From: Bdellovibrionales bacterium Ga0074139
GTDB lineage: Bacteria > Bdellovibrionota > Bdellovibrionia > Bdellovibrionales > Bdellovibrionaceae
Direction of reading: 5' to 3'
Assembly (NCBI GenBank): GCA_001464795.1
Contig: LNEB01000002.1
Coordinates: forward strand, 1 to 64,000
Length of the DNA stretch: 64,000 nucleotides
Below are positions 1 through 64,000 of this stretch, one piece after another; position 1 is the first letter of the stretch, and each line of letters starts with the position of its first letter. The translations under genes and the position numbers were made by a program. The notes under the pieces were generated by a model. The model searched no databases, was not told the origin of the DNA, and saw only the letters and a list, made by a program, of their open reading frames with translations.

Positions 1-176
1 TTTCGTGCCATTTCAAAAAGCCAGCTATTTGAACAAAGCCCATAGTTTATGGATTATAAGGCTCACGCCGCGACGTTTTAGATAAGCCCGGGTAAGATTG
101 GGTTTTAAAGCATTGAATAATTTTGTGTGTCTAACTTTTTAACAAATCTGAAAATTTATCTCGTAAATATTTTCAC

Positions 177-190
177 CCTTTTTAAAAAGG
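177..190. promoter_or_regulatory. Perfect 14-bp palindrome upstream of the first gene
   Basis: CCTTTTTAAAAAGG reads identically on both strands and lies 52 bases before the start codon at 243. It could be an operator or part of an AT-rich promoter. No matching regulator can be named. Confidence 0.25.
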
Positions 191-242
191 ACATCCTCAA
201 GTATTATTCCGCTCGGACTCAAACAAACATTGGAGAAATAAA

Positions 243-623
243 ATGAAAAACATTACATTCATTGCAATACTATCTTTACTTTTCAATCTTTCAGCTCAAG
301 CGGGAACAGGCGATCAAGGATCAATAGAAAGTATTTCTTGTATTAACAATGAAATGAATAGTGACGAAGTTAAAGCAGCATCGACTTCGTTTCTTGGTAT
401 GAAAGTCGGAGATCAGGTTTTGCTGGCAGACATTCGAGCCTTAGCTGTCAATGCTGACGGAATTGCAAAAGAAGGCATGGGCCTAATGGAAAGTAATTCT
501 AAGCTTGTTTTGTTAGTTAAAGCTGCTGGATTTTGCCAAAAAGATAAATCAGTTACAGAACAAGATGGTTCTGAAAAAATAATCTCCACAGTCGGCACTA
601 TTTTGTTATCAATTCAAAAGTAA
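243..623 (+). CDS. Small secreted protein of unknown function
   Basis: Predicted 126-residue exported protein. Residues 1-20 form a clear Sec signal peptide: a short basic start, a hydrophobic core, and a cleavage site after SAQA. The mature part is about 105 residues with two Cys (in the ESISCINN segment and near GFCQK) that could form a periplasmic disulfide. I recognise no family. The start is ATG behind TTGGAGAAATAAA, a good ribosome binding site. It stands alone, separated from the downstream transfer operon by almost 400 bases, so it may be cargo of the integrated element or the gene next to its left end. Confidence 0.6.
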   Translation: MKNITFIAILSLLFNLSAQAGTGDQGSIESISCINNEMNSDEVKAASTSFLGMKVGDQVLLADIRALAVNADGIAKEGMGLMESNSKLVLLVKAAGFCQKDKSVTEQDGSEKIISTVGTILLSIQK

Positions 624-798
624 TCGATCAGAACCTCTTCTAAATGGCCCAATTAAAATCAGAATAGGGCCATTACCCTGATCCCTCGACAATGGGGACC
701 CAGTTAAAATATCCATAATTTATTGCTCCCAAATGCTAATATTTATGAACGTTGGCAATTGGTCTGCGTGCTTGCCTATGTGCGGATCATATTTGAGC

Positions 799-813
799 GT
801 GCGATTCTGCACC
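799..813. promoter_or_regulatory. GTGCG palindrome 1 (operator or iteron-like)
   Basis: GTGCGATTCTGCACC is an imperfect dyad: arms GTGCG and TGCAC around ATTC. It is the first and weakest of three related sites in 96 bp. Confidence 0.5.
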
Positions 814-850
814 TCTCCCCTCTTGATTTCATTTGATTTTTTAAAAGTGC

Positions 851-865
851 GTGCGGTCCCGCACC
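851..865. promoter_or_regulatory. GTGCG palindrome 2 (operator or iteron-like)
   Basis: GTGCGGTCCCGCACC has perfect arms GTGCG/CGCAC with a 4-base spacer. It begins 52 bp after site 1 and is preceded by an extra GTGC half-site. Confidence 0.55.
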
Positions 866-879
866 ACTAGCCTACCAAT

Positions 880-894
880 GTGCGATTTCGCACC
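880..894. promoter_or_regulatory. GTGCG palindrome 3 (operator or iteron-like)
   Basis: GTGCGATTTCGCACC has perfect arms around ATTT. It begins 29 bp after site 2 and ends 124 bp before the start codon at 1019. It shares the trailing C (GCACC) with the other two copies. Confidence 0.55.
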
Positions 895-1018
895 CTGATC
901 AAAAATACCCAAAATCTTCTTTTGTCTTAACCACTTACATGACCTGGCATCATTTGGGCCAGTCTTCGCATTTAGCACTCCTCACGATGACAACTAACCA
1001 AACATCGTGGGGAGAAAA

Positions 1019-1708
1019 ATGGAAATCAAAACACAAAAGCCTTGGCTTACAAAAAAGGGAAACGAATTTCCCACAGAGCAACTTCAAGAAATTAGTCGTT
1101 CTTGGGATCAATCGACTTGGGATCAGTACCTAAGCTGGTATTCATCAAAAAGTAGAGAGGAAGAAATTCAATCTGAACCCGATATTAAAAAACCTTGGTT
1201 GGATTCTGAGGGGCAACTTTTAAATAGATTAGAATTAAAAAAAGTTACAAAAAAGTGGGATGCAGAAACCTGGGATCAATACCTCACTGCTACTGTTGAT
1301 CAAGACTTTCATGAATCGGAAGTTCTTTTTGAGGATTACGAAACTCTATTAGAAGAAACTGGCCTTGAAATCCAAGTCGAATCCAAACCTTTCCCAAACG
1401 ATTTAAAAAACCAAGTTCGAAAAGCTGTTCGAGCGCTTGCACCTGTACAAAAAAAGGTAGTTATCGGGCTTTTTTACGAAGGGTATTCACAAGTAAAGGT
1501 AGGCCGTAGGCTTGGAATTTCGCAACCAACTGTACATGAAATCAAAATTATTTCTCTGAATAAAATCAAACGCTTACTGGATTTGGACCCTATACCTTCC
1601 AGCTACCTTATAGGAGGGCACAAAAATTCGGACCCTCAAAACCAAACTCAGCAAGAGCAAATTCGCGAAGTTTATCTGGCAGACCTTAAAGGGAGCTACA
1701 TCAAATGA
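1019..1708 (+). CDS. Sigma-region-4-like DNA-binding protein with N-terminal tandem repeat
   Basis: Predicted 229 residues. The C-terminal part (about 135-190) resembles a sigma-70 region 4 helix-turn-helix: LAPVQKKVVIGLFYEGYS, then VGRRLGISQPTVHEIK as the recognition unit. The N-terminal part is a direct repeat of about 32 residues, at 7-38 and 58-89. The shared pattern is KPWL-x3-G, then a Leu/Lys-rich stretch, then WD-x2-TWDQYL. I chose ATG 1019 over the in-frame GTG at 1007 because GGGGAG at 1009-1014 is then the ribosome binding site. Its stop overlaps the next start (ATGA). Its place behind the palindrome array suggests a transcription regulator of the conjugative element. Function is inferred. 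Confidence 0.6.
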   Translation: MEIKTQKPWLTKKGNEFPTEQLQEISRSWDQSTWDQYLSWYSSKSREEEIQSEPDIKKPWLDSEGQLLNRLELKKVTKKWDAETWDQYLTATVDQDFHESEVLFEDYETLLEETGLEIQVESKPFPNDLKNQVRKAVRALAPVQKKVVIGLFYEGYSQVKVGRRLGISQPTVHEIKIISLNKIKRLLDLDPIPSSYLIGGHKNSDPQNQTQQEQIREVYLADLKGSYIK

Positions 1709-2010
1709 CTTGGGAAGAAATGATCCAAAAAAGAAGACTAAAAGAAAGGTCCACCATGAACTTTCATTTAAATTTAAAAATAGGCTTTGATCGCTACCAA
1801 ATGGTTTTTGAGAAAGGACTTCGTTTCTTAAGCCCTTTAGAGCAAACAGCCGTTCTTTTACGCTTTCTACAAGCTCTCCCGATAGGCCGAGTGGCAGATC
1901 GTATGGGCATGAGCTGGGACGGTGCAGATGAATTGATTGATCGAAGTATCGCAAAACTTCGAGGGGCCATGTTCGCTGATCAAATAAGAAAATCAAAAGG
2001 TGTCGCATGA
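1705..2010 (+). CDS. Second small sigma-region-4-like helix-turn-helix protein
   Basis: 101 residues. About residues 43-90 read as a sigma-region-4-type helix-turn-helix: LSPLEQTAVLLRFLQALP, then IGRVADRMGMSWDGADELID. The 'LSPxEQ' opening is typical of region 4 of sigma factors. No region 2 is present, so it cannot be a full sigma factor. It starts in an ATGA overlap with the preceding HTH gene and ends in another with the next one, so the three are translationally coupled. The pair may act together on the upstream palindromes or the transfer promoter (inference). Confidence 0.55.
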   Translation: MTWEEMIQKRRLKERSTMNFHLNLKIGFDRYQMVFEKGLRFLSPLEQTAVLLRFLQALPIGRVADRMGMSWDGADELIDRSIAKLRGAMFADQIRKSKGVA

Positions 2011-2189
2011 AGGCTTTTCTAAAATTCTTCACCGACTGGTTCAATCGAACTTTTAATCAATCCCAGTTTGATCTTAAAGATTTCGAAAAACTAGAGTCAA
2101 AAAAATATCTTCAGTCAGTAAAGCAAAGGAAAACCGACCAAGAAGTAAAACTAATAAACGGCCCCATGGGGCCTTACGGAGGAATCTAG
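2007..2189 (+). CDS. 60-residue protein of unknown function
   Basis: Short, basic protein with an aromatic-rich amphipathic N-terminus (FLKFFTDWFNRTF) and a lysine-rich centre. It overlaps the preceding stop by an ATGA, and its own end carries the GGAGGA ribosome binding site of the next gene. This tight coupling on both sides is the main support that it is real. No recognisable family. Confidence 0.4.
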   Translation: MKAFLKFFTDWFNRTFNQSQFDLKDFEKLESKKYLQSVKQRKTDQEVKLINGPMGPYGGI

Positions 2190-2558
2190 ATGATGCATGA
2201 ATATCAATCGACTGAAGAGAACTATAAAATTTTAAGTGACCTTCCAAGTTTTGTAAAAAATGTGCGAATCGTAGGTAGTGCTAAACGCTACGATAACGAG
2301 GATCATTTCGTTTTACGCTTAAGAGTACTTCCTACACTTAAGTACTTTTTAAAAGAAAACGACGATGATTCAGAACAGTTCACAGTTTTTAGCGGTAAGA
2401 GCCACGATAGTAATAATAATATTAGATTTTACTATCCCGTAGGTTTTGGTGAAAAGATTTCGGATGAATTCATCAAGCTAAAAATTTACGAACTGAATCT
2501 GATTTGCTACCTCCAATTGAAACCCTTTGAAAAATCTTTGATTTCGCCAGCGGCTTAA
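2190..2558 (+). CDS. Hypothetical protein in the regulatory part of the element
   Basis: 122 residues, no signal peptide and no membrane segment. It contains a charged centre (KENDDDSEQ) and alternates hydrophobic and charged residues, as a mixed alpha/beta cytoplasmic protein would. The start is one of two consecutive ATG codons (2190 or 2193), with GGAGGA 6 bases before the first. It begins directly after the TAG of the preceding small gene. I do not recognise it. Its position between the regulators and the secretion operon suggests a conjugation accessory role, without direct evidence. Confidence 0.45.
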   Translation: MMHEYQSTEENYKILSDLPSFVKNVRIVGSAKRYDNEDHFVLRLRVLPTLKYFLKENDDDSEQFTVFSGKSHDSNNNIRFYYPVGFGEKISDEFIKLKIYELNLICYLQLKPFEKSLISPAA

Positions 2559-2591
2559 AAACTTAAATATTTCTTTAGAAAGGAAATACAA

Positions 2592-2999
2592 ATGAAACAA
2601 CTTTTTACAACTGCACTTTTACTTCTCGCTTGCCTAAACGCTCAAGCCTTGGATTCCGGAACTTACTCCTATGACAATGGGGCCGATACAATAATCAACG
2701 TCTATTCAAATGTGATTAGTATCGAGTCAACTTCGCAAGTTGGGGGAGCTTTTGTTCCAGAGGTTCCGTTTCCTACGATGTGCCGAATTCGGATGTGGGG
2801 TCATGTTCGGGTTGAAGATCAAGAAGGATTCTTAGTTGAAGTCAGAACTCGCGAATTAAGAAACTCGGCTGACCTTCCGAATTCAGAAGGCTGTAGTCTT
2901 TACGTTAATAGTTATAACACTACTGTTAAAAAATTTCCGCACAAATTCTATTACCATAAAAACAGTTTAAAAAAGCTCGATCAAAAGTCATCTCGGTAA
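2592..2999 (+). CDS. Secreted protein of unknown function in the transfer region
   Basis: 135 residues with a Sec signal peptide (about 1-19, cleavage after NAQA). The mature protein has two Cys, in PTMCRIRMWG and EGCSLYV, which could pair in the periplasm, and looks beta-rich. The start ATG follows AGAAAGGAAA. It sits just upstream of the pilin gene, so a periplasmic accessory of the conjugation machine is plausible. It also resembles the small lipocalin-like secreted proteins common in predatory bacteria. No family recognised. Confidence 0.45.
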   Translation: MKQLFTTALLLLACLNAQALDSGTYSYDNGADTIINVYSNVISIESTSQVGGAFVPEVPFPTMCRIRMWGHVRVEDQEGFLVEVRTRELRNSADLPNSEGCSLYVNSYNTTVKKFPHKFYYHKNSLKKLDQKSSR

Positions 3000-3046
3000 T
3001 TTCGCAAAAAAGTAATTTAAATATTCTTAAGTCAGGAGACTTCATA

Positions 3047-3346
3047 ATGAAACTTGGTTATACGGAAAATTCTATTAAACAATTAAAGTTAATTCTTTTA
3101 ATGGGCTTAACCATGGCCCCCATCTTGGCCTTTGCAAGCGTTGAATCATCACTTCAAGCCGTCCAGTCAAAACTTGTCGGCACTCTTTTACCACTCGCCG
3201 CGATCTGCGGCCTGGTGGTGGCTGGATTTAGTTTTGTGATGGGTCACGCGAATGCAAGACAGCATCTCGTGTACGCAATTGCTGGGGCCATTATTGGATT
3301 TGGAGCTGAAAGTATTATCTCTTTGATTCGGGGACTTATTCACTAG
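3047..3346 (+). CDS. virB2: TrbC/VirB2-like conjugative pilin
   Basis: 99 residues, the usual size of a VirB2/TrbC prepilin. An N-terminal leader and hydrophobic stretch end in ILAFAS, a likely signal peptidase site. Two transmembrane helices follow (about 45-66 and 73-95), joined by a short basic loop (HANARQH). Polymerised VirB2 forms the pilus through which DNA passes. It starts with ATG behind TCAGGAGAC and is the first gene of the virB-ordered operon, immediately before virB3. Identity rests on size, topology and position. Confidence 0.75.
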   Translation: MKLGYTENSIKQLKLILLMGLTMAPILAFASVESSLQAVQSKLVGTLLPLAAICGLVVAGFSFVMGHANARQHLVYAIAGAIIGFGAESIISLIRGLIH

Positions 3347-3363
3347 AAAGGGTAAAAATTAAA

Positions 3364-3714
3364 ATGGCTTTAAAAACTTCTGAAGTCTACCGCTGCCTGG
3401 ATAAAAAGACCTTAGTATTTGGCTTTGAAATTCTAGATCTGTTTTTAGTTTTTTTGGTCTTAGCAGTTTTAAATTTTGTCTTAGGCCAAGTTCCTTATAA
3501 GTTTTTCTGGACCTGGGGACCAAGCCTTATTCTGGGTTTAGCCCTTCGAATGAGCAAAGCTGGAAAACCTGATAACTACCTTATGCACGTTATACGGTAT
3601 CACTTCTCTCCGGGCATTTTAAGCGCGTTTGATCTAGCACCTCAGAAAATGAAATTTACATCTATCAAAAAGGATAAAATAAATGTCAAAAGCCTCAATC
3701 GCATCAAAACTTGA
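3364..3714 (+). CDS. virB3: VirB3/TrbD-like inner membrane protein
   Basis: 116 residues with two adjacent hydrophobic segments (about 21-40 and 46-62) after a short cytoplasmic N-terminus, then a basic C-terminal tail. This is the VirB3/TrbD/TraL layout. VirB3 works with VirB4 at the inner membrane base of the secretion channel. Its 3' end overlaps the virB4 start by 32 bases, as in many conjugation operons. It may also correspond to TraL of F-type systems. The call leans on gene order. Confidence 0.65.
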   Translation: MALKTSEVYRCLDKKTLVFGFEILDLFLVFLVLAVLNFVLGQVPYKFFWTWGPSLILGLALRMSKAGKPDNYLMHVIRYHFSPGILSAFDLAPQKMKFTSIKKDKINVKSLNRIKT

Positions 3715-6091
3715 AGTTTGGGGATTTGAGGACGAGACCCTTATTTTTAAAGATTTCTCACTGGGGTCAGTTCTCAAGCTTCAGCCAAAAGATGTCTCCT
3801 GCGCAACCGATGAAGAACTCAATACACTTCACAGCGTAACATGTGATTTGCTGAATGGTTTACCCACAGGGCTTTCGCTCCAGTTTGTGCAAGGGGTTCA
3901 CGGGGGATCAAAGAAAATAACTGACGTGCACCAGGCCTTAACGACAGAAGACGCTCAAGCGTTGGCTCAAAAGCTCATGCTTGAGCGAATAGCTCGCATA
4001 ACTGAAATGGATGATAAGGGCCTTGTGCCGACTCAAAGTCTTTATCTGATAGTCAGAAAGAATTTCGAGAAAAAGCCAAAAAAGAAGAAAAAATGGAATT
4101 TCTTCTTCTGGAGAAAACAAGATATTGAAGAAGAGTTTTCAAGAGATATCCTTGAGCCCGAACTTGCCAAGTTCAATCAAACTTTATCAAACGTTCGTCA
4201 AAGTCTTGAAAACTTAGGACTCACGTCAGAAAAGTTGACCGAAGAACAAATTTTTAAAACTCTATTTGATCAGTGGAACCCACATTACCCACTTGAAGGT
4301 CTTAACTTCAACCGAGAAGATATTCGAGATGACCTTCTTTTAAGTGACATGGTGATTTCACTCAAAGGCTTTGCTCTGGGCCAAATGCATCACCGGGTTT
4401 TGTCTTTAAAAATTATGCCAGAGCAAACTTTCGCCTCAATGAGTGAAAAGTTTCGAGAACTCCCGTTTGATTCAAAACTATTCTTGTCACTTGATGTCTT
4501 AGACCAAGACCGTGAAACGATGGCTCTTCAAACTCAGCGCCGTGTATCTTATGCAATGTATACAGGCAAAAAGGGAGTTTCAGATCTTGAGAGCGAAGCA
4601 AAGTTTAAAGAAATTGAAACACTTTTAAGTAAACGCGTACTAGGTACAGAGAAAGTATTTGGAGTGTCATTAAATGTATTACTTCGAAGTGAAGACGAAT
4701 CAGCTCTTGATGAGCAAATAGAAAAAGTTCTTCAAACAATGCGTGAGCTGTCTGGGGCTGAAGGGATGCTTGAATCTTTAGCTGCTTCATCAATGTTTTT
4801 AGAATTCTCACTTCCAAATGCCCGAGCAAAAGAAAGATCCCGGCGAATGAACACGAGTGTGCTTTCAGACTTTTTACCCATCTTCGGAGACTGGATGGGT
4901 CATAAAGTTCCTCGAATTTTGCTCAGGAACCGCAGAGGAAATGTTCTAGGATTTGATCCGTTTTCACCAACGCTTACAAATTTTAATCAAATTATTAGCG
5001 GCGGCAGTGGCGCTGGCAAAAGTTACTTAACAAACATTATGATTTCACATCTTTTAAAAGAAAACCCGAAAGTTTTTATTTTAGATATTGGCGGCAGCTA
5101 CAGAAAGGTTTCAGAAACTTTAAATGGACAATATATTCCACTGGGCGCTGATAGTCAGATTTCACTAAACCCTTTTGATCTTGTCGATCATTCGCCCGAA
5201 GCGATTGATCAAAAAATTAAGTTTATGACATCTCTTGTGGAGCTGATGACTAAAGAGGATGAATCAAGCGGCATTGGAAAGTTAGAGAGATCTGAAATAG
5301 AGCAAATGATTAAAGAAATTCTTCGAGATGAACAAGAACCCCGCTTAAGTCATTTACGCGAGAAATTACTTCAAAACCAAGAGCCAGCCCTTAAACGGAT
5401 GGGGAAAATATTAGGCCCTTGGTGTGGGGATTCGCCTTTTGGTAAATTTGTAGATACTAAGACAAACTTAGAACTTCAAAGCCGGATTGTGTGTTTTGAT
5501 TTAAAAGGCTTAGAATCTCAACCTGACCTACAAGCCGTTTGTTTATTTCTCATTACAGATCTCATCTGGCGTGAAGTGCAACGAGACCGCATCAGTCAAA
5601 AGTTTGTAGTGTTTGATGAGTGCTGGCGTCTTTTAGAAAATGAGGCAGGATCTAGGTTTATTGCAGAAGTTTTTAGAACTTTTCGAAAGTATAAAGCGTC
5701 CGCGATTGCGATTTCTCAAACGATGGATGATTTCGCCAAGTCCAAAGTCGCTTCAGCCATTTTACCGAACTCTTCTGTCAAATGGGTCTTGAAACAAACT
5801 GGTGGCAATATTCCACACTTAAAGGAAATTCTACTTTTAAACGAAAGAGAAACAAGGCTTGTTGAAAGTTTGACTTCAAAAAAAGGATATTTTTCAGAAG
5901 CATTTTTAATTGCAGGTGACGAAAAGCAAGTTGTGGTGATCGAAAGTACGCCGCTCGAATACTGGCTTGCAACGACTGACCCACAAGATTTAAAAGTCAT
6001 GGAAGAGTTCCGGTTAAAAAATCTAACGATGCCTGAGACTGAGCTCCTTGAACTTTTAGCTGAAAAATTTCCACGCGGGGCCTCTGCTTAA
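3683..6091 (+). CDS. virB4: VirB4/TraC conjugation ATPase
   Basis: 802 residues, the size of VirB4. This is the main ATPase of the type IV secretion channel, working at the inner membrane in pilus assembly and substrate transfer. The N-terminal VirB4/CagE-type region precedes a RecA-like motor domain. Walker A GGSGAGKSY is near residues 439-447, Walker B VVFDECW near 641-648, and a sensor-like SQTMDDF follows. A Lys-rich stretch (KKPKKKKKW, about 130) is unusual. The start ATG is fixed by AAAAGGA at 3669-3675 inside the end of virB3. It is flanked by virB3 and a VirB5-like gene. Confidence 0.9.
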   Translation: MSKASIASKLEVWGFEDETLIFKDFSLGSVLKLQPKDVSCATDEELNTLHSVTCDLLNGLPTGLSLQFVQGVHGGSKKITDVHQALTTEDAQALAQKLMLERIARITEMDDKGLVPTQSLYLIVRKNFEKKPKKKKKWNFFFWRKQDIEEEFSRDILEPELAKFNQTLSNVRQSLENLGLTSEKLTEEQIFKTLFDQWNPHYPLEGLNFNREDIRDDLLLSDMVISLKGFALGQMHHRVLSLKIMPEQTFASMSEKFRELPFDSKLFLSLDVLDQDRETMALQTQRRVSYAMYTGKKGVSDLESEAKFKEIETLLSKRVLGTEKVFGVSLNVLLRSEDESALDEQIEKVLQTMRELSGAEGMLESLAASSMFLEFSLPNARAKERSRRMNTSVLSDFLPIFGDWMGHKVPRILLRNRRGNVLGFDPFSPTLTNFNQIISGGSGAGKSYLTNIMISHLLKENPKVFILDIGGSYRKVSETLNGQYIPLGADSQISLNPFDLVDHSPEAIDQKIKFMTSLVELMTKEDESSGIGKLERSEIEQMIKEILRDEQEPRLSHLREKLLQNQEPALKRMGKILGPWCGDSPFGKFVDTKTNLELQSRIVCFDLKGLESQPDLQAVCLFLITDLIWREVQRDRISQKFVVFDECWRLLENEAGSRFIAEVFRTFRKYKASAIAISQTMDDFAKSKVASAILPNSSVKWVLKQTGGNIPHLKEILLLNERETRLVESLTSKKGYFSEAFLIAGDEKQVVVIESTPLEYWLATTDPQDLKVMEEFRLKNLTMPETELLELLAEKFPRGASA

Positions 6092-6126
6092 AAAAACTTA
6101 TTTAACCTTTTAGAAAAGGAAAATCG

Positions 6127-6819
6127 ATGAAGAAACGAATTTCCAGTTTCATCCTAGTGGTCTGTCTTCTTGTGCCAATTCCTAAAACGGCACGCGCTGA
6201 TCTTTTTGGCGCAGACGTAGCAGTTCTTATGCAAATTTTAGTAAACGCTGTTCAACAACTCGCCCAGCTTCAAGCCATTTTAGATAAAGGCAAAGACACT
6301 CTAGGTCTATTAAAAGATATAAACCGAGGGATTAATGATTCCCTTAACATGGCTGAAACTTTGGGTTTAAGGATTGATCCAGGGCTTTACCGAGATTTAA
6401 GAAAAATTGATCAGGCAGTGGGATTAATTGAGTCGCTGTTTGGCCGAGCTGTGGATTCAAAACTTGCCACAGTTCAAAGAAATACGGACCAAACCGTGGC
6501 TGAAGCACTAACGTTTAATAATGAACTGAATGACTACGCAAGGAAGCTTGACCGAATTGGTGAGGAAATTAAAACTTATTCTCATTCGGTATCTCCTGGG
6601 GGAGCTGCAAAACTGACGGCTCAGTCCTTGGGTGTTGTGATTCACGTCCTAAATCAACAAATGAGAGCCACAGGCCAGGGGCTTAAACTTCAGGCTCAAG
6701 CACTCGCGATTCAAAACAAACAAGAAAAAGATAAGACAGAGCAATATTTAAAAGAAGGTGAAAAATTAAAACAAAAAATGCAATCAATTAACGCAAGCTT
6801 TGAAACGCCGAGGTTTTAA
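6127..6819 (+). CDS. virB5: VirB5/TrbJ-like secreted conjugation protein
   Basis: 230 residues with a signal peptide (about 1-25, cleavage near ARA-DLF). The mature part is almost entirely helical with long heptad-rich stretches (QQLAQLQAILDKG and a Lys/Gln-rich C-terminal coiled coil). That is how VirB5 and TrbJ proteins look, and VirB5 is a minor pilus-tip adhesin. ATG follows AGAAAAGGAAAATCG. Only the position between virB4 and a VirB6-like gene makes the call specific, because sequence conservation in this family is low. Confidence 0.6.
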   Translation: MKKRISSFILVVCLLVPIPKTARADLFGADVAVLMQILVNAVQQLAQLQAILDKGKDTLGLLKDINRGINDSLNMAETLGLRIDPGLYRDLRKIDQAVGLIESLFGRAVDSKLATVQRNTDQTVAEALTFNNELNDYARKLDRIGEEIKTYSHSVSPGGAAKLTAQSLGVVIHVLNQQMRATGQGLKLQAQALAIQNKQEKDKTEQYLKEGEKLKQKMQSINASFETPRF

Positions 6820-6820
6820 G

Positions 6821-7684
6821 ATGGATATGACTTGGCTTGCGAGTGAGGCAAAACAAATTCACTCTCTTTTTGCTAATTTATTTTATAGCATCGTGCTCAC
6901 CCTACTTCTAATCGGCGTTGTTTTAAATTACTTCCGCATGCCATTAGGACAGGTGCCAGAATTTATGATTTTGGTCGGTCGTGCCATTTTAGCAGCTTTT
7001 ATATTAGTCGCCTTGCCTGAGATTATGAATACTTTAGCTGATTTTACGGATCAACTTTCGCGCGAAGTGGGAGAGCTTAATAATTTAAAGCTCGTTGTTT
7101 CAAGACTGGGTGAAAAAGTGGGAAATTTCACTTGGTCTTGGGTATCGATTAAAGATTCCGTTCTTTTACTGATCAGCTATTTAACTTTCTTTTTTCTCTA
7201 TGTAAGCGTTTATATGGCTGACACTCTTTTTCTTTTTACTTGGACCTTGCTTTATATTTTCTCACCCATTTTGATTGCAGCTTTTGTCTTACCTGCAACG
7301 GCACCGGCAACAAAGGGCCTATTTCAAGCTCTGTTTGAGGTGTCGTGCTGGAAAGTGACTTGGTCTGTGCTCGCTGCCCTACTTTGGAGCTTTGCTCTTT
7401 CAGAAATTAATAAGCCTGAGTATGACGTGGATTTTTTAACCGCCATTTTACTTAATATTATGCTGGCCTTTTCAGTTGTCGCGACTCCACTTATTGTGGG
7501 GAAACTTTTAAGAGGTGGCCTTCACTCGGGTGCCGCAGTTTTGGGTGGAGTCATTTTAAGTGCAGTGAGTATGACGCCATCAGGGATTATGAATAAAGCA
7601 AAAGACCAAGCTCCCAGAGATTTGGGTTCGTTTAAATCCCGAAAAGACGATGATTCCGAAAATAAATCGAAACGACCAACTTAA
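6821..7684 (+). CDS. virB6: VirB6/TrbL-like polytopic channel protein
   Basis: About 287 residues with at least five transmembrane segments, including VLTLLLIGVVLNYF, ILAAFILVALPEI, VLLLISYLTFFFLYV and LLYIFSPILIAAFVL. A charged tail (KSRKDDDSENKSKRPT) follows. The central 'YIFSPI' motif after a hydrophobic loop is typical of VirB6/TrbL, the inner membrane subunit that handles DNA during transfer. I chose ATG 6821, two bases after the virB5 stop, over an in-frame TTG at 6800 that lies inside the preceding gene. GAGG precedes it. Confidence 0.7.
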   Translation: MDMTWLASEAKQIHSLFANLFYSIVLTLLLIGVVLNYFRMPLGQVPEFMILVGRAILAAFILVALPEIMNTLADFTDQLSREVGELNNLKLVVSRLGEKVGNFTWSWVSIKDSVLLLISYLTFFFLYVSVYMADTLFLFTWTLLYIFSPILIAAFVLPATAPATKGLFQALFEVSCWKVTWSVLAALLWSFALSEINKPEYDVDFLTAILLNIMLAFSVVATPLIVGKLLRGGLHSGAAVLGGVILSAVSMTPSGIMNKAKDQAPRDLGSFKSRKDDDSENKSKRPT

Positions 7685-7716
7685 AAAAATATTATCCAAA
7701 TGGAGGTAACAACAAG

Positions 7717-8259
7717 ATGAGATTTTCATCAGCCGTTGATTCTTTGACAAAAGAAAATCAATTCTTACGCTTTTCAGTTAAATCTTTAACTTTCACAAGT
7801 CTTATACTCGCACTCACTGTCATATTCTTGCACGACAGAAGCCCTGTCGTAGTCGAAAGGTCGTCTAGGGGTCTTGAGATTGTGAAAATGTCAGAGCTTA
7901 TTCGAAGTGAGAATGATCTAGAACTCGCTTTAAGACTTATGATCAAGGCCCGTTTTGATTCGGAAAGTATAAGTTCAGAAGTTTTTTTATCAAACAGGCA
8001 ACTGGAACTTAAAAATTTAGAGCAAAAGGAAATGAAATCACGTGGGCTAGTACAAAACATTGTTTTTCGTAAAGCCCAAGTTTCAAAAGAAGAAGCCATT
8101 GTTGAATTTGACCGAATTCTCTCCATTGGGGAAATCAGGTCAGCTCTTAAAACAACGGTAAAAGTAGCATTTGAGGAAACAGAACCAAATGAACTAAACC
8201 CTTACGGACTAAAGCTTGCCCTTGCCGTGCCATTAGAGAAAAAGGAGGAGAAGAAATGA
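7717..8259 (+). CDS. virB8: VirB8/TraE-like inner membrane assembly factor
   Basis: 180 residues: a short cytoplasmic N-terminus, one transmembrane helix (about 25-41, SLTFTSLILALTVIFL), and a periplasmic domain of about 135 residues. This is the bitopic layout of VirB8/TraE proteins, which nucleate the inner membrane complex and contact VirB10. The start ATG is preceded by ATGGAGGTAACAACAAG. Its end overlaps the next gene by ATGA and carries that gene's ribosome binding site (GGAGGAG). Assigned from topology, size and the B6-B8-B9-B10 order. Confidence 0.65.
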   Translation: MRFSSAVDSLTKENQFLRFSVKSLTFTSLILALTVIFLHDRSPVVVERSSRGLEIVKMSELIRSENDLELALRLMIKARFDSESISSEVFLSNRQLELKNLEQKEMKSRGLVQNIVFRKAQVSKEEAIVEFDRILSIGEIRSALKTTVKVAFEETEPNELNPYGLKLALAVPLEKKEEKK

Positions 8260-8642
8260 GGAAGTATTTTTTTATTATTATAGTTTCCATCCTTTGGGGA
8301 TGGGTATTTTTTAGTCATGCAGTTCAAGAAAAAGAAAAAACAATTCCTTGCGATGATAAAAAGCCACGTCCTGTGCGGGTGGCTCGTGGACGCGTCACGG
8401 TTATCAACTTTCCTTTTAAGCCAAAAGAAGTCGTACCGGGCGAAGTCATTTTTGATTTCAAGCAGATCAAGAACGATCTTATCATAAAAGCCCTTAATAA
8501 ATCAGGGCGCACGAACGTGATCGTATATTTAGAAGAGCGCAGGTGTGCTTTTGATCTGATTACGGTGAGTTCCAAAGGCGATGACATTCTAATTGTGAAA
8601 GATCCTAAGGATTCTCAGGTTGAGGTGAAATTTTATGAATGA
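8256..8642 (+). CDS. virB9: Short VirB9/TraK-like outer membrane complex protein
   Basis: 128 residues with an N-terminal hydrophobic signal or anchor (about 4-22) and a beta-rich periplasmic domain (VRVARGRVTVINFPF, then NKSGRTNVIVYLEERRC). It reads like the N-terminal half of VirB9/TraK. Full VirB9 is about 270-300 residues, so the C-terminal domain that binds VirB7 and lines the outer membrane pore is absent. Cys at the CDDKK and RRCAF positions may pair. It overlaps virB8 by 4 bases and virB10 by 8. Confidence 0.55.
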   Translation: MRKYFFIIIVSILWGWVFFSHAVQEKEKTIPCDDKKPRPVRVARGRVTVINFPFKPKEVVPGEVIFDFKQIKNDLIIKALNKSGRTNVIVYLEERRCAFDLITVSSKGDDILIVKDPKDSQVEVKFYE

Positions 8643-9555
8643 AGGAAAGCCCAGTGAAGTCTTAATTGAAAGAGAAGGGAAAACCTGGAGATGGGGGCAA
8701 AATGAATATTTTAAAACTTGGAATGGTTTAAAGCAGACCTTTAATATTGCAGCCCTTAAAATCATCGCTCTTCCCCTCGCGATTGTAATTGGAATTGTGA
8801 CTTTCTTCTTTTCTGGAAAAAAAGAATTAAATGATTCTCGCGGTAGTCCTGTTCAGGTCCCGACTTTAAGTGCAGCTGATCATGTCCTTCAAGCTCCCAT
8901 CTTGAGCTCTCAAAATACAACGAACGCAATTCCTAAACTTCGTGTTGGCGTGGGCGTTGTAGGCAGAATCAAAGTTTTCAATCTCCGAGATCTTTCCGAA
9001 ATTCCTGTTGGTAGCGAGGCTAGGGCTATTTTAGTAAGTGGCGCTTCAAATGGAATTGTGAAAGCAAAACTTATTTCGTCCCTACTTGTCGATGGTGATC
9101 CTGTATTGCCAGTCGGAACAACTCTCTTTGGTAAAGGCTTATCACAAGATGAGAGGCTTTTTGTCGAATTTAAAAAAGCCATTTTCCCAACCGGAGAATC
9201 GTTTAGTATCCGAGCCCAAGCCTTTGATGTGGCAGATAAAATTTTAGGATTGAAAGGAGCTTTCGTCGGAACGAGAACCAAAAAAATGGGAATAGCCATT
9301 GGCTTTGGATTTCTAAGTGGAATGGCTGAAGGTCTTCAAGAAACGAGCGGCTCAAATTTTTGGGGACAAACTCAAAAAAAATCGACAAGGGATGCGGCCC
9401 TATCTGGGGCTTCGAAAGCAACGCTAGATCAAAGCCAAGCTTACCTAGATGAAATGAAGAACTCGCCCCATATTATTGAAGTTAAAAAAGGGACTGAGTT
9501 TTATCTGATAATCGATGAACCAAAACCAAAAGAGGAGTCAGAATTTGGAAAATAA
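8635..9555 (+). CDS. virB10: VirB10/TraB-like envelope-spanning channel protein
   Basis: 306 residues: cytoplasmic N-terminus, one transmembrane helix (about 43-60), a linker, and a periplasmic TrbI/VirB10-type beta domain. Typical strings are IPVGSEARAILVSGASNG, LPVGTTLFGKG and VEFKKAIFPTGESFSI. VirB10 spans both membranes and senses ATP energy from the coupling ATPase. A glycine-rich helix (GIAIGFGFLSGMAEGL, about 221-236) matches the antenna region. It overlaps its virB9-like neighbour, and the end contains the AGAGGAG that serves the FtsK-like gene. Confidence 0.75.
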   Translation: MNEGKPSEVLIEREGKTWRWGQNEYFKTWNGLKQTFNIAALKIIALPLAIVIGIVTFFFSGKKELNDSRGSPVQVPTLSAADHVLQAPILSSQNTTNAIPKLRVGVGVVGRIKVFNLRDLSEIPVGSEARAILVSGASNGIVKAKLISSLLVDGDPVLPVGTTLFGKGLSQDERLFVEFKKAIFPTGESFSIRAQAFDVADKILGLKGAFVGTRTKKMGIAIGFGFLSGMAEGLQETSGSNFWGQTQKKSTRDAALSGASKATLDQSQAYLDEMKNSPHIIEVKKGTEFYLIIDEPKPKEESEFGK

Positions 9556-10903
9556 GAAAAATCAAAAAGACCTGAGTGACATACTTTTTAACATAGGTCG
9601 ATTTTTAATAATGGCAGTTGAAGAAATCGTATCGGGAATTATTAATAACCGAGTACCTGCTAAAATGTGCTATGCCGGTATGACGTTAGCGATACTTCTG
9701 TATTTTCGTATTGATGCTGACCTGATAAAAGCTCTTGGTGTAAAGTACCACCTTAATTCAAGCTTAAGAAATTTTCTCATTTACTCAAGCTTGCTCTCCG
9801 GCTGGTTTCTCTGGGGAATCATGAGGGCGATTCAAAGAAGTCGACTTTTAAATCAACTTAAAAATGCCTTTGAAGCCGCGAACTTAAAATGTAACGGTCG
9901 CTATCCTTCACTGATTGAAGATGTGAAAATTGACGAGTTTGTTAGAAAGCTAAGACTTATCACTCACGGGGTCACGAAATCTGATTTCGAAAAACAAATC
10001 GAGCGCGTGGAAGCAGTTCTAAACATGACGGCCGTTAGAATTATTCAAGAGGATAATGACAAAAGTAAAATAGAAATCGTCTACACCATGAAGGATTTAG
10101 AGAAAAAAGCAGTGCTTGAAAACCCAGATGCTTTTGCTGATGGCGAGATCCCGATTGGTGAAACCTTTGAAGGTGCCATCCACGTGAACATGAGGGATGT
10201 GGGTCATATTTTAGTCGCTGGTCAAACTGGTGGTGGAAAGTCTAACTTTTTAAAAGTTGTTACAACAGTCTTAACGAAAAATAATCCAGACGCTAAAATT
10301 ATTTTTCTTGATTTTAAAGGTGGCATGGAAACAGCTGACTTAAGAAATCATGCGAAAAACTTAGGAAGTAATATTCAATGCTTTGATGGCACCAAACGCT
10401 GTGTGGAAGAACTTGTAAGAATTGGTATGACGTTAGAAGAACGATTTAAAGTCTTATCTCAATTTGGGGCTTCAAATTTTGATGATTACTTAAAGAAAAA
10501 AGTTAAGAAAGCTATAGCGACCCAAGAAACCGTAAGACATCAAGACGAAAAAAGAACTTATATCATCATAGACGAAATTGCCCAGCTCTACTCAAGAGAG
10601 CCTGAAGTTGATAAAGAAGCTCTCAGCAAGGCCCGAGCTTCGGTCAACCGCATTGCTCGGCAAGGTCGAGCAAGTGGCGTGCATTTAATTGTGGCGACAC
10701 AAAAGCCTGACGCTTCAAGTTTTGATCAAACCGTAAAAGCAAACTTACCAGCCGTTCTTTGTTTTCCGATGGCTAATCAAGTTTCAAGCGTGTCCGCAAT
10801 CGGAACCAAAAGGGCTTTTGAGATTAATCCGAATATCAAGGGCCGAGCTGTTTGGAAATTTGGTCCAAAACTTGAGGAGGTGCAAACTTACCTCTTTGGT
10901 TAA
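9545..10903 (+). CDS. FtsK/SpoIIIE-type coupling ATPase
   Basis: About 453 residues. Two transmembrane segments near the N-terminus are followed by an FtsK/SpoIIIE motor domain: Walker A GQTGGGKSN (near 225), a LDFKGG motif, Walker B YIIIDEIAQ (near 339), then QGRASGVHLIVATQKP. FtsK-type motors act as coupling proteins in Tn916-like elements; here it would deliver DNA to the VirB channel. No VirD4/TraG gene is seen. I favour TTG 9545 because AGGAG at 9532-9536 fits it; the ATG at 9515 lacks a binding site. Gamma, the KOPS-reading domain of chromosomal FtsK, is missing. Confidence 0.8.
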   Translation: MENKKNQKDLSDILFNIGRFLIMAVEEIVSGIINNRVPAKMCYAGMTLAILLYFRIDADLIKALGVKYHLNSSLRNFLIYSSLLSGWFLWGIMRAIQRSRLLNQLKNAFEAANLKCNGRYPSLIEDVKIDEFVRKLRLITHGVTKSDFEKQIERVEAVLNMTAVRIIQEDNDKSKIEIVYTMKDLEKKAVLENPDAFADGEIPIGETFEGAIHVNMRDVGHILVAGQTGGGKSNFLKVVTTVLTKNNPDAKIIFLDFKGGMETADLRNHAKNLGSNIQCFDGTKRCVEELVRIGMTLEERFKVLSQFGASNFDDYLKKKVKKAIATQETVRHQDEKRTYIIIDEIAQLYSREPEVDKEALSKARASVNRIARQGRASGVHLIVATQKPDASSFDQTVKANLPAVLCFPMANQVSSVSAIGTKRAFEINPNIKGRAVWKFGPKLEEVQTYLFG

Positions 10904-10926
10904 AAATATTTAAGTGGAGTAACAAA

Positions 10927-11835
10927 ATGGAAATTAAAAAAAGTACGTCAAAAATAAATCATAACTTAGGTAGAAGTGGTAAGCGCCAGGTCTTTACCGA
11001 GAGAGACAATAAAATCCTACAATTCTTATGGAAATGGAAACTTGCCTCCACCGCCACCGTTCATGAGGCCATCGGAAGGCCTCTGACTGAGTACTCGACC
11101 TATAAGGCACTTGAACGATTAGCCCGGAATAAATTTGTTGAAACTCGTTATACATTCGAGCAAAATTTCTCATCTTGGATCTTAACGGATAAAGGATTTG
11201 AAGCAATCAGAGCTGGTCTTGGAGATTTGTGTGAAGAGGGCTATGGATCTGAAAATCACTGGCATGATCGAAACGTTGTGGCTTTTCAACTTGGTGAATG
11301 GGCCACGCACCAATTTCCAATTGTGACACATTTTGGTGAGCAGGAAATGCGCAGACGAAGAGTTGACTATTATCCGCCCTGGGTGCCAAATTCTAAAGAT
11401 CACAGGCCAGACGGCTACACCAGAATCCTGACAGGTGAAAAAGAATCAGTCTTGGCTTTTGAAGTAGAACTTTGGGCAAAATCTCTTGCAACTTACGAGA
11501 CGACCCTAAGATTTTATGACTTGATGAAAAAAATCTCACGAGTTTATTGGCTGATCGGAGATCCTTACGTGAAGGATTTAGTCCTTCGTGCTAAGGCTTG
11601 CATTCAAGATACGTCTCAAAATTATCATCTGTTCGTGGATTTACATGATTACTTAAAATCCGGCTGGGATGCACAAGTTTTAAACGAGCGGTCAGAAAGG
11701 CTTGGCACTTTCAGAGAGAACATGCAGGGACTCTGCGGGGACAGTTACGGGAAATATTTGGGTAATATACAGGGACAATCCAAGGTATCGGTCCATTACG
11801 ACACACGAAAAGTCCTAGGAAAAAAGAGGACTTAA
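10927..11835 (+). CDS. Replication-relaxation (Replic_Relax) family protein, candidate relaxase
   Basis: 302 residues. The N-terminal third is a winged-helix-like domain (TERDNKILQFLWKWKLAST, then a second helix pair). The middle carries a nuclease-like signature: HRPDGYTRIL (about 158-167), then AFEVELWAKS (about 177-186) and YETTLRFYDL. The PDG...ExEL.xK pattern resembles the PD-(D/E)XK fold described for Replic_Relax proteins, which are linked to mobile element replication and mobilisation. No HUH relaxase is visible, so it is the best candidate for the nicking enzyme (inference). It directly follows the coupling ATPase. Confidence 0.6.
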   Translation: MEIKKSTSKINHNLGRSGKRQVFTERDNKILQFLWKWKLASTATVHEAIGRPLTEYSTYKALERLARNKFVETRYTFEQNFSSWILTDKGFEAIRAGLGDLCEEGYGSENHWHDRNVVAFQLGEWATHQFPIVTHFGEQEMRRRRVDYYPPWVPNSKDHRPDGYTRILTGEKESVLAFEVELWAKSLATYETTLRFYDLMKKISRVYWLIGDPYVKDLVLRAKACIQDTSQNYHLFVDLHDYLKSGWDAQVLNERSERLGTFRENMQGLCGDSYGKYLGNIQGQSKVSVHYDTRKVLGKKRT

Positions 11836-11986
11836 GTCACACGCGCTCGCGGGAACAAATTCCAACTGACTACCCCTCAAACCTGTTCTTAAAATATCTT
11901 CCTTGTCACATTATATCTCACTCGCTCACCTCTATCATCATTTGCTTCGCACTTTAAAAAATTAAAAAAAAGAAAGGACTTCTGTG
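11836..11986. other. Intergenic gap behind the relaxase candidate, possible oriT
   Basis: 151 bases without a gene. It contains CGCG-CT-CGCG at 11842-11851 and GGAA-CAAA-TTCC at 11852-11863, followed by pyrimidine-rich sequence. Such short dyads beside relaxase and accessory genes are where an origin of transfer would be expected, but nothing here matches a known nic site. Confidence 0.25.
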
Positions 11987-12211
11987 ATGAAGAAATATCA
12001 TCTGCTGATTTCTATTATTTATATTCTCACGGCCTGTGCAACGGGCCCCAAGAAAGTTTCAAATCAAAACTCTAAAGTGGACCCGCCTAAATTATTAAAA
12101 CCCATTGTTAGAAAAATCTGGATTCCGCCCGAAATCAGAAACGGTGGCGCTGAATGGGTTGAAGGACATTATTTGTTTCGAATTGAAAAGGAGACCTCAT
12201 GGAGTCGGTAA
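11987..12211 (+). CDS. Small outer membrane lipoprotein, VirB7-like candidate
   Basis: 74 residues. Signal peptide with lipobox LTAC (Cys near 17), then a short periplasmic part with the conspicuous segment WIPPEIRNGGAEWVEGHYLF. Small lipoproteins of this size stabilise the outer membrane pore (VirB7 with VirB9, TraV in F-like systems). VirB7 is otherwise missing from this operon, so this is the likely replacement. I use ATG 11987 rather than the GTG at 11984 because AAAGGA at 11973-11978 gives better spacing. Its end overlaps the next gene by 13 bases. Confidence 0.55.
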   Translation: MKKYHLLISIIYILTACATGPKKVSNQNSKVDPPKLLKPIVRKIWIPPEIRNGGAEWVEGHYLFRIEKETSWSR

Positions 12212-12717
12212 CTGATCTCAAAGAGAAAAAAGTTAAACAACCAAAAAATATCGAGCGCGTGACTCTTGGGGGTCAAGAATCTGACAAGGTGATGGCTTGG
12301 CTTAAACAACTTCATGAGTCTTCAAAAGGGTTTTTGTCACTTACGAAATCAGATCTCATAAATTTCTTAATCAGAGATCATAAGTTAGACTTGAGCCCCA
12401 AGGAACTTCATCAGCTTCGAACCGATCACTATGACCCCATCAAGCATATCAACTGGATTGCACCCCGAATTAAAGAAGCGCTCCAGAATCATGATCAAAA
12501 GCTTGTAGCTGATCTTCAAATTGAACTTCGGAGTGTTGAGCTATCGGTTATTGATTTAGCCGCTCAAGGCAAGCCCCTTAAGCCGACGCTCGAGAGAAAG
12601 AAGACTTCAAGAAAAGAAAAAAATAAACCAACTTCAGAGGAGAATCTTCAAAACGAACGAATTCGTTTCGAAGATTTGCAAAGTGAAATTCCTGTGACAT
12701 CTAACGACGAAGATTGA
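12199..12717 (+). CDS. Putative accessory DNA-binding protein of the element
   Basis: 172 residues, no signal or membrane segment, strongly charged. Residues about 20-65 (ERVTLGGQESDKVMAWLKQL, then LTKSDLINFLIRDHK) look like a short strand followed by two helices, reminiscent of ribbon-helix-helix relaxosome accessory proteins. The C-terminal third is a lysine/glutamate-rich tail. It starts inside the lipoprotein gene behind AAAAGGAGACCTC. The neighbours (relaxase candidate, excisionase, integrase) suggest DNA processing, but no family can be assigned firmly. Confidence 0.4.
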   Translation: MESVTDLKEKKVKQPKNIERVTLGGQESDKVMAWLKQLHESSKGFLSLTKSDLINFLIRDHKLDLSPKELHQLRTDHYDPIKHINWIAPRIKEALQNHDQKLVADLQIELRSVELSVIDLAAQGKPLKPTLERKKTSRKEKNKPTSEENLQNERIRFEDLQSEIPVTSNDED

Positions 12718-12732
12718 TTTTTCAGAGGGGGT

Positions 12733-13014
12733 ATGGTGAAATTAAAAGATAAAAGAGTGAATAAAAATTCACTCTCGCTCTTTCAAAATAAAATAGGTGG
12801 AGAAATTGGTAATCGTGACCCTCTGAAAGAGGTTGAAGTTTTCTTGTCGCCAAAAAATGCGGCTCGATATTTGGATGTCAGTGTGAAATTCATTTATGAA
12901 CTTATGCAAACAGGCCGAATCGAAACTCAACCCATTGGAGGCCGATTAAAAAGAATCAAAAAAGGAACTTTGGATAAATGGCTAACTGCTCAAGCTATGA
13001 AGTTTGAGAGGTAG
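12733..13014 (+). CDS. xis: Excisionase-family (HTH_17) DNA-binding protein
   Basis: 93 residues. Residues about 36-85 match the MerR-like helix-turn-helix of excisionases: FLSPKNAARYLDVSVKFIYE, LMQTGRIE, then GGRLKRIKKGTLDKWL. These proteins bend DNA at attachment sites and favour excision by the partner integrase. AGAGGGGG precedes the ATG. The integrase gene begins 3 bases after this stop, so the two are almost certainly co-transcribed. Confidence 0.75.
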   Translation: MVKLKDKRVNKNSLSLFQNKIGGEIGNRDPLKEVEVFLSPKNAARYLDVSVKFIYELMQTGRIETQPIGGRLKRIKKGTLDKWLTAQAMKFER

Positions 13015-13016
13015 TC

Positions 13017-14150
13017 ATGTCAAAAAAAATTATACAAAAAAGTTATTCCAGACAGGACGGCACGGTTTTCTATAGAAAATCGATACGGATTAATGGTGAA
13101 AAAACCGAAAAAGTTTTTTCACGAAAGTCTGACAGCGAAAGATGGTATCTCGAGAAGAAACGAGAGAAAGAGCTAGTTGAAGGTGGTCTTGGGCGAGTGA
13201 GTTCAGTAATTACGATTAAGAATTATGCGAAAGAATGGCTCGATGAGCGTAAAGCCAATGGTAAACCAGTAAGTTCTTGGTCTATGGACGAGACAAGACT
13301 GAGGCTTTATATCATTCCACAATTTGGTGATCGAGAGCTGAATAAAATATCGACCAGGGAATGGGAAGCTTTTTTAGGTAGCTTAGTTGCGGATGAGTTG
13401 ATCGGTCCTGCGACAAGAAACCGAATCAGATCATTAGCAAATAAAATGTATAACGATGCCCTTCGAAAAGGAGAAGCCGCTCATAATCCCGTGCGAGTGA
13501 TCCCAAAACTAAAGGAATCTATGGAAGCATGGGACTATTGGACTTCTGGTGACGAGATTTTAAATTATCTAGCAGAAGCAAAAAAAGAAGCTCCAAGCTT
13601 TTACTTATTTGCTTGCCTGTCACTTAATCTAGGAATTCGTATTGGCGAAGTATTAGCCTTAGATCATTCTGACGTTAATATCAGCCAACGTCGTGTTCAC
13701 ATAGCGAAGACGTTCGAAGAAGTTACCGGAATAGTTTTCAATCGTGTTAAGGGAAATAAAGAGCGATGGCTTGGGCTAAATGATTCAATCACAGAAGTTT
13801 TGATTGAATACAGAAACCAGACGTCATTTCGTCGTTCAAACGAACCTTTAATATGTGACGATAACGGCGCTCGGTACTTTGCTAGGAGCATTCGTAAGAC
13901 CCACGAAAAGGTTTGTAAACGTGCTCAAGTTAAAGATATCCGAATTCATGATCTGAGACACACGTACGCTAGCCATTACGTCATGAATGGCGGAACTTTA
14001 GCTGAGCTGCAAGCATTGATGGGACATTCAAGTCCCATGATGACAATGAAATATGCGCATCTTGCTCCAGGATACTTAGAAAAAAGAGCGGGAGTTGTGT
14101 CATTCTCATTGCCAAAATCCAACGTTATTTCATTGCGCAAAATTGATTAA
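13017..14150 (+). CDS. int: Tyrosine integrase of the conjugative element
   Basis: 377 residues, the usual size for element integrases. An N-terminal arm-binding region (AP2-like, about 1-55) and a SAM-like core-binding domain (about 65-150) precede the catalytic domain. The full active set is visible: R208 in LGIRIGEVLAL, HDLRH with H311 and R314, H337 in LMGHSS, and nucleophile Y346 in MKYAHL. The gene points towards and lies about 160 bp from the 3' end of tRNA-Leu, the likely integration target. It appears intact, so the element may still be mobile. Confidence 0.9.
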   Translation: MSKKIIQKSYSRQDGTVFYRKSIRINGEKTEKVFSRKSDSERWYLEKKREKELVEGGLGRVSSVITIKNYAKEWLDERKANGKPVSSWSMDETRLRLYIIPQFGDRELNKISTREWEAFLGSLVADELIGPATRNRIRSLANKMYNDALRKGEAAHNPVRVIPKLKESMEAWDYWTSGDEILNYLAEAKKEAPSFYLFACLSLNLGIRIGEVLALDHSDVNISQRRVHIAKTFEEVTGIVFNRVKGNKERWLGLNDSITEVLIEYRNQTSFRRSNEPLICDDNGARYFARSIRKTHEKVCKRAQVKDIRIHDLRHTYASHYVMNGGTLAELQALMGHSSPMMTMKYAHLAPGYLEKRAGVVSFSLPKSNVISLRKID

Positions 14151-14151
14151 A

Positions 14152-14189
14152 GGCTCAGGAGTTTTTGCAGTTTTGGCTCAGGAGTTTTT
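14152..14189. repeat. Two 15-bp direct repeats next to the integrase
   Basis: GGCTCAGGAGTTTTT occurs at 14152-14166 and 14175-14189, with a 23-bp period, about two helical turns. The copies lie between the integrase stop and the tRNA, where arm-type integrase or excisionase binding sites are expected. Confidence 0.5.
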
Positions 14190-14204
14190 CGCGATCAGCG
14201 AAAA
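14186..14204. terminator. Hairpin TTTTCGC-GATCA-GCGAAAA behind the integrase
   Basis: A perfect 7-bp dyad with a 5-base loop overlaps the second direct repeat. It may end integrase transcription, although no clear T-run follows, or it may be a recombinase site. Confidence 0.35.
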
Positions 14205-14206
14205 GA

Positions 14207-14226
14207 GTGGCGGATAGGTGGCGGAT
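14207..14226. repeat. Paired GTGGCGGAT repeats
   Basis: GTGGCGGAT is repeated at 14207-14215 and 14218-14226 (11-bp period, one helical turn). Together with the GGCTCAGGAG repeats it suggests a structured attachment region. Confidence 0.4.
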
Positions 14227-14243
14227 TGGGAGTTTCAAAAGCT

Positions 14244-14269
14244 AAAAAACCCGCTTGAAAAAGCGGGTT
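14244..14269 (-). terminator. Rho-independent terminator downstream of tRNA-Leu
   Basis: On the minus strand, CCCGCTT-TTTC-AAGCGGG forms a GC-rich stem followed by a run of six T. It lies about 40 bases beyond the tRNA 3' end. Confidence 0.75.
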
Positions 14270-14280
14270 CGTGTGTTCTT

Positions 14281-14310
14281 CCAACCTCTCGATATCTTTC
14301 GAGAAGTTGG
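14281..14310. repeat. 12-bp inverted repeat ending in the tRNA CCA
   Basis: CCAACCTCTCGA (14281-14292) pairs with TCGAGAAGTTGG (14299-14310) with one mismatch (G-U in RNA) and a 6-base loop. The right arm contains the encoded CCA of tRNA-Leu. It may be a processing hairpin or the inverted core of the attachment site. Confidence 0.5.
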
Positions 14311-14399
14311 TGCCTCGGGCCGGACTTGAACCGGCACGCCCCTGTAAAGGAAGCTCAGGATTTTAAGTCCTGTGCGTCTACCAGTTTCGCCACCGAGGC
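14308..14399 (-). tRNA. tRNA-Leu (anticodon UAA)
   Basis: Read on the minus strand, acceptor GCCTCGG pairs with CCGAGGC, followed by discriminator A and encoded CCA. The anticodon stem-loop CAGGA-CTTAAAA-TCCTG gives anticodon TAA. A long class II variable arm and the T-loop GGTTCAAGTCC are present. A promoter lies upstream and a terminator downstream. Its 3' end faces the integrase, the usual situation for an integration site. Confidence 0.95.
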
Positions 14400-14420
14400 A
14401 CATATTTGAAGTGAACGAAC

Positions 14421-14449
14421 AACTTATGCAAAATACCCGCGAATCTCAA
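14421..14449 (-). promoter_or_regulatory. Promoter of tRNA-Leu
   Basis: On the minus strand TTGAGA (14449-14444) and TAAGTT (14426-14421) are separated by exactly 17 bp, and the tRNA begins about 22 bases downstream of the -10 box. Confidence 0.55.
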
Positions 14450-14519
14450 GGACCGTGCACAGTTGACACGAAGCATTTACTTTGTGCCGCTGAGTTTTCT
14501 TCAGCTAACATTCTGACCC

Positions 14520-15182
14520 GTGTCCAATCAACCTCTCCCCTTTATAAAAGCCCACTCGACAAAGCTGATCAGCGCTTTTTTTATTCTAATCAGCTATCAA
14601 TTTTTAGATCAGCTTTTAACAAACCTTTTAGAAAAACTTTTTAGATCCAGCGACGGTGCCCCCCCTTGGGTATGGGGCGTGGCTTTATTATCGGTTGTGC
14701 TCAATATGTTAGCACCTCTACTTCTTGCGTTTTGGTTACTGACCACTGTGAAAGCTAAAAAATCAGGCAAAGACTTTGAACTTGTGGTGATTGAAAGCCT
14801 CAGAGCCTGGGGATCGACCTTTTTGTGGACTCTGTTATTGATTATTCCTGGAATTATAAAATGGTTGGCCTACTTTTTTGTTCCCTATGTGGTTCTGTTT
14901 TCAAAAAAATACTCGCTTGGTCAAGTGGATGCCCTTAAGCACTCACAAAAAATCTTTTTTCATGCTTGGGGAAAATTGATTCTGATTCTTTTTTTCTTTT
15001 CTTTTTTGTTTCCCCTGGTGTCTTTTTTTACTTTTGATGGTTACCGAAAAATTTGGGAAACCCCTGTTTTTAGTTTAGCCGCCGCCAGTTTTGATTTCTT
15101 GGTGATTGGTATTGGTTTATTTTTAAGTTTTACTGTTTTTAAAAATTCTTTAAAAGAGGTGAATGATGAGCTTATTTTTTAA
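14520..15182 (+). CDS. Polytopic membrane protein upstream of the IMPDH-like gene
   Basis: 220 residues with about five hydrophobic helices: LISAFFILISYQFLDQLL, WGVALLSVVLNMLAPLLLAFWLL, TFLWTLLLIIPGIIKWLAYF, LILILFFFSFLFPLV and FDFLVIGIGLFLSF. The 'PG-IKW...YFFVPYVV' stretch with a later cytoplasmic 'ALKHSQKIF' resembles DUF975/glycerophosphoryl-diester-type membrane domains. Function is unknown. The start is a GTG with no strong binding site, so the exact N-terminus is uncertain. It overlaps the next gene by about 20 bases. Confidence 0.55.
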   Translation: MSNQPLPFIKAHSTKLISAFFILISYQFLDQLLTNLLEKLFRSSDGAPPWVWGVALLSVVLNMLAPLLLAFWLLTTVKAKKSGKDFELVVIESLRAWGSTFLWTLLLIIPGIIKWLAYFFVPYVVLFSKKYSLGQVDALKHSQKIFFHAWGKLILILFFFSFLFPLVSFFTFDGYRKIWETPVFSLAAASFDFLVIGIGLFLSFTVFKNSLKEVNDELIF

Positions 15183-16215
15183 TTGGAAAGAAATCTCGAA
15201 TCGCAGCCGAGGCCTTACTTTTGATGACGTTTTATTAATCCCCTCCAAGTCTGAAATCAGATCCCGCAAAGATCCTGTTTTAGAAACCAGACTGACCAAA
15301 ACGAAAAAAATTAAAATTCCCATTGTGTCCGCCAATATGGACACCATCACTGAATCGGATATGGCAATTGCTATGCATAAACAAGGTGGTGTTGGTATCC
15401 TTCACCGCTTCATGAACACTCCTGAGCAAGTCAAAGAGGTTTTAAAAGTTAAAGAGGCCGGTTGTGATTTGATTTCAGCAAGTGTGGGCGTAGGTGAAGA
15501 AAGTAAAGACCGGGCCCGGGCTTTGGTGCAAGCCGGAGTGAATTTATTAACCATTGATATTGCCCACGGTCATTCCGTGCAAATGATTGAAATGATGAAG
15601 TGGCTAAAAGACACCTTCCCCACTGTGGAACTGATCGCTGGAAACTTAGCTATGCCAGATGCTGCCCACGAATTAATCAAAGCCGGTGCGGATGCCATCA
15701 AAGTGGGAATTGGCCCAGGGTCGATGTGTACGACAAGAATTATCACAGGTTGCGGAGTGCCTCAGCTAACAGCCATTGCACTGTGCGTGGAAGTGGCCAG
15801 GGAGTACAACGTTCCTGTAATCGCTGACGGTGGATTAAGAAATTCTGGTGATATTATGAAAGCCTTAGCCGCCGGTGCGGACTGCGTGATGGTGGGTAGT
15901 CTTCTTAGTGGAACTTTAGAAACCCCCGGAGAAATCATTCACGGCCGAAAAGCTTACCGCGGAATGGCCTCTAGAAAAGCGCAAGATTCCTGGAGAGGTG
16001 GAATCCCTGAAGGTATGGCACCAGAGGGTGAAAGCACGACCGTATCAATTAAAGGTCACGCTTCTGACGTGGTCAGTGAACTATGTGGAGGTATTCGAAG
16101 TGGTATGAGTTATATCAATGCTCAGACCATGGCGGAAGTTTCTGAAAAAGCCCGGTTTATTGAAATGTCATCCAACGGCATTCGAGAATCCCGAGCTCAC
16201 GGTTTGAATTCATGA
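15163..16215 (+). CDS. IMP dehydrogenase / GMP reductase family enzyme without CBS domains
   Basis: 350-residue TIM-barrel nucleotide oxidoreductase. The catalytic loop GIGPGSMCTTRI contains the Cys that attacks the purine ring. IDIAHGHS and the C-terminal SNGIRESRAHGL resemble IMPDH more than GMP reductase, whose matching motif usually reads ANGY. The roughly 120-residue CBS pair normally inserted after GGVGILHRFM is absent, so the length equals that of GMP reductases (about 345). It could make XMP from IMP or recycle GMP to IMP; I favour IMPDH-like chemistry. ATGATG gives two possible starts. The stop overlaps murI by ATGA. Confidence 0.75.
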   Translation: MMSLFFNWKEISNRSRGLTFDDVLLIPSKSEIRSRKDPVLETRLTKTKKIKIPIVSANMDTITESDMAIAMHKQGGVGILHRFMNTPEQVKEVLKVKEAGCDLISASVGVGEESKDRARALVQAGVNLLTIDIAHGHSVQMIEMMKWLKDTFPTVELIAGNLAMPDAAHELIKAGADAIKVGIGPGSMCTTRIITGCGVPQLTAIALCVEVAREYNVPVIADGGLRNSGDIMKALAAGADCVMVGSLLSGTLETPGEIIHGRKAYRGMASRKAQDSWRGGIPEGMAPEGESTTVSIKGHASDVVSELCGGIRSGMSYINAQTMAEVSEKARFIEMSSNGIRESRAHGLNS

Positions 16216-16988
16216 GGATTGGGGTTTTTGATTCAGGGCTTGGAGGGCTCACTGTTTTAAAATCCATGCTGGATCTGCTACCACCGGCTGACTTTGTTTA
16301 CTTGGGCGACACCGCAAGGCTTCCCTACGGAAGTAAATCAGCCGCTACCATTGAAAATTACACCGAACAAAACTTAAAGTTTTTAAAATCAAAAAATGTC
16401 GATGTGATGGTGATTGCTTGCAACTCTGCCAGTGCTTATTTTTTGAAAACAGAGTTTGAAAACACTCCTGTTTTCACAGTGATCGGCCCTACAGCTGAAG
16501 CAGCTCTTTTAAACACACAAAACAAAAAAATTGGCCTGCTTGCCACCCGAGCCACCGTGAACAGTCAGGCTTACCAAAAAAAAATTTCAGAACTCGATTC
16601 TGAAGCCATCGTCACAGCCCAGGCCTCGCCCCTACTGGTTCCTTTCGCCGAAGAAGGACTGATCGACGATCCATTAACGAACTTGATTAGCTTTCGCTAC
16701 GTCCAAACTTTATTGAAAGAAAACGTCGAGTGCGTGATTTTAGGTTGTACCCACTACCCGCTACTGATTCATTCCTTACAAAAAGCTGTGGGAGATCTGC
16801 CGCTGATCGAAAGTGGACCCGCTTTGTCTTATCATATGATTAGAGAGCTTAACTTAAGCAAAAGCACAGAAAAAAAGAAATCGACTGTAGAAATATATAC
16901 CACTGATCAATTGGGGCATTTTCAAATTTGGGCTGAAAAAATTCTTCAGCCCTACACCTGTGATTCTTGGAATTTGATTAATCTGTAA
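16212..16988 (+). CDS. murI: Glutamate racemase
   Basis: 258 residues, typical for MurI. It interconverts L- and D-glutamate in the cytoplasm for peptidoglycan stem peptides. Motifs: FDSGLGGLTVL at the N-terminus, LGDTARLPYGSKS, the first catalytic Cys in VIACNSASAYFL (about 73), and the second in ILGCTHYPLL (about 180). It is coupled to the upstream gene by ATGA. It ends exactly one base before the stop of the convergent gene, leaving no room for a dedicated terminator. Confidence 0.95.
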   Translation: MRIGVFDSGLGGLTVLKSMLDLLPPADFVYLGDTARLPYGSKSAATIENYTEQNLKFLKSKNVDVMVIACNSASAYFLKTEFENTPVFTVIGPTAEAALLNTQNKKIGLLATRATVNSQAYQKKISELDSEAIVTAQASPLLVPFAEEGLIDDPLTNLISFRYVQTLLKENVECVILGCTHYPLLIHSLQKAVGDLPLIESGPALSYHMIRELNLSKSTEKKKSTVEIYTTDQLGHFQIWAEKILQPYTCDSWNLINL

Positions 16989-17570
16989 TTAGTAGCAATA
17001 GCCTTGATTGATATAAACTCTTTGATTCTCAAAGTTTACGGCATCGGAATCAGCCAATTTCAAACTCGAATTTTTTGCTAAAACCTCAGCTTTTAAATCG
17101 CGAGTGATTTTTCTGTTTTTATAAACAACTCGGCGCTGACCCCAAACTGTAACAGACCTTTGAAAGCAACCATTGGGTGTACAAACAGTTTCCCATCTTT
17201 CAGTGGTGCAATTTTCAAAACCCCGAATAGCTTCCGAGTCTTGAAAAGTTGTTTTCACTTCTGTTACCAAATCAAATGGCTGACCTGAGTTAGCCGACTT
17301 TAAAGTGACAGAGCCGTTTTCTGGAATTTGCACATTCTTAGGTAATAGTAATTCAAACTCTAAGTTTTTAGAGATCTTCATCACCACTTTACGCTTGGAA
17401 GCTGTGATGTCGATTGGATAATCACCTGATTTTAAATTTACTAATTTCCCATCCGTGTTTTTCACTTTTAACTGATCACTGACTTGTAAATTTCCTTGGA
17501 AAGTCACTTCCCTGCAGCCTAAGAAAAAGATAGCTGATAAAATGAGTAAGGATTTAAATAATGTCTTCAA
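16989..17570 (-). CDS. Putative lipoprotein of unknown function
   Basis: 193 residues. The signal peptide ends in FFLGC, a lipobox with Cys near residue 19, so it is probably anchored in the outer membrane. The mature part is beta-rich with a Cys-containing segment (ENCTTERWETVCTPNGCFQR) that may form disulfides, and it ends in YCY. No known family recognised. Its start overlaps the end of lysA by 17 bases, so it is likely expressed from the lysA promoter. Confidence 0.6.
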   Translation of the reverse strand: MKTLFKSLLILSAIFFLGCREVTFQGNLQVSDQLKVKNTDGKLVNLKSGDYPIDITASKRKVVMKISKNLEFELLLPKNVQIPENGSVTLKSANSGQPFDLVTEVKTTFQDSEAIRGFENCTTERWETVCTPNGCFQRSVTVWGQRRVVYKNRKITRDLKAEVLAKNSSLKLADSDAVNFENQRVYINQGYCY

Positions 17571-18732
17571 TGAAAACCTCCTTGGCCTCTGGCCTTAAAT
17601 TATACCTTGATGCCATGCTGGATCCGTAAGCCCCGGTGTCAGCAATCCACAATAGGTCTTTGACCTGAACTTGGCCCACTTCCCTGTCGAGGGCTAAAAA
17701 ATCCGAGGACTCACAGATGGGACCCACAACATCAGCTTTTTCTAATTTTAAAGATTCTGCAAGGGGAAAAACTCCGTGATAGGCTTCATACAAAACAGGT
17801 CTAATCAATTGATGCATTCCTGCATCAACCACAATGATTTTTTTCTTAGGTGTGGATTTAACGGCTTGCACTTCCGTCAGTAAGCCTCCGGCCCTAGCAC
17901 TAATGAATCGACCTGGTTCAAATAAAATTTGTAAACCAGAATCAAAAAAAACTTCATCAATCACTTTTTTATATTCAGTCAGAAGCTTTTCATCCTGATT
18001 CAAGTCTTGAGATTCATAAAAAATCCCAAGCCCACCACCCAAATCAATATTTTTAAAATCAGTCTGACATTTATTAACAAGGTCTTTTAACGCCAAGTAA
18101 GCCGCTTTAAAATCCTGCATATCTTGAATTTGTGAGCCCAAATGCATGGATAAACCTTGCAACTGAATTTTGGGATACTTCTTAATTTTCTCGATCATGG
18201 CTAAAAGATCAGATTCTGACATGCCAAATTTTGTGTCCAAATGTCCCGTTTTAATAAAAGGGTGTGTTTTAGCATCCAGGCCTGGTGTCCAACGAAGCCC
18301 GACACGAACTGGCTGATCGATTTCGATGATTCGGTTCAGTTCATCATCACCTTCGATATTGATTTGATAAACTTGAATTTTGATAGCGGATTCCAGTTCT
18401 TTTTTTGTCTTTCCCACACCAGAGAATAAAATTTGCTCTGGTGTAAAGCCTGCTTCCAATGCGGCCTCAGCTTCACCGAAGCTGACCACATCCACGTGGG
18501 AGCCTAAATTTTTAAGCTCTTTTAAAAGGGGCTGCCAGTGATTGGATTTCACTGCAAAATGAATTCGTGCCTTGGGAAAGCTTTTTTGAAAAAGTTGAAA
18601 GCGGTCTTGAAGGATTTTTCGTGAGTACAGATACAGAGGAAAATCTTCTTTCAGATTTCTCCATTTTTTGGCCACCTGCACGAGAGAGTGAGCATTCCAA
18701 TGAAGTTCTTGATTTGAATAGTTAAGCGACAT
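17554..18732 (-). CDS. lysA: Diaminopimelate decarboxylase
   Basis: 392 residues, PLP-dependent fold III decarboxylase that converts meso-DAP to L-lysine in the cytoplasm. Visible motifs: HFAVKSNHW (the Lys binds PLP, about 62), SFGEAEAALEAG, ILFSGVGKT, DLGGGLGIFY (phosphate loop), FEPGRFISARAG, and GPICESSDFLA with the Cys at the active site. Slightly short compared with the usual 415-420. It is divergent from the M14 amidase gene, with only 14 bp between start codons, so both promoters must overlap. Confidence 0.9.
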   Translation of the reverse strand: MSLNYSNQELHWNAHSLVQVAKKWRNLKEDFPLYLYSRKILQDRFQLFQKSFPKARIHFAVKSNHWQPLLKELKNLGSHVDVVSFGEAEAALEAGFTPEQILFSGVGKTKKELESAIKIQVYQINIEGDDELNRIIEIDQPVRVGLRWTPGLDAKTHPFIKTGHLDTKFGMSESDLLAMIEKIKKYPKIQLQGLSMHLGSQIQDMQDFKAAYLALKDLVNKCQTDFKNIDLGGGLGIFYESQDLNQDEKLLTEYKKVIDEVFFDSGLQILFEPGRFISARAGGLLTEVQAVKSTPKKKIIVVDAGMHQLIRPVLYEAYHGVFPLAESLKLEKADVVGPICESSDFLALDREVGQVQVKDLLWIADTGAYGSSMASRYNLRPEAKEVFIEDII

Positions 18733-18746
18733 AATTAAAACTAATC

Positions 18747-19388
18747 ATGATCACAAGAGTATTGTCACGCACTCATCTAGGACTTCCCATCACAGCCTTT
18801 GATTTTGGCTCTCAAGGTAAGAAAATTTTGATCTTAGGTGGCATCCACGGTGATGAAATCGAAGGGGTGGCTTGTGCAAAAGCCATTCTTGCCTCTTTCA
18901 TGGAAAACTACCCCTATCCTTTGCAAGTCACCATTATCCCTGAAGCCAACCCCGATGGTTGTCTGATGAATCAAAGAACAAACTCCCGTGGTGTGGATCT
19001 GAACCGAAATTTACCCACAAAGGATTGGTCAGCCGAAATTAAATCCGAGCGCTATCATCCAGGACCTTCTCCTTTAAGTGAGATTGAAAACCAGGCTCTG
19101 GTTCAAGAATTAAAAAATAACTATCATTTGGTCCTTAGCCTTCATTCTTGGAAACCAGTGATTAATGTCAACGGTAACTGCCTCAAAGAAGCCGAAGTTT
19201 TAGCCAAGTTCACGGGCTACAGCATCGATCAAGATATTGGTTATCCCACTCCAGGATGCTTAGGCACTTATGCAGGTCTTGAAAGAAATATACCTACGAT
19301 CACCTATGAAATCGAGCGCGGACAAAAAATTGATCAAGTGATAAAAATGCATCCACCTGCCATTTATGAAATGTTAAAAACTCTTTAA
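18747..19388 (+). CDS. MpaA-like murein peptide amidase (M14 family)
   Basis: 213 residues. Zinc metallopeptidase of the M14 family: HGDEIEGV supplies the first His and Glu ligands (about 34-37), and SLHSW the third. RGVDLNRNLP (substrate-binding Arg region) and TYEIERG (general-base Glu, about 192) complete the site. MpaA splits the gamma-D-Glu-meso-DAP bond of peptidoglycan tripeptide. No signal peptide is seen, so it is cytoplasmic like MpaA. Flanking lysA and dapD indicate that the freed meso-DAP feeds lysine metabolism (inference). Confidence 0.75.
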   Translation: MITRVLSRTHLGLPITAFDFGSQGKKILILGGIHGDEIEGVACAKAILASFMENYPYPLQVTIIPEANPDGCLMNQRTNSRGVDLNRNLPTKDWSAEIKSERYHPGPSPLSEIENQALVQELKNNYHLVLSLHSWKPVINVNGNCLKEAEVLAKFTGYSIDQDIGYPTPGCLGTYAGLERNIPTITYEIERGQKIDQVIKMHPPAIYEMLKTL

Positions 19389-19408
19389 ATGAGAATAAGG
19401 AAATAAAC

Positions 19409-20209
19409 GTGAGCCCACAATCCAGAATTGAAACCTGTTTCGATAAAAAATTAGAGCAAATCACTGATGAAGAAAAACAAATTGTTTTGGATTTAATGGC
19501 TCAGTTGGATTCTGGAAAAATTCGCGTCGTTCAGGATCAAAAAGTTCAAGAGTGGATTAAGAAAGCCATTTTACTTTATTTTCGTATTCAAAAAATGACC
19601 TTGATCGAAATCAATGACTTTCGCTTTTATGATAAAATTCCGCTTAAAAAGTGGACTGGCAGCGAAGGCGTCAGGGTCGTACCCATGGCGCTGGCTCGCT
19701 ATGGATCCTTCATCGAAAGCGGCGCGATATTGATGCCTTCTTACACCAATATCGGGGCCTATGTGGGATCAGGCACCATGGTAGACACCTGGGCCACAGT
19801 CGGATCCTGCGCACAAATTGGTAAGAACGTACACCTTTCTGGTGGCGTTGGTATCGGCGGAGTTCTAGAACCCGTTCAGGCCAGTCCCGTTGTGATCGAA
19901 GATGATGTGTTCATTGGCTCAAGATCCATCGTGGTGGAAGGTGTGCACATCGAATCCGGTGCTGTCTTAGGTGCAGGAGTTACTATTACAGCCAGCACAA
20001 AAATTTTAGACGTTTCAGGTTCTACAACAATTGAAATGAAAGGCCGAGTACCTGCCAATTCAGTTGTTATCCCAGGAAGTTTTGCTAAAAAGTTTCCCGC
20101 CGGAGAATTTCAAGTCCCATGTGCACTGATTATTGGAAAACGTAAAGCCAGCACAGATCTGAAAACTTCTTTGACTCAGGCCCTTAGGGATTTTGAAGTT
20201 AGTGTTTAA
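19409..20209 (+). CDS. dapD: Tetrahydrodipicolinate N-succinyltransferase
   Basis: 266 residues. It transfers succinyl from succinyl-CoA to tetrahydrodipicolinate in the DAP/lysine pathway. A left-handed beta helix with hexapeptide repeats fills about 100-210 (GAILMPSYTNIGAYVG, GTMVDTWATVGSCAQIG, VHLSGGVGIGGVLEP). The N-terminal helical domain and the C-terminal PCALIIGKRKAST complete a full-length protein. The start is GTG behind AATAAGGA. It follows the MpaA-like gene by 20 bases, and its stop overlaps the stop of the convergent permease gene by 3 bases. Confidence 0.95.
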   Translation: MSPQSRIETCFDKKLEQITDEEKQIVLDLMAQLDSGKIRVVQDQKVQEWIKKAILLYFRIQKMTLIEINDFRFYDKIPLKKWTGSEGVRVVPMALARYGSFIESGAILMPSYTNIGAYVGSGTMVDTWATVGSCAQIGKNVHLSGGVGIGGVLEPVQASPVVIEDDVFIGSRSIVVEGVHIESGAVLGAGVTITASTKILDVSGSTTIEMKGRVPANSVVIPGSFAKKFPAGEFQVPCALIIGKRKASTDLKTSLTQALRDFEVSV

Positions 20210-21435
20210 TTCAGTCTGATTTTTTTTAAAGATTGCACTGTCTTTAAACAGGCCCAGTAACAGACAAGCATGGAAACAACCACCGTGATGATTATAAACA
20301 CAGGTTCTACTTTTGATGGAATCTGTGAGTCATAGTAAATGGACGGCAAAATAGACGGCGGAAAATATTCAATCAACAGTGAAAATATAAGACCTAGAAG
20401 TACACCACTTCCCACACCCACAGCCGATAACCAAAGACCCAATTTTAAAATTAATGTCTTTAGACTTTTATCAGAAAAGCCCAAGGTTTTAAGCAGTGCC
20501 CAATCTTTTCTTTTTTGATTAATAAGCAGTGATAAAGCCATCACCACAGAAAAAGTGGAAATAAGTCCTGCTAAAAATAAAATAAAGCCAATACAAAACT
20601 TCTCTAAGGCTAAGGCTGCAAAAAGGGCTAAGTTTTTTTCCTGCCAAGTGGTCACTTTCACATCAGTAAATCCGCTGAGGCTTTTTTTAACACTTGCCGC
20701 ATTTTTAGCATCATCCAGTTTCACCGTGGCTTGCACCCGACGACTAGGAGAATCTTGAAAACGAGTCAAAGCCAGGCCAGATCGGTACCATATATTTTGT
20801 GAGTCCATTTGCTGAAGTCTTGTGGAAATAATTTTTTTTATTTGTACCCGCTCGAGAACTGGAATTTCCCCTTGAGGAAGTAGCAATGCTTCAGGAGGAA
20901 TCAATGTGACCCAGTCTCCTTCATAAATGTTAAGCATCTGAGCCGTGTCGTAACCGATAATGGCTTCACCCTCGCCAGGAATTTCATCCACTTTCCATGT
21001 TTCAATCATATCAAGTGGGTTAGGTTTCGCTTTATGATCCAGTTTGTTCATGTTTTGAATCATGGATTCAAAAGCCGTTTGTGAAAGTCCCCTGGCCACT
21101 AAACCACGGTAGAGTCCATCCACAGTTCTTAGGATCACATCGGAATTTTCAGCGTAATCAATTTTGTACTGATCCTCGAGTAAGCGCTGAATCACAGGCT
21201 GGGATTTTAAGCTGTCGATGGATTTCACCTGTGAAACTTCTAGGGTTAAATCCGGATCCAATGAATTCACCCGCTGTGTGATACTTTCATTCATTCCTGT
21301 CATCACACTGATCACAACCACAAATGCAAAAAGACTGAGGCTGATTTGAGTCATAGAAATGTAAGAGAGCCTTTTAATCAAAGCTCCCGAGCGAGAAGAA
21401 AAGAAAAAACGTTTGAAAATTTCAAAGGAAATCAT
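20206..21435 (-). CDS. LolC/LolE-type ABC transporter permease
   Basis: 409 residues. One N-terminal transmembrane helix (about 32-48) after a short amphipathic start is followed by a periplasmic domain of about 220 residues. Three membrane helices lie in the C-terminal FtsX domain (FILFLAGLISTFSVVMALSL, LWLSAVGVGSGVLLGLIFSL, VFIIITVVVSMLVCYW). This is the LolC/E architecture for moving lipoproteins from the inner membrane to LolA. RKDWALLKTLGFSDKSLK is the coupling-helix region that meets LolD. No lolD lies next to it; the nearby ATPase belongs to the Mla-type operon. Confidence 0.75.
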   Translation of the reverse strand: MISFEIFKRFFFSSRSGALIKRLSYISMTQISLSLFAFVVVISVMTGMNESITQRVNSLDPDLTLEVSQVKSIDSLKSQPVIQRLLEDQYKIDYAENSDVILRTVDGLYRGLVARGLSQTAFESMIQNMNKLDHKAKPNPLDMIETWKVDEIPGEGEAIIGYDTAQMLNIYEGDWVTLIPPEALLLPQGEIPVLERVQIKKIISTRLQQMDSQNIWYRSGLALTRFQDSPSRRVQATVKLDDAKNAASVKKSLSGFTDVKVTTWQEKNLALFAALALEKFCIGFILFLAGLISTFSVVMALSLLINQKRKDWALLKTLGFSDKSLKTLILKLGLWLSAVGVGSGVLLGLIFSLLIEYFPPSILPSIYYDSQIPSKVEPVFIIITVVVSMLVCYWACLKTVQSLKKIRLN

Positions 21436-21478
21436 CTAGGTTCTAAGACTAGCATAGGAATTTTTAAGTGCGCAAAAG

Positions 21479-22363
21479 CTATTTGTTTTTTTCTGCAGCT
21501 GGAAGCCTTGAGTTTTCCTCTTGTCTGACCTCTTGTACATTGGATCTTAACAACAGGCTTTTTTGCAAAGCTTTGATCAAAATGGTGGCCTCATTCAAAG
21601 CCTCAACCGCCCGGCGCGCTGTTTTTGGCATCTCGGGTCCCATTTCCTTCATGGCCTCTGTCATAGCAGGCATGGTTTTATTAAGCTCTTGAGTTAGAAG
21701 CACTACATTTTTCATCATGGCTCGCATTTGATCCTGATCTGTGGCCTGTCTGGAAAGTTTTGTCACTTCCATACTCATGGTGTTCATATTCAAAATTAAA
21801 GGACTCAATTGATCAAAGATTTGCACCATTTTATCTGTTCGATCTTCGCTTAAAAAAGCTTCTAATACATTTTTTAAATTCTTCAGCATGGCGCCTGTGT
21901 CTTTCATATAAAGACTTAAATTTTTTCCGCCTAAAACCTGCATAATGTCTAAAGATTCCTCTGATAAAACAAGCTCTCCTTCAGGAAGGATCTCTGCCGT
22001 CTTGCTACCGACGGAAAGCTCCATGGATCTTTCACCGATCACAAAGGGTCTTACCAACTGAGCCACAGAATCTTTTTTCACTTTGCTTTTAAATTTTGAA
22101 AGCACATGAAATTTGACTTTAATTTTATTATCGGTTTCCAGTTCTATATCATCTACGGCACCTGCTTGCAGGCCCGCCATTAAAACCTTTGTGCCTTGAT
22201 GTAAACCATCGGCATTTTCAAAAAAAGTATAATAATGAGCTTTATCAGAAAACCATCCCTGTTTGATCCCTGCTGAAATCACGGTGACCACTCCACCCAC
22301 CAGGGCCACTAAAATAAACAATCCTGCTACGCGTTCGTAATGAGTGAGTCTTAATTTTTTCAT
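21479..22363 (-). CDS. mlaD: MlaD-like MCE-domain lipid transport protein
   Basis: 294 residues. An N-terminal transmembrane helix (GLFILVALVGGVVTVISAG) is followed by one MCE domain (about 40-120: FENADGLHQGTKVLMAGLQAGAVDDI) and a long helical C-terminus (about 150-270). MlaD hexamers form a hydrophobic tunnel for phospholipids above the MlaE permease. The C-terminal helices are longer than in E. coli MlaD (183 residues) and closer to needle-type MCE proteins. Its start overlaps the ATPase gene by 4 bases: operon order is mlaE-mlaF-mlaD. Confidence 0.8.
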   Translation of the reverse strand: MKKLRLTHYERVAGLFILVALVGGVVTVISAGIKQGWFSDKAHYYTFFENADGLHQGTKVLMAGLQAGAVDDIELETDNKIKVKFHVLSKFKSKVKKDSVAQLVRPFVIGERSMELSVGSKTAEILPEGELVLSEESLDIMQVLGGKNLSLYMKDTGAMLKNLKNVLEAFLSEDRTDKMVQIFDQLSPLILNMNTMSMEVTKLSRQATDQDQMRAMMKNVVLLTQELNKTMPAMTEAMKEMGPEMPKTARRAVEALNEATILIKALQKSLLLRSNVQEVRQEENSRLPAAEKNK

Positions 22364-23076
22364 AAATTAGCTACTTTTTTGTTTACTTCAGTCATGGTTT
22401 GATAAATTTGGCCTGCATCAATGTGAATGATAACTGGGTTTAATTTTTGACAGAGCTGATCGTCGTAGGAAGAGAGAAATATATTTCCTGCTTTACCTTG
22501 CATTCGTAGATCTTTTAGGTGACTGATAAATTTTTCTGAAGTTTCCAGTCCCAAGCCCACAAAAGGATCATCCATGACAAGCAAATCAGGCTCGTGAACC
22601 ACAGATCTTAATAAACAGGTCAGCTTTCTGAGGCGTCCTGGCACGTGCGCGGGTCTCTCGTCCGCAAATTTTGCAAAATCAAACATTTCAATCAAGCTGT
22701 TCACTTTTTGGTAAGCCTGCTTCGTTGGCACCAGTCGATGATAAAGCAAAGGCAGAAGTAAATTATCTTTTAAAGTTCGGTTGCTAAGTAAACCACCGTA
22801 ATCAAATGAGTAGCCAATCTTCAGCCTGGTCGGTAAAAATTCTTCAAAAGTCATTTCCTTCACAGATTGATCATTAATGAAATAATCCCCAATTTTAGGT
22901 AACTCAAGAGCTGCAATCAATTGCAGTAAAGTGGATTTACCTTCACCTTCTTCTGATTTCACCCAGCACACCTGATCAATTGGAAATTGAAAATCAGCAT
23001 TTTCTAAAATGGGATCCTGACCTTCGTGAAAGTAACTGACATTTTCAAACCTTAAAGACCATGCAGATGAATTCAT
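22360..23076 (-). CDS. mlaF: MlaF-like ABC ATPase with degenerate catalytic motifs
   Basis: 238 residues, the partner ATPase expected between MlaE and MlaD. The fold is recognisable, but motifs have drifted. Walker A reads SEEGEGKST (first Gly lost, Lys47 kept). The Q-loop position reads FDYGG where MlaF has FQSGA. The LSGGQ/M signature is VPGRL. Walker B is LLVMDDP, with Asp in place of the catalytic Glu. The H-loop is LSSYDDQ, without His. It may bind ATP but hydrolyse it poorly, or serve as a structural subunit. It overlaps both neighbours by 4 bases, so loss of the gene is not indicated. Confidence 0.75.
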   Translation of the reverse strand: MNSSAWSLRFENVSYFHEGQDPILENADFQFPIDQVCWVKSEEGEGKSTLLQLIAALELPKIGDYFINDQSVKEMTFEEFLPTRLKIGYSFDYGGLLSNRTLKDNLLLPLLYHRLVPTKQAYQKVNSLIEMFDFAKFADERPAHVPGRLRKLTCLLRSVVHEPDLLVMDDPFVGLGLETSEKFISHLKDLRMQGKAGNIFLSSYDDQLCQKLNPVIIHIDAGQIYQTMTEVNKKVANL

Positions 23077-23897
23077 AGGACTCCCAATTCTTGTAACCGA
23101 CTTAAATAGTAAAGAGCAGAGACAGCTAAATTAAACAAAGTGACATACAAAATGGATTTCACAACGGCTTGAGTGGTCACTTGAGGAACTTCGTGAGGAC
23201 TTCTTTTAACACTCAGTCCCTGGTAGCAACTGATGATAAAAATAATGACTCCACTGGCTGTATTTTTAATTAAAAAGATAAATACATCTTCTTTAGCGAA
23301 AGCTTTAAGTAAACTTTCAAAATAAAATTGAATGGGCATTTTATGAAAAAATTGAGTTAGTAAAAATCCACCGATCAAACCAATGGCAATAAAATAAAAG
23401 GAAAGACCCACCACACTTAAAATTCCACCCACAAGTCTTGGAAAAACAATAAAACTTAAAGGATTAATTCCCATGCTTTCAAGAGCATCAATTTCGCGGT
23501 TGGCCCGCATATTTCCAAGCTCCGAGGCCACGGCTGTTCCACTTCTTGCGATCACAACTAAGGCCGTTAACAGAGGTGCGACTTCACGAACAAAAACTGC
23601 AATCAAAAAAGAGCCAATGACTTGACTGCCACCAAGCAAAGTTAAATTGCTCATGGCTTGTAAAATGAGTAAGCCACCAGTGGCTAAAGAAAGAATAGAA
23701 ATAAGTGGAAGAGCTTGAAATCCAGTGAAGTAAACTTGCGCTGATAGCACACCGATGATGGTGCGAAGACCTTGAGCTTGATCTAAAAAAGTAGCTCGGC
23801 AACTTAAATACACCATGGACAAAATCTGCCATGTGTAAATGAATTGCATCACTAGGGTGCGACCCAATTGATCCAATGTTTGAACCACTTTTATCAT
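23073..23897 (-). CDS. mlaE: MlaE-type phospholipid ABC permease
   Basis: 274 residues with five to six hydrophobic helices. The family signature is clear: REVAPLLTALVVIARSGTAVASELGNMRANREIDALESMGINPLSFIVFPRLVGG in order at about 130-185. MlaE proteins form the inner membrane gate through which phospholipid passes to or from MlaD. It is the first gene of the mlaEFD-like operon. No mlaB or mlaC is seen here. Confidence 0.9.
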   Translation of the reverse strand: MIKVVQTLDQLGRTLVMQFIYTWQILSMVYLSCRATFLDQAQGLRTIIGVLSAQVYFTGFQALPLISILSLATGGLLILQAMSNLTLLGGSQVIGSFLIAVFVREVAPLLTALVVIARSGTAVASELGNMRANREIDALESMGINPLSFIVFPRLVGGILSVVGLSFYFIAIGLIGGFLLTQFFHKMPIQFYFESLLKAFAKEDVFIFLIKNTASGVIIFIISCYQGLSVKRSPHEVPQVTTQAVVKSILYVTLFNLAVSALYYLSRLQELGVL

Positions 23898-23928
23898 AGG
23901 TTTCTTGTCGGGATTTAAGGCTAAGAGA

Positions 23929-24537
23929 TCAATAAGCCCAAGGTCGATAAAATAGGGACTTAAAAACTTCTAATGAGCTATCAAAAAAGGAAAAGTAACC
24001 ACGAGGAGCGATCACAGGATGCTTCCAAATAACAACGCCCATGGGATACACTGGACGAAAGGTTTGATAGGATCTAAACATATGCAGTTCCGATGTAATA
24101 AGCACCACGTCCCTGCACTTCAAGGCTTGAACGTAGTGGGCACTTTGCACAGCATTGCCGTAGGTGGTCTCGGATCTTTTTTCTAAAAATACAAAATTTT
24201 CCTGAGCTTTTTTGTAGTAGGGCCAAATGGGTAAAAGGTCTCTGATATTATTTTGTGGGTTCACCCCTGAAATAATCAGATTTTGGATCTGCCCTTGTTC
24301 AAGTAGATCAAAACCTTCTCGGACTCGGCCGATACTGCCCGTTAAAACCACACCGCAGTCAGCGGTGAGTAATTGACCCGGTAAAGTCCCTATTTCACCA
24401 TGCACAAGTTGCCACTCGCGAACATATCTGAACGTCAGGCCCAGGATTAAAATAACCAAGGCAAAGCGAATCAGAATTTTTTTAAACAGCAGTGGATCTT
24501 TTTCAGACTCGAGCTGCGGTAACTTCGATTTCGACAT
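23929..24537 (-). CDS. DUF218/YdcF-like membrane protein
   Basis: 202 residues with one N-terminal transmembrane helix (about 20-40) and a DUF218 domain. Motifs: GVVLTGSIGRVREGFDLL, LIISGVNP, EKRSETTYGNA (the conserved Glu/Thr/Asn patch) and LITSELHMFRS. Members include SanA, YdcF and ElyC, which affect envelope integrity and undecaprenyl lipid use; the reaction is not settled. It overlaps the end of ridA by 35 bases, so its binding site lies inside ridA and the two are probably co-transcribed. Confidence 0.75.
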   Translation of the reverse strand: MSKSKLPQLESEKDPLLFKKILIRFALVILILGLTFRYVREWQLVHGEIGTLPGQLLTADCGVVLTGSIGRVREGFDLLEQGQIQNLIISGVNPQNNIRDLLPIWPYYKKAQENFVFLEKRSETTYGNAVQSAHYVQALKCRDVVLITSELHMFRSYQTFRPVYPMGVVIWKHPVIAPRGYFSFFDSSLEVFKSLFYRPWAY

Positions 24538-24883
24538 TCACACCTTTTGGCAAACCTGAAACCGCCACTGTACTTCGTGCTGGAAACGGAGCCGTTAAAA
24601 AAGAAGAGTAAACTTCATTGACCTTAGCAAAATCGTTCATATCCGTTAAAAAAATAGTGGTCTTAATAATATGAGAGAAATGAAGGTCACTGGCTTTTAA
24701 AACCGCTTCAATATTTTTCATCACTTGCTTGGTCTGTTGAACTACATCCACTTTAAGAACCTCATTGCTTGCAGGATCAATGGCAATTTGCCCCGAGCAA
24801 AACACAAATTGACCAATATCCACTGCCTGTGAATAGGGCCCCACAGCTTTTGGCGCAGAATCGGTGTGAATTATTTTTTTCAT
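24503..24883 (-). CDS. ridA: RidA enamine/imine deaminase
   Basis: 126 residues, full-length RidA/YjgF. It hydrolyses reactive 2-aminoacrylate and related imines that leak from PLP enzymes. Motifs: KAVGPYSQAV near the N-terminus, FVFCSGQIA, and FPARSTVAVSGLPKGVNVEIEV with the Arg (about 103) that binds the substrate carboxylate. It overlaps the downstream DUF218 gene, and its start sits in an ATGA-type overlap with the AlkB-like gene behind it, indicating one operon. Confidence 0.9.
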   Translation of the reverse strand: MKKIIHTDSAPKAVGPYSQAVDIGQFVFCSGQIAIDPASNEVLKVDVVQQTKQVMKNIEAVLKASDLHFSHIIKTTIFLTDMNDFAKVNEVYSSFLTAPFPARSTVAVSGLPKGVNVEIEVTAARV

Positions 24884-25887
24884 AAAGACCTCGTTTCAGT
24901 GTTTAAAATTTTTGGGTTCATAAGTTTAAAATAGAGCGGTGGAACAAAAGCTAAAGCTACCATCACTGAATAGCCATAGGGCATTTGTCTTGATTCGGGA
25001 TTCGCTTGCAACTGTTGAAATGGTAGGCGAGCTTTTAAATGATGATGGGTATGAAGACCTAAATTCAATAAAATCACATTGGTGAAAAAGCTTCCCGAGT
25101 CCCATGAATGCTGAGGTTTGACGGGCTCATAGAGTCCGTTTTCTTTTTGCTGTCTAAGCAGACCATAATGTTCGATGTAGTCCACACTTAAAAGTAAAAC
25201 TGTGGCTACGAAAGAAACAAAAAACCAAAAAAACAGAGCTTGATAAGAGCCCATGAAAAAAACAGCCGCTATTAGCACAACGGAAAAAGTGAGATAATGA
25301 ATGATTCGGTTTTGCCATAAACTTTTAGACCTTTGAGCTTCAAATTCCCAAGCACTTTTAAAGCCTCCAAAATAATTTTGAATCCAAAACTGATAAAGAT
25401 TTTGATTGAGCCTAGCCGTTGCAGAATCTAATGGTGTGGCGACATTTTTGTGATGTCCAAACACATGCTCCACACCCCAATGACCAAAATGCACAAGCTG
25501 CAAATTCCAAACTCCCAGTGCTCTTTGCCACTTTTCTGAACGATGGATCAGTTCGTGAGCGATGGTGATACCCAGGGCCCCTAGCAAAGTTCCTTCTGAT
25601 AGTACAAGGCCCCATTTTTCCACCGTGGATGTGGAATGAAGAAACAAATAGCCCGAGTAGAACAACGAAAAAGTAAGATAAATTGGACTTATTAAAAGCC
25701 AAAAATCTGAAAGTGGAGATTTTGTTAATGAAGCTTGTATTTTAAAATTCGGCTTTAAAAGATCAAGTCCAGAGACCACGCCAAACAAAATAAAAAATCC
25801 TGTGAATGTCCAGGCTTCACCTAAGTAAAAACCCCATAAAGTTAACGCTGATATGAGAAAACCAGAACCGTAAAACAGACTTTGCAT
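24880..25887 (-). CDS. AlkB-like membrane di-iron hydroxylase/desaturase
   Basis: 335 residues with about six membrane helices. Three histidine clusters typical of alkane monooxygenases are present: HELIH (about 112), EHVFGHHKNVATP (about 141-153), and LGLHTHHH (about 277). These bind two irons. The spacing and the VATP after the second box fit the AlkB and xylene monooxygenase branch better than acyl-lipid desaturases. The substrate (alkane, fatty acyl chain or other) cannot be told. No rubredoxin gene is adjacent. It overlaps ridA by 4 bases. Confidence 0.75.
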   Translation of the reverse strand: MQSLFYGSGFLISALTLWGFYLGEAWTFTGFFILFGVVSGLDLLKPNFKIQASLTKSPLSDFWLLISPIYLTFSLFYSGYLFLHSTSTVEKWGLVLSEGTLLGALGITIAHELIHRSEKWQRALGVWNLQLVHFGHWGVEHVFGHHKNVATPLDSATARLNQNLYQFWIQNYFGGFKSAWEFEAQRSKSLWQNRIIHYLTFSVVLIAAVFFMGSYQALFFWFFVSFVATVLLLSVDYIEHYGLLRQQKENGLYEPVKPQHSWDSGSFFTNVILLNLGLHTHHHLKARLPFQQLQANPESRQMPYGYSVMVALAFVPPLYFKLMNPKILNTETRSL

Positions 25888-25917
25888 GCAAAAAGGCTAT
25901 CAGCTAATGTCAAAAAA

Positions 25918-26463
25918 ATGAAATGGATTTCCAATTGGTACCGCAAACTTCAAAAATTCTCTGATAAAAACTGGTACCCACCGGTTGTGGGCTTACTGGC
26001 CGCACTTGATAGTTTTTTACTCATCGTACCAACCGATGGAATTGTCATCTCAAGCACCCTACTCAATCCCCATCGATGGCTTTCTTTTGCCCTGATGACA
26101 GCTGTGGGCTCTACGGTGGGTGCGATTTTCTTAGCCCTATTCGTCGATACTTACGGTATGGAAATGATTCTTTATTTCTTCCCTCACATCCAAGAAACAC
26201 AAAGTTGGATCTGGACATTGAACTTTTTTGATCAGTACGGACTTCTGCTTGTCCTGTTTGTTTCTGCCACACCCGTTATCCAACATCCTGCCATCATTTT
26301 AGCAGCACTGGCCTCTACTCCCATGATTCCCTTGTTTTTTGTAATGCTAGCAGGACGCACTTTCAAATTTCTAGTTCTGACCTGGATCTCGTCCCACGCT
26401 CCAAAGTTACTCTCTCAACTCTGGGGCATTAAAGGTGAGATGAAAGATGTGGGTCTCAAATGA
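25918..26463 (+). CDS. VTT-domain (YqaA/DedA-like) membrane protein
   Basis: About 181 residues with four to five hydrophobic helices and the VTT pattern (ALDSFLLIVPTDGIVI; LMTAVGSTVGAIFLALFVD). DedA/VTT proteins are proposed lipid scramblases or flippases. I prefer ATG 25918 (KWISNWYRKL) to an upstream TTG at 25882, which would overlap the divergent gene; neither has a clear binding site. The stop overlaps recQ by ATGA. Confidence 0.7.
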   Translation: MKWISNWYRKLQKFSDKNWYPPVVGLLAALDSFLLIVPTDGIVISSTLLNPHRWLSFALMTAVGSTVGAIFLALFVDTYGMEMILYFFPHIQETQSWIWTLNFFDQYGLLLVLFVSATPVIQHPAIILAALASTPMIPLFFVMLAGRTFKFLVLTWISSHAPKLLSQLWGIKGEMKDVGLK

Positions 26464-27980
26464 ACCAAACCCTGCTTCATCAGACCCTAAAAAAACATTT
26501 TCAAATGACCCATTTTCGAACGGGGCAAATGGAAATTTTGCAGTCTATTTTAAATAAAAAAGATGTACTCGCTGTTTTACCCACAGGCGGTGGAAAATCT
26601 TTATGTTATCAATTACCAGCCCTTGTGAATAACGAACTTGTTGTTGTCATCTCTCCGTTGATTGCCCTGATGAAAGATCAGGTCATGAATTTAAAAAAAT
26701 TAGGCCTACCAGCCGGATGCCTGCACTCGGGACAAAGTGATTCTGATAAATTAGAAATCTTTCGAGCTGTACAAAAAGGGGGAGCTTACCTTTTATACAT
26801 GTCTCCCGAGCGAGCTGAAAAAGAAGGCTTTAAAAATTGGATTCAAAAACAAAAAATAGCTTTGTTTGCCATCGATGAAGCTCACTGCGTATCCCAATGG
26901 GGTCATGATTTCAGGGAAGAGTACCAAATGCTCTCAAGCTTAAAAAATTTAAGACCTGATGTTCCCATACTAGCGCTGACGGCTTCCGCGACTCCATTGG
27001 TACTTGATGATATTGCAAAAAGTTTAAAATTAAAAAACCCTGATATCAATGTGCATGGGTTTTATAGGGATAATTTGTACTACCAAGTTGAAACCTGTGC
27101 GGGCGAAGAAGAAAAACTAAGCTTCGTTCATGAAGCTATTGGTAAAAATCCCAAAGGGCGCATTATCATTTATTGTGGAACCCGGAAGCAGTCTGAAAAA
27201 ATAGCAGAAAATATTGCTAAAAAGTTTAAAGATGTGGGTTTTTATCATGCAGGCCTTAGCCCGTTAGCAAGAAGCGAAATTCAAACTCAGTACGCCACCG
27301 GAGACCTAAGAATACTGGTGGCCACCAATGCCTTTGGTATGGGAATCGATCAACCGGATGTCAGACTTGTGATTCACTTTCAATTGCCAGCCAATATCGA
27401 TTCACTTTATCAAGAAATGGGCCGCGCCGGCCGCGACCAAAAACCATCCACTTGCCTGCTACTTTATACAAAAGCTGATAAAGGACTACAGAATTACTTT
27501 ATCATGAATTCCGATGCACCTAAAAAAATTAAAGATTCCAGGTGGCGAAATTTAGAAGCCCTTGTCAGCTATGCAGAGGGCGGAGAATGCAGGCACGCTG
27601 AAATTTTAGCTTACTACAAAGATGCACAAAGAATTACCAAATGTGGCCATTGTGACTCCTGTGATCCAAAATCAATTCTTAAAATTCACAAACCCCATTT
27701 GATTCAAATGTTGAAAACAAAATTGAAATCTAAAAAAGAAAACATAGAGCTGAACGAAGAACAACTTCAGCAATTTCAAACATTGAAAGCTTGGCGATTA
27801 CAAAAAGCAAAAGAGTGGGATCAACCCGCTTTTGTGATCTTAAGTGATAAATCCTTAAAGGATTTATGCATAAAAAGACCAAAAAACTTAGTCGAACTTA
27901 AAAATGTTTATGGATTCGGCGATTCTAAGATCGAAAAATTTGGTTGGGACATTTTAAGTGAACTGACGAATCGGGGCTGA
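26460..27980 (+). CDS. recQ: RecQ-family DNA helicase, compact form
   Basis: 506 residues. A superfamily 2 helicase unwinding DNA 3' to 5': GGGKSLCYQLP (motif I, about 43), IDEAHCVSQWGHDFRE (motif II and RecQ aromatic loop), LTASATP (III) and YQEMGRAGRD (VI). The zinc site follows as ECRH...CGHCDSC. After it only about 100 residues remain, ending in an HRDC-like domain (LVELKNVYGFGDSKIEKFG), so the winged-helix RQC domain seems to be missing (E. coli RecQ has 609 residues). The start overlaps the VTT gene by ATGA, and its last 73 bases overlap the convergent DTW gene. Confidence 0.9.
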   Translation: MNQTLLHQTLKKHFQMTHFRTGQMEILQSILNKKDVLAVLPTGGGKSLCYQLPALVNNELVVVISPLIALMKDQVMNLKKLGLPAGCLHSGQSDSDKLEIFRAVQKGGAYLLYMSPERAEKEGFKNWIQKQKIALFAIDEAHCVSQWGHDFREEYQMLSSLKNLRPDVPILALTASATPLVLDDIAKSLKLKNPDINVHGFYRDNLYYQVETCAGEEEKLSFVHEAIGKNPKGRIIIYCGTRKQSEKIAENIAKKFKDVGFYHAGLSPLARSEIQTQYATGDLRILVATNAFGMGIDQPDVRLVIHFQLPANIDSLYQEMGRAGRDQKPSTCLLLYTKADKGLQNYFIMNSDAPKKIKDSRWRNLEALVSYAEGGECRHAEILAYYKDAQRITKCGHCDSCDPKSILKIHKPHLIQMLKTKLKSKKENIELNEEQLQQFQTLKAWRLQKAKEWDQPAFVILSDKSLKDLCIKRPKNLVELKNVYGFGDSKIEKFGWDILSELTNRG

Positions 27981-28663
27981 CGATAACTTCCAGGCCTTGG
28001 ATTTAAAACATAATCCAGCTGCTTATTGACGACTGTACTAAAAACTTTCAAAAGATGATCATGCTTACGACTATTAACATCAAAGCCTTTATGAGGGCTA
28101 AGAAGTTCAATGGTGTGGTGGACGGCCTCAATGGTGGATAAACAATGGGGCTTGGGTTGTTTTCTGACTTTAAATTCTGATAATTTTTTAGGAGTAAAAC
28201 AAATTTGCGGTACTGATCTTAAATTTTGACTGAGCCGCATGGTTTTTCTAGCGGTGGCCCAAGTTCCATCAATCACAAAAATAACTGTGTTTTTAGTTTT
28301 TGTAAGTAAGTCTGAACCGGAATGGTCAGAAATAGCAATAGAAGTTCGACCCGGATACAGAATAAAACACTGATTAGTAGGGTCATCTAAAAGATCATTC
28401 ACCTTGGGATGAAAAGAAAAATCTTCACCTTTAATAATTTCAGAATTTTTTAAACAGAGGTGGGTCATTCGTCCACTGGCCACTTTACGCTTCACTTCAA
28501 TGGGATGAATCAAGATCACGAACTGAATGAAGGGATCAAAGCTATCGATATGTTTGCAATAACAATTATCACCATGCTGAAAGCACTTAGTGCAAAGGGG
28601 TCTGTACTTTTTTTGTGATTCTAAATCTTTTTGCTTTTTTAATTGGTATTCAGCAAGGTTCAT
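27908..28663 (-). CDS. DTW-domain tRNA aminocarboxypropyltransferase
   Basis: 251 residues. TapT/TuaA-like enzymes use SAM to add a 3-amino-3-carboxypropyl group to uridine in tRNA (acp3U). The family signature appears as VIDGTWATARKTMR (about 134), preceded by a Cys-rich site CTKCFQHGDNCYC (about 24-36) and followed by FKVRKQPKPHCLSTIEAV. The C-terminus is basic. Its start overlaps the end of the histidine kinase gene by 4 bases, and its 3' end runs 73 bases into recQ on the other strand. Confidence 0.85.
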   Translation of the reverse strand: MNLAEYQLKKQKDLESQKKYRPLCTKCFQHGDNCYCKHIDSFDPFIQFVILIHPIEVKRKVASGRMTHLCLKNSEIIKGEDFSFHPKVNDLLDDPTNQCFILYPGRTSIAISDHSGSDLLTKTKNTVIFVIDGTWATARKTMRLSQNLRSVPQICFTPKKLSEFKVRKQPKPHCLSTIEAVHHTIELLSPHKGFDVNSRKHDHLLKVFSTVVNKQLDYVLNPRPGSYRQPRFVSSLKMSQPNFSILESPNP

Positions 28664-30357
28664 ACTTTTTTAAGCTCAAAATAAAAACAAGTGTTTTTTG
28701 AAGTTTCATTATAAACAAGAGTGGATCCGTGAGATTCCACTAAACCCTTTGAAATGCTTAAGCCCAGCCCCGTCCCCTGTCCCACTTCTTTTGTGGTAAA
28801 AAAGGGTTGCATCAAACGATCCACTTGCTCAGTGGTGAGTCCTAAACCTGAATCTGTCACAGAAAAACGAATATGAGTTAGGGACACAGAAGAGACCTCC
28901 ACCACCACCCATTTCTCTGATAGATGTTTGATGGCATCAATAGAATTATTAATTAAATTGATTAAAACCTGAGAAAGCTGCACTGCATTTCCAAAAACCT
29001 GAAAGCTGGCCTCCATTTGAAATTTCAAAACAACAGAATGGGTCTTGGATTTTTCACTGGATAGTAACAGCACATCATTGAGTAATTGATCCACATCCAC
29101 ATTGACAAAGCCCTGAGCCGAGCCTCCCCTTGCAAAGGTCAAAAGACCTCTGACAATACTTGCAATTCGAAAGGTGGTTTGTTTGACTTTTTCAAGTTCC
29201 ACTTTGGCTTTATCCACATTGGGTGAACTTTGATTCAAAAACCTTTCAATCAAGGCCGACTTGCTGGTGATAATCATCAGGGGCGTATTAATTTCGTGAG
29301 CAATACCACCTGCAATTTCACCAAGTGATGCAAGCCTAGCTGCCTGTTGAGTCATTTTTTTGGATTGCTCTAAATCCAGCTCCATACTTTTTTCATGGGT
29401 AATATCCATGACTAAACCATGCCAAAGTATGGATCCATCAGATTCTTTTTTAGGGTGTGCAATACCTCGGCGCCACTGAATTTCACCGTCAAAAAATTGC
29501 ACTCGAAAATCACACTTCCAAGTTTCAAGAGTGGCCGCTGATTGTTGCACAGAATTGTGGATTCTTTCAAAATCATCCGGGTGTAGAATCTTAGAAATGA
29601 GATCCGGATCATTTTCTAAATCCTTTGGTGATAGTCGATAAATTTGTTGAGTTCCCATGCTTGAGTAAGGAAAGCTAAATTTTCCATCAGGACTAAGGCG
29701 GTATTGGTACACAACTCCCGGTACGTTGTTCGCAATGTTAGTTAATAAATCTAAAGCTTTATTTTTTTGTTGATGCACGTCTAACGTGGATTGATGAATC
29801 TGATTATAGTACTTACGAATGGATTCCAGGTGAAAATACAAATAAAGCACTGATAAAACCACAGCTCCGGTGAAACTAAGAGCTTGAAGTTCAAACAGGG
29901 GTAACCCCTTCGCAATATAGGATTCAGGAATCAACCGACTGGCTCTGATTTGAGTGAGAAACCAAAAAATAATAATCAAAGCCACAGATATGTAAGTCCA
30001 CTTGATTTCTTTTTTTTCAAATAAAATAATGGATGTGATTGAAGTTGCAATAAAGAAAAATTGAACCTGAATGGCATTATCACAAGCAATACTTCCCAGT
30101 AATATATAAAGATTGCAGCTGGTCACAAAAAGAACTCGGCCCAAAACAGGATTTTTATTTTTTGCTAAAATCCAGCACAATGGATTTATTATTCCAAACC
30201 CAATGGCTATGACAGAAAAAGCCAACCAAGCTTGTAAATAAAGAAACGTGGCAGAAAATATTCCTAAAATAATTCCCGTGGTGATTAATATAAATCGATA
30301 AACGTCGACCCATTCTTCTTTGTAGCGATTTTGTAAGTCCATGGAAATAGTTTGCAT
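28660..30357 (-). CDS. Membrane-bound PAS histidine kinase
   Basis: About 565 residues. Six hydrophobic helices in the first 180 residues form a membrane sensor. A PAS domain lies at about 210-330 (LLTNIANNVPGVVYQYRLSP, then a C-terminal motif WHGLVMDITHEK). The kinase core follows: H-box GEIAGGIAHEINTPLM with the phosphorylated His near 355, N-box LINLINNSIDAI, G1 VTDSGLGL and G2 GQGTGLGLSIS. No response regulator is adjacent. I take ATG 30357, preceded by GAAAG, over an upstream TTG at 30375. Confidence 0.85.
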   Translation of the reverse strand: MQTISMDLQNRYKEEWVDVYRFILITTGIILGIFSATFLYLQAWLAFSVIAIGFGIINPLCWILAKNKNPVLGRVLFVTSCNLYILLGSIACDNAIQVQFFFIATSITSIILFEKKEIKWTYISVALIIIFWFLTQIRASRLIPESYIAKGLPLFELQALSFTGAVVLSVLYLYFHLESIRKYYNQIHQSTLDVHQQKNKALDLLTNIANNVPGVVYQYRLSPDGKFSFPYSSMGTQQIYRLSPKDLENDPDLISKILHPDDFERIHNSVQQSAATLETWKCDFRVQFFDGEIQWRRGIAHPKKESDGSILWHGLVMDITHEKSMELDLEQSKKMTQQAARLASLGEIAGGIAHEINTPLMIITSKSALIERFLNQSSPNVDKAKVELEKVKQTTFRIASIVRGLLTFARGGSAQGFVNVDVDQLLNDVLLLSSEKSKTHSVVLKFQMEASFQVFGNAVQLSQVLINLINNSIDAIKHLSEKWVVVEVSSVSLTHIRFSVTDSGLGLTTEQVDRLMQPFFTTKEVGQGTGLGLSISKGLVESHGSTLVYNETSKNTCFYFELKKV

Positions 30358-30406
30358 CAGTCTTTCAGAAGACAATTGAAGTCAAAATTTGTAAAGTTCA
30401 TTTACA

Positions 30407-31108
30407 TTAGAGAGTTTTAATTCTACCAGGCAACTGGTACCAAGGTGTACCAGGAGATCTGTGGTGATTATGATGAAAGGCACCGAAGTGATAACAACTT
30501 AAAAACGACCAGGCCTTTGGTAAGGATTTATTTCTGGTTCGATGATGGTCTTGGAAATCTTGATTCTGATTTTTTTTATGAGGCAAGTAAGTGCCAAAAT
30601 AAAAAAGCTGAAGACTGCTTAAAACTGAGGGTAACACCCAAAATGTAAAAACATTGATTTCTGGTAAATGAAAGACATGAAATAAAATCTGTGCAAATAA
30701 ACTCATCAATAAAATTTGCCACAGGCTGACGTATTGTTTAAAAAAATTAATAAGCCACGGAAAAAAGGAGGGTTGATTTTCTGGGTGGAAGTCAGGATCT
30801 TGAAAAGTTCCTGAAAACTGATGATGCTGATGGTGTTTTAATTTTAATCGATCAAAACTAAACCCTGCATAGAGCACTGAAAAAATTCGCCCTACCCACA
30901 GATTAATTCGGGGTTGATCAGGTGCCACCGAACCATGACAAGCATCATGCACAGTGATGAAAAGACCCATGTATAAAAATTGAATCAACAAGATAAGCCA
31001 TAAATAAGAAATGGCCTCAGGCCATGTATTCAGCTGAACTTGGGTCAAGGCAGTGATCAGAACAGCGGACCATGTCATTAAGATTGTGAAAGCCACTGTG
31101 ATTCCCAT
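30407..31108 (-). CDS. crtW: CrtW-like beta-carotene ketolase
   Basis: 233 residues, membrane di-iron oxygenase of about four helices. Histidine boxes: HDACHGS (about 54), KHHQHH (about 93-98) and HFGAFHHNHHRSPGTPWYQLP near the C-terminus. Together with FGTYLPHKK the last box is characteristic of CrtW/CrtO-type 4-ketolases, which put a keto group on the beta ring of carotenoids. The general fatty acid desaturase family is the alternative. Divergent from the cruF-like gene, with 52 bp between their starts, which supports a carotenoid role. Confidence 0.75.
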   Translation of the reverse strand: MGITVAFTILMTWSAVLITALTQVQLNTWPEAISYLWLILLIQFLYMGLFITVHDACHGSVAPDQPRINLWVGRIFSVLYAGFSFDRLKLKHHQHHQFSGTFQDPDFHPENQPSFFPWLINFFKQYVSLWQILLMSLFAQILFHVFHLPEINVFTFWVLPSVLSSLQLFYFGTYLPHKKNQNQDFQDHHRTRNKSLPKAWSFLSCYHFGAFHHNHHRSPGTPWYQLPGRIKTL

Positions 31109-31160
31109 GATTACAATCTATCAAGATAAGAGTTGATCGGGCAACCGTTCTCAAGTTAAT

Positions 31161-31805
31161 TTGCCACACATGATTTTTTTAGTTTTAATCAATCTTATTT
31201 CTATTTTTGGCTATGCCACCTTTGTCCTCAATCCCCAGTTGCTAGCTAAGTTTGAATGGGCTCCTCCCATTTTTGCCATATCCTTTCCATTGTTTGCTCA
31301 ATTACAAATTTTTGTTGGATTTGTTTTAATGGCTGTCAAATGCCACAAAGACATTGGGAAAAAGTGGTACTTTTATTTAATTTCCTCTGTGATTATCAGC
31401 TTCATCATGGAATACGGCGGCACCACCTACGGAATTCCATTCGGGAAATACTCTTACTCTTCTTTGTTGGGATGGAAGATTGCCGGTGAAGTCCCCTATC
31501 TTATTCCTCTCAGTTGGTTTTTTATGGCTTTGCCAAGTTATTTAATTGCAGAGCAAATACTAGGTCCCAAAACATGGCTATTTTCTAAAACTTTATTGGG
31601 ATCCTTTCTTTTGGTGGCCTGGGATCTGTCATTGGACCCCGCCATGAGCCACCTGACATCATTTTGGATTTGGGAAGAACCCGCCTCACAGTTTTTGAAA
31701 ATGCCACTTAAAAATCTATTCGGCTGGGTTTTTACAGGACTTTTAATTTTAGGTGTCTTTGAGCTTAAAGGTTTAAAAATGCCTGAAGCTTGGAAAGAAA
31801 ATTAA
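31161..31805 (+). CDS. cruF: CruF-like carotenoid 1',2'-hydratase, apparently cut short
   Basis: 214 residues of a polytopic protein with the DUF422/CruF pattern: MEYGGTTYGIPFGKYSYSS, GEVPYLIPLSWFFMALPSY and WDLSLDPAMSHLTSFWIWEE. CruF adds water across the psi end of gamma-carotene or bisanhydrobacterioruberin. The TAA at 31803-31805 is followed in the same frame by another 56 codons encoding a hydrophobic stretch like the last helices of the family. The gene may therefore have a recent nonsense mutation. The start is not fixed by a strong binding site. Confidence 0.75.
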   Translation: MPHMIFLVLINLISIFGYATFVLNPQLLAKFEWAPPIFAISFPLFAQLQIFVGFVLMAVKCHKDIGKKWYFYLISSVIISFIMEYGGTTYGIPFGKYSYSSLLGWKIAGEVPYLIPLSWFFMALPSYLIAEQILGPKTWLFSKTLLGSFLLVAWDLSLDPAMSHLTSFWIWEEPASQFLKMPLKNLFGWVFTGLLILGVFELKGLKMPEAWKEN

Positions 31806-31976
31806 TTTCCATTGAAATTTTATGCAGCTAACCTGATGTTACCCATTGGATTCTCGATCGCAGGCAGGCTTTGGTTTCCAGTGCTTTCTACTTTGGGTGT
31901 GGCCTTGGTCTGTCTACTTATAAGCCAACAAACCGGTGGAATTAAAAATTTCTGGAAGCTCAAAATTATTTTTTAA
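31806..31976 (+). pseudogene. In-frame continuation of the cruF-like gene after a stop codon
   Basis: Directly behind the TAA, the same frame reads FPLKFYAANLMLPIGFSIAG and then LWFPVLSTLGVALVCLLIS before a stop at 31974-31976. An aromatic/Asn 'YxxNLxLPxG' segment followed by one helix is what I would expect at the C-terminus of DUF422 proteins. It has an internal ATG at 31836, so a separate 46-residue peptide is possible. It overlaps the convergent gene by 63 bases. Confidence 0.4.
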
Positions 31977-32435
31977 ATTTTGGATGATGAAGGCGTCTTG
32001 ATAGGTTTCAGATTTATAACTTTGATAGCCACCTGAATAGCTCAAATCACCCACTTGAGCTTGCATTAAAGGAAGGGCATCGATTCCCCATTGATTGGAT
32101 AGCTCTTCACTGGAAATGATAAGCAGTTTAAAGCCTTTTTTTTCCAATTGCTCTGCGTTTGAAAGCCTTTGGTCCACTTGGAAAATGATTTCCTGTGCAC
32201 CAGATAAAGCCTCACGGGATTCTAAGTGATTGGCCACGCGACCCGAGCATCCACACTTTTCTGACAACACATGAGCGACCCTAGGCCCTTTTTGTGTAAA
32301 CTCCCTATGTGAGCTAGCAAGTGTGGTCTTTGATTGAGGGGCTGAAAACAAGGGCTGATGAAGACCACCTAAATAAGTCACTGCTGCAATTAAAGGAATC
32401 AGCCAAAATGTGAATAGTAGATGTTGTGCAGGCAT
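31914..32435 (-). CDS. Membrane-anchored redox-like protein with CGCS motif
   Basis: 173 residues. An N-terminal membrane helix (about 7-24) precedes an extracytoplasmic domain with SEKCGCSGRVANHLESR. Later comes WGIDALPLMQAQVGDLSYSGGYQSY, the place of the cis-Pro strand in a thioredoxin fold. The layout resembles RedB-type proteins, which are thioredoxin-like with a single CxC motif. The fold is inferred. The 3' end collides with the cruF-like reading frame on the other strand. Confidence 0.45.
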   Translation of the reverse strand: MPAQHLLFTFWLIPLIAAVTYLGGLHQPLFSAPQSKTTLASSHREFTQKGPRVAHVLSEKCGCSGRVANHLESREALSGAQEIIFQVDQRLSNAEQLEKKGFKLLIISSEELSNQWGIDALPLMQAQVGDLSYSGGYQSYKSETYQDAFIIQNLKNNFELPEIFNSTGLLAYK

Positions 32436-32464
32436 GACGCCTCATCGGCAAATACCCGGTAAAG

Positions 32465-32854
32465 TTAAATGTGAGCTTTCCAAAAACCAATGAACTTATT
32501 TTTCAATTTTGGCTCGGCATGATCCCAGCAGTAGAATTTTGTATCATCAAGAGATTTAAATTGAATGGTTTCAAAACATTGATTTTGGCTAGAAATTTTA
32601 TAAGGACCTAGGTCTGTGACCCACTTTTTCATCAAAAGGTATTTTCGATCATACTCTTTCTTCGTTAATTTTTGAAACCGAGCTTTATTATCGAAAGCCT
32701 TGATCATGGCAAATCCACCACCTGATTTTGCACTATAACTTTTAAGGCTTAAGCTTTCTTTCGAGTGATAGCCAATGGTGAAAGTGATTTCATCATTTAC
32801 TTTTCCAAAAGCCAGGTTTGATACAAAAAATAAGCTTAGAATAATTATTCTCAT
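32465..32854 (-). CDS. Secreted protein of unknown function
   Basis: 129 residues with a signal peptide (about 1-17, cleavage after NLAFG). The mature part has two Cys (NQCFETIQF and FYCWDHAEP), probably a disulfide, and is rich in Lys and aromatic residues. Nothing recognisable. Its start overlaps the stop of the upstream metallopeptidase gene by 4 bases, so it is co-transcribed with it and might be a partner or an independent exported factor. Confidence 0.55.
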   Translation of the reverse strand: MRIIILSLFFVSNLAFGKVNDEITFTIGYHSKESLSLKSYSAKSGGGFAMIKAFDNKARFQKLTKKEYDRKYLLMKKWVTDLGPYKISSQNQCFETIQFKSLDDTKFYCWDHAEPKLKNKFIGFWKAHI

Positions 32855-34599
32855 TTTTGCACCCCTTCTGTCGTCATAGGTTTTTGTTTTTGGTTCAGGT
32901 ACTCAAACGCTGTAAAACAAGAACTCGTGGGTGAGCTTGAATCGCAACCAGGGAAATTTTTTAAAACACCCGGAAAGTTAAGAACGACGCCATTTAATCT
33001 TCTTAAGCCAGTGGGATGGATAGTCAATAAAGGATTACCTTTGGGCGCTAAGTCCATTCCGCATGTATTTTCAAACCATAAACCAGAGCTTGCAATGGCA
33101 TCAATTTCTGTCTTGGGTGGATTGTCTTTCAAGTAAGAAGATAATACGTAAGCACCTCCCACATCAGACATGACTTCATTCATTTCACTGACTTTTGATC
33201 CGATCCCATGACAGCTGGCGACGGATTTGAGCTCTTGAATGGCAGCTTCCATCTCTGTCGCACTCACTTTTTGATTGGCTCTTTTTGCTTGGCTCACCAT
33301 GGTTTGAACCTTGGCCTCAATTTCCACATCTGAGATGTCATCAAAATTTTCTTTATCAATTAAACATTTATTAATATTTTTTAAAGGGTGCTCTTCGGGC
33401 TTCAAGATCGGCTTCAATGGCTGGATCATGCCCTGATCCATCAGCTCTTGAAAAACACCTGATCTTTTCATCACGGGTGGCATATTAGAATACTTCGCTT
33501 GCGTGTTTTTTATAACTTCTGCAGTTTCAAAAAGGTCTTTGTTCTTCTTATTTTCTTCATTCTCAACAAATTGATTCACCACACTCGGGTTCACTTTGAA
33601 ATGCTCACAGCTGGATCCGCAGGGGTCGATGGAGTGGCCAAGCTCGTGACCAATCACTTGTGCAAGCATCGCATCTGACATGCGAAGTATTCCTGGACAC
33701 AAGTAAACCTTATTACTGATCGGATGAAAGGCAGCGTTGGGTGCTTCCTGTGCACAGGCTAAAAGCCTGTCACCCAAAAGCTTAGGGTCTCCTAACTCGA
33801 CACTATCAAGCCGACTTAAAAGATTTTGATCAGCCTCGGTGAGATCTGAAACCTTACGACCTCTTATAATCATTTCTTTGAGTTTATCTTTGGCATAATT
33901 AAAAAGTTTTGTTTGGCGATTTTTATTTGTTAAAGAATCAGGAAGATTTTGTGTTGATAGCTCAGGAGCCGCCGTTTGCACCAGAACTGGTGCTGGTTGT
34001 GATGGCTGCCCTTTACCTAGTTTCTCATTTTTTTCCGTGAGTTGCATGTGGGCTTGCTTCAATTTTTCAATGTTATGAGGCCCCAATTCCAAAGCCAATT
34101 GTTGAATTTCTGTTGAACTGTAGACCTTAACTGGTGCTCCGACTTTACCAAAAGGATAAGGCATGGAAAACCCATTCCGATTGAAATCAAACAACTCATC
34201 ATCTGGATTAAGTTCAGCTAGCAAATTACCAATAGCAAAAGAACTATGTAAAAACTTTTGATTTCTTAATGGCCACCGGCCCACTTTTGTTTTTTTAAGT
34301 AAATTTTCAACTTCGATTTGAAAAAGAATTTCATTGTCAGCAATTTGTCCCATGGCTTCCGCACTGAAACTTGCACCATAACCATAGCCTGCTGATAGTT
34401 CTTGAGTCTTAGCATTTGGATCAACAGGTAATTGAAAAGCGGGGTTTTTAACTATGGCACCTTCTGAGGTTTTAAATTCTTTAACTGTTGGATTATCATA
34501 AAAAAACTTACAAGTGCGCAGGATAATGTCTTCAGGTTTGCAACTGGCAGAATAAGCTTGAGGACTGAATAATAGCAGAGAAAGCATCCAAGGGATCAT
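32851..34599 (-). CDS. Secreted M13-like zinc metallopeptidase
   Basis: 582 residues with a signal peptide (cleavage near YSA-SCK). The zinc motif VIGHELGHSIDP at about 325-336 and, about 150 residues later, NEVMSDVGGAY match the two halves of an M13 (neprilysin-type) site: HExxH plus ExxxD. Downstream GLRRLNGVVLNFP also resembles the M13 C-terminal 'R.N' substrate-binding segment. The first 300 residues are unlike known M13 proteins, so the family call rests on the site. Likely exported to the periplasm or outside; prey protein degradation is a guess. Confidence 0.65.
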   Translation of the reverse strand: MIPWMLSLLLFSPQAYSASCKPEDIILRTCKFFYDNPTVKEFKTSEGAIVKNPAFQLPVDPNAKTQELSAGYGYGASFSAEAMGQIADNEILFQIEVENLLKKTKVGRWPLRNQKFLHSSFAIGNLLAELNPDDELFDFNRNGFSMPYPFGKVGAPVKVYSSTEIQQLALELGPHNIEKLKQAHMQLTEKNEKLGKGQPSQPAPVLVQTAAPELSTQNLPDSLTNKNRQTKLFNYAKDKLKEMIIRGRKVSDLTEADQNLLSRLDSVELGDPKLLGDRLLACAQEAPNAAFHPISNKVYLCPGILRMSDAMLAQVIGHELGHSIDPCGSSCEHFKVNPSVVNQFVENEENKKNKDLFETAEVIKNTQAKYSNMPPVMKRSGVFQELMDQGMIQPLKPILKPEEHPLKNINKCLIDKENFDDISDVEIEAKVQTMVSQAKRANQKVSATEMEAAIQELKSVASCHGIGSKVSEMNEVMSDVGGAYVLSSYLKDNPPKTEIDAIASSGLWFENTCGMDLAPKGNPLLTIHPTGLRRLNGVVLNFPGVLKNFPGCDSSSPTSSCFTAFEYLNQKQKPMTTEGVQK

Positions 34600-34636
34600 G
34601 ATTCCATTATGAAATCATTCGCACCTCACCTCAAGG

Positions 34637-36052
34637 CTAGTTTTGCACGACGGCTTTTTTGCAATCAACTGCTGAAGGCTTCGCTAAAAACTTTAAAGCC
34701 TGCGTCTGTGAGCTGTAAAACTTTTCTAGCAAGTTATACACGACCTTAGGTGGTGCAGCCATTCCAGTGGTTTTCAAATACTCTTCCATTCCAGGCGTAA
34801 TAGCTTTGATAATCTTATTTCGTGTCATCACAAGCATCAGCACAGTTGTAATCACTTGGGCTGGTATATGCGGAGCTAAAGCCACACCGTTAGCCACAGC
34901 CGCTTTACTAATTAGGGACACATGAGAGGCCTGGTAAGCTACAGCACCTAAAGTTTTTAATAGTTTAGGCTCATCAAAAGTTAGACCGTCTCTCTCCATC
35001 CATTCAAAGACTTTATCAAATATAAGATCATCCAATCTTGATGCAGCTGTTCGCTTGATATCACGGTACTCGGATATCACTTTAAATCTTACTGTGGGTT
35101 CAAATTCCATATCTCCTGGTGCAAACATTTCTTGAGTATTATCACTGATGTTTAATCTTTGTAAAAAATTACGGTTTTCTTGAGTCATGCGGCTTGGTAA
35201 AAAAGGAAGCTGAAAGTGACCATTAGAAGCTAAGTCAAATAACCAAGAAATCACTTTCGAGCAAAAAAACTTTTCTTCACTCAAGTTGTTAAAATCAGGT
35301 CGATGCAAAGACATTGTGAAATCATAAAGTAATGGTTTTTTATTTTTTAAAGTTTCAGTAACAAGGTCATAGCCAATTTGAGCTGCGTTTTCTGCTAACT
35401 TTTGGTCTAAAGATCTTAAGACTGTCATTCGAGCCGGCATTTTTTCAAGATTCTTTTTTAGTGAGCTGATAATCACACCCGATTCGATTAAAGCTTCAAT
35501 CAGAAATTTTTCTTTTGTTGTGGGGTGCACGTAAACGATGGCCACGTGACTGAACAAAGATTTGAAATCGGCAATTCTTGCAATGGCAGCACTGATGGAT
35601 GATCCACCACGCATCAGAATTACATCGCCTGATTTAAAATCTTCATACCTCATCGGTAAAGATTCGAGGCCAGAAATTTCTGACACGTAATCAGTTAAAT
35701 AATGAGACGCTCTCATAACACCACGAAGCTCTTTTTCAAACTCAGGCGTCAACGGGCCTTTTGCTTTCCAAAGGGCCACTTGATCACGAAGTTGATTTCT
35801 TAACTGAGCTAAATTCTTATTAATTGAAAAGGCTTCTTTTTTGATCTCTTGGATATCGTAAGCTTTGGGGTCTACGGCTCTTAAAAACTCATAGACCTTT
35901 CGAAACTCGGATTCTAACACTTGAGGCTGACTCTCATAGCTTTGTAATAGCTTGGTGGATTCATCAATTTGCCGAACAAGACTAAGCTTAGTTTCAGCAA
36001 AAGTTGAAATTGAAACTGCTAAAATTAAAAGTATGTGAGTCAACGAGCTCAT
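34637..36052 (-). CDS. Exported YiiX-like permuted papain-fold protein
   Basis: 471 residues with a signal peptide (about 1-18). About residues 135-290 match YiiX/YebB-type NlpC/P60-superfamily hydrolases: FKSGDVILMRGGSSISAAIA, SHVAIVYV (His), LIEALIESGV (acidic residue) and KFFCSKVISWLFD (Cys). In these circularly permuted enzymes Cys and His act on amide or acyl bonds, often in lipids or peptidoglycan. The flanking helical regions are unassigned. Start ATG overlaps the stop of the upstream small gene by one base (TAATG). Confidence 0.65.
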   Translation of the reverse strand: MSSLTHILLILAVSISTFAETKLSLVRQIDESTKLLQSYESQPQVLESEFRKVYEFLRAVDPKAYDIQEIKKEAFSINKNLAQLRNQLRDQVALWKAKGPLTPEFEKELRGVMRASHYLTDYVSEISGLESLPMRYEDFKSGDVILMRGGSSISAAIARIADFKSLFSHVAIVYVHPTTKEKFLIEALIESGVIISSLKKNLEKMPARMTVLRSLDQKLAENAAQIGYDLVTETLKNKKPLLYDFTMSLHRPDFNNLSEEKFFCSKVISWLFDLASNGHFQLPFLPSRMTQENRNFLQRLNISDNTQEMFAPGDMEFEPTVRFKVISEYRDIKRTAASRLDDLIFDKVFEWMERDGLTFDEPKLLKTLGAVAYQASHVSLISKAAVANGVALAPHIPAQVITTVLMLVMTRNKIIKAITPGMEEYLKTTGMAAPPKVVYNLLEKFYSSQTQALKFLAKPSAVDCKKAVVQN

Positions 36053-36369
36053 TAGTTTTTCTCGATATAAGTGCGAAGGTTTGTGATCTCGCAGATGGTT
36101 TCTTTGTTCTCACCCACTTCACGGTTAACAACATCCACGATAAAAAGTTTATTACCTAAACCTTCAGCTCGGGTTGACATGATTGTGATGGTATCTGTGG
36201 AACCAGTGATATCTTGACTGATGGTTTGCAATCGAACTTCACGAAGACCTGCACTGTCTTCCAACGACACAAGACTATTTTTAACAGTGAGCAAACAAGC
36301 TGAATCTTCAGCCATGGCAGGTGTTGAAATTGCGATCACAGATAAAGCAGCTAAAATTAACGATTTCAT
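36052..36369 (-). CDS. Small secreted protein of unknown function
   Basis: 105 residues. Sec signal peptide with cleavage after PAMA-EDS. The mature part of about 85 residues has two Cys (SACLLTV and ETICEIT), likely a disulfide, and alternates beta-like segments. It is the first gene before the YiiX-like protein, with TAATG coupling, so the two exported proteins are made together. GGAG precedes the start (AAAGGAGTACTACT). Family unknown. Confidence 0.55.
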   Translation of the reverse strand: MKSLILAALSVIAISTPAMAEDSACLLTVKNSLVSLEDSAGLREVRLQTISQDITGSTDTITIMSTRAEGLGNKLFIVDVVNREVGENKETICEITNLRTYIEKN

Positions 36370-36500
36370 AGTAGTACTCCTTTGGGTTAGTTAAAATTCC
36401 AAAGTGTTCCTTGCAAGCCATGCCACTGTGAATAAGCTTCAAAATTGACAAGAATTTAGACACAAGTGACAATTTGGTGCGGCCAAAAAGGTTAAGGGGG

Positions 36501-37127
36501 TTAACGAACTACAGCTGCGCCTGTTGCAACCCCGGCAGAGATCATCTCATTGGTGTCTGGATTTAGTTGATAAAACTCGATTGAAATTCTAGTTAAATCC
36601 ATCTGAACAACTCCAACAATTTTACCACTCGCCCTAGCATAGTCTGTATAACTGAGCTTTTCCTTAAGCTTTCCCCATCGATTCATTCGCTCCGAATGTC
36701 CCTGCTCGCTTTCAAGTAAATAAAAAACACCCGGGATCGGTCTTAATTGCACCGATTGATTTTCGAAACGAAATGATTCATCAAGGTGGTAAACAATGTT
36801 TCCTTGAATGGGCCAAACTGGAACTCCGTGAATAATCTGATTTCCATCACTGGCCAGGCTGAAAGTTTCTTTGTGATTCAAACCGGGCACAGGACTTCTG
36901 CGAAAGTGTATAAAGGTTTGAAGATCCAGATTAAAAGACGAAAAATTCTGGGCTCTGACTTTATATAAATCAGATTTTAGTCCCCCAACGATCTTATTAA
37001 AGAAGTTTTTATTTTCTTGGGTTACATTAATTTCATTAGCAGTTAAAATGATTTTTTCCGTTGAAGCCCAAGCTTGTGCAAAAAACAAAGTTGTTAGGAG
37101 GCCTAATTGGAGTTGTCGCAAAAACAT
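36501..37127 (-). CDS. Secreted protein of unknown function
   Basis: 208 residues with a signal peptide (cleavage near AWA-STE). The mature part is beta-rich with repeated short hydrophobic strands (GNIVYHLDESFRFENQSVQL, VQMDLTRISIEFYQL) and ends in GAAVVR. It may be a lipocalin-like or porin-associated protein; I cannot assign it. Monocistronic by spacing: 130 bases before the next gene and about 280 to the divergent regulator. AAAAGGAATATT precedes the start. Confidence 0.5.
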   Translation of the reverse strand: MFLRQLQLGLLTTLFFAQAWASTEKIILTANEINVTQENKNFFNKIVGGLKSDLYKVRAQNFSSFNLDLQTFIHFRRSPVPGLNHKETFSLASDGNQIIHGVPVWPIQGNIVYHLDESFRFENQSVQLRPIPGVFYLLESEQGHSERMNRWGKLKEKLSYTDYARASGKIVGVVQMDLTRISIEFYQLNPDTNEMISAGVATGAAVVR

Positions 37128-37410
37128 AAATATTCCTTTTGAAAAGCGGTCTAATTTAGATGAAGCAATAATCGTGCTCAGTTTTAAATATTAGCCGTTC
37201 AAGCTAAGTGCAGATAAATCGTCTTAGCGCTAGGCAATCGGGAAACATTTTCATTACAAGTGAAACAGGAAAAATTCTCAAAAAACGTCTGAACCTACGA
37301 ACCGATAAGTCTTTAAAAGTAGTAAAGAAACTTTAATTATTTTGTTACCACCACAGTCTTTATACAATTCCAGTAACATCCGAAAAGAAGCTTGTACGGA
37401 GGGTTCGTAC
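37128..37410. other. Divergent control region
   Basis: 283 bases between the secreted protein gene and the response regulator. It is AT-rich with no gene I can support. An in-frame upstream TTG at 37342 could extend the regulator by 23 codons, but it lacks a binding site. Confidence 0.4.
37394..37410 (+). promoter_or_regulatory. Hairpin presenting the Shine-Dalgarno of the response regulator
   Basis: GTACG (37394-37398) can pair with CGTAC (37406-37410) around loop GAGGGTT, placing the GGAGGG ribosome binding site in and next to the loop immediately before ATG 37411. It could tune translation. Confidence 0.4.
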
Positions 37411-37917
37411 ATGCCAAGAAGTCGCAAAGTGCTTATCGTAGAAGATGATCTTGCTGTGTCTCAAGCCTATTCCGAAGTATTATCATTATTCTACTCACCC
37501 CTAGTCGCCAACTCTGAAAATGAAGCCTTCACGATCATAAAGACTCAAGATATCGACGCTGTCTTATGTGATATTTCCTTAGGTGGTGGCAGTGGAATTA
37601 AACTTCTTGAACACTGTAGGCGCATGAAACTCAATGTCCCCTTTGTTATGATCTCAGGGGATGTGAAAAAAGAGCATGTGATTTCTGCACTCAGGTTAGG
37701 GGCTCAAGATGTTATCGAAAAGCCCATCCAAATAGATTATTTCGAAACAAAATTTAAAGATGTGGTCAACGAAGGCTTTAGCTTAAGAAAAATTAACTCT
37801 GGTGTTCGTGCGGTCAAAGCTTTGGTTGGGAATACTAACTCCGTTGATGATCTGCAGTTTGTGAAAGAGTACCTGACCAATGTGGAAGCCAACAGGCTTT
37901 TGAAAAAGGTCAGTTAA
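37411..37917 (+). CDS. Single-domain response regulator
   Basis: 168 residues. A receiver domain fills about 7-120: VLIVEDD (acidic pocket), AVLCDISLGGGSG with the phosphorylated Asp near 55, VMISGD (switch Thr/Ser position), and EKPIQ (conserved Lys). The rest is a helical tail without a DNA-binding or enzymatic output. It therefore probably works by protein contact, as CheY/Spo0F-like regulators do. The start is fixed by GGAGGG at 37398-37403, inside a small hairpin. No kinase lies beside it; the nearest is the PAS kinase 7 kb away. Confidence 0.85.
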   Translation: MPRSRKVLIVEDDLAVSQAYSEVLSLFYSPLVANSENEAFTIIKTQDIDAVLCDISLGGGSGIKLLEHCRRMKLNVPFVMISGDVKKEHVISALRLGAQDVIEKPIQIDYFETKFKDVVNEGFSLRKINSGVRAVKALVGNTNSVDDLQFVKEYLTNVEANRLLKKVS

Positions 37918-37921
37918 AAAT

Positions 37922-38926
37922 TTAATCCTCTTCATCATCCAGTTCACCACCATAGAAACTACTGGAAAATGTATAGACTCCCGAACGTGATCGGCTTACA
38001 CAGGCGAGGCCTGACTTATAGGCTTTTACCCAAACCACTTTATTAAGATTCTCATCAAAATAGCCCGTCACTGCTGTCTTATAAGCAGAACTCCATTCAA
38101 TGTTTTTTCTAATAGGATTGTAGACTCCACCCACTCCTGTGTTGTAACCACCAGTTCGAGAATCAACAGCTCCAGTGTTGGGATTCCACACAGATGCAGA
38201 AGGTGTTTTATAACCACCAGGGGTTGGCTCCCAACGCTGAGCCACTGGGTTATAAGCAGATGAAACTCCACCTTTGAAGACAGATTTAACGACTGGATTT
38301 CCATTTTCATCATTTCCAATGACGGCTATTGCACTTTTAAATGAGGATTCCCAAACAATTGCACCTGTTGTAGGATTTTTATAAGCAATGATTCCTTCAC
38401 CATAAGCTTCCCGGCATTCAGCTCGAAAGCCAATTGTAAAATCAAATCCAGTAACTTCGATTTGGAAATCTTTGATTTTAAAAATTTGAGTCGATGATCC
38501 GTAGGCACCTAAGAAATTCTCGTCATCAAATACAAGTTGGGTTCGGCCATCTTGTTTTATAAAGCTATTATAAACAGACAAAATATTTTCAAGGCTTGCG
38601 GCTTCATCGCTTTTCAAACTTCCAAGACGATACATTGATAAATATTTTTCAAGATTTGGTTTTAGCCAATTAAGTCCATCTAAAATTTCACTGGCCAATT
38701 TTTTCACTTCAACAGTGTTCTCTTTTGAGACATGAGCCCGGTAAAATCGGTTTGATCCTGGCACTGTCAGCTTATCCAAACTCATTTTATTTTTGATGAC
38801 ATTTGTTGCTAGAACATTTTTGATATTAGTTAATGAAGCTTTATCACTGGCCTGCTCGGCCCAAATAGGCCTAACAACTGTCAATACTACTAACACGACT
38901 AAGCCTACTAATTTTGATTTAATCAT
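37922..38926 (-). CDS. Secreted protein with six tandem YNP/W/YK repeats
   Basis: 334 residues. Signal peptide about 1-24 (cleavage near IWA-EQA), a helical region to about 150, then six imperfect repeats of 21-24 residues at about 180-310. Each has the pattern Y/W-N-P or equivalent, then W or similar, then YK-x3-A/G. Examples are YKNPTTGAIVWESSFKSA, YNPVAQRWEPTPGGYKT and YNPIRKNIEWSSAYKTA. A Cys pair and an acidic tail (GGELDDEED) follow. Beta-strand repeats of this kind suit binding or adhesion; function is unknown. The start region can fold over the ribosome binding site. Confidence 0.55.
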   Translation of the reverse strand: MIKSKLVGLVVLVVLTVVRPIWAEQASDKASLTNIKNVLATNVIKNKMSLDKLTVPGSNRFYRAHVSKENTVEVKKLASEILDGLNWLKPNLEKYLSMYRLGSLKSDEAASLENILSVYNSFIKQDGRTQLVFDDENFLGAYGSSTQIFKIKDFQIEVTGFDFTIGFRAECREAYGEGIIAYKNPTTGAIVWESSFKSAIAVIGNDENGNPVVKSVFKGGVSSAYNPVAQRWEPTPGGYKTPSASVWNPNTGAVDSRTGGYNTGVGGVYNPIRKNIEWSSAYKTAVTGYFDENLNKVVWVKAYKSGLACVSRSRSGVYTFSSSFYGGELDDEED

Positions 38927-38954
38927 AAATGACCTCGTTGCTATTAGGTCATTT
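38927..38954 (-). promoter_or_regulatory. 9-bp inverted repeat enclosing the ribosome binding site of the repeat protein gene
   Basis: AAATGACCT (38927-38935) and AGGTCATTT (38946-38954) are perfect reverse complements with a 10-base loop, directly in front of the start codon. In the mRNA the GAGG binding site falls in the stem, so the hairpin could block translation. It could instead be a dyad operator. Confidence 0.5.
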
Positions 38955-39087
38955 CAAGACACGTGCCTGAGATCTAATAGCTCCCGTAACAATCATTAGC
39001 AGTCCTACTATTCAAACTCTTAACGGCGAGTGATTTGTAGTATCACAGTCTGATTCTTCTGGTGAAGTGTTTGCTTTGAGTGTTTTA

Positions 39088-39106
39088 CCTAATTTTTAAA
39101 ACTAGG
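39088..39106 (-). terminator. Weak hairpin downstream of tRNA-Ala
   Basis: On the minus strand CCTAGTTTT and AAAATTAGG can pair (one G-U) about 13 bases beyond the tRNA 3' end. AT-rich stem, no clean T-run. Confidence 0.25.
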
Positions 39107-39118
39107 CCGAAAGATATT

Positions 39119-39194
<76 letters not shown>

Positions 39195-39211
39195 TCATTT
39201 TGGGTGATTAC

Positions 39212-39240
39212 AAAGTACAAACTCTTCTTGCAACAGCCAA
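39212..39240 (-). promoter_or_regulatory. Probable promoter of tRNA-Ala
   Basis: On the minus strand TTGGCT and TACTTT are separated by 17 bp, with the -10 box 17 bases before the tRNA. An alternative pairing TTGCAA/TAATCA also has 17-bp spacing. Confidence 0.4.
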
Positions 39241-39318
39241 CGTTAATATTGAAGCCCAACGCAGCGTGGATAGAATTTCTTTAATGGCTTTACCTATTAT
39301 GTAAAAAAAGAGGTTCAC

Positions 39319-39807
39319 ATGCTATTTCGACTTTGTGTTTTGTTACTCATTTCAAGCTTTGCTTCCGCTAAAGACCTATCAACTCGCTTGGGAGTGGGAA
39401 TTAAAAACAATAATTCAGTGGATTTACCGTCCATCGCAGCCGTTTACTACCCCAACGCAGACATTGGTTTAACGGGAAGCTTGGGCGTGGACACTCAAGA
39501 AAACAGCTCAAAATTTGCTTTTAATGCTGGAATTCGCAGAATTTTATTTAAAGAAAATAATATGAACTTCTACTACGGCGGCCAAGTAGGTTTACTAAAT
39601 GTGGAAACTGACACTGGAAACGGAACTTCTAACAAAGACTCGGGCTTTGAAATGAACGTGGTTTTTGGCGCAGAGTTTTTCTTCGCAGGTCTTGATTCCT
39701 TAGGCTTCAGCTTCGAAGGTGGAGTGGGCTTAAGTTCACTTGATGAGACCCGCTTTCGCACAGTGGGTGATCACCCACTGAAAGCCGGACTTATTTTTTA
39801 TTTTTAA
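39319..39807 (+). CDS. Small outer membrane beta-barrel protein
   Basis: 162 residues. Signal peptide 1-17 (cleavage after ASA). The mature protein alternates short strands with turns (STRLGVGIKNNNS, IAAVYYPNADIGLTGSLGV, FYYGGQVGLLNVE, FSFEGGVGLSSL) and ends in GLIFYF. The C-terminal Phe is the usual outer membrane insertion signal. About 145 residues suffice for an eight-stranded OmpX/OmpW-like barrel. Start ATG follows AGAGGTTCAC. Its last 17 bases overlap the convergent EEP gene. Confidence 0.6.
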   Translation: MLFRLCVLLLISSFASAKDLSTRLGVGIKNNNSVDLPSIAAVYYPNADIGLTGSLGVDTQENSSKFAFNAGIRRILFKENNMNFYYGGQVGLLNVETDTGNGTSNKDSGFEMNVVFGAEFFFAGLDSLGFSFEGGVGLSSLDETRFRTVGDHPLKAGLIFYF

Positions 39808-40882
39808 TCGTAATCAACAAGGGATTATGGTCTGAAGGCTGATTTTCCCTTTGCTTGAAAGTCTTCGGGGGCGGCATGGGTTTGCCGTTTCTATCGATCA
39901 AAGGCAAAATATCTGCATCCATCACTTCAAGATTTCCCAAAATTCGCACGTCATCAATCATATTAAAACTAGGACCACCGCCGGGTGCAAAATAAGCATG
40001 GGTAGATCTTTTCTTTGGTGGAATTTGTTGCTCAACAGGGGCTAAATCAAAAGCGGATTTTGTAATGTCTCGAATCGCTCTCATTTCATGACCAGTCATC
40101 ACATCGGTATTAAAATCCCCTGCCATTATAATATTAGTCCGTGGGTACTCAGCTTTGTATTTTTTTATGATCTCAGCTGCTTTTTCGTACTGTACCGTTC
40201 TCCAGCGATTACTTTCTGGGTCCCCTTCACGGTCCCTTTTTGATTTACCGTGGTTACCAATAAGAATTAAAAACGGCGTTTCTTCACCAGGCCTGTAAAG
40301 TCTAATTGCTGGAAGATCTCTGGCAAAAATGGGACCTGTTTCTTCTTTCCATTGTTTGCCAACTTGAAAGCGGTCCGTCCACTCTAAATCCTTATGGGTA
40401 TCAAGTTTGTAGCGAAGGCCTAGGCTTTTTTTCACCACTGTTGCGATATCAATTCCACGCTGATCATTTCCTTCTTTGAGAAGAATATCATAAATACCTT
40501 TAAGCCTTGGGTCGTCTTCAAGAAGCTTTCTGAGTGCATAAACATTTTCCACTTCGGTGAAGGTGGCAAAATCAGGTAAGTGTGTGGCGATGGTCGTTCG
40601 AATGGCTTCCACTTCCCATAGGGGTTTTGCTTCTGGTAGGCCTTTTTTCCCGGCAGACCTTTTCATAAATTTCATACCTTCGCGCTGAAATTCACCCTGA
40701 TGAGTAAAAACATTATTCAGATTCCAGGCCATGAGTTTTAAGGAGTCTTTGGTTAAAATTTCAGGAGTTGTGACAGAAACTAATTTTCTGCACTCACTAG
40801 CCGAGGATAAGAGTGGTGTCGAAGTTATAATCAGCAGACAAAACAGGGCGCTGGATTTGACGGCAGTTGAAATGGAAATCAC
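39791..40882 (-). CDS. Secreted endonuclease/exonuclease/phosphatase family protein
   Basis: About 363 residues, with a signal peptide after a GTG start preceded by AAGGAG at ideal spacing. Starting at 40927 would prepend an unlikely non-signal leader. The EEP fold is seen from SLKLMAWNLNNVF, FATFTEVENVYAL (metal Glu), RLYRPGEETPFLILIGNHGKS, IIMAGDFNTDV (catalytic Asp and Asn) and PSDHNPLLITI (Asp-His). The activity could be DNase, sphingomyelinase-like or phosphodiesterase. Export suggests degradation of prey or environmental nucleic acid or lipid (inference). Confidence 0.8.
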   Translation of the reverse strand: MISISTAVKSSALFCLLIITSTPLLSSASECRKLVSVTTPEILTKDSLKLMAWNLNNVFTHQGEFQREGMKFMKRSAGKKGLPEAKPLWEVEAIRTTIATHLPDFATFTEVENVYALRKLLEDDPRLKGIYDILLKEGNDQRGIDIATVVKKSLGLRYKLDTHKDLEWTDRFQVGKQWKEETGPIFARDLPAIRLYRPGEETPFLILIGNHGKSKRDREGDPESNRWRTVQYEKAAEIIKKYKAEYPRTNIIMAGDFNTDVMTGHEMRAIRDITKSAFDLAPVEQQIPPKKRSTHAYFAPGGGPSFNMIDDVRILGNLEVMDADILPLIDRNGKPMPPPKTFKQRENQPSDHNPLLITIKNKK

Positions 40883-40986
40883 GTGAGCTCCTTGATGATG
40901 AACATAACTTTGAGGTTTGCAAATCAAGGTCCTGATCTGGTTAAAAGTCCGTATCCAAATTTGAAAAACATGAATAAAATATTAAT

Positions 40987-41355
40987 ATGCAAAAATGGAT
41001 TTTATTCATCATGATTTTCCCCTTAATGGCTTTGAGTGTTTGTGTCGATCCTTATAAGGATATTAAGAAAAAACTGAATGATCCTAAGCAGTCCGAATAC
41101 ATCGTCACCAGGTCCGATTTAAACCAAGATAAAAAAGAAGATATGATCTTAATTAATAAGATCAGCTGTGGAAACAGAGGCTGTGAAAATTACATCTACA
41201 CTTTAAATAAAAAAAGTTGCTACCATTATTCAGGACTTTTTTTTGGCAGACTGGAAATGGATAAAAAAAAGGGGCTTTTGCTTAAACAAGAAGAAAACAA
41301 ATCCATTCGCTTATCATTTAATAAAAAAACTTACCAATTTGAGGAAATGAAATAA
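40987..41355 (+). CDS. Secreted protein of unknown function
   Basis: 122 residues with a signal peptide (about 1-19). The mature part contains RSDLNQDKKEDMILI, an Asp/Asn-rich loop like the FG-GAP or EF-hand-like calcium sites of exported proteins. Four Cys lie close together: NKISCGNRGCENYIY, KKSCYH and an N-terminal VCVDP. It ends immediately before the ATG of the 720-residue secreted protein, so the pair is co-expressed. I cannot name a family. Confidence 0.55.
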   Translation: MQKWILFIMIFPLMALSVCVDPYKDIKKKLNDPKQSEYIVTRSDLNQDKKEDMILINKISCGNRGCENYIYTLNKKSCYHYSGLFFGRLEMDKKKGLLLKQEENKSIRLSFNKKTYQFEEMK

Positions 41356-43518
41356 ATGATTCATCTTCTTTTCGTGGTCTTTTTCAGTTTTGAAGGCTTC
41401 GCTGCCCCCATCGTTTTTCAATGCAATAAAAATAAAAACTTAACTGACATTGTGTTCTCACCCTCATTATTAAAAAAACAAAACCAGTTTGTTAAACAGT
41501 TATTAACCTCAACGACAGAAGCTGCAGTTTGTGATAACAACTGCTCACTCGCTTGTGAAAAGTTAAAAAGCCAAAACCTTTTGATTGTGGAAGCTTCTTT
41601 AAAGAAGCTTTTGGATTCTAAAAAATCTGAGATCGTGATCTCTGTTGATTCTGATGCATTTAATGCTTTTAAAAAAAGTCATCAAGATCAAATCAGCCAG
41701 TTTCAATGCGAAAATGAAACACTCATTGATCCTGATCAATTTATCAATTCAGGGGATCTAACCACTTTTTACCCCTATCAAAACAATTGGATGTTTTTAT
41801 CGGGCTGTAAATCCATGTCACTGAAATCCTGTCAGCAAACCAATTGGAAATCTACAAAAGAAAAAATTCGTGAAGCGGTTTCCATGGGGATGGATCCTTA
41901 TGTTTTTTTAGCCAAAGGCTATTTGGAAAATGGAATTTCAGGGGCACAGGATCTTTATTTAGATCCTGTGGGCGCTATGGATAGCATTGGTTGCAAAGGT
42001 ACACCCTCGAACAAAGAGGTCCCAGGGGTGACCTTAAACTCTTTTGATACCTTTTATGAATTTAAACCCCAAGTCATCACCAATACAAAATTAACTCAAA
42101 AATTAGAAAATTACTTAAAACTCAAAAACTTTGAATATGAAAAAAAGCCAGCGCACTTGTGTCGTCATATCTTACATGCCAACCCAACGATATCAGAGTC
42201 AAAAATTGACGGAGAATGCTGTCTTAAAATTCCCTTCACGGCTCAAGATTCAGATGAATTGATTGAGACCCTAGAAGACGCCCTCACTATCGAGCAAGCC
42301 AGTAAAACCATAAAATCAAAATTTCGTAATCAAACTGACCCTGCCTATAGAATTCAACGCTTTAATGGCTTCACAGATCTCATGGGTGCAGCAGAACCAG
42401 TTCCTGCCTTTCGAGCCGGAATTAATTTCTTTAAAACCCCTGCCTACGGCTACCAAGGCATGGACTTTTTGCTCAATTCTTTGATGATCAACCCCGCCAT
42501 TCAAAAAGAAGTGGAATTAGCAAAAAAAGCTTACGGTGATTATCAATCTTTGCTGTGTATGGACCGAACCGAAGGCCAATATGCCATTGATAGTGAAAAG
42601 TATTTTGAACTGCACAAAAACAGTCCAAGAATGGAAGTTATCGCTGGAAAACTGGCGGCTGATCCCAATTACAAACTAACTGAGCGCGAAACCAAAGTGA
42701 TGCGTATCGAGCTAGACAACACGAATGTGTTCACTCAAATCGAGGGGTCTGAAAAACTAAGGAATCTACCAAAACAACGTGATCTTATTTTTCAACTTAA
42801 AGCGATGGGGGTGACCACTGAAAATTATGCACTACTAGAAAAAGAAAAAATTATTAAAAACATTCAAGAAAAATCCAGCGAAAAATTATCACAGGAAGAA
42901 ATCGAAAAAGCGGTATCGCTTATTCAACAACTTGATCCCATTTCAAGAGAGTATGACAAATGGAGCAACCAATTAGGGCTCGATAGTTACAAAAAATTGC
43001 TTGTATTTTTACAAAAATCTGAAATTTATGAAATTTCAAATTCGGAAGACCTCGAGGATTTAAAATATTCCAAAATTGAAAAACTTTTAAATGATAAGCA
43101 AAAAATGAAGTTCCAAAATGAACTTTCTTATTTAAAATTCATTGAGCAAGAAGATGAGCTTAAAGAAGAAATTGCAACGCTTCTAAACATTGATCACTGG
43201 CAAGTACATAACATCATGTACTTAACTCAGGAAGCTGCAGAGACGTTAAGAAACAATCCCAACAACCAGGCCGTTTTTAAAGAAAACCCAAAAGCGCTGG
43301 AGGTTTTTAATCTTTACGCTGCAGAAATGCAAAAGACCGATGAACTAACTATCACCCCAGCATTATTAAAAAACTATTTCGAAAAAATATACCCTAAACG
43401 AAAAACCACATCAACGGCGTCTACTTATGAGTGGCGAAAGTTAACTGATCAGGAGCTTGAAAAAATTGCGAATCAATTAAAAGCAGAACAGTTGGAATTC
43501 TTAGAACTGACGAAGTGA
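41356..43518 (+). CDS. Large secreted protein with possible lysozyme-like segment
   Basis: 720 residues. Signal peptide about 1-17 (FEGFAA). Mature protein mostly helical with many Lys, Glu and Asn. At about 175-205, VSMGMDPYVFLAKGYLENGI followed by DPVGAMDSIGC resembles the start of lytic-transglycosylase-type domains (helix, catalytic Glu in a ...ENG... turn, then a Gly/Ala-rich loop). This is weak evidence. Clustered Cys in the N-terminal part suggest disulfides. The start directly abuts the preceding stop. Function unassigned; a peptidoglycan enzyme is one possibility. Confidence 0.5.
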   Translation: MIHLLFVVFFSFEGFAAPIVFQCNKNKNLTDIVFSPSLLKKQNQFVKQLLTSTTEAAVCDNNCSLACEKLKSQNLLIVEASLKKLLDSKKSEIVISVDSDAFNAFKKSHQDQISQFQCENETLIDPDQFINSGDLTTFYPYQNNWMFLSGCKSMSLKSCQQTNWKSTKEKIREAVSMGMDPYVFLAKGYLENGISGAQDLYLDPVGAMDSIGCKGTPSNKEVPGVTLNSFDTFYEFKPQVITNTKLTQKLENYLKLKNFEYEKKPAHLCRHILHANPTISESKIDGECCLKIPFTAQDSDELIETLEDALTIEQASKTIKSKFRNQTDPAYRIQRFNGFTDLMGAAEPVPAFRAGINFFKTPAYGYQGMDFLLNSLMINPAIQKEVELAKKAYGDYQSLLCMDRTEGQYAIDSEKYFELHKNSPRMEVIAGKLAADPNYKLTERETKVMRIELDNTNVFTQIEGSEKLRNLPKQRDLIFQLKAMGVTTENYALLEKEKIIKNIQEKSSEKLSQEEIEKAVSLIQQLDPISREYDKWSNQLGLDSYKKLLVFLQKSEIYEISNSEDLEDLKYSKIEKLLNDKQKMKFQNELSYLKFIEQEDELKEEIATLLNIDHWQVHNIMYLTQEAAETLRNNPNNQAVFKENPKALEVFNLYAAEMQKTDELTITPALLKNYFEKIYPKRKTTSTASTYEWRKLTDQELEKIANQLKAEQLEFLELTK

Positions 43519-43521
43519 TTT

Positions 43522-44643
43522 TTAGAATTTTTTATTGGCTTTAAGAATTATATAATTAATCATTTCACGATCTTTTAAAATTTGTGAGGCTGCATTAGTG
43601 ACGTGTCGACCTCGGCCCAATCCTGCATAAACAGAAATATTTTTTCCAGCATAAACGTAGGATCCTAATTCCAAACGCTGATCTGTGGATCGCTCGCGGC
43701 CGTTGATGTGGGCTTCCTGCAGAGCTTTAATTAAAAATAACGGAGTGGAAGGTGACCTTCCCCCCATGGTGCCAGTAGAAACTTGAGCTTCTAATTTTGT
43801 TGTTAATAGTGGATTACCTTTTGAATCCATTCCCATCATGACAGTTCCAGCAGCAGCGCAATGAATCTGTCCAAGGTCCGCTTCTAGAATTTTTTTAAGT
43901 CCCACTTCAGCCTCTAGGGTCATGTCCGAACTTCCGCCTGCCAGCTGTTCGTAGCGAAGCCCTTTGTAACGATCGAGGCTATCATGCCATTTGTCTTGCA
44001 GCTTCGCCCCTACCCCATCACTGTTTGTGGAATCCATTCGTAGGCCCACTCGGCCCACGGCTCTTAAATTATCACTTCTTGATTTATCTTCAAAGTTCAC
44101 ATTGATCCGGCTGATTTCGTAGGTGTCGATGTAGTATTTGCCAGCCGATGTTTTATATTGCCCATCGGGGCCTTTGGTGCGGGCTGTATAAAGTTTTGAA
44201 TCCATTTCAAAAGATAAAAGCCTTTCTGTGTTTTCCCTGGACGCTTTCGCGTTAACACCCAAAGTGTATCCCGTGTCATTACTTAATTTCTTGTTCGGAT
44301 TTTTTTCGTTTCTGACATTAAATAAATTTCCGTCATTGGCTTTTACTAATTCGTAGCTGACAGCATCATTTGGATCAAAAACCCATTCAGTGAAAGTTTT
44401 TTTGGGCGGTAAAAAACAAACATAATCTTGCTCGAGGTTCACTTCCCGATCGATGGCATAATCAATTTCACAGCCATCTAGGCCCACAGGTTTTTGCAGT
44501 GATCCCAATCTTTGATTGGCCCGATTCATCAAAAGTTTAATATCAGCTTCACCGGGAGGATTCTTTTTTGCATCATACTCAAGGTTCAGCTTTGTTGTGG
44601 CTTGAGCAGATAATAAAATGGCGATGAATAATACTTTTAGCAT
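43522..44643 (-). CDS. Secreted, probably outer membrane, protein of unknown function
   Basis: 373 residues with a signal peptide (about 1-15). The mature part includes alternating strands (NLRAVGRVGLRMDSTNS, SSDMTLEAEVGLKKI, NISVYAGLGRGRHV) and ends in LKANKKF, with terminal Phe. This suggests an outer membrane barrel or a surface-exposed beta protein. Two Cys occur early (GCEIDY, YVCFLPP). No named family. It is convergent with the 720-residue gene, 3 bases apart. Confidence 0.5.
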   Translation of the reverse strand: MLKVLFIAILLSAQATTKLNLEYDAKKNPPGEADIKLLMNRANQRLGSLQKPVGLDGCEIDYAIDREVNLEQDYVCFLPPKKTFTEWVFDPNDAVSYELVKANDGNLFNVRNEKNPNKKLSNDTGYTLGVNAKASRENTERLLSFEMDSKLYTARTKGPDGQYKTSAGKYYIDTYEISRINVNFEDKSRSDNLRAVGRVGLRMDSTNSDGVGAKLQDKWHDSLDRYKGLRYEQLAGGSSDMTLEAEVGLKKILEADLGQIHCAAAGTVMMGMDSKGNPLLTTKLEAQVSTGTMGGRSPSTPLFLIKALQEAHINGRERSTDQRLELGSYVYAGKNISVYAGLGRGRHVTNAASQILKDREMINYIILKANKKF

Positions 44644-44673
44644 TCTTCTTTATCGGAAATTTTTTGGGTATTA

Positions 44674-45315
44674 TTAAGCCTCGACTTTGGTCAAATGGAT
44701 CACATCAGGACTACAATGAATAAGCTCTAGCCCAAAATGATGGGCCACCCAACGAATGGATTTTTGATTAAAAAAGCCCACATGGGTGATGTCGCGGTGA
44801 TAGTGCCAACGACTGAAATCAGTGACTTCATCAGTCAGACCTGTTTTTAAAAACAAATCCCCACTTGGCTTAAGCAGGCCCATTAACTTGTTTAATTCAG
44901 TTTCGGGATCTTTAAAGTGCTCGATGACCTCAGTGCAAATGACGTAGTCATACTTTTTTTGTAAAGTTTCTGTATGATTATGAAACAAAGGATCAAAGAC
45001 CTTCACATGATAGTTTTGCTTCACCAGCTGATCCTGCACCACGGAACTGGGTCCCGAGCCATAATCAAGCCCCAGGTCAATGGGCTTTTTATGAGCCATT
45101 ACATATTGAACAAATACTTTAAAAAAATTCTGATAACCCTCAGAATCCACATCATTTTCATGCAGTTCGTACCTGGCTTTTTCTTGCTCTGGACTTACAA
45201 AAAACTTTTGGCTGAGTTGAATGTATCCGCAGCTGGGGCATTCAAAAAACTTATTTAAGCACTTTAAGTTTGTGTCAGGATTGTGGCAAAGCCTGCAACT
45301 GGGGGATGGTATCAT
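44674..45315 (-). CDS. Class I SAM-dependent methyltransferase with zinc ribbon
   Basis: 213 residues. An N-terminal Cys4 zinc ribbon CRLCHNP...CPSCGY (about 7-31) is followed by a methyltransferase domain: LGLDYGSGPSSVV (motif I, about 80), DYVICTEVIEHFKDPETEL (motif II to post-II) and LKPSGDLFLKTGL. Fusions of a zinc ribbon to a type-12 methyltransferase occur in cell-surface glycan or lipid pathways, but the substrate is unknown. It lies alone, divergent from glnN. Confidence 0.75.
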   Translation of the reverse strand: MIPSPSCRLCHNPDTNLKCLNKFFECPSCGYIQLSQKFFVSPEQEKARYELHENDVDSEGYQNFFKVFVQYVMAHKKPIDLGLDYGSGPSSVVQDQLVKQNYHVKVFDPLFHNHTETLQKKYDYVICTEVIEHFKDPETELNKLMGLLKPSGDLFLKTGLTDEVTDFSRWHYHRDITHVGFFNQKSIRWVAHHFGLELIHCSPDVIHLTKVEA

Positions 45316-45459
45316 TTGAAAATCACTCTAACGCAAAACCGCAAGTAAACCCAAGCCCTTTTCTTTGGATCATTCTTCGGCTAGCTTTATTGATAAGTCT
45401 ATTTCTCAGAGTCCAAGATTTTTTGGTATTCTTGAAAGATAGCGCATAAGGATTTTAAT

Positions 45460-47697
45460 ATGCCCACTCAAACTTCCCTATCGGGAGAGCGTTTTCACGC
45501 GTTTAAATCAGCCGTTAACCCTCAACCTGTCAAAAAGCTTGAAAAGATGAAAAACTCTGCAGGCCTTGAAGCTCCTATTTCCGAGTATTTTGGCTGCATG
45601 ACTTTTGGTCTTGCACAAATGCGCGAGAAACTTCCCAAAGATGCTTATCAAGCCCTTTTAAAAACTCTTGAACAGGGAAAAAAACTTCCTAAGGAAACGG
45701 CTGAGGCCATCGCAAGCTCTATCAAAGAATGGTCTGTATCAAAAGGTGTGACCCATTTTTGCCATTGGTTTCAACCGATGACAGGTTTGACCGCCGAAAA
45801 GCACGATGCTTTTATTTCCATTCAGCACTCTCATCACTCTGAACTTCGGGTGATTGAAAGATTCACAGGTTCACAGTTGATTCAAGGTGAACCCGATGCC
45901 TCTAGCTTTCCCAGTGGTGGCATGAGATCGACCTTTGAAGCTCGTGGTTATACAGCGTGGGATCCCTCATCACCTTTGTTTATTATCGAAGAAGAATCAG
46001 GTAATACCCTATGTATCCCCACTGTGTTTTTTGGTTACCACGGACAGGCTTTAGATAATAAAACTCCACTATTAAGATCCATGGAAGCCATCAACCGTGA
46101 GGCCTGTGATTTTTTAAAACTTTTAGGTGACGTGGATGTGAAAAGAATTTCAGCTACTCTGGGGGCTGAACAAGAGTATTTTTTAATTGATAAAAACTTT
46201 GTGTCCCTTAGACCTGATTTAATTATGACAGGGCGAACCTTAATCGGTGCACTTCCGGCCCGTGGCCAGCAATTGGAAGATCATTACTTTGGATCCATTC
46301 CAGGGCGAGTCAAAAAATTCATGCAAGAAGTGGAATTCGAACTTTATAAATTAGGCATTCCAGTTAAAACTCGTCACAACGAAGTGGCCCCCAGCCAATT
46401 TGAACTAGCGCCGATTTTTGAAGACGTGAATATTTCAGCTGATCACAATGTCTTAACCATGGAAGTTTTAAAACGTATTGCTCTTAAACACGGACTTGTT
46501 TGTCTACTTCACGAAAAGCCTTTTGCTGGAATTAATGGCAGCGGCAAGCACAATAACTGGAGCATCGCTAACGACAAGGGTGAAAATTTACTGGAACCCG
46601 GTACAACACCACACCAAAATTTAAGATTTTTAGCCGTTCTAGCCGTCACACTTAAAGCTGTGTTTGATCATGCAGATGTTCTAAGAGCTTCCATTGCAAG
46701 TCCCGGAAATGATCACAGACTGGGTGCTAATGAAGCGCCTCCTGCCATTATTTCTGTTTTCCTTGGTGAATTACTGGAAAATATTTTAAACGACATCGAA
46801 CAGGGAAAAGCGCTTAAGGCCACAGATCAACAAATCATTGATCTAGGCCTGACTCACATTCCTAATATTTCTAGGGACTACACTGATCGAAACCGCACCA
46901 GTCCTTTTGCTTTCACTGGTAATAAATTTGAATTCCGTGCCGTAGGATCAAGTGCCAATGTGGCAGTGCCCATGTCTATCTTAAATGCAGCTGTGGCTTC
47001 GTCATTTAAACAAAGCTCTGCGAAACTTCGTGAATTAATGAGTAGCAAATTCATGAAGCGTGATGAAGCGGTGATGGAATTCATTCGTGATGTTTGTAAA
47101 AAAACGAAAAATATCCGCTTTGAAGGTAACGGTTATTCTAAAGAGTGGCGCGATGAAGCTAAAAAAAGAGGCCTACCCGTACTTAATACTTCAGCTGAAG
47201 CTTTAAGTGTGTTTAATAATAAAAAAGCCACACAATTTTTAGCTGATATGAATGTCCTCAGCCAAGAGGAAATCACCAGCCGTTACCACATCAATGTGGA
47301 AAGATACGTAAAAACATTAGATATTGAATTTGAATCTTTGGTGGAGCTGACAAAAACCTTCGTCATTCCTTCTTTAGAAAAACAAATGATTCAAATTTCA
47401 GCTTCTACTGATAGTGCATCTGTGCCTGCATTAAAAAAATTGCAAAAAACTCGCCAGCAGAATTTAGAAAAAGTATTTGCTTCAGTTCTTAAAAATTTAG
47501 AAGAGTTCGAAAAGCTTTTAGAAAAATCACACAAAACCAGTGATGAAGCGGTTCGCATGCATGAGATCGTTAAAATTTTAAGTCCCAAAGCATTGGAACT
47601 GAGGAAAGCCTGCGACCATGCAGAAACATTGGTGGCTGATGAATTTTGGACGCTTCCAAAATACCGCGAAATGCTTTTTGCAAATACACTCGCTTAA
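45460..47697 (+). CDS. glnN: Glutamine synthetase type III
   Basis: 745 residues, the large GSIII class (about 700-730), distinct from the 470-residue GSI. It makes glutamine from glutamate, ammonia and ATP in the cytoplasm. Motifs: PSGGMRSTFEARGYTAWDPSS, LGAEQEYFLID (metal Glu), KTRHNEVAPSQFELAP, INGSGKHNNWS, and SPGNDHRLGANEAPPAIISV. A binding site (AAGGATTT) precedes the ATG. No adenylylation site is expected in this class. It is followed without a gap by arfB. Confidence 0.95.
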   Translation: MPTQTSLSGERFHAFKSAVNPQPVKKLEKMKNSAGLEAPISEYFGCMTFGLAQMREKLPKDAYQALLKTLEQGKKLPKETAEAIASSIKEWSVSKGVTHFCHWFQPMTGLTAEKHDAFISIQHSHHSELRVIERFTGSQLIQGEPDASSFPSGGMRSTFEARGYTAWDPSSPLFIIEEESGNTLCIPTVFFGYHGQALDNKTPLLRSMEAINREACDFLKLLGDVDVKRISATLGAEQEYFLIDKNFVSLRPDLIMTGRTLIGALPARGQQLEDHYFGSIPGRVKKFMQEVEFELYKLGIPVKTRHNEVAPSQFELAPIFEDVNISADHNVLTMEVLKRIALKHGLVCLLHEKPFAGINGSGKHNNWSIANDKGENLLEPGTTPHQNLRFLAVLAVTLKAVFDHADVLRASIASPGNDHRLGANEAPPAIISVFLGELLENILNDIEQGKALKATDQQIIDLGLTHIPNISRDYTDRNRTSPFAFTGNKFEFRAVGSSANVAVPMSILNAAVASSFKQSSAKLRELMSSKFMKRDEAVMEFIRDVCKKTKNIRFEGNGYSKEWRDEAKKRGLPVLNTSAEALSVFNNKKATQFLADMNVLSQEEITSRYHINVERYVKTLDIEFESLVELTKTFVIPSLEKQMIQISASTDSASVPALKKLQKTRQQNLEKVFASVLKNLEEFEKLLEKSHKTSDEAVRMHEIVKILSPKALELRKACDHAETLVADEFWTLPKYREMLFANTLA

Positions 47698-48099
47698 ATG
47701 ACAAGCTTCACGATTCCTTTTCACGAGTATCAATTCGAAACCACCCGCTCTTCAGGTGCGGGTGGCCAGCACGTGAACAAAACAGAAAGTGCTGTGATCC
47801 TGAGATGGAATTTAAGTCAATCGGAAGCCTTCAGTGACGAGCAGAAGTATAAACTTCATTTCAAATTAAAATCTTATATGAACCAGATGGGCGAAGTTTT
47901 AATTAGATCTCAAGAATCCCGATCACAAAAACAAAATAAAGACATGTGCATTGAAAAGCTCATTTACATTTTAAAAAATGCACTTAAAGAACCCAAAAAA
48001 AGAATAAAAACCAAACCCACCCGAAGTTCACAAAGAAAGCGCGTGGAAGAAAAAAAACATAGATCCGAAATCAAAGCCGGTCGAAAACGCTTAGGGTGA
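47698..48099 (+). CDS. arfB: Ribosome rescue peptidyl-tRNA hydrolase ArfB
   Basis: 133 residues, close to the 140 of ArfB/YaeJ. It releases peptides from ribosomes stalled without a stop codon. The GGQ motif in SSGAGGQHVNKTESAVILRW (about 17-36) is the hydrolysis center. The C-terminal tail is strongly basic (KTKPTRSSQRKRVEEKKHR), as required to enter the empty mRNA channel. It is not a full release factor. Start ATG follows the glnN stop directly; the last 9 bases overlap the convergent lipoprotein gene. Confidence 0.9.
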   Translation: MTSFTIPFHEYQFETTRSSGAGGQHVNKTESAVILRWNLSQSEAFSDEQKYKLHFKLKSYMNQMGEVLIRSQESRSQKQNKDMCIEKLIYILKNALKEPKKRIKTKPTRSSQRKRVEEKKHRSEIKAGRKRLG

Positions 48100-51000
48100 G
48101 GATTGATTGGGAACGACTGTTAGTCTTCCTGGTTGGGCGAGGAATAAATAATAATCTGTCGCAGCTGCAGCGTCTATGCTGGAATTGATTGATGAACTGC
48201 AAGCACTGTAAAGATTAGACTGAGTATCTAATTTCGCACAATAAGAAATACTATTGAAACCTATCTGATTAAAATAGCCAGTGAAAATAAGCTGACTGCC
48301 TATTTTCGTTATTCCTGTGACACTATTATCAGGATTGGGGTCCCAAGTTGTAGCAAGACCAGTCATAGAATCAACAGCGGCTAGCCTGTTTCGAATTTGT
48401 CCACCAATGGTGGTAAAAGTACCGTGGGTATAGATTATTCCATTATCATTAAAAAGTTGATAAACAAACCCATCTGAACCTGGGTTCCAAGGAAGCAGAA
48501 GATCTGTCGAAGTATCAAATGCAGCTAAGTGATTTCTTGGGTCAGTCAAATTGTTTACAAAATTAAAAACACCACCCAGATAAAGGGTTGTTCCACTGAT
48601 ATGAATGGTATCTACACCATTATCAAGTTCAGGATCGAAACTATTTAGATTTCCAGTGATAGAACTCAGTGATGCAAAAAAATTACGAACAGAGCCGTTA
48701 ACGGAGCTAAATAATCCTGCAATGTAAACATCACTGCCACTAACAGCCACACTATTGACAGATGAATTTGTAGTAGGACTCCAGCTTGTGGCCTCCCCGG
48801 TTTGCAAATCAATTTCAGCTAAATTTTGTCGAAGCAGTCCCCCCACCGTTAAACTATTTCCCCCAATAAAAACAGCAGAGTCGGTCAGACCAAGACTTAA
48901 GATCGTGCCACCGATACTTTGATTTAAACTCCCCAGCAATCCTGAAGCTAAATTAAATGATGCAAGTCTTAACCTGGGCTGTCCTGAAATTTCTGTGAAT
49001 TCCCCTGCTGCCACAAGGTCAGTGGAATTCAATGCCAAAGAGGTCACTATATTGTTTGCACTCGGTATCCATGGTAAAAGTGTGTTTGTAGGTATACTAA
49101 AGGCAGCTAAGTAATTTCGCCCCAAACTATCGATGCTATTAAAATTTCCACCTACATACAAAGTGGTACCATTAATTTTTAAAGCCCTGACGAATTGATT
49201 GGGGTTCGGATTCCAAGTGGTGGCTAGACCTGTGGTCACATCTAAAGAGGCTAAATAATTTCTTGCTTGACCACCGATAGAATTGAAAAATCCAGCAACA
49301 TAAAGTTGTGAACCGCTTATAGCCATTTGATTCACTTGACTGTTTGCCGTGGGATTCCAAGTGTCCAAAGTATTGGTAGAAATATTAATGCGAGCAATAT
49401 AATTTCGAGTCGTCGTATTAATGGATAAAAAAGTTCCGCCCAAGTACAAAGAAGAACCGTTGATGGCAAGTGACAAAACTGTATTATCAGGACGGAATGA
49501 AAAGTTTTGATTAGCACCTGTTGTCGCATTTAATTTTGCAATATTACGACTGCCTTGATTGCCAATCGTTGAAAAATTTCCACCAGCGTAAACATTAGAT
49601 CCCTGTCCAGCAATGGAGTTAATTAATCCATCAGGACTAGGATTCCATACGGTGGCTAGACCCGTAATCGAATCAATAGCAGCGATGTGATTTCTTAATT
49701 GTCCCCCAATGGTAGAAAAATTTCCCCCCACATAAACAAATCCTGAATCGACGTAAAGACTTTGGATGGTTCCATTAGAATTGGGATTCCAAGTGGTAGC
49801 TAATCCTGATGCTATATCAAGGGCCGCAATTCGGTTTCTTGTTTGTCCACCAATGGTTGTAAAATTACCTGCTACATAAACAACAGAGCCTGCTATTTGA
49901 ATATCTAACACTGTGCTGTTCGGATTAGGATTCCAAGAGTCAGCTAAGGCTGTAATAGCGCTAATTCTTGCAACACGATTTCGAAAAGCACCACCAATAG
50001 AATTAAATAATCCACCAACATAAACATTATTTCCATCAACAAATAGGCTCTCTATCAGCCCATTACTGCTAGGATCCCAAGCGGTTGCAACACCAGTGGT
50101 TGAACTTACAGCCGCTAAATTCTGTCTTGCCACTCCGCCAGCAAAATTGAAAAATCCGCCAGCTAAAATTTGAGATCCTTGTGCAGCCAAGGTTATAACT
50201 GGATTATCAACCACGGGTTGCCATGCAGTTGAAGTACCTGTTGAAGTATCAACTGCTGCTAGGTATTTTCGATTTAAAGATCCATTAATGGTCGTAAAGT
50301 TTCCTGCCAAATAAACTGTCGCACCTAAAACAGTAAGACTATTAACATTAGCATTTGCATTGGGATTCCAAGCCGTTGCGTTTCCAGTTGATACATCCAG
50401 TGCAGCAATTCGGTTTCTAGCTTGACCCCCAATATTTGTAAACGAACCTCCGGCATAAACAAGCGTTCCATCTACAGCTAAAGTACTAACGATACTATTA
50501 GCGTTAGGATTCCAAGCTGTTGCTAATCCTGATGTTAAATCGATAGCAGCAATTCGATTTCGACTTGCACCGCCAATAGTTGTAAATTCACCTGCGGTAT
50601 ACAACGTTGCGCCATTGATTACTAAAGAATGAACAACATTATTTGCATTAGGATTCCAAGCAGTTGCAAGACCCGTTGTGGTATCCAGAGCAGCCACGCG
50701 GTTTCGTGTTTCTCCCCCAATAGTTACAAAATTTCCACCTGCATAAATCAATGATCCATCTGAAACTAAAGTTCTGACTCTCTCATTCGCATTAGGGTTC
50801 CAGCTTGTTAGAGTTCCTGTGTTCGTATCAATGGCTGCAATATAATTTCTTAGCTGAGAATCTATAAAAGTAAATAAACCACCCACATATAAAACTGATC
50901 CCTGAAGAACCATGGCATAAACAATATTATTAGGACTTGGATTAAATGCTAAATCCACAGAGCCGTCTGATAAAATTCTGGCTAAATTAGTAATTGAATT

Positions 51001-52254
51001 TCCACCAACAGATGAAAAGCTTCCCCCAACATACCACCCACCTGCACCGTCAGAGATAGCTGAATAAACAGTTCCATTCACTTTTGGAAAACTGAGGTTG
51101 GGTTCTGAGGAAGCTATTGAAAATTCAGCACTGGATGAATTGATATAGGTGGAATTGATCGAGCCAAACTGACCGCCAATTAAAATATCGCCTGTAGAAT
51201 TCACTTCAATTTTTTTAATTTCACCTGCAGGACTAGGATTCCAACTCGTCACAACACCAGCTGATAGATCAATGGCTGCAAGACCTGTTCGTTCAACTCC
51301 ACCAATTAAGGAAAAGTTTCCACCCACATAAAGTAAGCCAGCATTGAGCTTCAAAGTTTCAACAAAACCATTTGCAACTGGCACGTTGAAACTTTGATCA
51401 AGAGTTCCATCCGGATTTAGTCTTGCAAGCCCTTGCCTAGGAATTCCTTGCACTGCTGAAAAAAATCCTGCCACAAACCAACCACCTGAACCATCAGCTA
51501 TCACAGCTGTTAAAGCTCCGTTGAATGGTGAATTCACAAAATCTGATAATTGGTTGGCGGGAAAAACAGACTGAGCTGTGACAGTATCAAGAGGTGCACC
51601 AAAGCTATTTGTACCTGTCGTAAAGCTACCACCGATATAAAGATCGTTCCCGTCGAGCGCTAAAGCTTGAACCGATCCAGAATACAAGCTCCTTCCATAA
51701 TCAGGAACAAAATTAGGATCTAACCGTCCATTACTTAAAATTCTTGCTACACCTTTTCTGGGGATACCAGCCACATCATTGAAATCTCCACCAATGTACC
51801 AACCCCCGTTTCCATCTGGAATGGTAGCCAGAACTTGCCCTGGGATAAAATCAACAGCACTGACGGCTTGATTGGAAAGTTGAATAGTCGCAGCTGAGGA
51901 CAAATTGATCTCAGGATTGATCTGATCAAAACTTCCACCGATAACTAAATTTCCAGCTTGGTTGACATCCATTGCATAAATGGGACCCGAAGGATTAGGT
52001 GCCCAATCCAATACTTCTCGGGTCCAAATATTAAGCGCTGCTAAATTAGATCTTCGAACACCGTTAATTTCAGAAAAATTTCCTGCGACAATCAGTTGAT
52101 CACCGACGATTTTTAATTCATTAATATTTCCATTAACAGGAATGGAAAGTCCAAAGCTTGAAAAATCACCAAGCCCTGAAACATCCACAGTGGCATTGGT
52201 ACAACCTAAGCTAAAAATTAAAAATAAAACAAATAGTAGTTGGATGAAAATCAC
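48091..52254 (-). CDS. Giant repeat lipoprotein (propeller-like delta-60/DUF5122-type repeats)
   Basis: 1,387 residues. Signal peptide with lipobox FSLGC (Cys near 18). From about residue 35 to the end it consists of roughly 30 units of 40-45 residues with the pattern LYVGGNFTTIGG-x2-RN-x-IAAID, then TGLATxWNPN-x2-. Such WNPN/GGxF repeats resemble delta-60 or kelch-like beta-propeller blades. It is exported and probably displayed on the outer membrane. The codons of many repeats are near identical (DNA copies of GGATTCCAAG). Function unknown; adhesion or ligand binding is the common guess. Confidence 0.7.
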   Translation of the reverse strand: MIFIQLLFVLFLIFSLGCTNATVDVSGLGDFSSFGLSIPVNGNINELKIVGDQLIVAGNFSEINGVRRSNLAALNIWTREVLDWAPNPSGPIYAMDVNQAGNLVIGGSFDQINPEINLSSAATIQLSNQAVSAVDFIPGQVLATIPDGNGGWYIGGDFNDVAGIPRKGVARILSNGRLDPNFVPDYGRSLYSGSVQALALDGNDLYIGGSFTTGTNSFGAPLDTVTAQSVFPANQLSDFVNSPFNGALTAVIADGSGGWFVAGFFSAVQGIPRQGLARLNPDGTLDQSFNVPVANGFVETLKLNAGLLYVGGNFSLIGGVERTGLAAIDLSAGVVTSWNPSPAGEIKKIEVNSTGDILIGGQFGSINSTYINSSSAEFSIASSEPNLSFPKVNGTVYSAISDGAGGWYVGGSFSSVGGNSITNLARILSDGSVDLAFNPSPNNIVYAMVLQGSVLYVGGLFTFIDSQLRNYIAAIDTNTGTLTSWNPNANERVRTLVSDGSLIYAGGNFVTIGGETRNRVAALDTTTGLATAWNPNANNVVHSLVINGATLYTAGEFTTIGGASRNRIAAIDLTSGLATAWNPNANSIVSTLAVDGTLVYAGGSFTNIGGQARNRIAALDVSTGNATAWNPNANANVNSLTVLGATVYLAGNFTTINGSLNRKYLAAVDTSTGTSTAWQPVVDNPVITLAAQGSQILAGGFFNFAGGVARQNLAAVSSTTGVATAWDPSSNGLIESLFVDGNNVYVGGLFNSIGGAFRNRVARISAITALADSWNPNPNSTVLDIQIAGSVVYVAGNFTTIGGQTRNRIAALDIASGLATTWNPNSNGTIQSLYVDSGFVYVGGNFSTIGGQLRNHIAAIDSITGLATVWNPSPDGLINSIAGQGSNVYAGGNFSTIGNQGSRNIAKLNATTGANQNFSFRPDNTVLSLAINGSSLYLGGTFLSINTTTRNYIARINISTNTLDTWNPTANSQVNQMAISGSQLYVAGFFNSIGGQARNYLASLDVTTGLATTWNPNPNQFVRALKINGTTLYVGGNFNSIDSLGRNYLAAFSIPTNTLLPWIPSANNIVTSLALNSTDLVAAGEFTEISGQPRLRLASFNLASGLLGSLNQSIGGTILSLGLTDSAVFIGGNSLTVGGLLRQNLAEIDLQTGEATSWSPTTNSSVNSVAVSGSDVYIAGLFSSVNGSVRNFFASLSSITGNLNSFDPELDNGVDTIHISGTTLYLGGVFNFVNNLTDPRNHLAAFDTSTDLLLPWNPGSDGFVYQLFNDNGIIYTHGTFTTIGGQIRNRLAAVDSMTGLATTWDPNPDNSVTGITKIGSQLIFTGYFNQIGFNSISYCAKLDTQSNLYSACSSSINSSIDAAAATDYYLFLAQPGRLTVVPNQSSP

Positions 52255-52284
52255 ATACCAATATCGGCTTATTTAAGAAATCAG

Positions 52285-53553
52285 TTAAATGGATTCCATG
52301 ATGGCAGCGATGCCCATTCCACCTGCTGTGCAAATGGAAATCAGGCCTCGACCTTTGCCTTTTTCTTTTAAAATATGGGCCAAATTGGCAACGATTCTTC
52401 CACCAGTTGCCCCAAAAGGATGACCAATGGCTAGGCTTCCCCCTTTGATGTTCATTTTGGATCGATCTATCACACCCATTTTTTCATTGCGACCTAGGAC
52501 TCGCTTGCAGTAGGACTCATCATCCCAAGCTTTCAATGTGCAAAGCACTTGCCCAGCAAAAGCTTCATGAATTTCGTAGTAATCAAAATCTTGAAGTTTT
52601 AGATTATTTCTTTCTAACAATCTTGAGACCGCTAATGCAGGAGCAATTAATAAACCTTCCCCGTGCACAAAATCCAGAGCTGCCACTTCACAATCAACAA
52701 ATTTGGCAAGCATGGGAAGCTTTTCACTTTCCGCTTTTTTGCGACTTGCTAAAAGCACAGCACTAGCTCCGTCAGTTAAGGCTGTTGAATTCCCTGCTGT
52801 TAAAGTTCCAGCTCCTGAAGTATCAAAAACAGGTTTCAATTTAGCTAGTTTCTCGATCGTTGTTTCTTTCCTTAGAATTAAATCTTTTTTTACACCTTGA
52901 AACTCAAAAATCATCTGATTATGAAAACCTGCCTCGACAGCTGCAGCCCCTTTTTGATGGCTTTCAAAGGAAAGTTGATCTTGATCTTCTCTGGAGATTT
53001 TCCACTCTTGCACCATCATCTCGCAGTGCTGACCCATGGATTTAGAAGTCCTGGGCTCCATCACAGCTGGAAATTGGGGTTTGAAGTCTTTGAAACTAAA
53101 ACCAAGGGCTGATTTTATTTTATCCATTGTGGATTTGGATTGGTTAAGAGCTATTATTTTTTGTGCAAAGGATCTGGGAAATAAAACACTGATATCAGAA
53201 TTGGTGTCCACACCTCCGCCAATTCCCCACTGCATTTGTCCACTGGAAATTTTGAGAGCGATTTGATTAATGGTTTCTAAACTTGTTCCGCAAGCACGCT
53301 GGACATTGTATCCTGGAGTTCTGGGATCAAGCCCCGTGCCTAATACAATTTCTCGTCCCAGATTCCAGTTGCCCGGTGGAATCATCACACCACCCACGGC
53401 CACATCTCCTAGAAGCTTGCCTTCTAACTTCATTTTTATGACGAGGGCCTGTAATGTGGCTGTCATCATATCCTGAGTGCTGACTCCGGAATAAGCTGTC
53501 ATGGATTTCACAAAAGGTGTTCTTTGGCCGCCGCAAACGATAACGTCATTCAT
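52285..53553 (-). CDS. Acetyl-CoA acyltransferase (thiolase)
   Basis: 422 residues, typical for FadA/FadI-type thiolase. The nucleophilic Cys sits in VQRACGTSLE (about 89), GGSLAIGHPFGATGGRI (about 375) carries the active-site His, and ICTAGGMGIA carries the second Cys. It cleaves or forms beta-ketoacyl-CoA, depending on pathway. The N-terminal CGGQRTPFVKS is normal. No other beta-oxidation gene is present in the window. The start overlaps the stop of the upstream unknown gene (ATGA). Confidence 0.9.
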   Translation of the reverse strand: MNDVIVCGGQRTPFVKSMTAYSGVSTQDMMTATLQALVIKMKLEGKLLGDVAVGGVMIPPGNWNLGREIVLGTGLDPRTPGYNVQRACGTSLETINQIALKISSGQMQWGIGGGVDTNSDISVLFPRSFAQKIIALNQSKSTMDKIKSALGFSFKDFKPQFPAVMEPRTSKSMGQHCEMMVQEWKISREDQDQLSFESHQKGAAAVEAGFHNQMIFEFQGVKKDLILRKETTIEKLAKLKPVFDTSGAGTLTAGNSTALTDGASAVLLASRKKAESEKLPMLAKFVDCEVAALDFVHGEGLLIAPALAVSRLLERNNLKLQDFDYYEIHEAFAGQVLCTLKAWDDESYCKRVLGRNEKMGVIDRSKMNIKGGSLAIGHPFGATGGRIVANLAHILKEKGKGRGLISICTAGGMGIAAIMESI

Positions 53554-54929
53554 TGAGGACTCTCTTTTCGCTGTTGTAAATTGGGTTTAGCAAACATTAG
53601 TCGGTATTCTTCAATCCAAGCTTCATTCAATATATTTTCATTTTTTACACTCACAAGAGCAGAATGCAGAAGATCGGGTTTGTTGTATTTATTTTTATGA
53701 GCTTGAGAAAATCCAAGGACGATTTTTTCAGCCATATACAGATGCACATAAAATGAATTTAAATCCGCCGGACTTTGCTTTGTCGTGAAACCTTCACAGT
53801 ATTTGTAAAAATCTTCTTTCAATTGTCCTTGCAACGACACAGATAGTTGATGGGGAAAGGATTGAAAAACTACTTTTTCTTCCTCTGACAATTGGGTGGA
53901 ATTAAACAACCATTTTTTATAAAAAAGAGAGGGTGATAAATTTTGACAGCAAGCATAGGCCCACTTCAGTTCGATCATCCTGGCATGTTCTGTTTGCGAA
54001 AAGTGATCAGCTAAGAAAGAAGCCACAATCAAATCTAAAGAAGATCTTTCAAATTGCAGCAAAGTGCTTTGAGTCATTTCAAAAAGTAAAAACCATGGAT
54101 CTGGTGATTCTCTTAAATAATCGTTAATGGTATCTAAGTGTAAAGACAAGTCATCCACACTGCCAGGGAATTCATTGGGGCGTGGGATCGAGGTCAAGCC
54201 CACCATTAAAGCTTCCCGCCACTGCGATAAAACTTGATAAAACTTAGACCTTAATCTTTTCCTTAAGCCGATGTTGAAGCGGTCAAAATAATATTCAATG
54301 TGCTGGTTATAGGCATTCACACTTTGCTTGTGAATGTAGAGAAGCTTAGCTGTTTCAAATTTTTTAAATTTGGATTCTGATAAAATAAGATTTTCGTTCA
54401 CAACTGGAATGTACTTTTGGTTCAGTGGCAAATAAAAATAAGCATTAAATGCAATCAAAGTTTCAGGAAAAAAATCTTGCGAATTGATTTCATAGAATTC
54501 ACAAAGCCCTTTTAAAAAAATTAGAAATTCCGACAAAAAGGTCTCTAAAAAAACTTGCCGGTCTACTAAATGATTCAAAAACAACTTCTGAGCGGTCAGC
54601 AAAGCTTCTTCATTGATGGGAGTAATAATAAATAGATCCACTTCATTTTGAAAATGGTCCATTAATTTTTGAATATCGCCAGCGGAAGCCGAAAGGTGTT
54701 CTGGAATATCAAAGAACACAGTGTGAGGTTTTAGTTTGTCGTCTGCTAAAAAAGAGCTAAGACTGTCGCAAATATGAGCTTTAAATAAAAGAAATTCACA
54801 GGCTTGAGTGAAGCGACTTTTAAGGCCTGGATCACTTGTGATGAGTATTAAAGAATCACGCTCTAAATTCAGCAACCAGTCCCCTTGCTTTGCGTTAAAA
54901 TCTTGTATTAAGCTTGAATCAGTCAGCAA
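53550..54929 (-). CDS. Hypothetical cytoplasmic protein coupled to the thiolase gene
   Basis: About 460 residues if translation starts at TTG 54929; a longer open frame runs to 55100 but would overlap the 5' half of a divergent gene on the other strand, so I reject the extension. The protein is mostly helical, with LILITSDPGLKSRFTQACEF near the N-terminus and several Leu/Phe-rich helical stretches. No motif recognised. The stop is ATGA-coupled to the thiolase gene. The start is uncertain; a GTG at about 54959 is another option. Confidence 0.45.
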   Translation of the reverse strand: MLTDSSLIQDFNAKQGDWLLNLERDSLILITSDPGLKSRFTQACEFLLFKAHICDSLSSFLADDKLKPHTVFFDIPEHLSASAGDIQKLMDHFQNEVDLFIITPINEEALLTAQKLFLNHLVDRQVFLETFLSEFLIFLKGLCEFYEINSQDFFPETLIAFNAYFYLPLNQKYIPVVNENLILSESKFKKFETAKLLYIHKQSVNAYNQHIEYYFDRFNIGLRKRLRSKFYQVLSQWREALMVGLTSIPRPNEFPGSVDDLSLHLDTINDYLRESPDPWFLLFEMTQSTLLQFERSSLDLIVASFLADHFSQTEHARMIELKWAYACCQNLSPSLFYKKWLFNSTQLSEEEKVVFQSFPHQLSVSLQGQLKEDFYKYCEGFTTKQSPADLNSFYVHLYMAEKIVLGFSQAHKNKYNKPDLLHSALVSVKNENILNEAWIEEYRLMFAKPNLQQRKESPQ

Positions 54930-54972
54930 AAAAAAACAAAACTTATATAAACATGACACAGGGAGTTTTCCT

Positions 54973-55575
54973 ATGATTAAAGCTAGTATCCTATCTTCTC
55001 TTCTTTTACTGACTTGCTCGCTCGCAGTTGCCGAGTCCAAAAAAATATCAGGTGTCAGCTTATCTGATACCGTTAGCTTTCCTAATTTAGAAAACACCAC
55101 ACTTAAATCAGTGGACGCGGCATTAAGACAAAAGAAAGTGGCGTTTTTAAATTTTGATGTTTATGTGGCTGAGATTCTACTTCCCCCAACGACTGCGTGG
55201 GATAAAAAGTCCAGCACCTTTGAAGGGTCAAGTACGGCTGGAATCATGATGACTTTCTTAAGGGATGTCCCAGGAAAAGATGTGTCGGCTGCATTTGCAG
55301 AAGGCTTAAAAAAGAACAGTGTCAGCACTGATACTGCCGCAGTTCAAGATTTTTTAAAAAAAGTGGCCTCTTTGGGTGACATTAAAAAAAATGAAGTGCT
55401 GTCACTTGTAAGATTAAAAAAAGAAAAAGAAGACATCTTATTAGTTCAGGTCTCAAGCCGCTTTTCTGAAACAATTATCAGTCCCACGGCTTGGACCACT
55501 GGTATTTTACAAATCTGGAGTGGCAAGCCCTCAGATCCGGGCCTGCAAAGCTTTAAGTTGAAAATTTTCAACTAA
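54973..55575 (+). CDS. Secreted chalcone-isomerase-like protein
   Basis: 200 residues. Signal peptide about 1-19 (cleavage after VAES). The mature part has the pattern of the chalcone isomerase-like family: SFPNLENTTLKSVDAALRQK, VAFLNFDVYVAEILLPP and FLRDVPGKDVSAAFAEGL. Bacterial members are periplasmic or lipid-binding without known isomerase activity. I use ATG 54973, behind GGGAGTTTTCCT, rather than an upstream in-frame start. Its last 45 bases overlap the lon gene on the other strand. Confidence 0.7.
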   Translation: MIKASILSSLLLLTCSLAVAESKKISGVSLSDTVSFPNLENTTLKSVDAALRQKKVAFLNFDVYVAEILLPPTTAWDKKSSTFEGSSTAGIMMTFLRDVPGKDVSAAFAEGLKKNSVSTDTAAVQDFLKKVASLGDIKKNEVLSLVRLKKEKEDILLVQVSSRFSETIISPTAWTTGILQIWSGKPSDPGLQSFKLKIFN

Positions 55576-57897
55576 ACTTCCGTCCAAACCTAAGGCCCAA
55601 TTCAGAACTTCATCAACGGTCTGGGCCTTAGTGATCTCGAGATCCTGCAAAACTTCAACAGGCAAGTTTTTAAGATCTCGTTCATTTCCCATGGGGATTA
55701 AAACTTTTCTTCGACCGCGCTTATGTGCAGCAATCAACTTTTCTTTTATGCCTCCCACAGGCAGCACCGTGCCCGTTAAAGTGATCTCTCCGGTCATGGC
55801 CTTATCAATATCCACACTGCGTTTTGTAATCAATGAAGCCAGTGAAGTGATCAATGTAACCCCTGCTGAGGGACCATCCTTCGGAATGGCACCGGCAGGC
55901 GCATGAATATGCAGATCCAATTTCGAAAAATCAAAAGGCACACCCCACAAAGCGGTTCTTGATTTAAGCAAACTTAAAGCAAGCTCTGCAGATTCCTTCA
56001 TAACGTCACCCAATTGACCTGTTAAAGTGAGCCTTCCAGATCCAGGCATCACCGCTGATTCAATGTATAAAAGATCTCCACCTACGGGTGTCCACGCAAG
56101 CCCTGCCACAATGCCAGGACCTGATTTTAAATCTTCCTTTTCACGAACGATGCGGTCACTGCCCAAAATATCTTCAAGCTCTTTGGCCTGAACAACAGGT
56201 AAAGGATCTGTCACATTTTTTTCACGGCGCTCGACCACTTTTTCAGAGACGTGTCTAGCCACCTGTGCAATTTTTCTTTTTAGTTCTCGAACTCCCGCTT
56301 CTCTGGTGAAATCAGAAATCAAAACTTGCAAAGCCTCTTGAGAAAGTTGGAACTCATCTTTTGATAACCCATGCTCTTCAATTGTCTGCGGAACTAAATA
56401 GCGCTGAGCAATTTCTAGTTTTTCAAGGTTAGTGTAACTGCCAAGCTCAATCACTTCCATACGGTCCAAAAGGGGGCCTGCAATCCCATCTAAACTATTA
56501 GCAGTTGCAATAAACATCACCTGAGACAAATCAAAGGCTGTATCAAGATAATGATCCATGAAGTTTTCGTTTTGTTCAGGGTCTAAAACTTCAAGCATCG
56601 CATTGGCAGGATCACCGGAGTGTCTGTAACTCATTTTATCAATTTCATCTAAAAGCATCACTGGATTGTTAGCTCCAACTTTTTTAATTGAGTTAAGAAT
56701 TCTTCCAGGCAAAGCACCAATGTAGGTTCTGCGGTGCCCCCTGATTTCAGCTTCATCACGCACACCGCCCAAGCTGACTCGAACGTAGGGACGGTTCAGC
56801 GCACTAGCAATACTTTTAACCAATGATGTTTTCCCCACCCCTGGAGGGCCAAGAAACAACAAAATGGATCCCTTTTGACCTTTTTTTAATTTCATCACGG
56901 ATAAGCTTTGTAAAATTCTTTTCTTAATTTTTTCTAGTCCAAAATGATCAGAATCCAATTGCTGTCTGGCTTGTTCAATATTAATTTCCTGGACTTCTGA
57001 GCTGGCATTCCAAGGCAGGCTGAGCATGAAATCCAAATGATTTTTGATCACATGAAATTCAGGTGAAGCATTATTCATTTGTGACAGTCTTTTAGCTTGT
57101 GACATGGCTAACTTCAAAGCATCACTGGGTAGCTGCAATTTTTTAATTTTATCTTCATACTGAAGCTCTTCACCTTCTTGTGAATCACCCAGTTCGTCTT
57201 GTATCACTCGCATTTGCTCTCGTAAAATTTGCTGACGTTGATTTTGTCCAAAACGAGAATAAAGTTTTTTTCTGATATCATCTTGCACTTCTAAACTGGA
57301 TTTTAAATCACTGAATAGTTTTAAAATCTCAAGAGTGCGGTCCTTAAGGCTGGAAATTTCTAAAACTTTTTGTTTGTTTTGAATGGACAAATCAATTTGT
57401 GCAGCAGAAAAATACCCAAGTTCAGCTAAATCTTCGATATTATTAAACACAGATTTTAAATTTTCCTGTGGTTTAATAAGATCAAAGGAAATATCCAATA
57501 AGCTTTTCATCAAAATATTTTCTGTATCCACATCTAAATCAATAAGATCTTCAATGGGCACCAATGTACTTTGAAAAGATAAAGTCTGTGGATCTTGAGA
57601 CAAATCAAGACTGACTTTTTTAACCCCACGGATCACAACTTGAAGACTTCCATCATTTAACTTTTTAGACGATTCGATTCGACAAAGTGTCCCCACTGAA
57701 TAGAAATCATGAATTTTTAAATCTTCGGAATCTGGACTTTTTTGGGCCACAGTTATAATCCATTGTCCTTGCTGGCTTGCATTTTCAATGGCTTTTAAAC
57801 TGGGACTTCGACCCACCTTTAAAACCTGGGAAATGGAAGGAAAAACAACTGTATTTTTAAGTGGCAGAACGGGAACTAAACCTACTGGCCATGACAT
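55531..57897 (-). CDS. lon: ATP-dependent protease Lon
   Basis: 788 residues, full length. An N-terminal substrate-binding domain (LPVLPLKNTVVFP-type start), an AAA+ module with GPPGVGKTS (about 348) and VMLLDEIDK, and a C-terminal serine-lysine protease: PKDGPSAGV with the nucleophile Ser near 673 and VGGIKEKL with Lys near 716. It degrades misfolded and regulatory proteins in the cytoplasm. The start follows GAGGAGGCTATT, an excellent site. It overlaps the chalcone-isomerase-like gene on the other strand by 45 bases. Confidence 0.95.
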   Translation of the reverse strand: MSWPVGLVPVLPLKNTVVFPSISQVLKVGRSPSLKAIENASQQGQWIITVAQKSPDSEDLKIHDFYSVGTLCRIESSKKLNDGSLQVVIRGVKKVSLDLSQDPQTLSFQSTLVPIEDLIDLDVDTENILMKSLLDISFDLIKPQENLKSVFNNIEDLAELGYFSAAQIDLSIQNKQKVLEISSLKDRTLEILKLFSDLKSSLEVQDDIRKKLYSRFGQNQRQQILREQMRVIQDELGDSQEGEELQYEDKIKKLQLPSDALKLAMSQAKRLSQMNNASPEFHVIKNHLDFMLSLPWNASSEVQEINIEQARQQLDSDHFGLEKIKKRILQSLSVMKLKKGQKGSILLFLGPPGVGKTSLVKSIASALNRPYVRVSLGGVRDEAEIRGHRRTYIGALPGRILNSIKKVGANNPVMLLDEIDKMSYRHSGDPANAMLEVLDPEQNENFMDHYLDTAFDLSQVMFIATANSLDGIAGPLLDRMEVIELGSYTNLEKLEIAQRYLVPQTIEEHGLSKDEFQLSQEALQVLISDFTREAGVRELKRKIAQVARHVSEKVVERREKNVTDPLPVVQAKELEDILGSDRIVREKEDLKSGPGIVAGLAWTPVGGDLLYIESAVMPGSGRLTLTGQLGDVMKESAELALSLLKSRTALWGVPFDFSKLDLHIHAPAGAIPKDGPSAGVTLITSLASLITKRSVDIDKAMTGEITLTGTVLPVGGIKEKLIAAHKRGRRKVLIPMGNERDLKNLPVEVLQDLEITKAQTVDEVLNWALGLDGSLVENFQLKALQARI

Positions 57898-57958
57898 AAT
57901 AGCCTCCTCATCATAAGTAACAATGTGAGGTACATTTAAGCTTCGTCAAGGTCCTGAA

Positions 57959-58927
57959 TTAAAAAGTCTCAAAAACAGCTTCCACAATAAAACTTTTTAA
58001 TTGTGATCTGACACGGGATAAGTTCACTTTATGAACGAGGGTCTTAGAATCACACCACACAAAGCTTGCGTAGAGCTTCCAAATGGATGTGAATAAATAA
58101 GAAAAGAATTCTGCGTTTTTTTGCGCTTCTGGTTTTGATTTTTTAAATAAGGTCAAAATGGTTTCAAAATAGTCCTGCTGACTGCGACGATTCATTTCTT
58201 GCAAAGTGGGGTCATTTTCTAAATAACCCCATAACAAAATGCGGTAATAGGACTCGTGAGTTTCAATGTAGTCCAAATATTTCTCTAGGACCTGGGCTAA
58301 ATGACCTTTATTAAATTCTGACATATTCCCGATCAATGGAGCTAAGAATAAATAAAATTCTTGATGAGACTGAGCTGTTACCCACAGCTTTAAGGCTTGA
58401 TCCGTTTCCCAACGACTGATGAAGTATTCATGAGGAATCCCAGTTAAATCAGAGGCTTTTTTAAGTGTTAAATCACGGAATCCATTTTGACAAACAAAGC
58501 GTACAATTTGTGCCATGGCCAAGTCGGATAATTCCACTTTTGTGCAGCCCACATCAGGGAAGTTTTGTTTTCGAATGATGGCAAGACCTTTTAAATAATC
58601 CTTCATTTCCATTTGTGCTAAATTTTTAGAGGGATGATTTTCAGCTCTTAATGTTTCCAGTAATGAAAAAAAATGTTTGAGTTCCTGATCTTGCTGAACA
58701 ATCACAGGAAGTTCTTTGAAAAATGGAGACTTCACCTGTGAACTCAGAGGCCACCAAAAAGAAATGGCCTCTGTTAAAAATGTCTGAATACGGTCAAACT
58801 TCACTGATTGAGGATGGGAACTGATAAGACCATACTGCTTGAGTCTTTTTTCTGACAATTGGATTTGCTCTTCAGACCATCCAAAGTGATGACTCCGATC
58901 ATTGATACAACAATAAAGAGTCAGCAT
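57959..58927 (-). CDS. TetR-like regulator with long N-terminal extension
   Basis: About 322 residues. A TetR-type helix-turn-helix lies in the middle, at about 147-190: MAQIVRFVCQNGFRDLTLKK, then ASDLTGIPHEYFISRW. The C-terminal helical half is consistent with a ligand or dimer domain. The 145 residues before the HTH are not part of a normal TetR (about 200 residues). The start is uncertain: ATG 58927 or a TTG at 58942, neither with a strong binding site. It lies 61 bases upstream of lon in the same direction, so it may control that gene. Confidence 0.6.
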   Translation of the reverse strand: MLTLYCCINDRSHHFGWSEEQIQLSEKRLKQYGLISSHPQSVKFDRIQTFLTEAISFWWPLSSQVKSPFFKELPVIVQQDQELKHFFSLLETLRAENHPSKNLAQMEMKDYLKGLAIIRKQNFPDVGCTKVELSDLAMAQIVRFVCQNGFRDLTLKKASDLTGIPHEYFISRWETDQALKLWVTAQSHQEFYLFLAPLIGNMSEFNKGHLAQVLEKYLDYIETHESYYRILLWGYLENDPTLQEMNRRSQQDYFETILTLFKKSKPEAQKNAEFFSYLFTSIWKLYASFVWCDSKTLVHKVNLSRVRSQLKSFIVEAVFETF

Positions 58928-59017
58928 GTCTTGAGGCTGCAAACAAACCTACTTGAAAAGAGTGATTAACGGTATAGTAAAAAACTCCATTAATCTTGTC
59001 ACTTTTAAAATTAAAAT

Positions 59018-60685
59018 TTATTTAAGTTGAGGCTTAAGCTCTACTTTTCCACCCGTTTGATAGTCCACTGACCAGTGAACATCCCCAGAACCTTTTATGA
59101 CGTACTCAAATAAACTTTCATGTTTATTTTCCACTGAACCTCCCCATAAAGGGGACACCCACGGCAGATCCGCTGACCGACCCGCTAAATGGTGAGTAAA
59201 AGTTTCTAGTTTACCTTGCACAAGCCCTTGAGCTTTAGACAGTACCAAATCAGCTTTGGGTTTTTTATAAATCTCAAGTCCTTTAGCCAAGTCAGAAACG
59301 TAAGTGGGAAGATAGCCTAAATTTGTGGCCTTAATTTTAACTTGGTAAAGATCATGGCTGAGTTTTTCTAATGAGTGAACCTCTGCCTTCACACGAGGAC
59401 TCATCAGCGCCTGGTGAATGGTGAAATCAGTCAGTCTGACCAGTTCCTTTTCTAAAAACTGAGGTGGAGGATTTCTAAAAACATAAAGCCCCTGCCAACC
59501 TCCAATTTCAACAGTCCCCAGCTGAGGATGTTGAAACAAAGTCCAAACTTTAAAAAATTGCTTCTCAGGTAAATTTTGATCACACCATCGAATCATTTTT
59601 AACAAATCATCAGCCGTTGGATTTTGGTAGTAGTCTAAAGGCTTCTTGAACTCGACTCCTGCTTGATTGGCGAGGCTCCAAATTTCAGTGGTCCATGAAA
59701 AAACCCCTCTGTGATCATAATGCCAATCATCCCAAGTGCCCGTGGTGATTTTTTTGGGGTTATAACGAAAGTCATGATAAACAGAAAAAGCTTTGTACCC
59801 AGTAAGCTTTTGGCCCATTTGACCCTGAAGCTTATAAATTTCCAGATCAAAACTAGGGAGCTCCGTGTCAGCTCTTAATGATGAAGGTCTTAACAAAAAA
59901 CCACCAAAAGTATGATGCGTATGGGCTCCTACTATATTAGGTCTATCCACAAAGGCTTTTGCAATCACTTTGGCTTCATTCAAATACATGGGTAAAGGCC
60001 CGGCTCCGTATTCTTGAGGCGAAAACTGCACTGGGGACTGACGGTTAAGATCAAAATTTTGTGCTTCGGTATAGGATTTTTTAAATCCATCAAAATTTTG
60101 AAATTCTCCTTCGGGAAGAAGATGATAAAATTCCCCATGGTAATCAAAAGGTTCACGTAAGACCATAAGCCTGGGATCAGCTTCACAGATTTTGAAAGCA
60201 CCGGCTGGATCTTTGATTCGCATCATTAATAATTGTCCGTCCCCGTCCAGATCCTTTTCTAAGAAATTTTCTTGAGGTACATGGGCTGGAAAAATTTCAG
60301 GGCTGGATCTAACATACTTATTATTTGTTACAGCCAGTTCTGCACCTTCCACAGAAATTCGCGGCACAATGTAGAACGTCACATGCTGAAGTAAATCTTG
60401 AATCTGGGGCTCTTGATGTCGGCTTAACAATGAATCGATCAAGTGCACACAGGCTTGGCAGCCCGCCAGTTCTGTGGCGTGAGTATTTCCATCCACCCAA
60501 AAACCGGGCTTTGCATCAGGACTTTTCTGTACATCTTTTGTCAATGTCATCAGCCAAATATCAAATCCTCCTTCTGTTTTTCCAAGGGAGGTGACTTTAC
60601 AAAGATCGGGATATTTTTTTTCAAAGTCTTGTAAAGTAGATGTGAGCTCTGAGAAATTAAAATAACGATTATGGGTGAGATTCAT
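59018..60685 (-). CDS. M14 zinc carboxypeptidase
   Basis: 555 residues. The M14 site is clear: HATELAGC gives the first His and Glu ligands (about 72-75), FDLNRQ the substrate-binding Arg, AHTHHTFGG the third zinc ligand, and [11 protein letters not shown] the catalytic Glu near 315. About 190 extra residues follow the catalytic domain. No clear signal peptide is seen, so it may act inside the cell or leave by another route. It removes C-terminal residues from peptides. The start overlaps msrB by ATGA. Confidence 0.8.
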
Positions 60686-61134
60686 TTTTTTAAAACCATT
60701 TCTTTAAATTCTGCATAGCCTTCTTTTTCAAGATCTTCCAAAGGGATGAACTTCATCGATGCCGAATTCATACAATACCTGAGACCCGTGGGGGCAGGTC
60801 CGTCAGGAAATACATGCCCCAAATGAGAATCAGCAATTTTGGATCTCACCTCTATGCGCTTTTGAAAAAACAAATGTCGGTCCTCTTTTTCTGTCACCAC
60901 ATCTTGATTGAGGGGTCTAGTAAAACTGGGCCAACCTGTTCCGGAATCAAACTTATCCTTGGAGCTAAATAAAGGCTCTCCGGACACAATGTCCACATAC
61001 AAGCCATCGCGTTTTTCATCGTTATAAGCATTTTGAAATGGAGGCTCGGTGCCTTCCTGCTGGGTCACTTTAAATTGTAAAGGAGTCAGAGTCTTTTTGA
61101 GAGTTTCAAGATCAGGTTTTGTGTATTTTTTCAT
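60682..61134 (-). CDS. msrB: Methionine-R-sulfoxide reductase B
   Basis: 150 residues, complete MsrB. It reduces the R form of methionine sulfoxide in proteins. Motifs: [34 protein letters not shown] (catalytic Cys near 121) and SMKFIP. Only this single Cys exists; the CxxC zinc pairs and a resolving Cys found in many MsrB are absent, so recycling must use another route (possibly a sulfenic acid reduced directly by thioredoxin). It is coupled to the M14 peptidase gene by ATGA. Confidence 0.9.
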
Positions 61135-61155
61135 GCCTTAGAGATTAACTCTAAA

Positions 61156-61947
61156 CTAGGCTGCTTTGCTAGATTTTAGCGACATCATATCGATAGCTTG
61201 TGCAGGTACACCGCCCCACGTCTGTCCGGCTGGTACGATGGTTTTTGGCAACAGAACCGAGCCCGGCATAATTTTAGCGCCGTCCCCGATTTGGACTCCA
61301 CCCATAACAATGGCTCTAAGGCCAATTGTGACCCGATGGCCGATTTTAACAGGTGCCAAAACTAAAAATCCACCTTGACCGTAGTGCGCCACAATGGTGA
61401 CCGAGCCACCCAATGTGACCTGTCTACCCATTTCGATCAGCGAGGGATCCGATAGATGCGTCGAGTTGATAATGGTTCCACTGCCTATTTTCATTCCCAT
61501 TAAGCGATAAAACATAAGACTAAAAGGTGTCGGTGTTACGAATTCCAGAAAAGTAAATCTCACTAAATAAGTAAGTCCATTATGAACATACCAACGTATG
61601 GCCGGCAAAGAATAATACGGACCACGCCAGGCCATCAATTTCGTGCGAAATAAAAAATTAAGTGCTGGTACTATAATGAGAAGACTAAAACCGTAAGCAA
61701 AATATCCCAAGGCAAGACTTGAACCCAAAGCCCAGTATTTTAAAAATAATGGCCAACTTTCAGATAAACCAGATACTGTTTTAAATAAAAAAATCCCTGG
61801 CAAGACCGCCAGCCCCAGACTTAAGCTAGCAATAATATATAGGGGAGCAATTAACACAAGGTGAGCTAAAATTTGAAATTGGCGCAATAGATTTTCAAAA
61901 AATCCGCCAAGCCCCTTTCTCTCACTTTTTTGACCCTGTTGATCCAT
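61156..61947 (-). CDS. Left-handed beta-helix acyltransferase with membrane helices
   Basis: 263 residues. Two or three hydrophobic helices lie in the first 110 residues (LAHLVLIAPLYIIASLSLGL, LALGYFAYGFSLLIIVPALN). A hexapeptide-repeat domain follows from about 150: GMKIGSGTIINS, VTLGGSVTIVAHYGQGG, VKIGHRVTIGLRAIVMGGVQIGDG and AKIMPGSVLLP. Repeats of this kind form trimers that transfer acetyl or acyl groups from CoA. Combined with the membrane part it suggests a lipid or surface-polymer modifier. Substrate unknown. GTTGGGG-type Gly stretches near WGGVPA end the domain. Confidence 0.7.
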   Translation of the reverse strand: MDQQGQKSERKGLGGFFENLLRQFQILAHLVLIAPLYIIASLSLGLAVLPGIFLFKTVSGLSESWPLFLKYWALGSSLALGYFAYGFSLLIIVPALNFLFRTKLMAWRGPYYSLPAIRWYVHNGLTYLVRFTFLEFVTPTPFSLMFYRLMGMKIGSGTIINSTHLSDPSLIEMGRQVTLGGSVTIVAHYGQGGFLVLAPVKIGHRVTIGLRAIVMGGVQIGDGAKIMPGSVLLPKTIVPAGQTWGGVPAQAIDMMSLKSSKAA

Positions 61948-62046
61948 AAGGTCTTATCGATACAAAAGTCTCTTCACTTAAGCGTGTCTCGATTTGAGAT
62001 GAATTTTTAATTGACGGGTCTATTTCTAATGGTCTTAACTACTAGA

Positions 62047-62877
62047 ATGCAATTGACGGTTCGCAATTCACCAGTTTTATGGGGCCCTCAGCCCGAGGGA
62101 GAATCTTGGCTTGCTGACTATCAAGAAAACGGTTTTCATGTATTTAAATCCCAAAACTCAAAAAAATACTCTGAAACACAAATCGATTCTATTTATAACA
62201 AAAAAAGATCCGGCCAAATCTTAGAATCAGATAATCAAACTACACGTTCTCAGTTCAATATTCATAATGATTACCCTGAAACATTATCTGGTTTTGTAAC
62301 AAAAGAAATTTATAATAATGCCAAAATTATTTTAGGCTCTGAACCTGTGATTTACCAAAGTCATATTAATTTTAAAAAAAAATCCACTGGTGGAGCCTTC
62401 GCCTGGCACTCTGACTTTTGTTACTGGAACTCTCATGACGGGATGCAGGAACCAAGAGCCATTTCCGTGGTTATTCCACTTCATAATCATAATTCCACCA
62501 ATGGTGGCTTAAGTATTTTAAAAGGTAGCCACCGCTACTACTATCCCCACACATTAACGACCCAACAAAGCTGGGAGATGAACAATGTTCGTCATGACTC
62601 GTTGGAAAAACACAAGGAAAGTGGCTTAGCTGATGACGCAAGCCTCACATTTTTCTCAAGTGATAAAATAACAAATTTGGACATGATTTCAGGGGATTAT
62701 GCTATCATGGATGCTAATGCTTGGCACTCAAGCTCAGATAATAACTCCCATCAAGACCGATTCACTTTGTTCCTTGTTTTGACTTCTGAAAATACAAAAT
62801 TTGACTCTTCTTTGCTTCATTACCGCCCTGACTTTATCAGCTGCAGGCAGCAGATTCCTCTTTCAAAATTTCTGTAA
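62047..62877 (+). CDS. Phytanoyl-CoA dioxygenase family protein, EctD-like
   Basis: 276 residues. The Fe(II)/2-oxoglutarate dioxygenase motif is AFAWHSDFCYWNSHDGMQEP (His and Asp ligands, about 112-131), and the distal His is in DANAWHSSS; an Arg follows in HQDRFTLF. WHSDF-x-W with DGM and PRAIS closely resembles ectoine hydroxylase EctD, which hydroxylates ectoine. No ectABC genes are in the window, so the substrate is open. Starts at 62029 or 62011 (TTG) are also in frame; no clear binding site decides. Confidence 0.7.
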   Translation: MQLTVRNSPVLWGPQPEGESWLADYQENGFHVFKSQNSKKYSETQIDSIYNKKRSGQILESDNQTTRSQFNIHNDYPETLSGFVTKEIYNNAKIILGSEPVIYQSHINFKKKSTGGAFAWHSDFCYWNSHDGMQEPRAISVVIPLHNHNSTNGGLSILKGSHRYYYPHTLTTQQSWEMNNVRHDSLEKHKESGLADDASLTFFSSDKITNLDMISGDYAIMDANAWHSSSDNNSHQDRFTLFLVLTSENTKFDSSLLHYRPDFISCRQQIPLSKFL

Positions 62878-62915
62878 CAGTTGCTATTTAGGATTTAAAT
62901 TCTTAAACTTTTAGA

Positions 62916-64000
62916 ATGTTTAATCTATTCATCTTCATTCTATCAGCGACTATGGCTTGGGCTGAAACTCAAACACCACAACAAACTCTTAAAACCTATT
63001 TTGATAAAACCTTTGTAACCGAAAAACTCACTCTTTCAGAAGCAAAAGCTTTCAGAACTTTGACGAACGTCAGACTTTCTGGGCTCACAACAAAAAGTAG
63101 CCTAGAAAAACATATCGTAGCACAACTTCATGTTCTTTTATTAATTGAAATTGCCTCTCGATATCCAAAAGAAAGTCAGTTTTTTAATGTTCCAAAATCA
63201 CTGAACCAACTTTTAATAGTTCCTTACAAACCAGCTAACTATGCCGCTGAACTCGAGTTCTTAGCTAGTATCACAACGGCGAAAGGGCCCTTAAAAACCA
63301 TTCAGTTTATCGAACAGCACCGAACCCAACTTCTAAGTATTGGCAAAAAAGAGCAAACAGCTTTGCCACTAGGCCACAAGTGCGATTTGTTGTCCCAACT
63401 ATTTATCACAGATGATTATGAAAACTGTTTGACTGAGCTATTTAAAATTTTACCACCAGACTCTAACTTTCTTGCACCATTGAAACTCAGCCAGCTTAGG
63501 TATTACTATACATCTTCTGCATTGCTTTTTTCCAGAGCTGATCCCATCCTCAATCAAATTCTTGAGATGGAGAGTTTTAAAAAGGATCTCAACAGTTCTC
63601 GGATTATGTTAGCCACCCATGAAATTTTAAGATTGTCTTTGGATTTAACTAAAATAAAGGAAACTTTGAACTTATCTAAGTCCTTAGAATCCTACGATCT
63701 CTCTGAACGCGCTCGGGCTGGGTTTAATTTCTTCCGCAACAGAGCTATTTTATTTTACAAAATTCAAAAGTTCGATGAATCCAAACAGCAATTAAAACTG
63801 GCGCTCGATTTAGCCAAAACCAATGCAGAACTCATAGCTTCACCGGACATACAAAACTCATCCCTGCTATTAGAATTGCTATTCCTAAATTCAGATAAAA
63901 AGTCTTTTGATTATACTCGTCCCAATTTACTTTCCACAGAGCCCGTCTGCACACAAAATTTATTCAGTCATGCTCAATTAGCCTTATCACTCCACATCAG
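62916..64000 (+). CDS. Secreted helical repeat protein, cut by the window end
   Basis: At least 361 codons with no stop before the window edge. Signal peptide about 1-17 (cleavage after AWA-ETQ). The rest is strongly helical with paired helices (AGFNFFRNRAILFYKIQKFD, then ESKQQLKLALDLAKTNAEL), like tetratricopeptide or related repeats. It has few Cys. The start ATG follows AAACTTTTAGA without an obvious binding site. The length and C-terminus are unknown. Possibly a periplasmic scaffold; no family assigned. Confidence 0.6.
   Translation, partial: MFNLFIFILSATMAWAETQTPQQTLKTYFDKTFVTEKLTLSEAKAFRTLTNVRLSGLTTKSSLEKHIVAQLHVLLLIEIASRYPKESQFFNVPKSLNQLLIVPYKPANYAAELEFLASITTAKGPLKTIQFIEQHRTQLLSIGKKEQTALPLGHKCDLLSQLFITDDYENCLTELFKILPPDSNFLAPLKLSQLRYYYTSSALLFSRADPILNQILEMESFKKDLNSSRIMLATHEILRLSLDLTKIKETLNLSKSLESYDLSERARAGFNFFRNRAILFYKIQKFDESKQQLKLALDLAKTNAELIASPDIQNSSLLLELLFLNSDKKSFDYTRPNLLSTEPVCTQNLFSHAQLALSLHI

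Follow-up and report, generated by a model that had tools for sequence, protein, structure and literature searches.

A TcpA-type motor, a MOBC-like relaxase candidate and a VirB channel in a probable ICE family of the Bdellovibrionota

The window, by which we mean the whole 64,000-nucleotide stretch analyzed here, was confirmed on re-inspection of the sequence to hold, at positions 1019-14150, most of what reads as an integrated element at the contig edge of a Bdellovibrionaceae genome. Gene order and coordinates in this part hold, and because base 1 of the window is also the first base of its contig (C2), this copy lacks its left end. From left to right, the regulators are followed by virB2-B3-B4-B5-B6-B8-B9-B10, by genes for an FtsK-type motor and a Replic_Relax-like protein, then by those for a lipoprotein and an HTH protein, and finally by a tyrosine integrase gene next to a tRNA-Leu gene; the protein-coding genes are all on the forward strand. 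The same order is seen in two divergent copies elsewhere in the genome and in dozens of relatives, and is therefore not due to chance. At its left are a sigma-70 region-4-like regulator (1019..1708, in a reading frame that opens at 1007; Sigma70_r4 6.8e-7) and a second, short protein of the same kind (1705..2010; Sigma70_r4 6.6e-4, below the cut-off), both with a relative in the C15 copy, followed by a conserved 122-aa protein 5′ of virB2 (2190..2558) with relatives in both sister copies and at many loci.

The channel genes form an operon. Profiles support the VirB2-like pilin (3047..3346; TrbC/VirB2 5.9e-9), the VirB4 ATPase (3683..6091; P-loop_TraG 4e-41, TraC_F_IV 2.7e-7) and VirB10 (8635..9555; TrbI 6.3e-18), and more weakly the VirB3-like protein (3364..3714; TraL 0.0013, below the cut-off, together with its position) and VirB9 (8256..8642; CagX 0.014, reaching 1.5e-11 in profile searches with its relatives). 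The VirB5-like protein (6127..6819, 47-77% identical across elements), the VirB6-like membrane protein (6800..7684, no meaningful Pfam match) and the VirB8-like protein (7717..8259) have no Pfam support, and their names follow from position, size and conservation. VirB9 is only 128 residues long, as the preliminary description had it; the N-terminal domain is kept and the C-terminal part of about 100 residues present in longer relatives is missing. That description's virB order and its absence of VirB11 and VirD4 likewise stand: the stretch lacks VirB11, no VirD4 profile rises above its cut-off among the window ORFs scanned, and the VirD4 of this genome belongs to a further element, the fourth, which is distinct and lies some 20 kb away from the C12 copy.

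Behind the motor and the Replic_Relax-like gene lie a small lipoprotein that may be VirB7 (11984..12211; lipobox-like N-terminus, relatives at the same place in more than 30 loci), a conserved 172-aa protein that could be a relaxosome accessory protein (12199..12717; relatives in most elements, no Pfam match), an HTH_17 protein directly 5′ of the integrase that is an excisionase candidate (12733..13014; HTH_17 3.6e-10) and the tyrosine integrase itself (13017..14150; Phage_integrase 2.6e-27). The integrase abuts the presumed integration target, a tRNA-Leu gene with anticodon taa on the reverse strand (14308..14399). In a same-genus genome, the corresponding tRNA-Leu carries two copies of a 61-bp sequence (14307..14367) separated by 4.5 kb, the only place where we saw this duplication; this sequence would represent the right attachment core. 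For attL, neither the first 4 kb nor the rest of the genome was found to contain a direct repeat of the 3′ part of the tRNA-Leu gene; the ptsI-side flank of a related genome, considered as the missing left junction, matches no contig end here, and the ends of most other elements showed no convincing direct repeats of at least 12 bp. Three 14-nt palindromes of the GTGCGNNNNCGCAC type (799..893, at 799-812, 851-864 and 880-893) lie 0.1-0.2 kb upstream of the regulator. Three related loci (L045, L046 and L049) have palindromes of different sequence at the same spacing (52-56 and then 28-29 nt), scoring 29-30 of 30 against a shuffled maximum of 24. These are candidate operators or a candidate oriT; to call them a proven oriT is unsupported, as they may be operators, and no oriT of the element was identified.

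The FtsK-type motor that the preliminary description had placed in the coupling slot (9515..10903; FtsK_SpoIIIE 1.4e-18) is, judged by sequence, a TcpA-family coupling protein, closer to TcpA than to FtsK. Its profile matched PDB chains of TcpA (6o1w-6o1z) at 4e-63 and of FtsK at 8e-40, with no VirD4 chain listed among the matches; from their title, taken together with PMC12857230, we read these TcpA chains as those of pCW3. Likewise, the motor scored 235 bits against a tcp-operon protein of pCbo51 and 127 bits against the chromosomal FtsK of its own genome, and this plasmid homologue is located in a pCW3-like tcp operon. The likeness to the TcpA proteins of pCW3-like plasmids and of ICEs of the Tn916/ICEBs1 type extends to the FtsK-like motor domain, the pre-motor region and the N-terminal membrane segments, represented here by two stretches of modest hydrophobicity, around residues 23-43 and 56-76; the profile match itself covers the soluble part. 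The earlier comparison with Tn916-like elements was thus sound in pointing to a Gram-positive-type motor and too narrow in its name, because the closest solved relative is TcpA. Known TcpA proteins work with Gram-positive MPF_FA channels and with MOBT, MOBM or RCR-type relaxases (PMC5357655, PMC5704250), whereas here the partners are a VirB2-B10 channel and a MOBC-like protein. TcpA directly adjoins the MOBC-like gene in 54 of the 82 cases examined, the two genes mostly overlapping or touching. An FtsK match on a plasmid of the Gram-negative Falsirhodobacter was set aside, as it lies beside phosphorothioation genes and not conjugation genes.

The gene that follows the motor (10927..11835) encodes a 302-aa protein that had been described as a PD-(D/E)XK-type relaxase candidate resembling Replic_Relax. 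Sequence comparison supports its assignment as a divergent candidate of the MOBC relaxases, an established family that the preliminary description did not name, and by this kinship it would nick DNA. The NCBIfam MobC model matched the window protein at 1.8e-5 (24 bits, against a curated cut-off of 200 bits) and 46 of 56 relatives (best 2.4e-19, all below the 200-bit subfamily cut-off where shown singly). Replic_Relax matched 23 of the 56, the best above its cut-off, and gave no direct match to the window protein, so that the earlier family name holds for the family and not for this member taken directly. Replic_Relax has been equated with the MobC of CONJscan (PMC5357655), and hhalign aligned the family profile with MobC at 95.9% over 172 columns. 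Furthermore, a PD..ExE..K motif is near-invariant (D162 in 55, E179 in 55, E181 in 54 and K185 in 53 of 56 sequences), and MobC has the same PD..EVE..K pattern. The third catalytic position is E in both, where the classical motif has K.

A predicted model (pLDDT 71) places a winged helix before a domain with the order alpha-beta-beta-beta-alpha-beta, a modest model that suggests a nuclease-like core; an earlier single-sequence prediction (pLDDT 33) was discarded. Foldseek with this model returned weak matches to FokI, the first, and PaqCI, and nothing stronger. The VIA list held winged-helix matches alone, for example MarR-type regulators (Z 12, rmsd 3.8, 80 residues aligned); because the winged helix filled the list, the nuclease domain was barely probed and the missing nuclease chain is uninformative. 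Both this gene (dN/dS 0.05-0.25 in measurable pairs) and the motor gene appear from their sequences to be under purifying selection. Compared with the known MOBC relaxases (MobC of CloDF13-type plasmids and TraX of pAD1; Pfam Replic_Relax), the protein shares the winged helix, the PD-(D/E)XK-type domain, the motif PD..A(F)EVE...KS..RY and a gene position directly downstream of the coupling protein; it differs in being only about 20% identical, in its longer C-terminus and in having TcpA and not VirD4 as its partner. No match to it was found among plasmids by tblastn.

It is informative to examine how such elements are distributed. A TcpA-type motor is present in 72 of 369 genomes of the phylum, and the elements are patchy, with many genomes of the class lacking them. 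The preliminary description's unusual hybrid of FtsK motor and VirB channel is accordingly real as a combination, and it is not a one-off. In some related elements VirD4 takes the place of TcpA in the slot 5′ of the MOBC-like gene, and recombinase elements that lack VirB genes retain the MOBC-like gene alone, some with a coupling ATPase and some without one, which is what one would expect if it encodes a relaxase. Several independent swaps between TcpA and VirD4 were considered; in the form drawn, the VirB4 tree requires two changes, and a single one is still compatible. A Pfam scan of 85 further ORFs covered the best 25 of 47 families, so that a weak single relaxase match in a relative could hide. 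As for mobility, two bacterial families share an 8.9-kb element at 96.4% identity, against 66% for their core gene IMPDH, and the similarity of the flank falls off abruptly at the right end. This apparently recent copy indicates horizontal movement of a relative of the window element, although mis-binning could explain one shared copy because most of the genomes are draft assemblies. With the recombinase at tRNA-Leu and the VirB operon, such near-identical relatives bear out the earlier description as a conjugative element. Scanning of viral contigs found no relative. In the Myxococcus plasmid pYRE, a related VirB4 is accompanied by a TraG-type coupling protein, behind which comes a weakly MOBC-like protein.

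We consider it very probable that the element is an ICE of a family found throughout the Bdellovibrionota that combines a TcpA motor, a MOBC-like relaxase and a VirB channel. The integrase and its HTH partner would release a circular form of the element from tRNA-Leu; the winged helix of the MOBC-like protein would then bind a site on the element and its PD-(D/E)XK domain would cut one strand. The TcpA-type motor, encoded directly upstream in the operon, would take over the processed DNA and pump it into the VirB2-B10 channel without VirB11 or VirD4, and the recombinase would integrate the element in the recipient. What the sequences show directly is the gene content, the families, the conserved order, purifying selection and a recent copy that two families share; excision, nicking, the contact between motor and relaxase, transfer and the strandedness of the moved DNA are our inference.

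The motor is nearest TcpA, for which transfer of double-stranded DNA has been proposed (PMC12857230), and one can imagine that it pumps such DNA through the envelope while the MOBC-like protein introduces, in place of a conjugative nick, a double-strand break or a cut for delivery. The PD-(D/E)XK fold is indeed also used by enzymes that cut double-stranded DNA, among them the weak first structural match. We nonetheless think this unlikely, given the homology of the protein to MOBC relaxases and its position in a slot where related elements have VirD4, a single-strand coupling protein, as the partner; we also know of no precedent for a VirB channel that carries double-stranded DNA. A broader form of this idea, which we hold to be doubtful, is a diderm machine in which an FtsK/TcpA motor moves through a VirB channel either double-stranded DNA or DNA cut by the PD-(D/E)XK domain without a covalent relaxase bond. 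If true, this would be a mode of conjugation that has not been described in Gram-negatives, and one present throughout the phylum of these predators.

It is also worth considering that the 302-aa protein might be a winged-helix regulator of transcription or replication, with a different, unrecognised relaxase acting in trans. Its winged helix resembles MarR-type regulators and the Pfam name of the family refers to replication-relaxation, yet its most conserved residues lie in the second domain, which matches MobC, and it is the constant gene of the VirB-less elements. A search of the genome for PF03432 (HUH) and PF02486 (MOBT) found no gene of either family, and we regard this reading as quite improbable. 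The preliminary description had named an HUH relaxase or VirD4 gene just left of position 1 as counter-evidence, but the contig begins there; its other counter-evidence, a structure prediction with no nuclease fold, is not what the modest model with its nuclease-like core gives. Most improbable of all, in our judgment, is that the channel delivers protein, for example into prey, and that the motor and the MOBC-like protein are left over from an element that was once conjugative. Type IV secretion systems often turn to protein export, the hosts have predators among their relatives, and in Vampirovibrio a role in predation has been proposed for a VirB system (PMC4451040). Against this reading, the genes for the motor and the MOBC-like protein appear to be under purifying selection, the recombinase and the regulators are retained, and the elements are patchy, move between families and are missing from many genomes of the class.

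Viewed against known systems, the ICE that we favor shares with VirB/MPF_T systems the virB gene order, with VirB4 and VirB10 identified by profile, and differs in that no VirB1, VirB11 or VirD4 is seen, VirB9 lacks its C-terminal domain and the lipoprotein gene stands behind the relaxase gene. The IME_Class_8 elements of streptococci (MobC, VirD4 and a serine integrase) have a comparably compact block of coupling protein, relaxase and recombinase, and serine-recombinase elements here are similar; unlike the elements here, they use VirD4, have no channel of their own and are Gram-positive. Suspected ICE-like islands of Bdellovibrio bacteriovorus share the location at tRNA genes and the phylum; they were proposed from insertion sites and a transposase, with no VirB or FtsK genes named in the text (PMC3539863). 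The combination of VirB channel, MOBC and VirD4 is known, and the literature that could be searched yielded no case of TcpA replacing VirD4 in a Gram-negative.

According to a 2025 review, the VirD4 family covers all Gram-negative type IV secretion systems and TcpA occurs in some MPF_FA systems only (PMC12857230), and in a survey of streptococcal mobilizable elements TcpA never occurred with MOBC (PMC5357655); the Bdellovibrionota family repeatedly breaks both rules. As similar operons carry TcpA or VirD4 beside the same type of relaxase, they constitute a natural swap experiment on the contribution of the coupling protein and on the form of DNA that is moved. The family also provides a concrete candidate for the ICEs whose presence in Bdellovibrio has been suspected since 2012 (PMC3539863). 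Because the same set of VirB, TcpA and MOBC genes recurs, by sequence comparison, across the phylum, this family of elements is probably a main route of gene exchange among these mostly predatory bacteria.

The coupling protein of the window element (9515..10903, + strand) is, on profile evidence, TcpA-like. Specifically, a profile of 33 motors matches PDB entries 6o1w-6o1z ("DNA translocase coupling protein"), which we read from the PDB title and PMC12857230 as TcpA of pCW3, at 4e-63 over 310 positions with the pre-motor part included, and FtsK chains rank behind them at 8e-40 with the motor alone covered. The plasmid protein with the best E-value among the matches listed is encoded by pCbo51 (Enterocloster), a plasmid typed MOBM, where its gene adjoins tcpD- and tcpE-like genes; it scores 235 bits against the motor family profile, versus 127 bits for the host's own chromosomal FtsK. 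The FtsK-type motor that the preliminary description placed in the coupling position is borne out by a strong Pfam match, and these comparisons assign it to the TcpA family.

The genome comprises 2.9 Mb in 15 contigs, with the window as the initial 64 kb of contig C2. The stretch described extends from a sigma-region-4-like regulator gene (1019..1708, +) to a tyrosine integrase that faces the 3′ end of a tRNA-Leu; because window base 1 is a contig end, the left end of the element is missing from the assembly. A secreted-looking 126-aa ORF to the left of the regulator (243-623), which has no Pfam match, may be element cargo or host DNA. Pfam support among the ORFs is strong for VirB2, VirB4, VirB10, the motor and the integrase and weak for VirB3 and VirB9; VirB5, VirB6 and VirB8 owe their names to position, size and conservation. 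In agreement with the earlier claim, the same scan found neither VirB11 nor VirD4 in this stretch. The short VirB9 also noted earlier comprises just the N-terminal domain: longer relatives (215-263 aa) have about 100 more residues, and among 31 copies taken from loci with TcpA-type motors in the class Bdellovibrionia, 27 are such short forms (122-161 aa).

The 302-aa protein encoded next (10927..11835, +), previously called Replic_Relax-like, is MOBC-like. The NCBIfam MobC model hits 46 of the 56 relatives and gives 1.8e-5 for the window protein, and Replic_Relax, equated with the CONJscan MobC in PMC5357655, matches 23 of the 56, one of them TcpA-linked at 1e-12. Profile-profile comparison with CloDF13-type MobC covers both the winged helix and the catalytic domain. 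The residues P161-D162 ... A-x-E179-x-E181 ... K185 ... Y190 are nearly invariant in the family, and the motif is likewise present in MobC. Structure prediction, suggested in the preliminary description as a check, agrees in part: the model, built from four sequences (pLDDT 71, pTM 0.67), places a winged helix before a helix-strand-strand-strand-helix-strand order with the acidic residues on or beside strands; its top Foldseek match, FokI, is not significant.

Several observations make this protein a candidate relaxase. In most of the 54 cases with TcpA, its gene abuts the coupling gene or overlaps it, and it is kept in related elements where a TraG/VirD4 protein fills the coupling slot; the window's genome has a fourth VirB-type element (C12:206280-217845), which pairs a VirD4-like coupling protein with a MOBC-like protein of 283 aa. 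VirB-less elements, which resemble mobilizable elements, retain a recombinase together with the MOBC-like gene, and some have a TraG-type ATPase as well. Where measurable, dN/dS is 0.05-0.25. Furthermore, a genome-wide profile search found no PF02486 (MOBT) relaxase and no PF03432 (HUH) relaxase; an HUH relaxase gene just left of position 1 is one finding that the preliminary description held would refute its reading. The component parts of the element are each familiar, but the literature searched, which did not extend to most subscription journals, contained no diderm system that combines a TcpA-family motor with a MOBC relaxase and a VirB channel.

Three 14-nt palindromes (799-893) precede the regulator gene. 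The array recurs in this position in three related elements (L045, L046 and L049), the spacing being 52-56 and then 28-29 nt throughout, and the palindrome sequences are element-specific and of three kinds (GTGCG.., TCCCA.., TTCCA..). A CTTA-N8-GGCAY motif lies between the palindromes and the regulator gene or just inside it. Because spacing is conserved but sequence differs between elements, the array looks like a putative binding site co-evolving with an element-coded protein; an operator and part of an oriT are both candidates.

Within the phylum Bdellovibrionota, the motor profile matches 72 of 369 genomes (E 1e-60 or better); the profile of the MOBC-like protein matches 66 of 144 in the class. 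The same genome holds two further copies (contigs C12 and C15), their motor and MOBC-like protein about 30% identical; the recombinase of the C15 copy is of the large serine type, and this copy ends in a tRNA-Met. Across other families and classes, the order B2-B3-B4-B5-B6-B8-B9-B10-motor-MOBC-like-lipoprotein-small protein-recombinase is conserved in nearly all complete loci, and a few loci hold the motor, the MOBC-like gene and recombinases and nothing else of the set. Equal-length ORFs directly 5′ of virB3 in elements from two different families (L047:12978-14240 and L071:3243-4505) are probably the group II intron maturases (RVT_1, GIIM) found in 2 of 85 scanned element ORFs. The unlabelled ORFs, with those of the VirB-less loci L079, L096 and L099 included, also contain an AAA_21/AbiEii-like ATPase, a BrnT toxin and a Cap15 domain, which could be defence genes carried by the mobile elements.

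The recombinase is tyrosine or large serine depending on the element, and many elements face a tRNA or tmRNA 3′ end. A genome of the same genus has 4.5 kb of other DNA at this tRNA-Leu (G034:C13:24791-29419), flanked by a 61-bp duplication of part of the tRNA gene, which marks a used integration site; the insert contains toxin-antitoxin-like ORFs, and no recombinase was seen in it. Two elements from different genera (L093 and L094) have transfer genes 82-89% identical and sit at different targets (a tRNA-Met and a tmRNA), a pattern that exchange of the recombinase module would give. Finally, elements from two families (L068 and L069) have 8.9 kb in common at 96.4% identity, compared with 66% for IMPDH, and flank similarity breaks off abruptly past the integrase. 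Mis-binning of one draft contig could lie behind the sharing; taken as it stands, this copy indicates that the element family moves horizontally.
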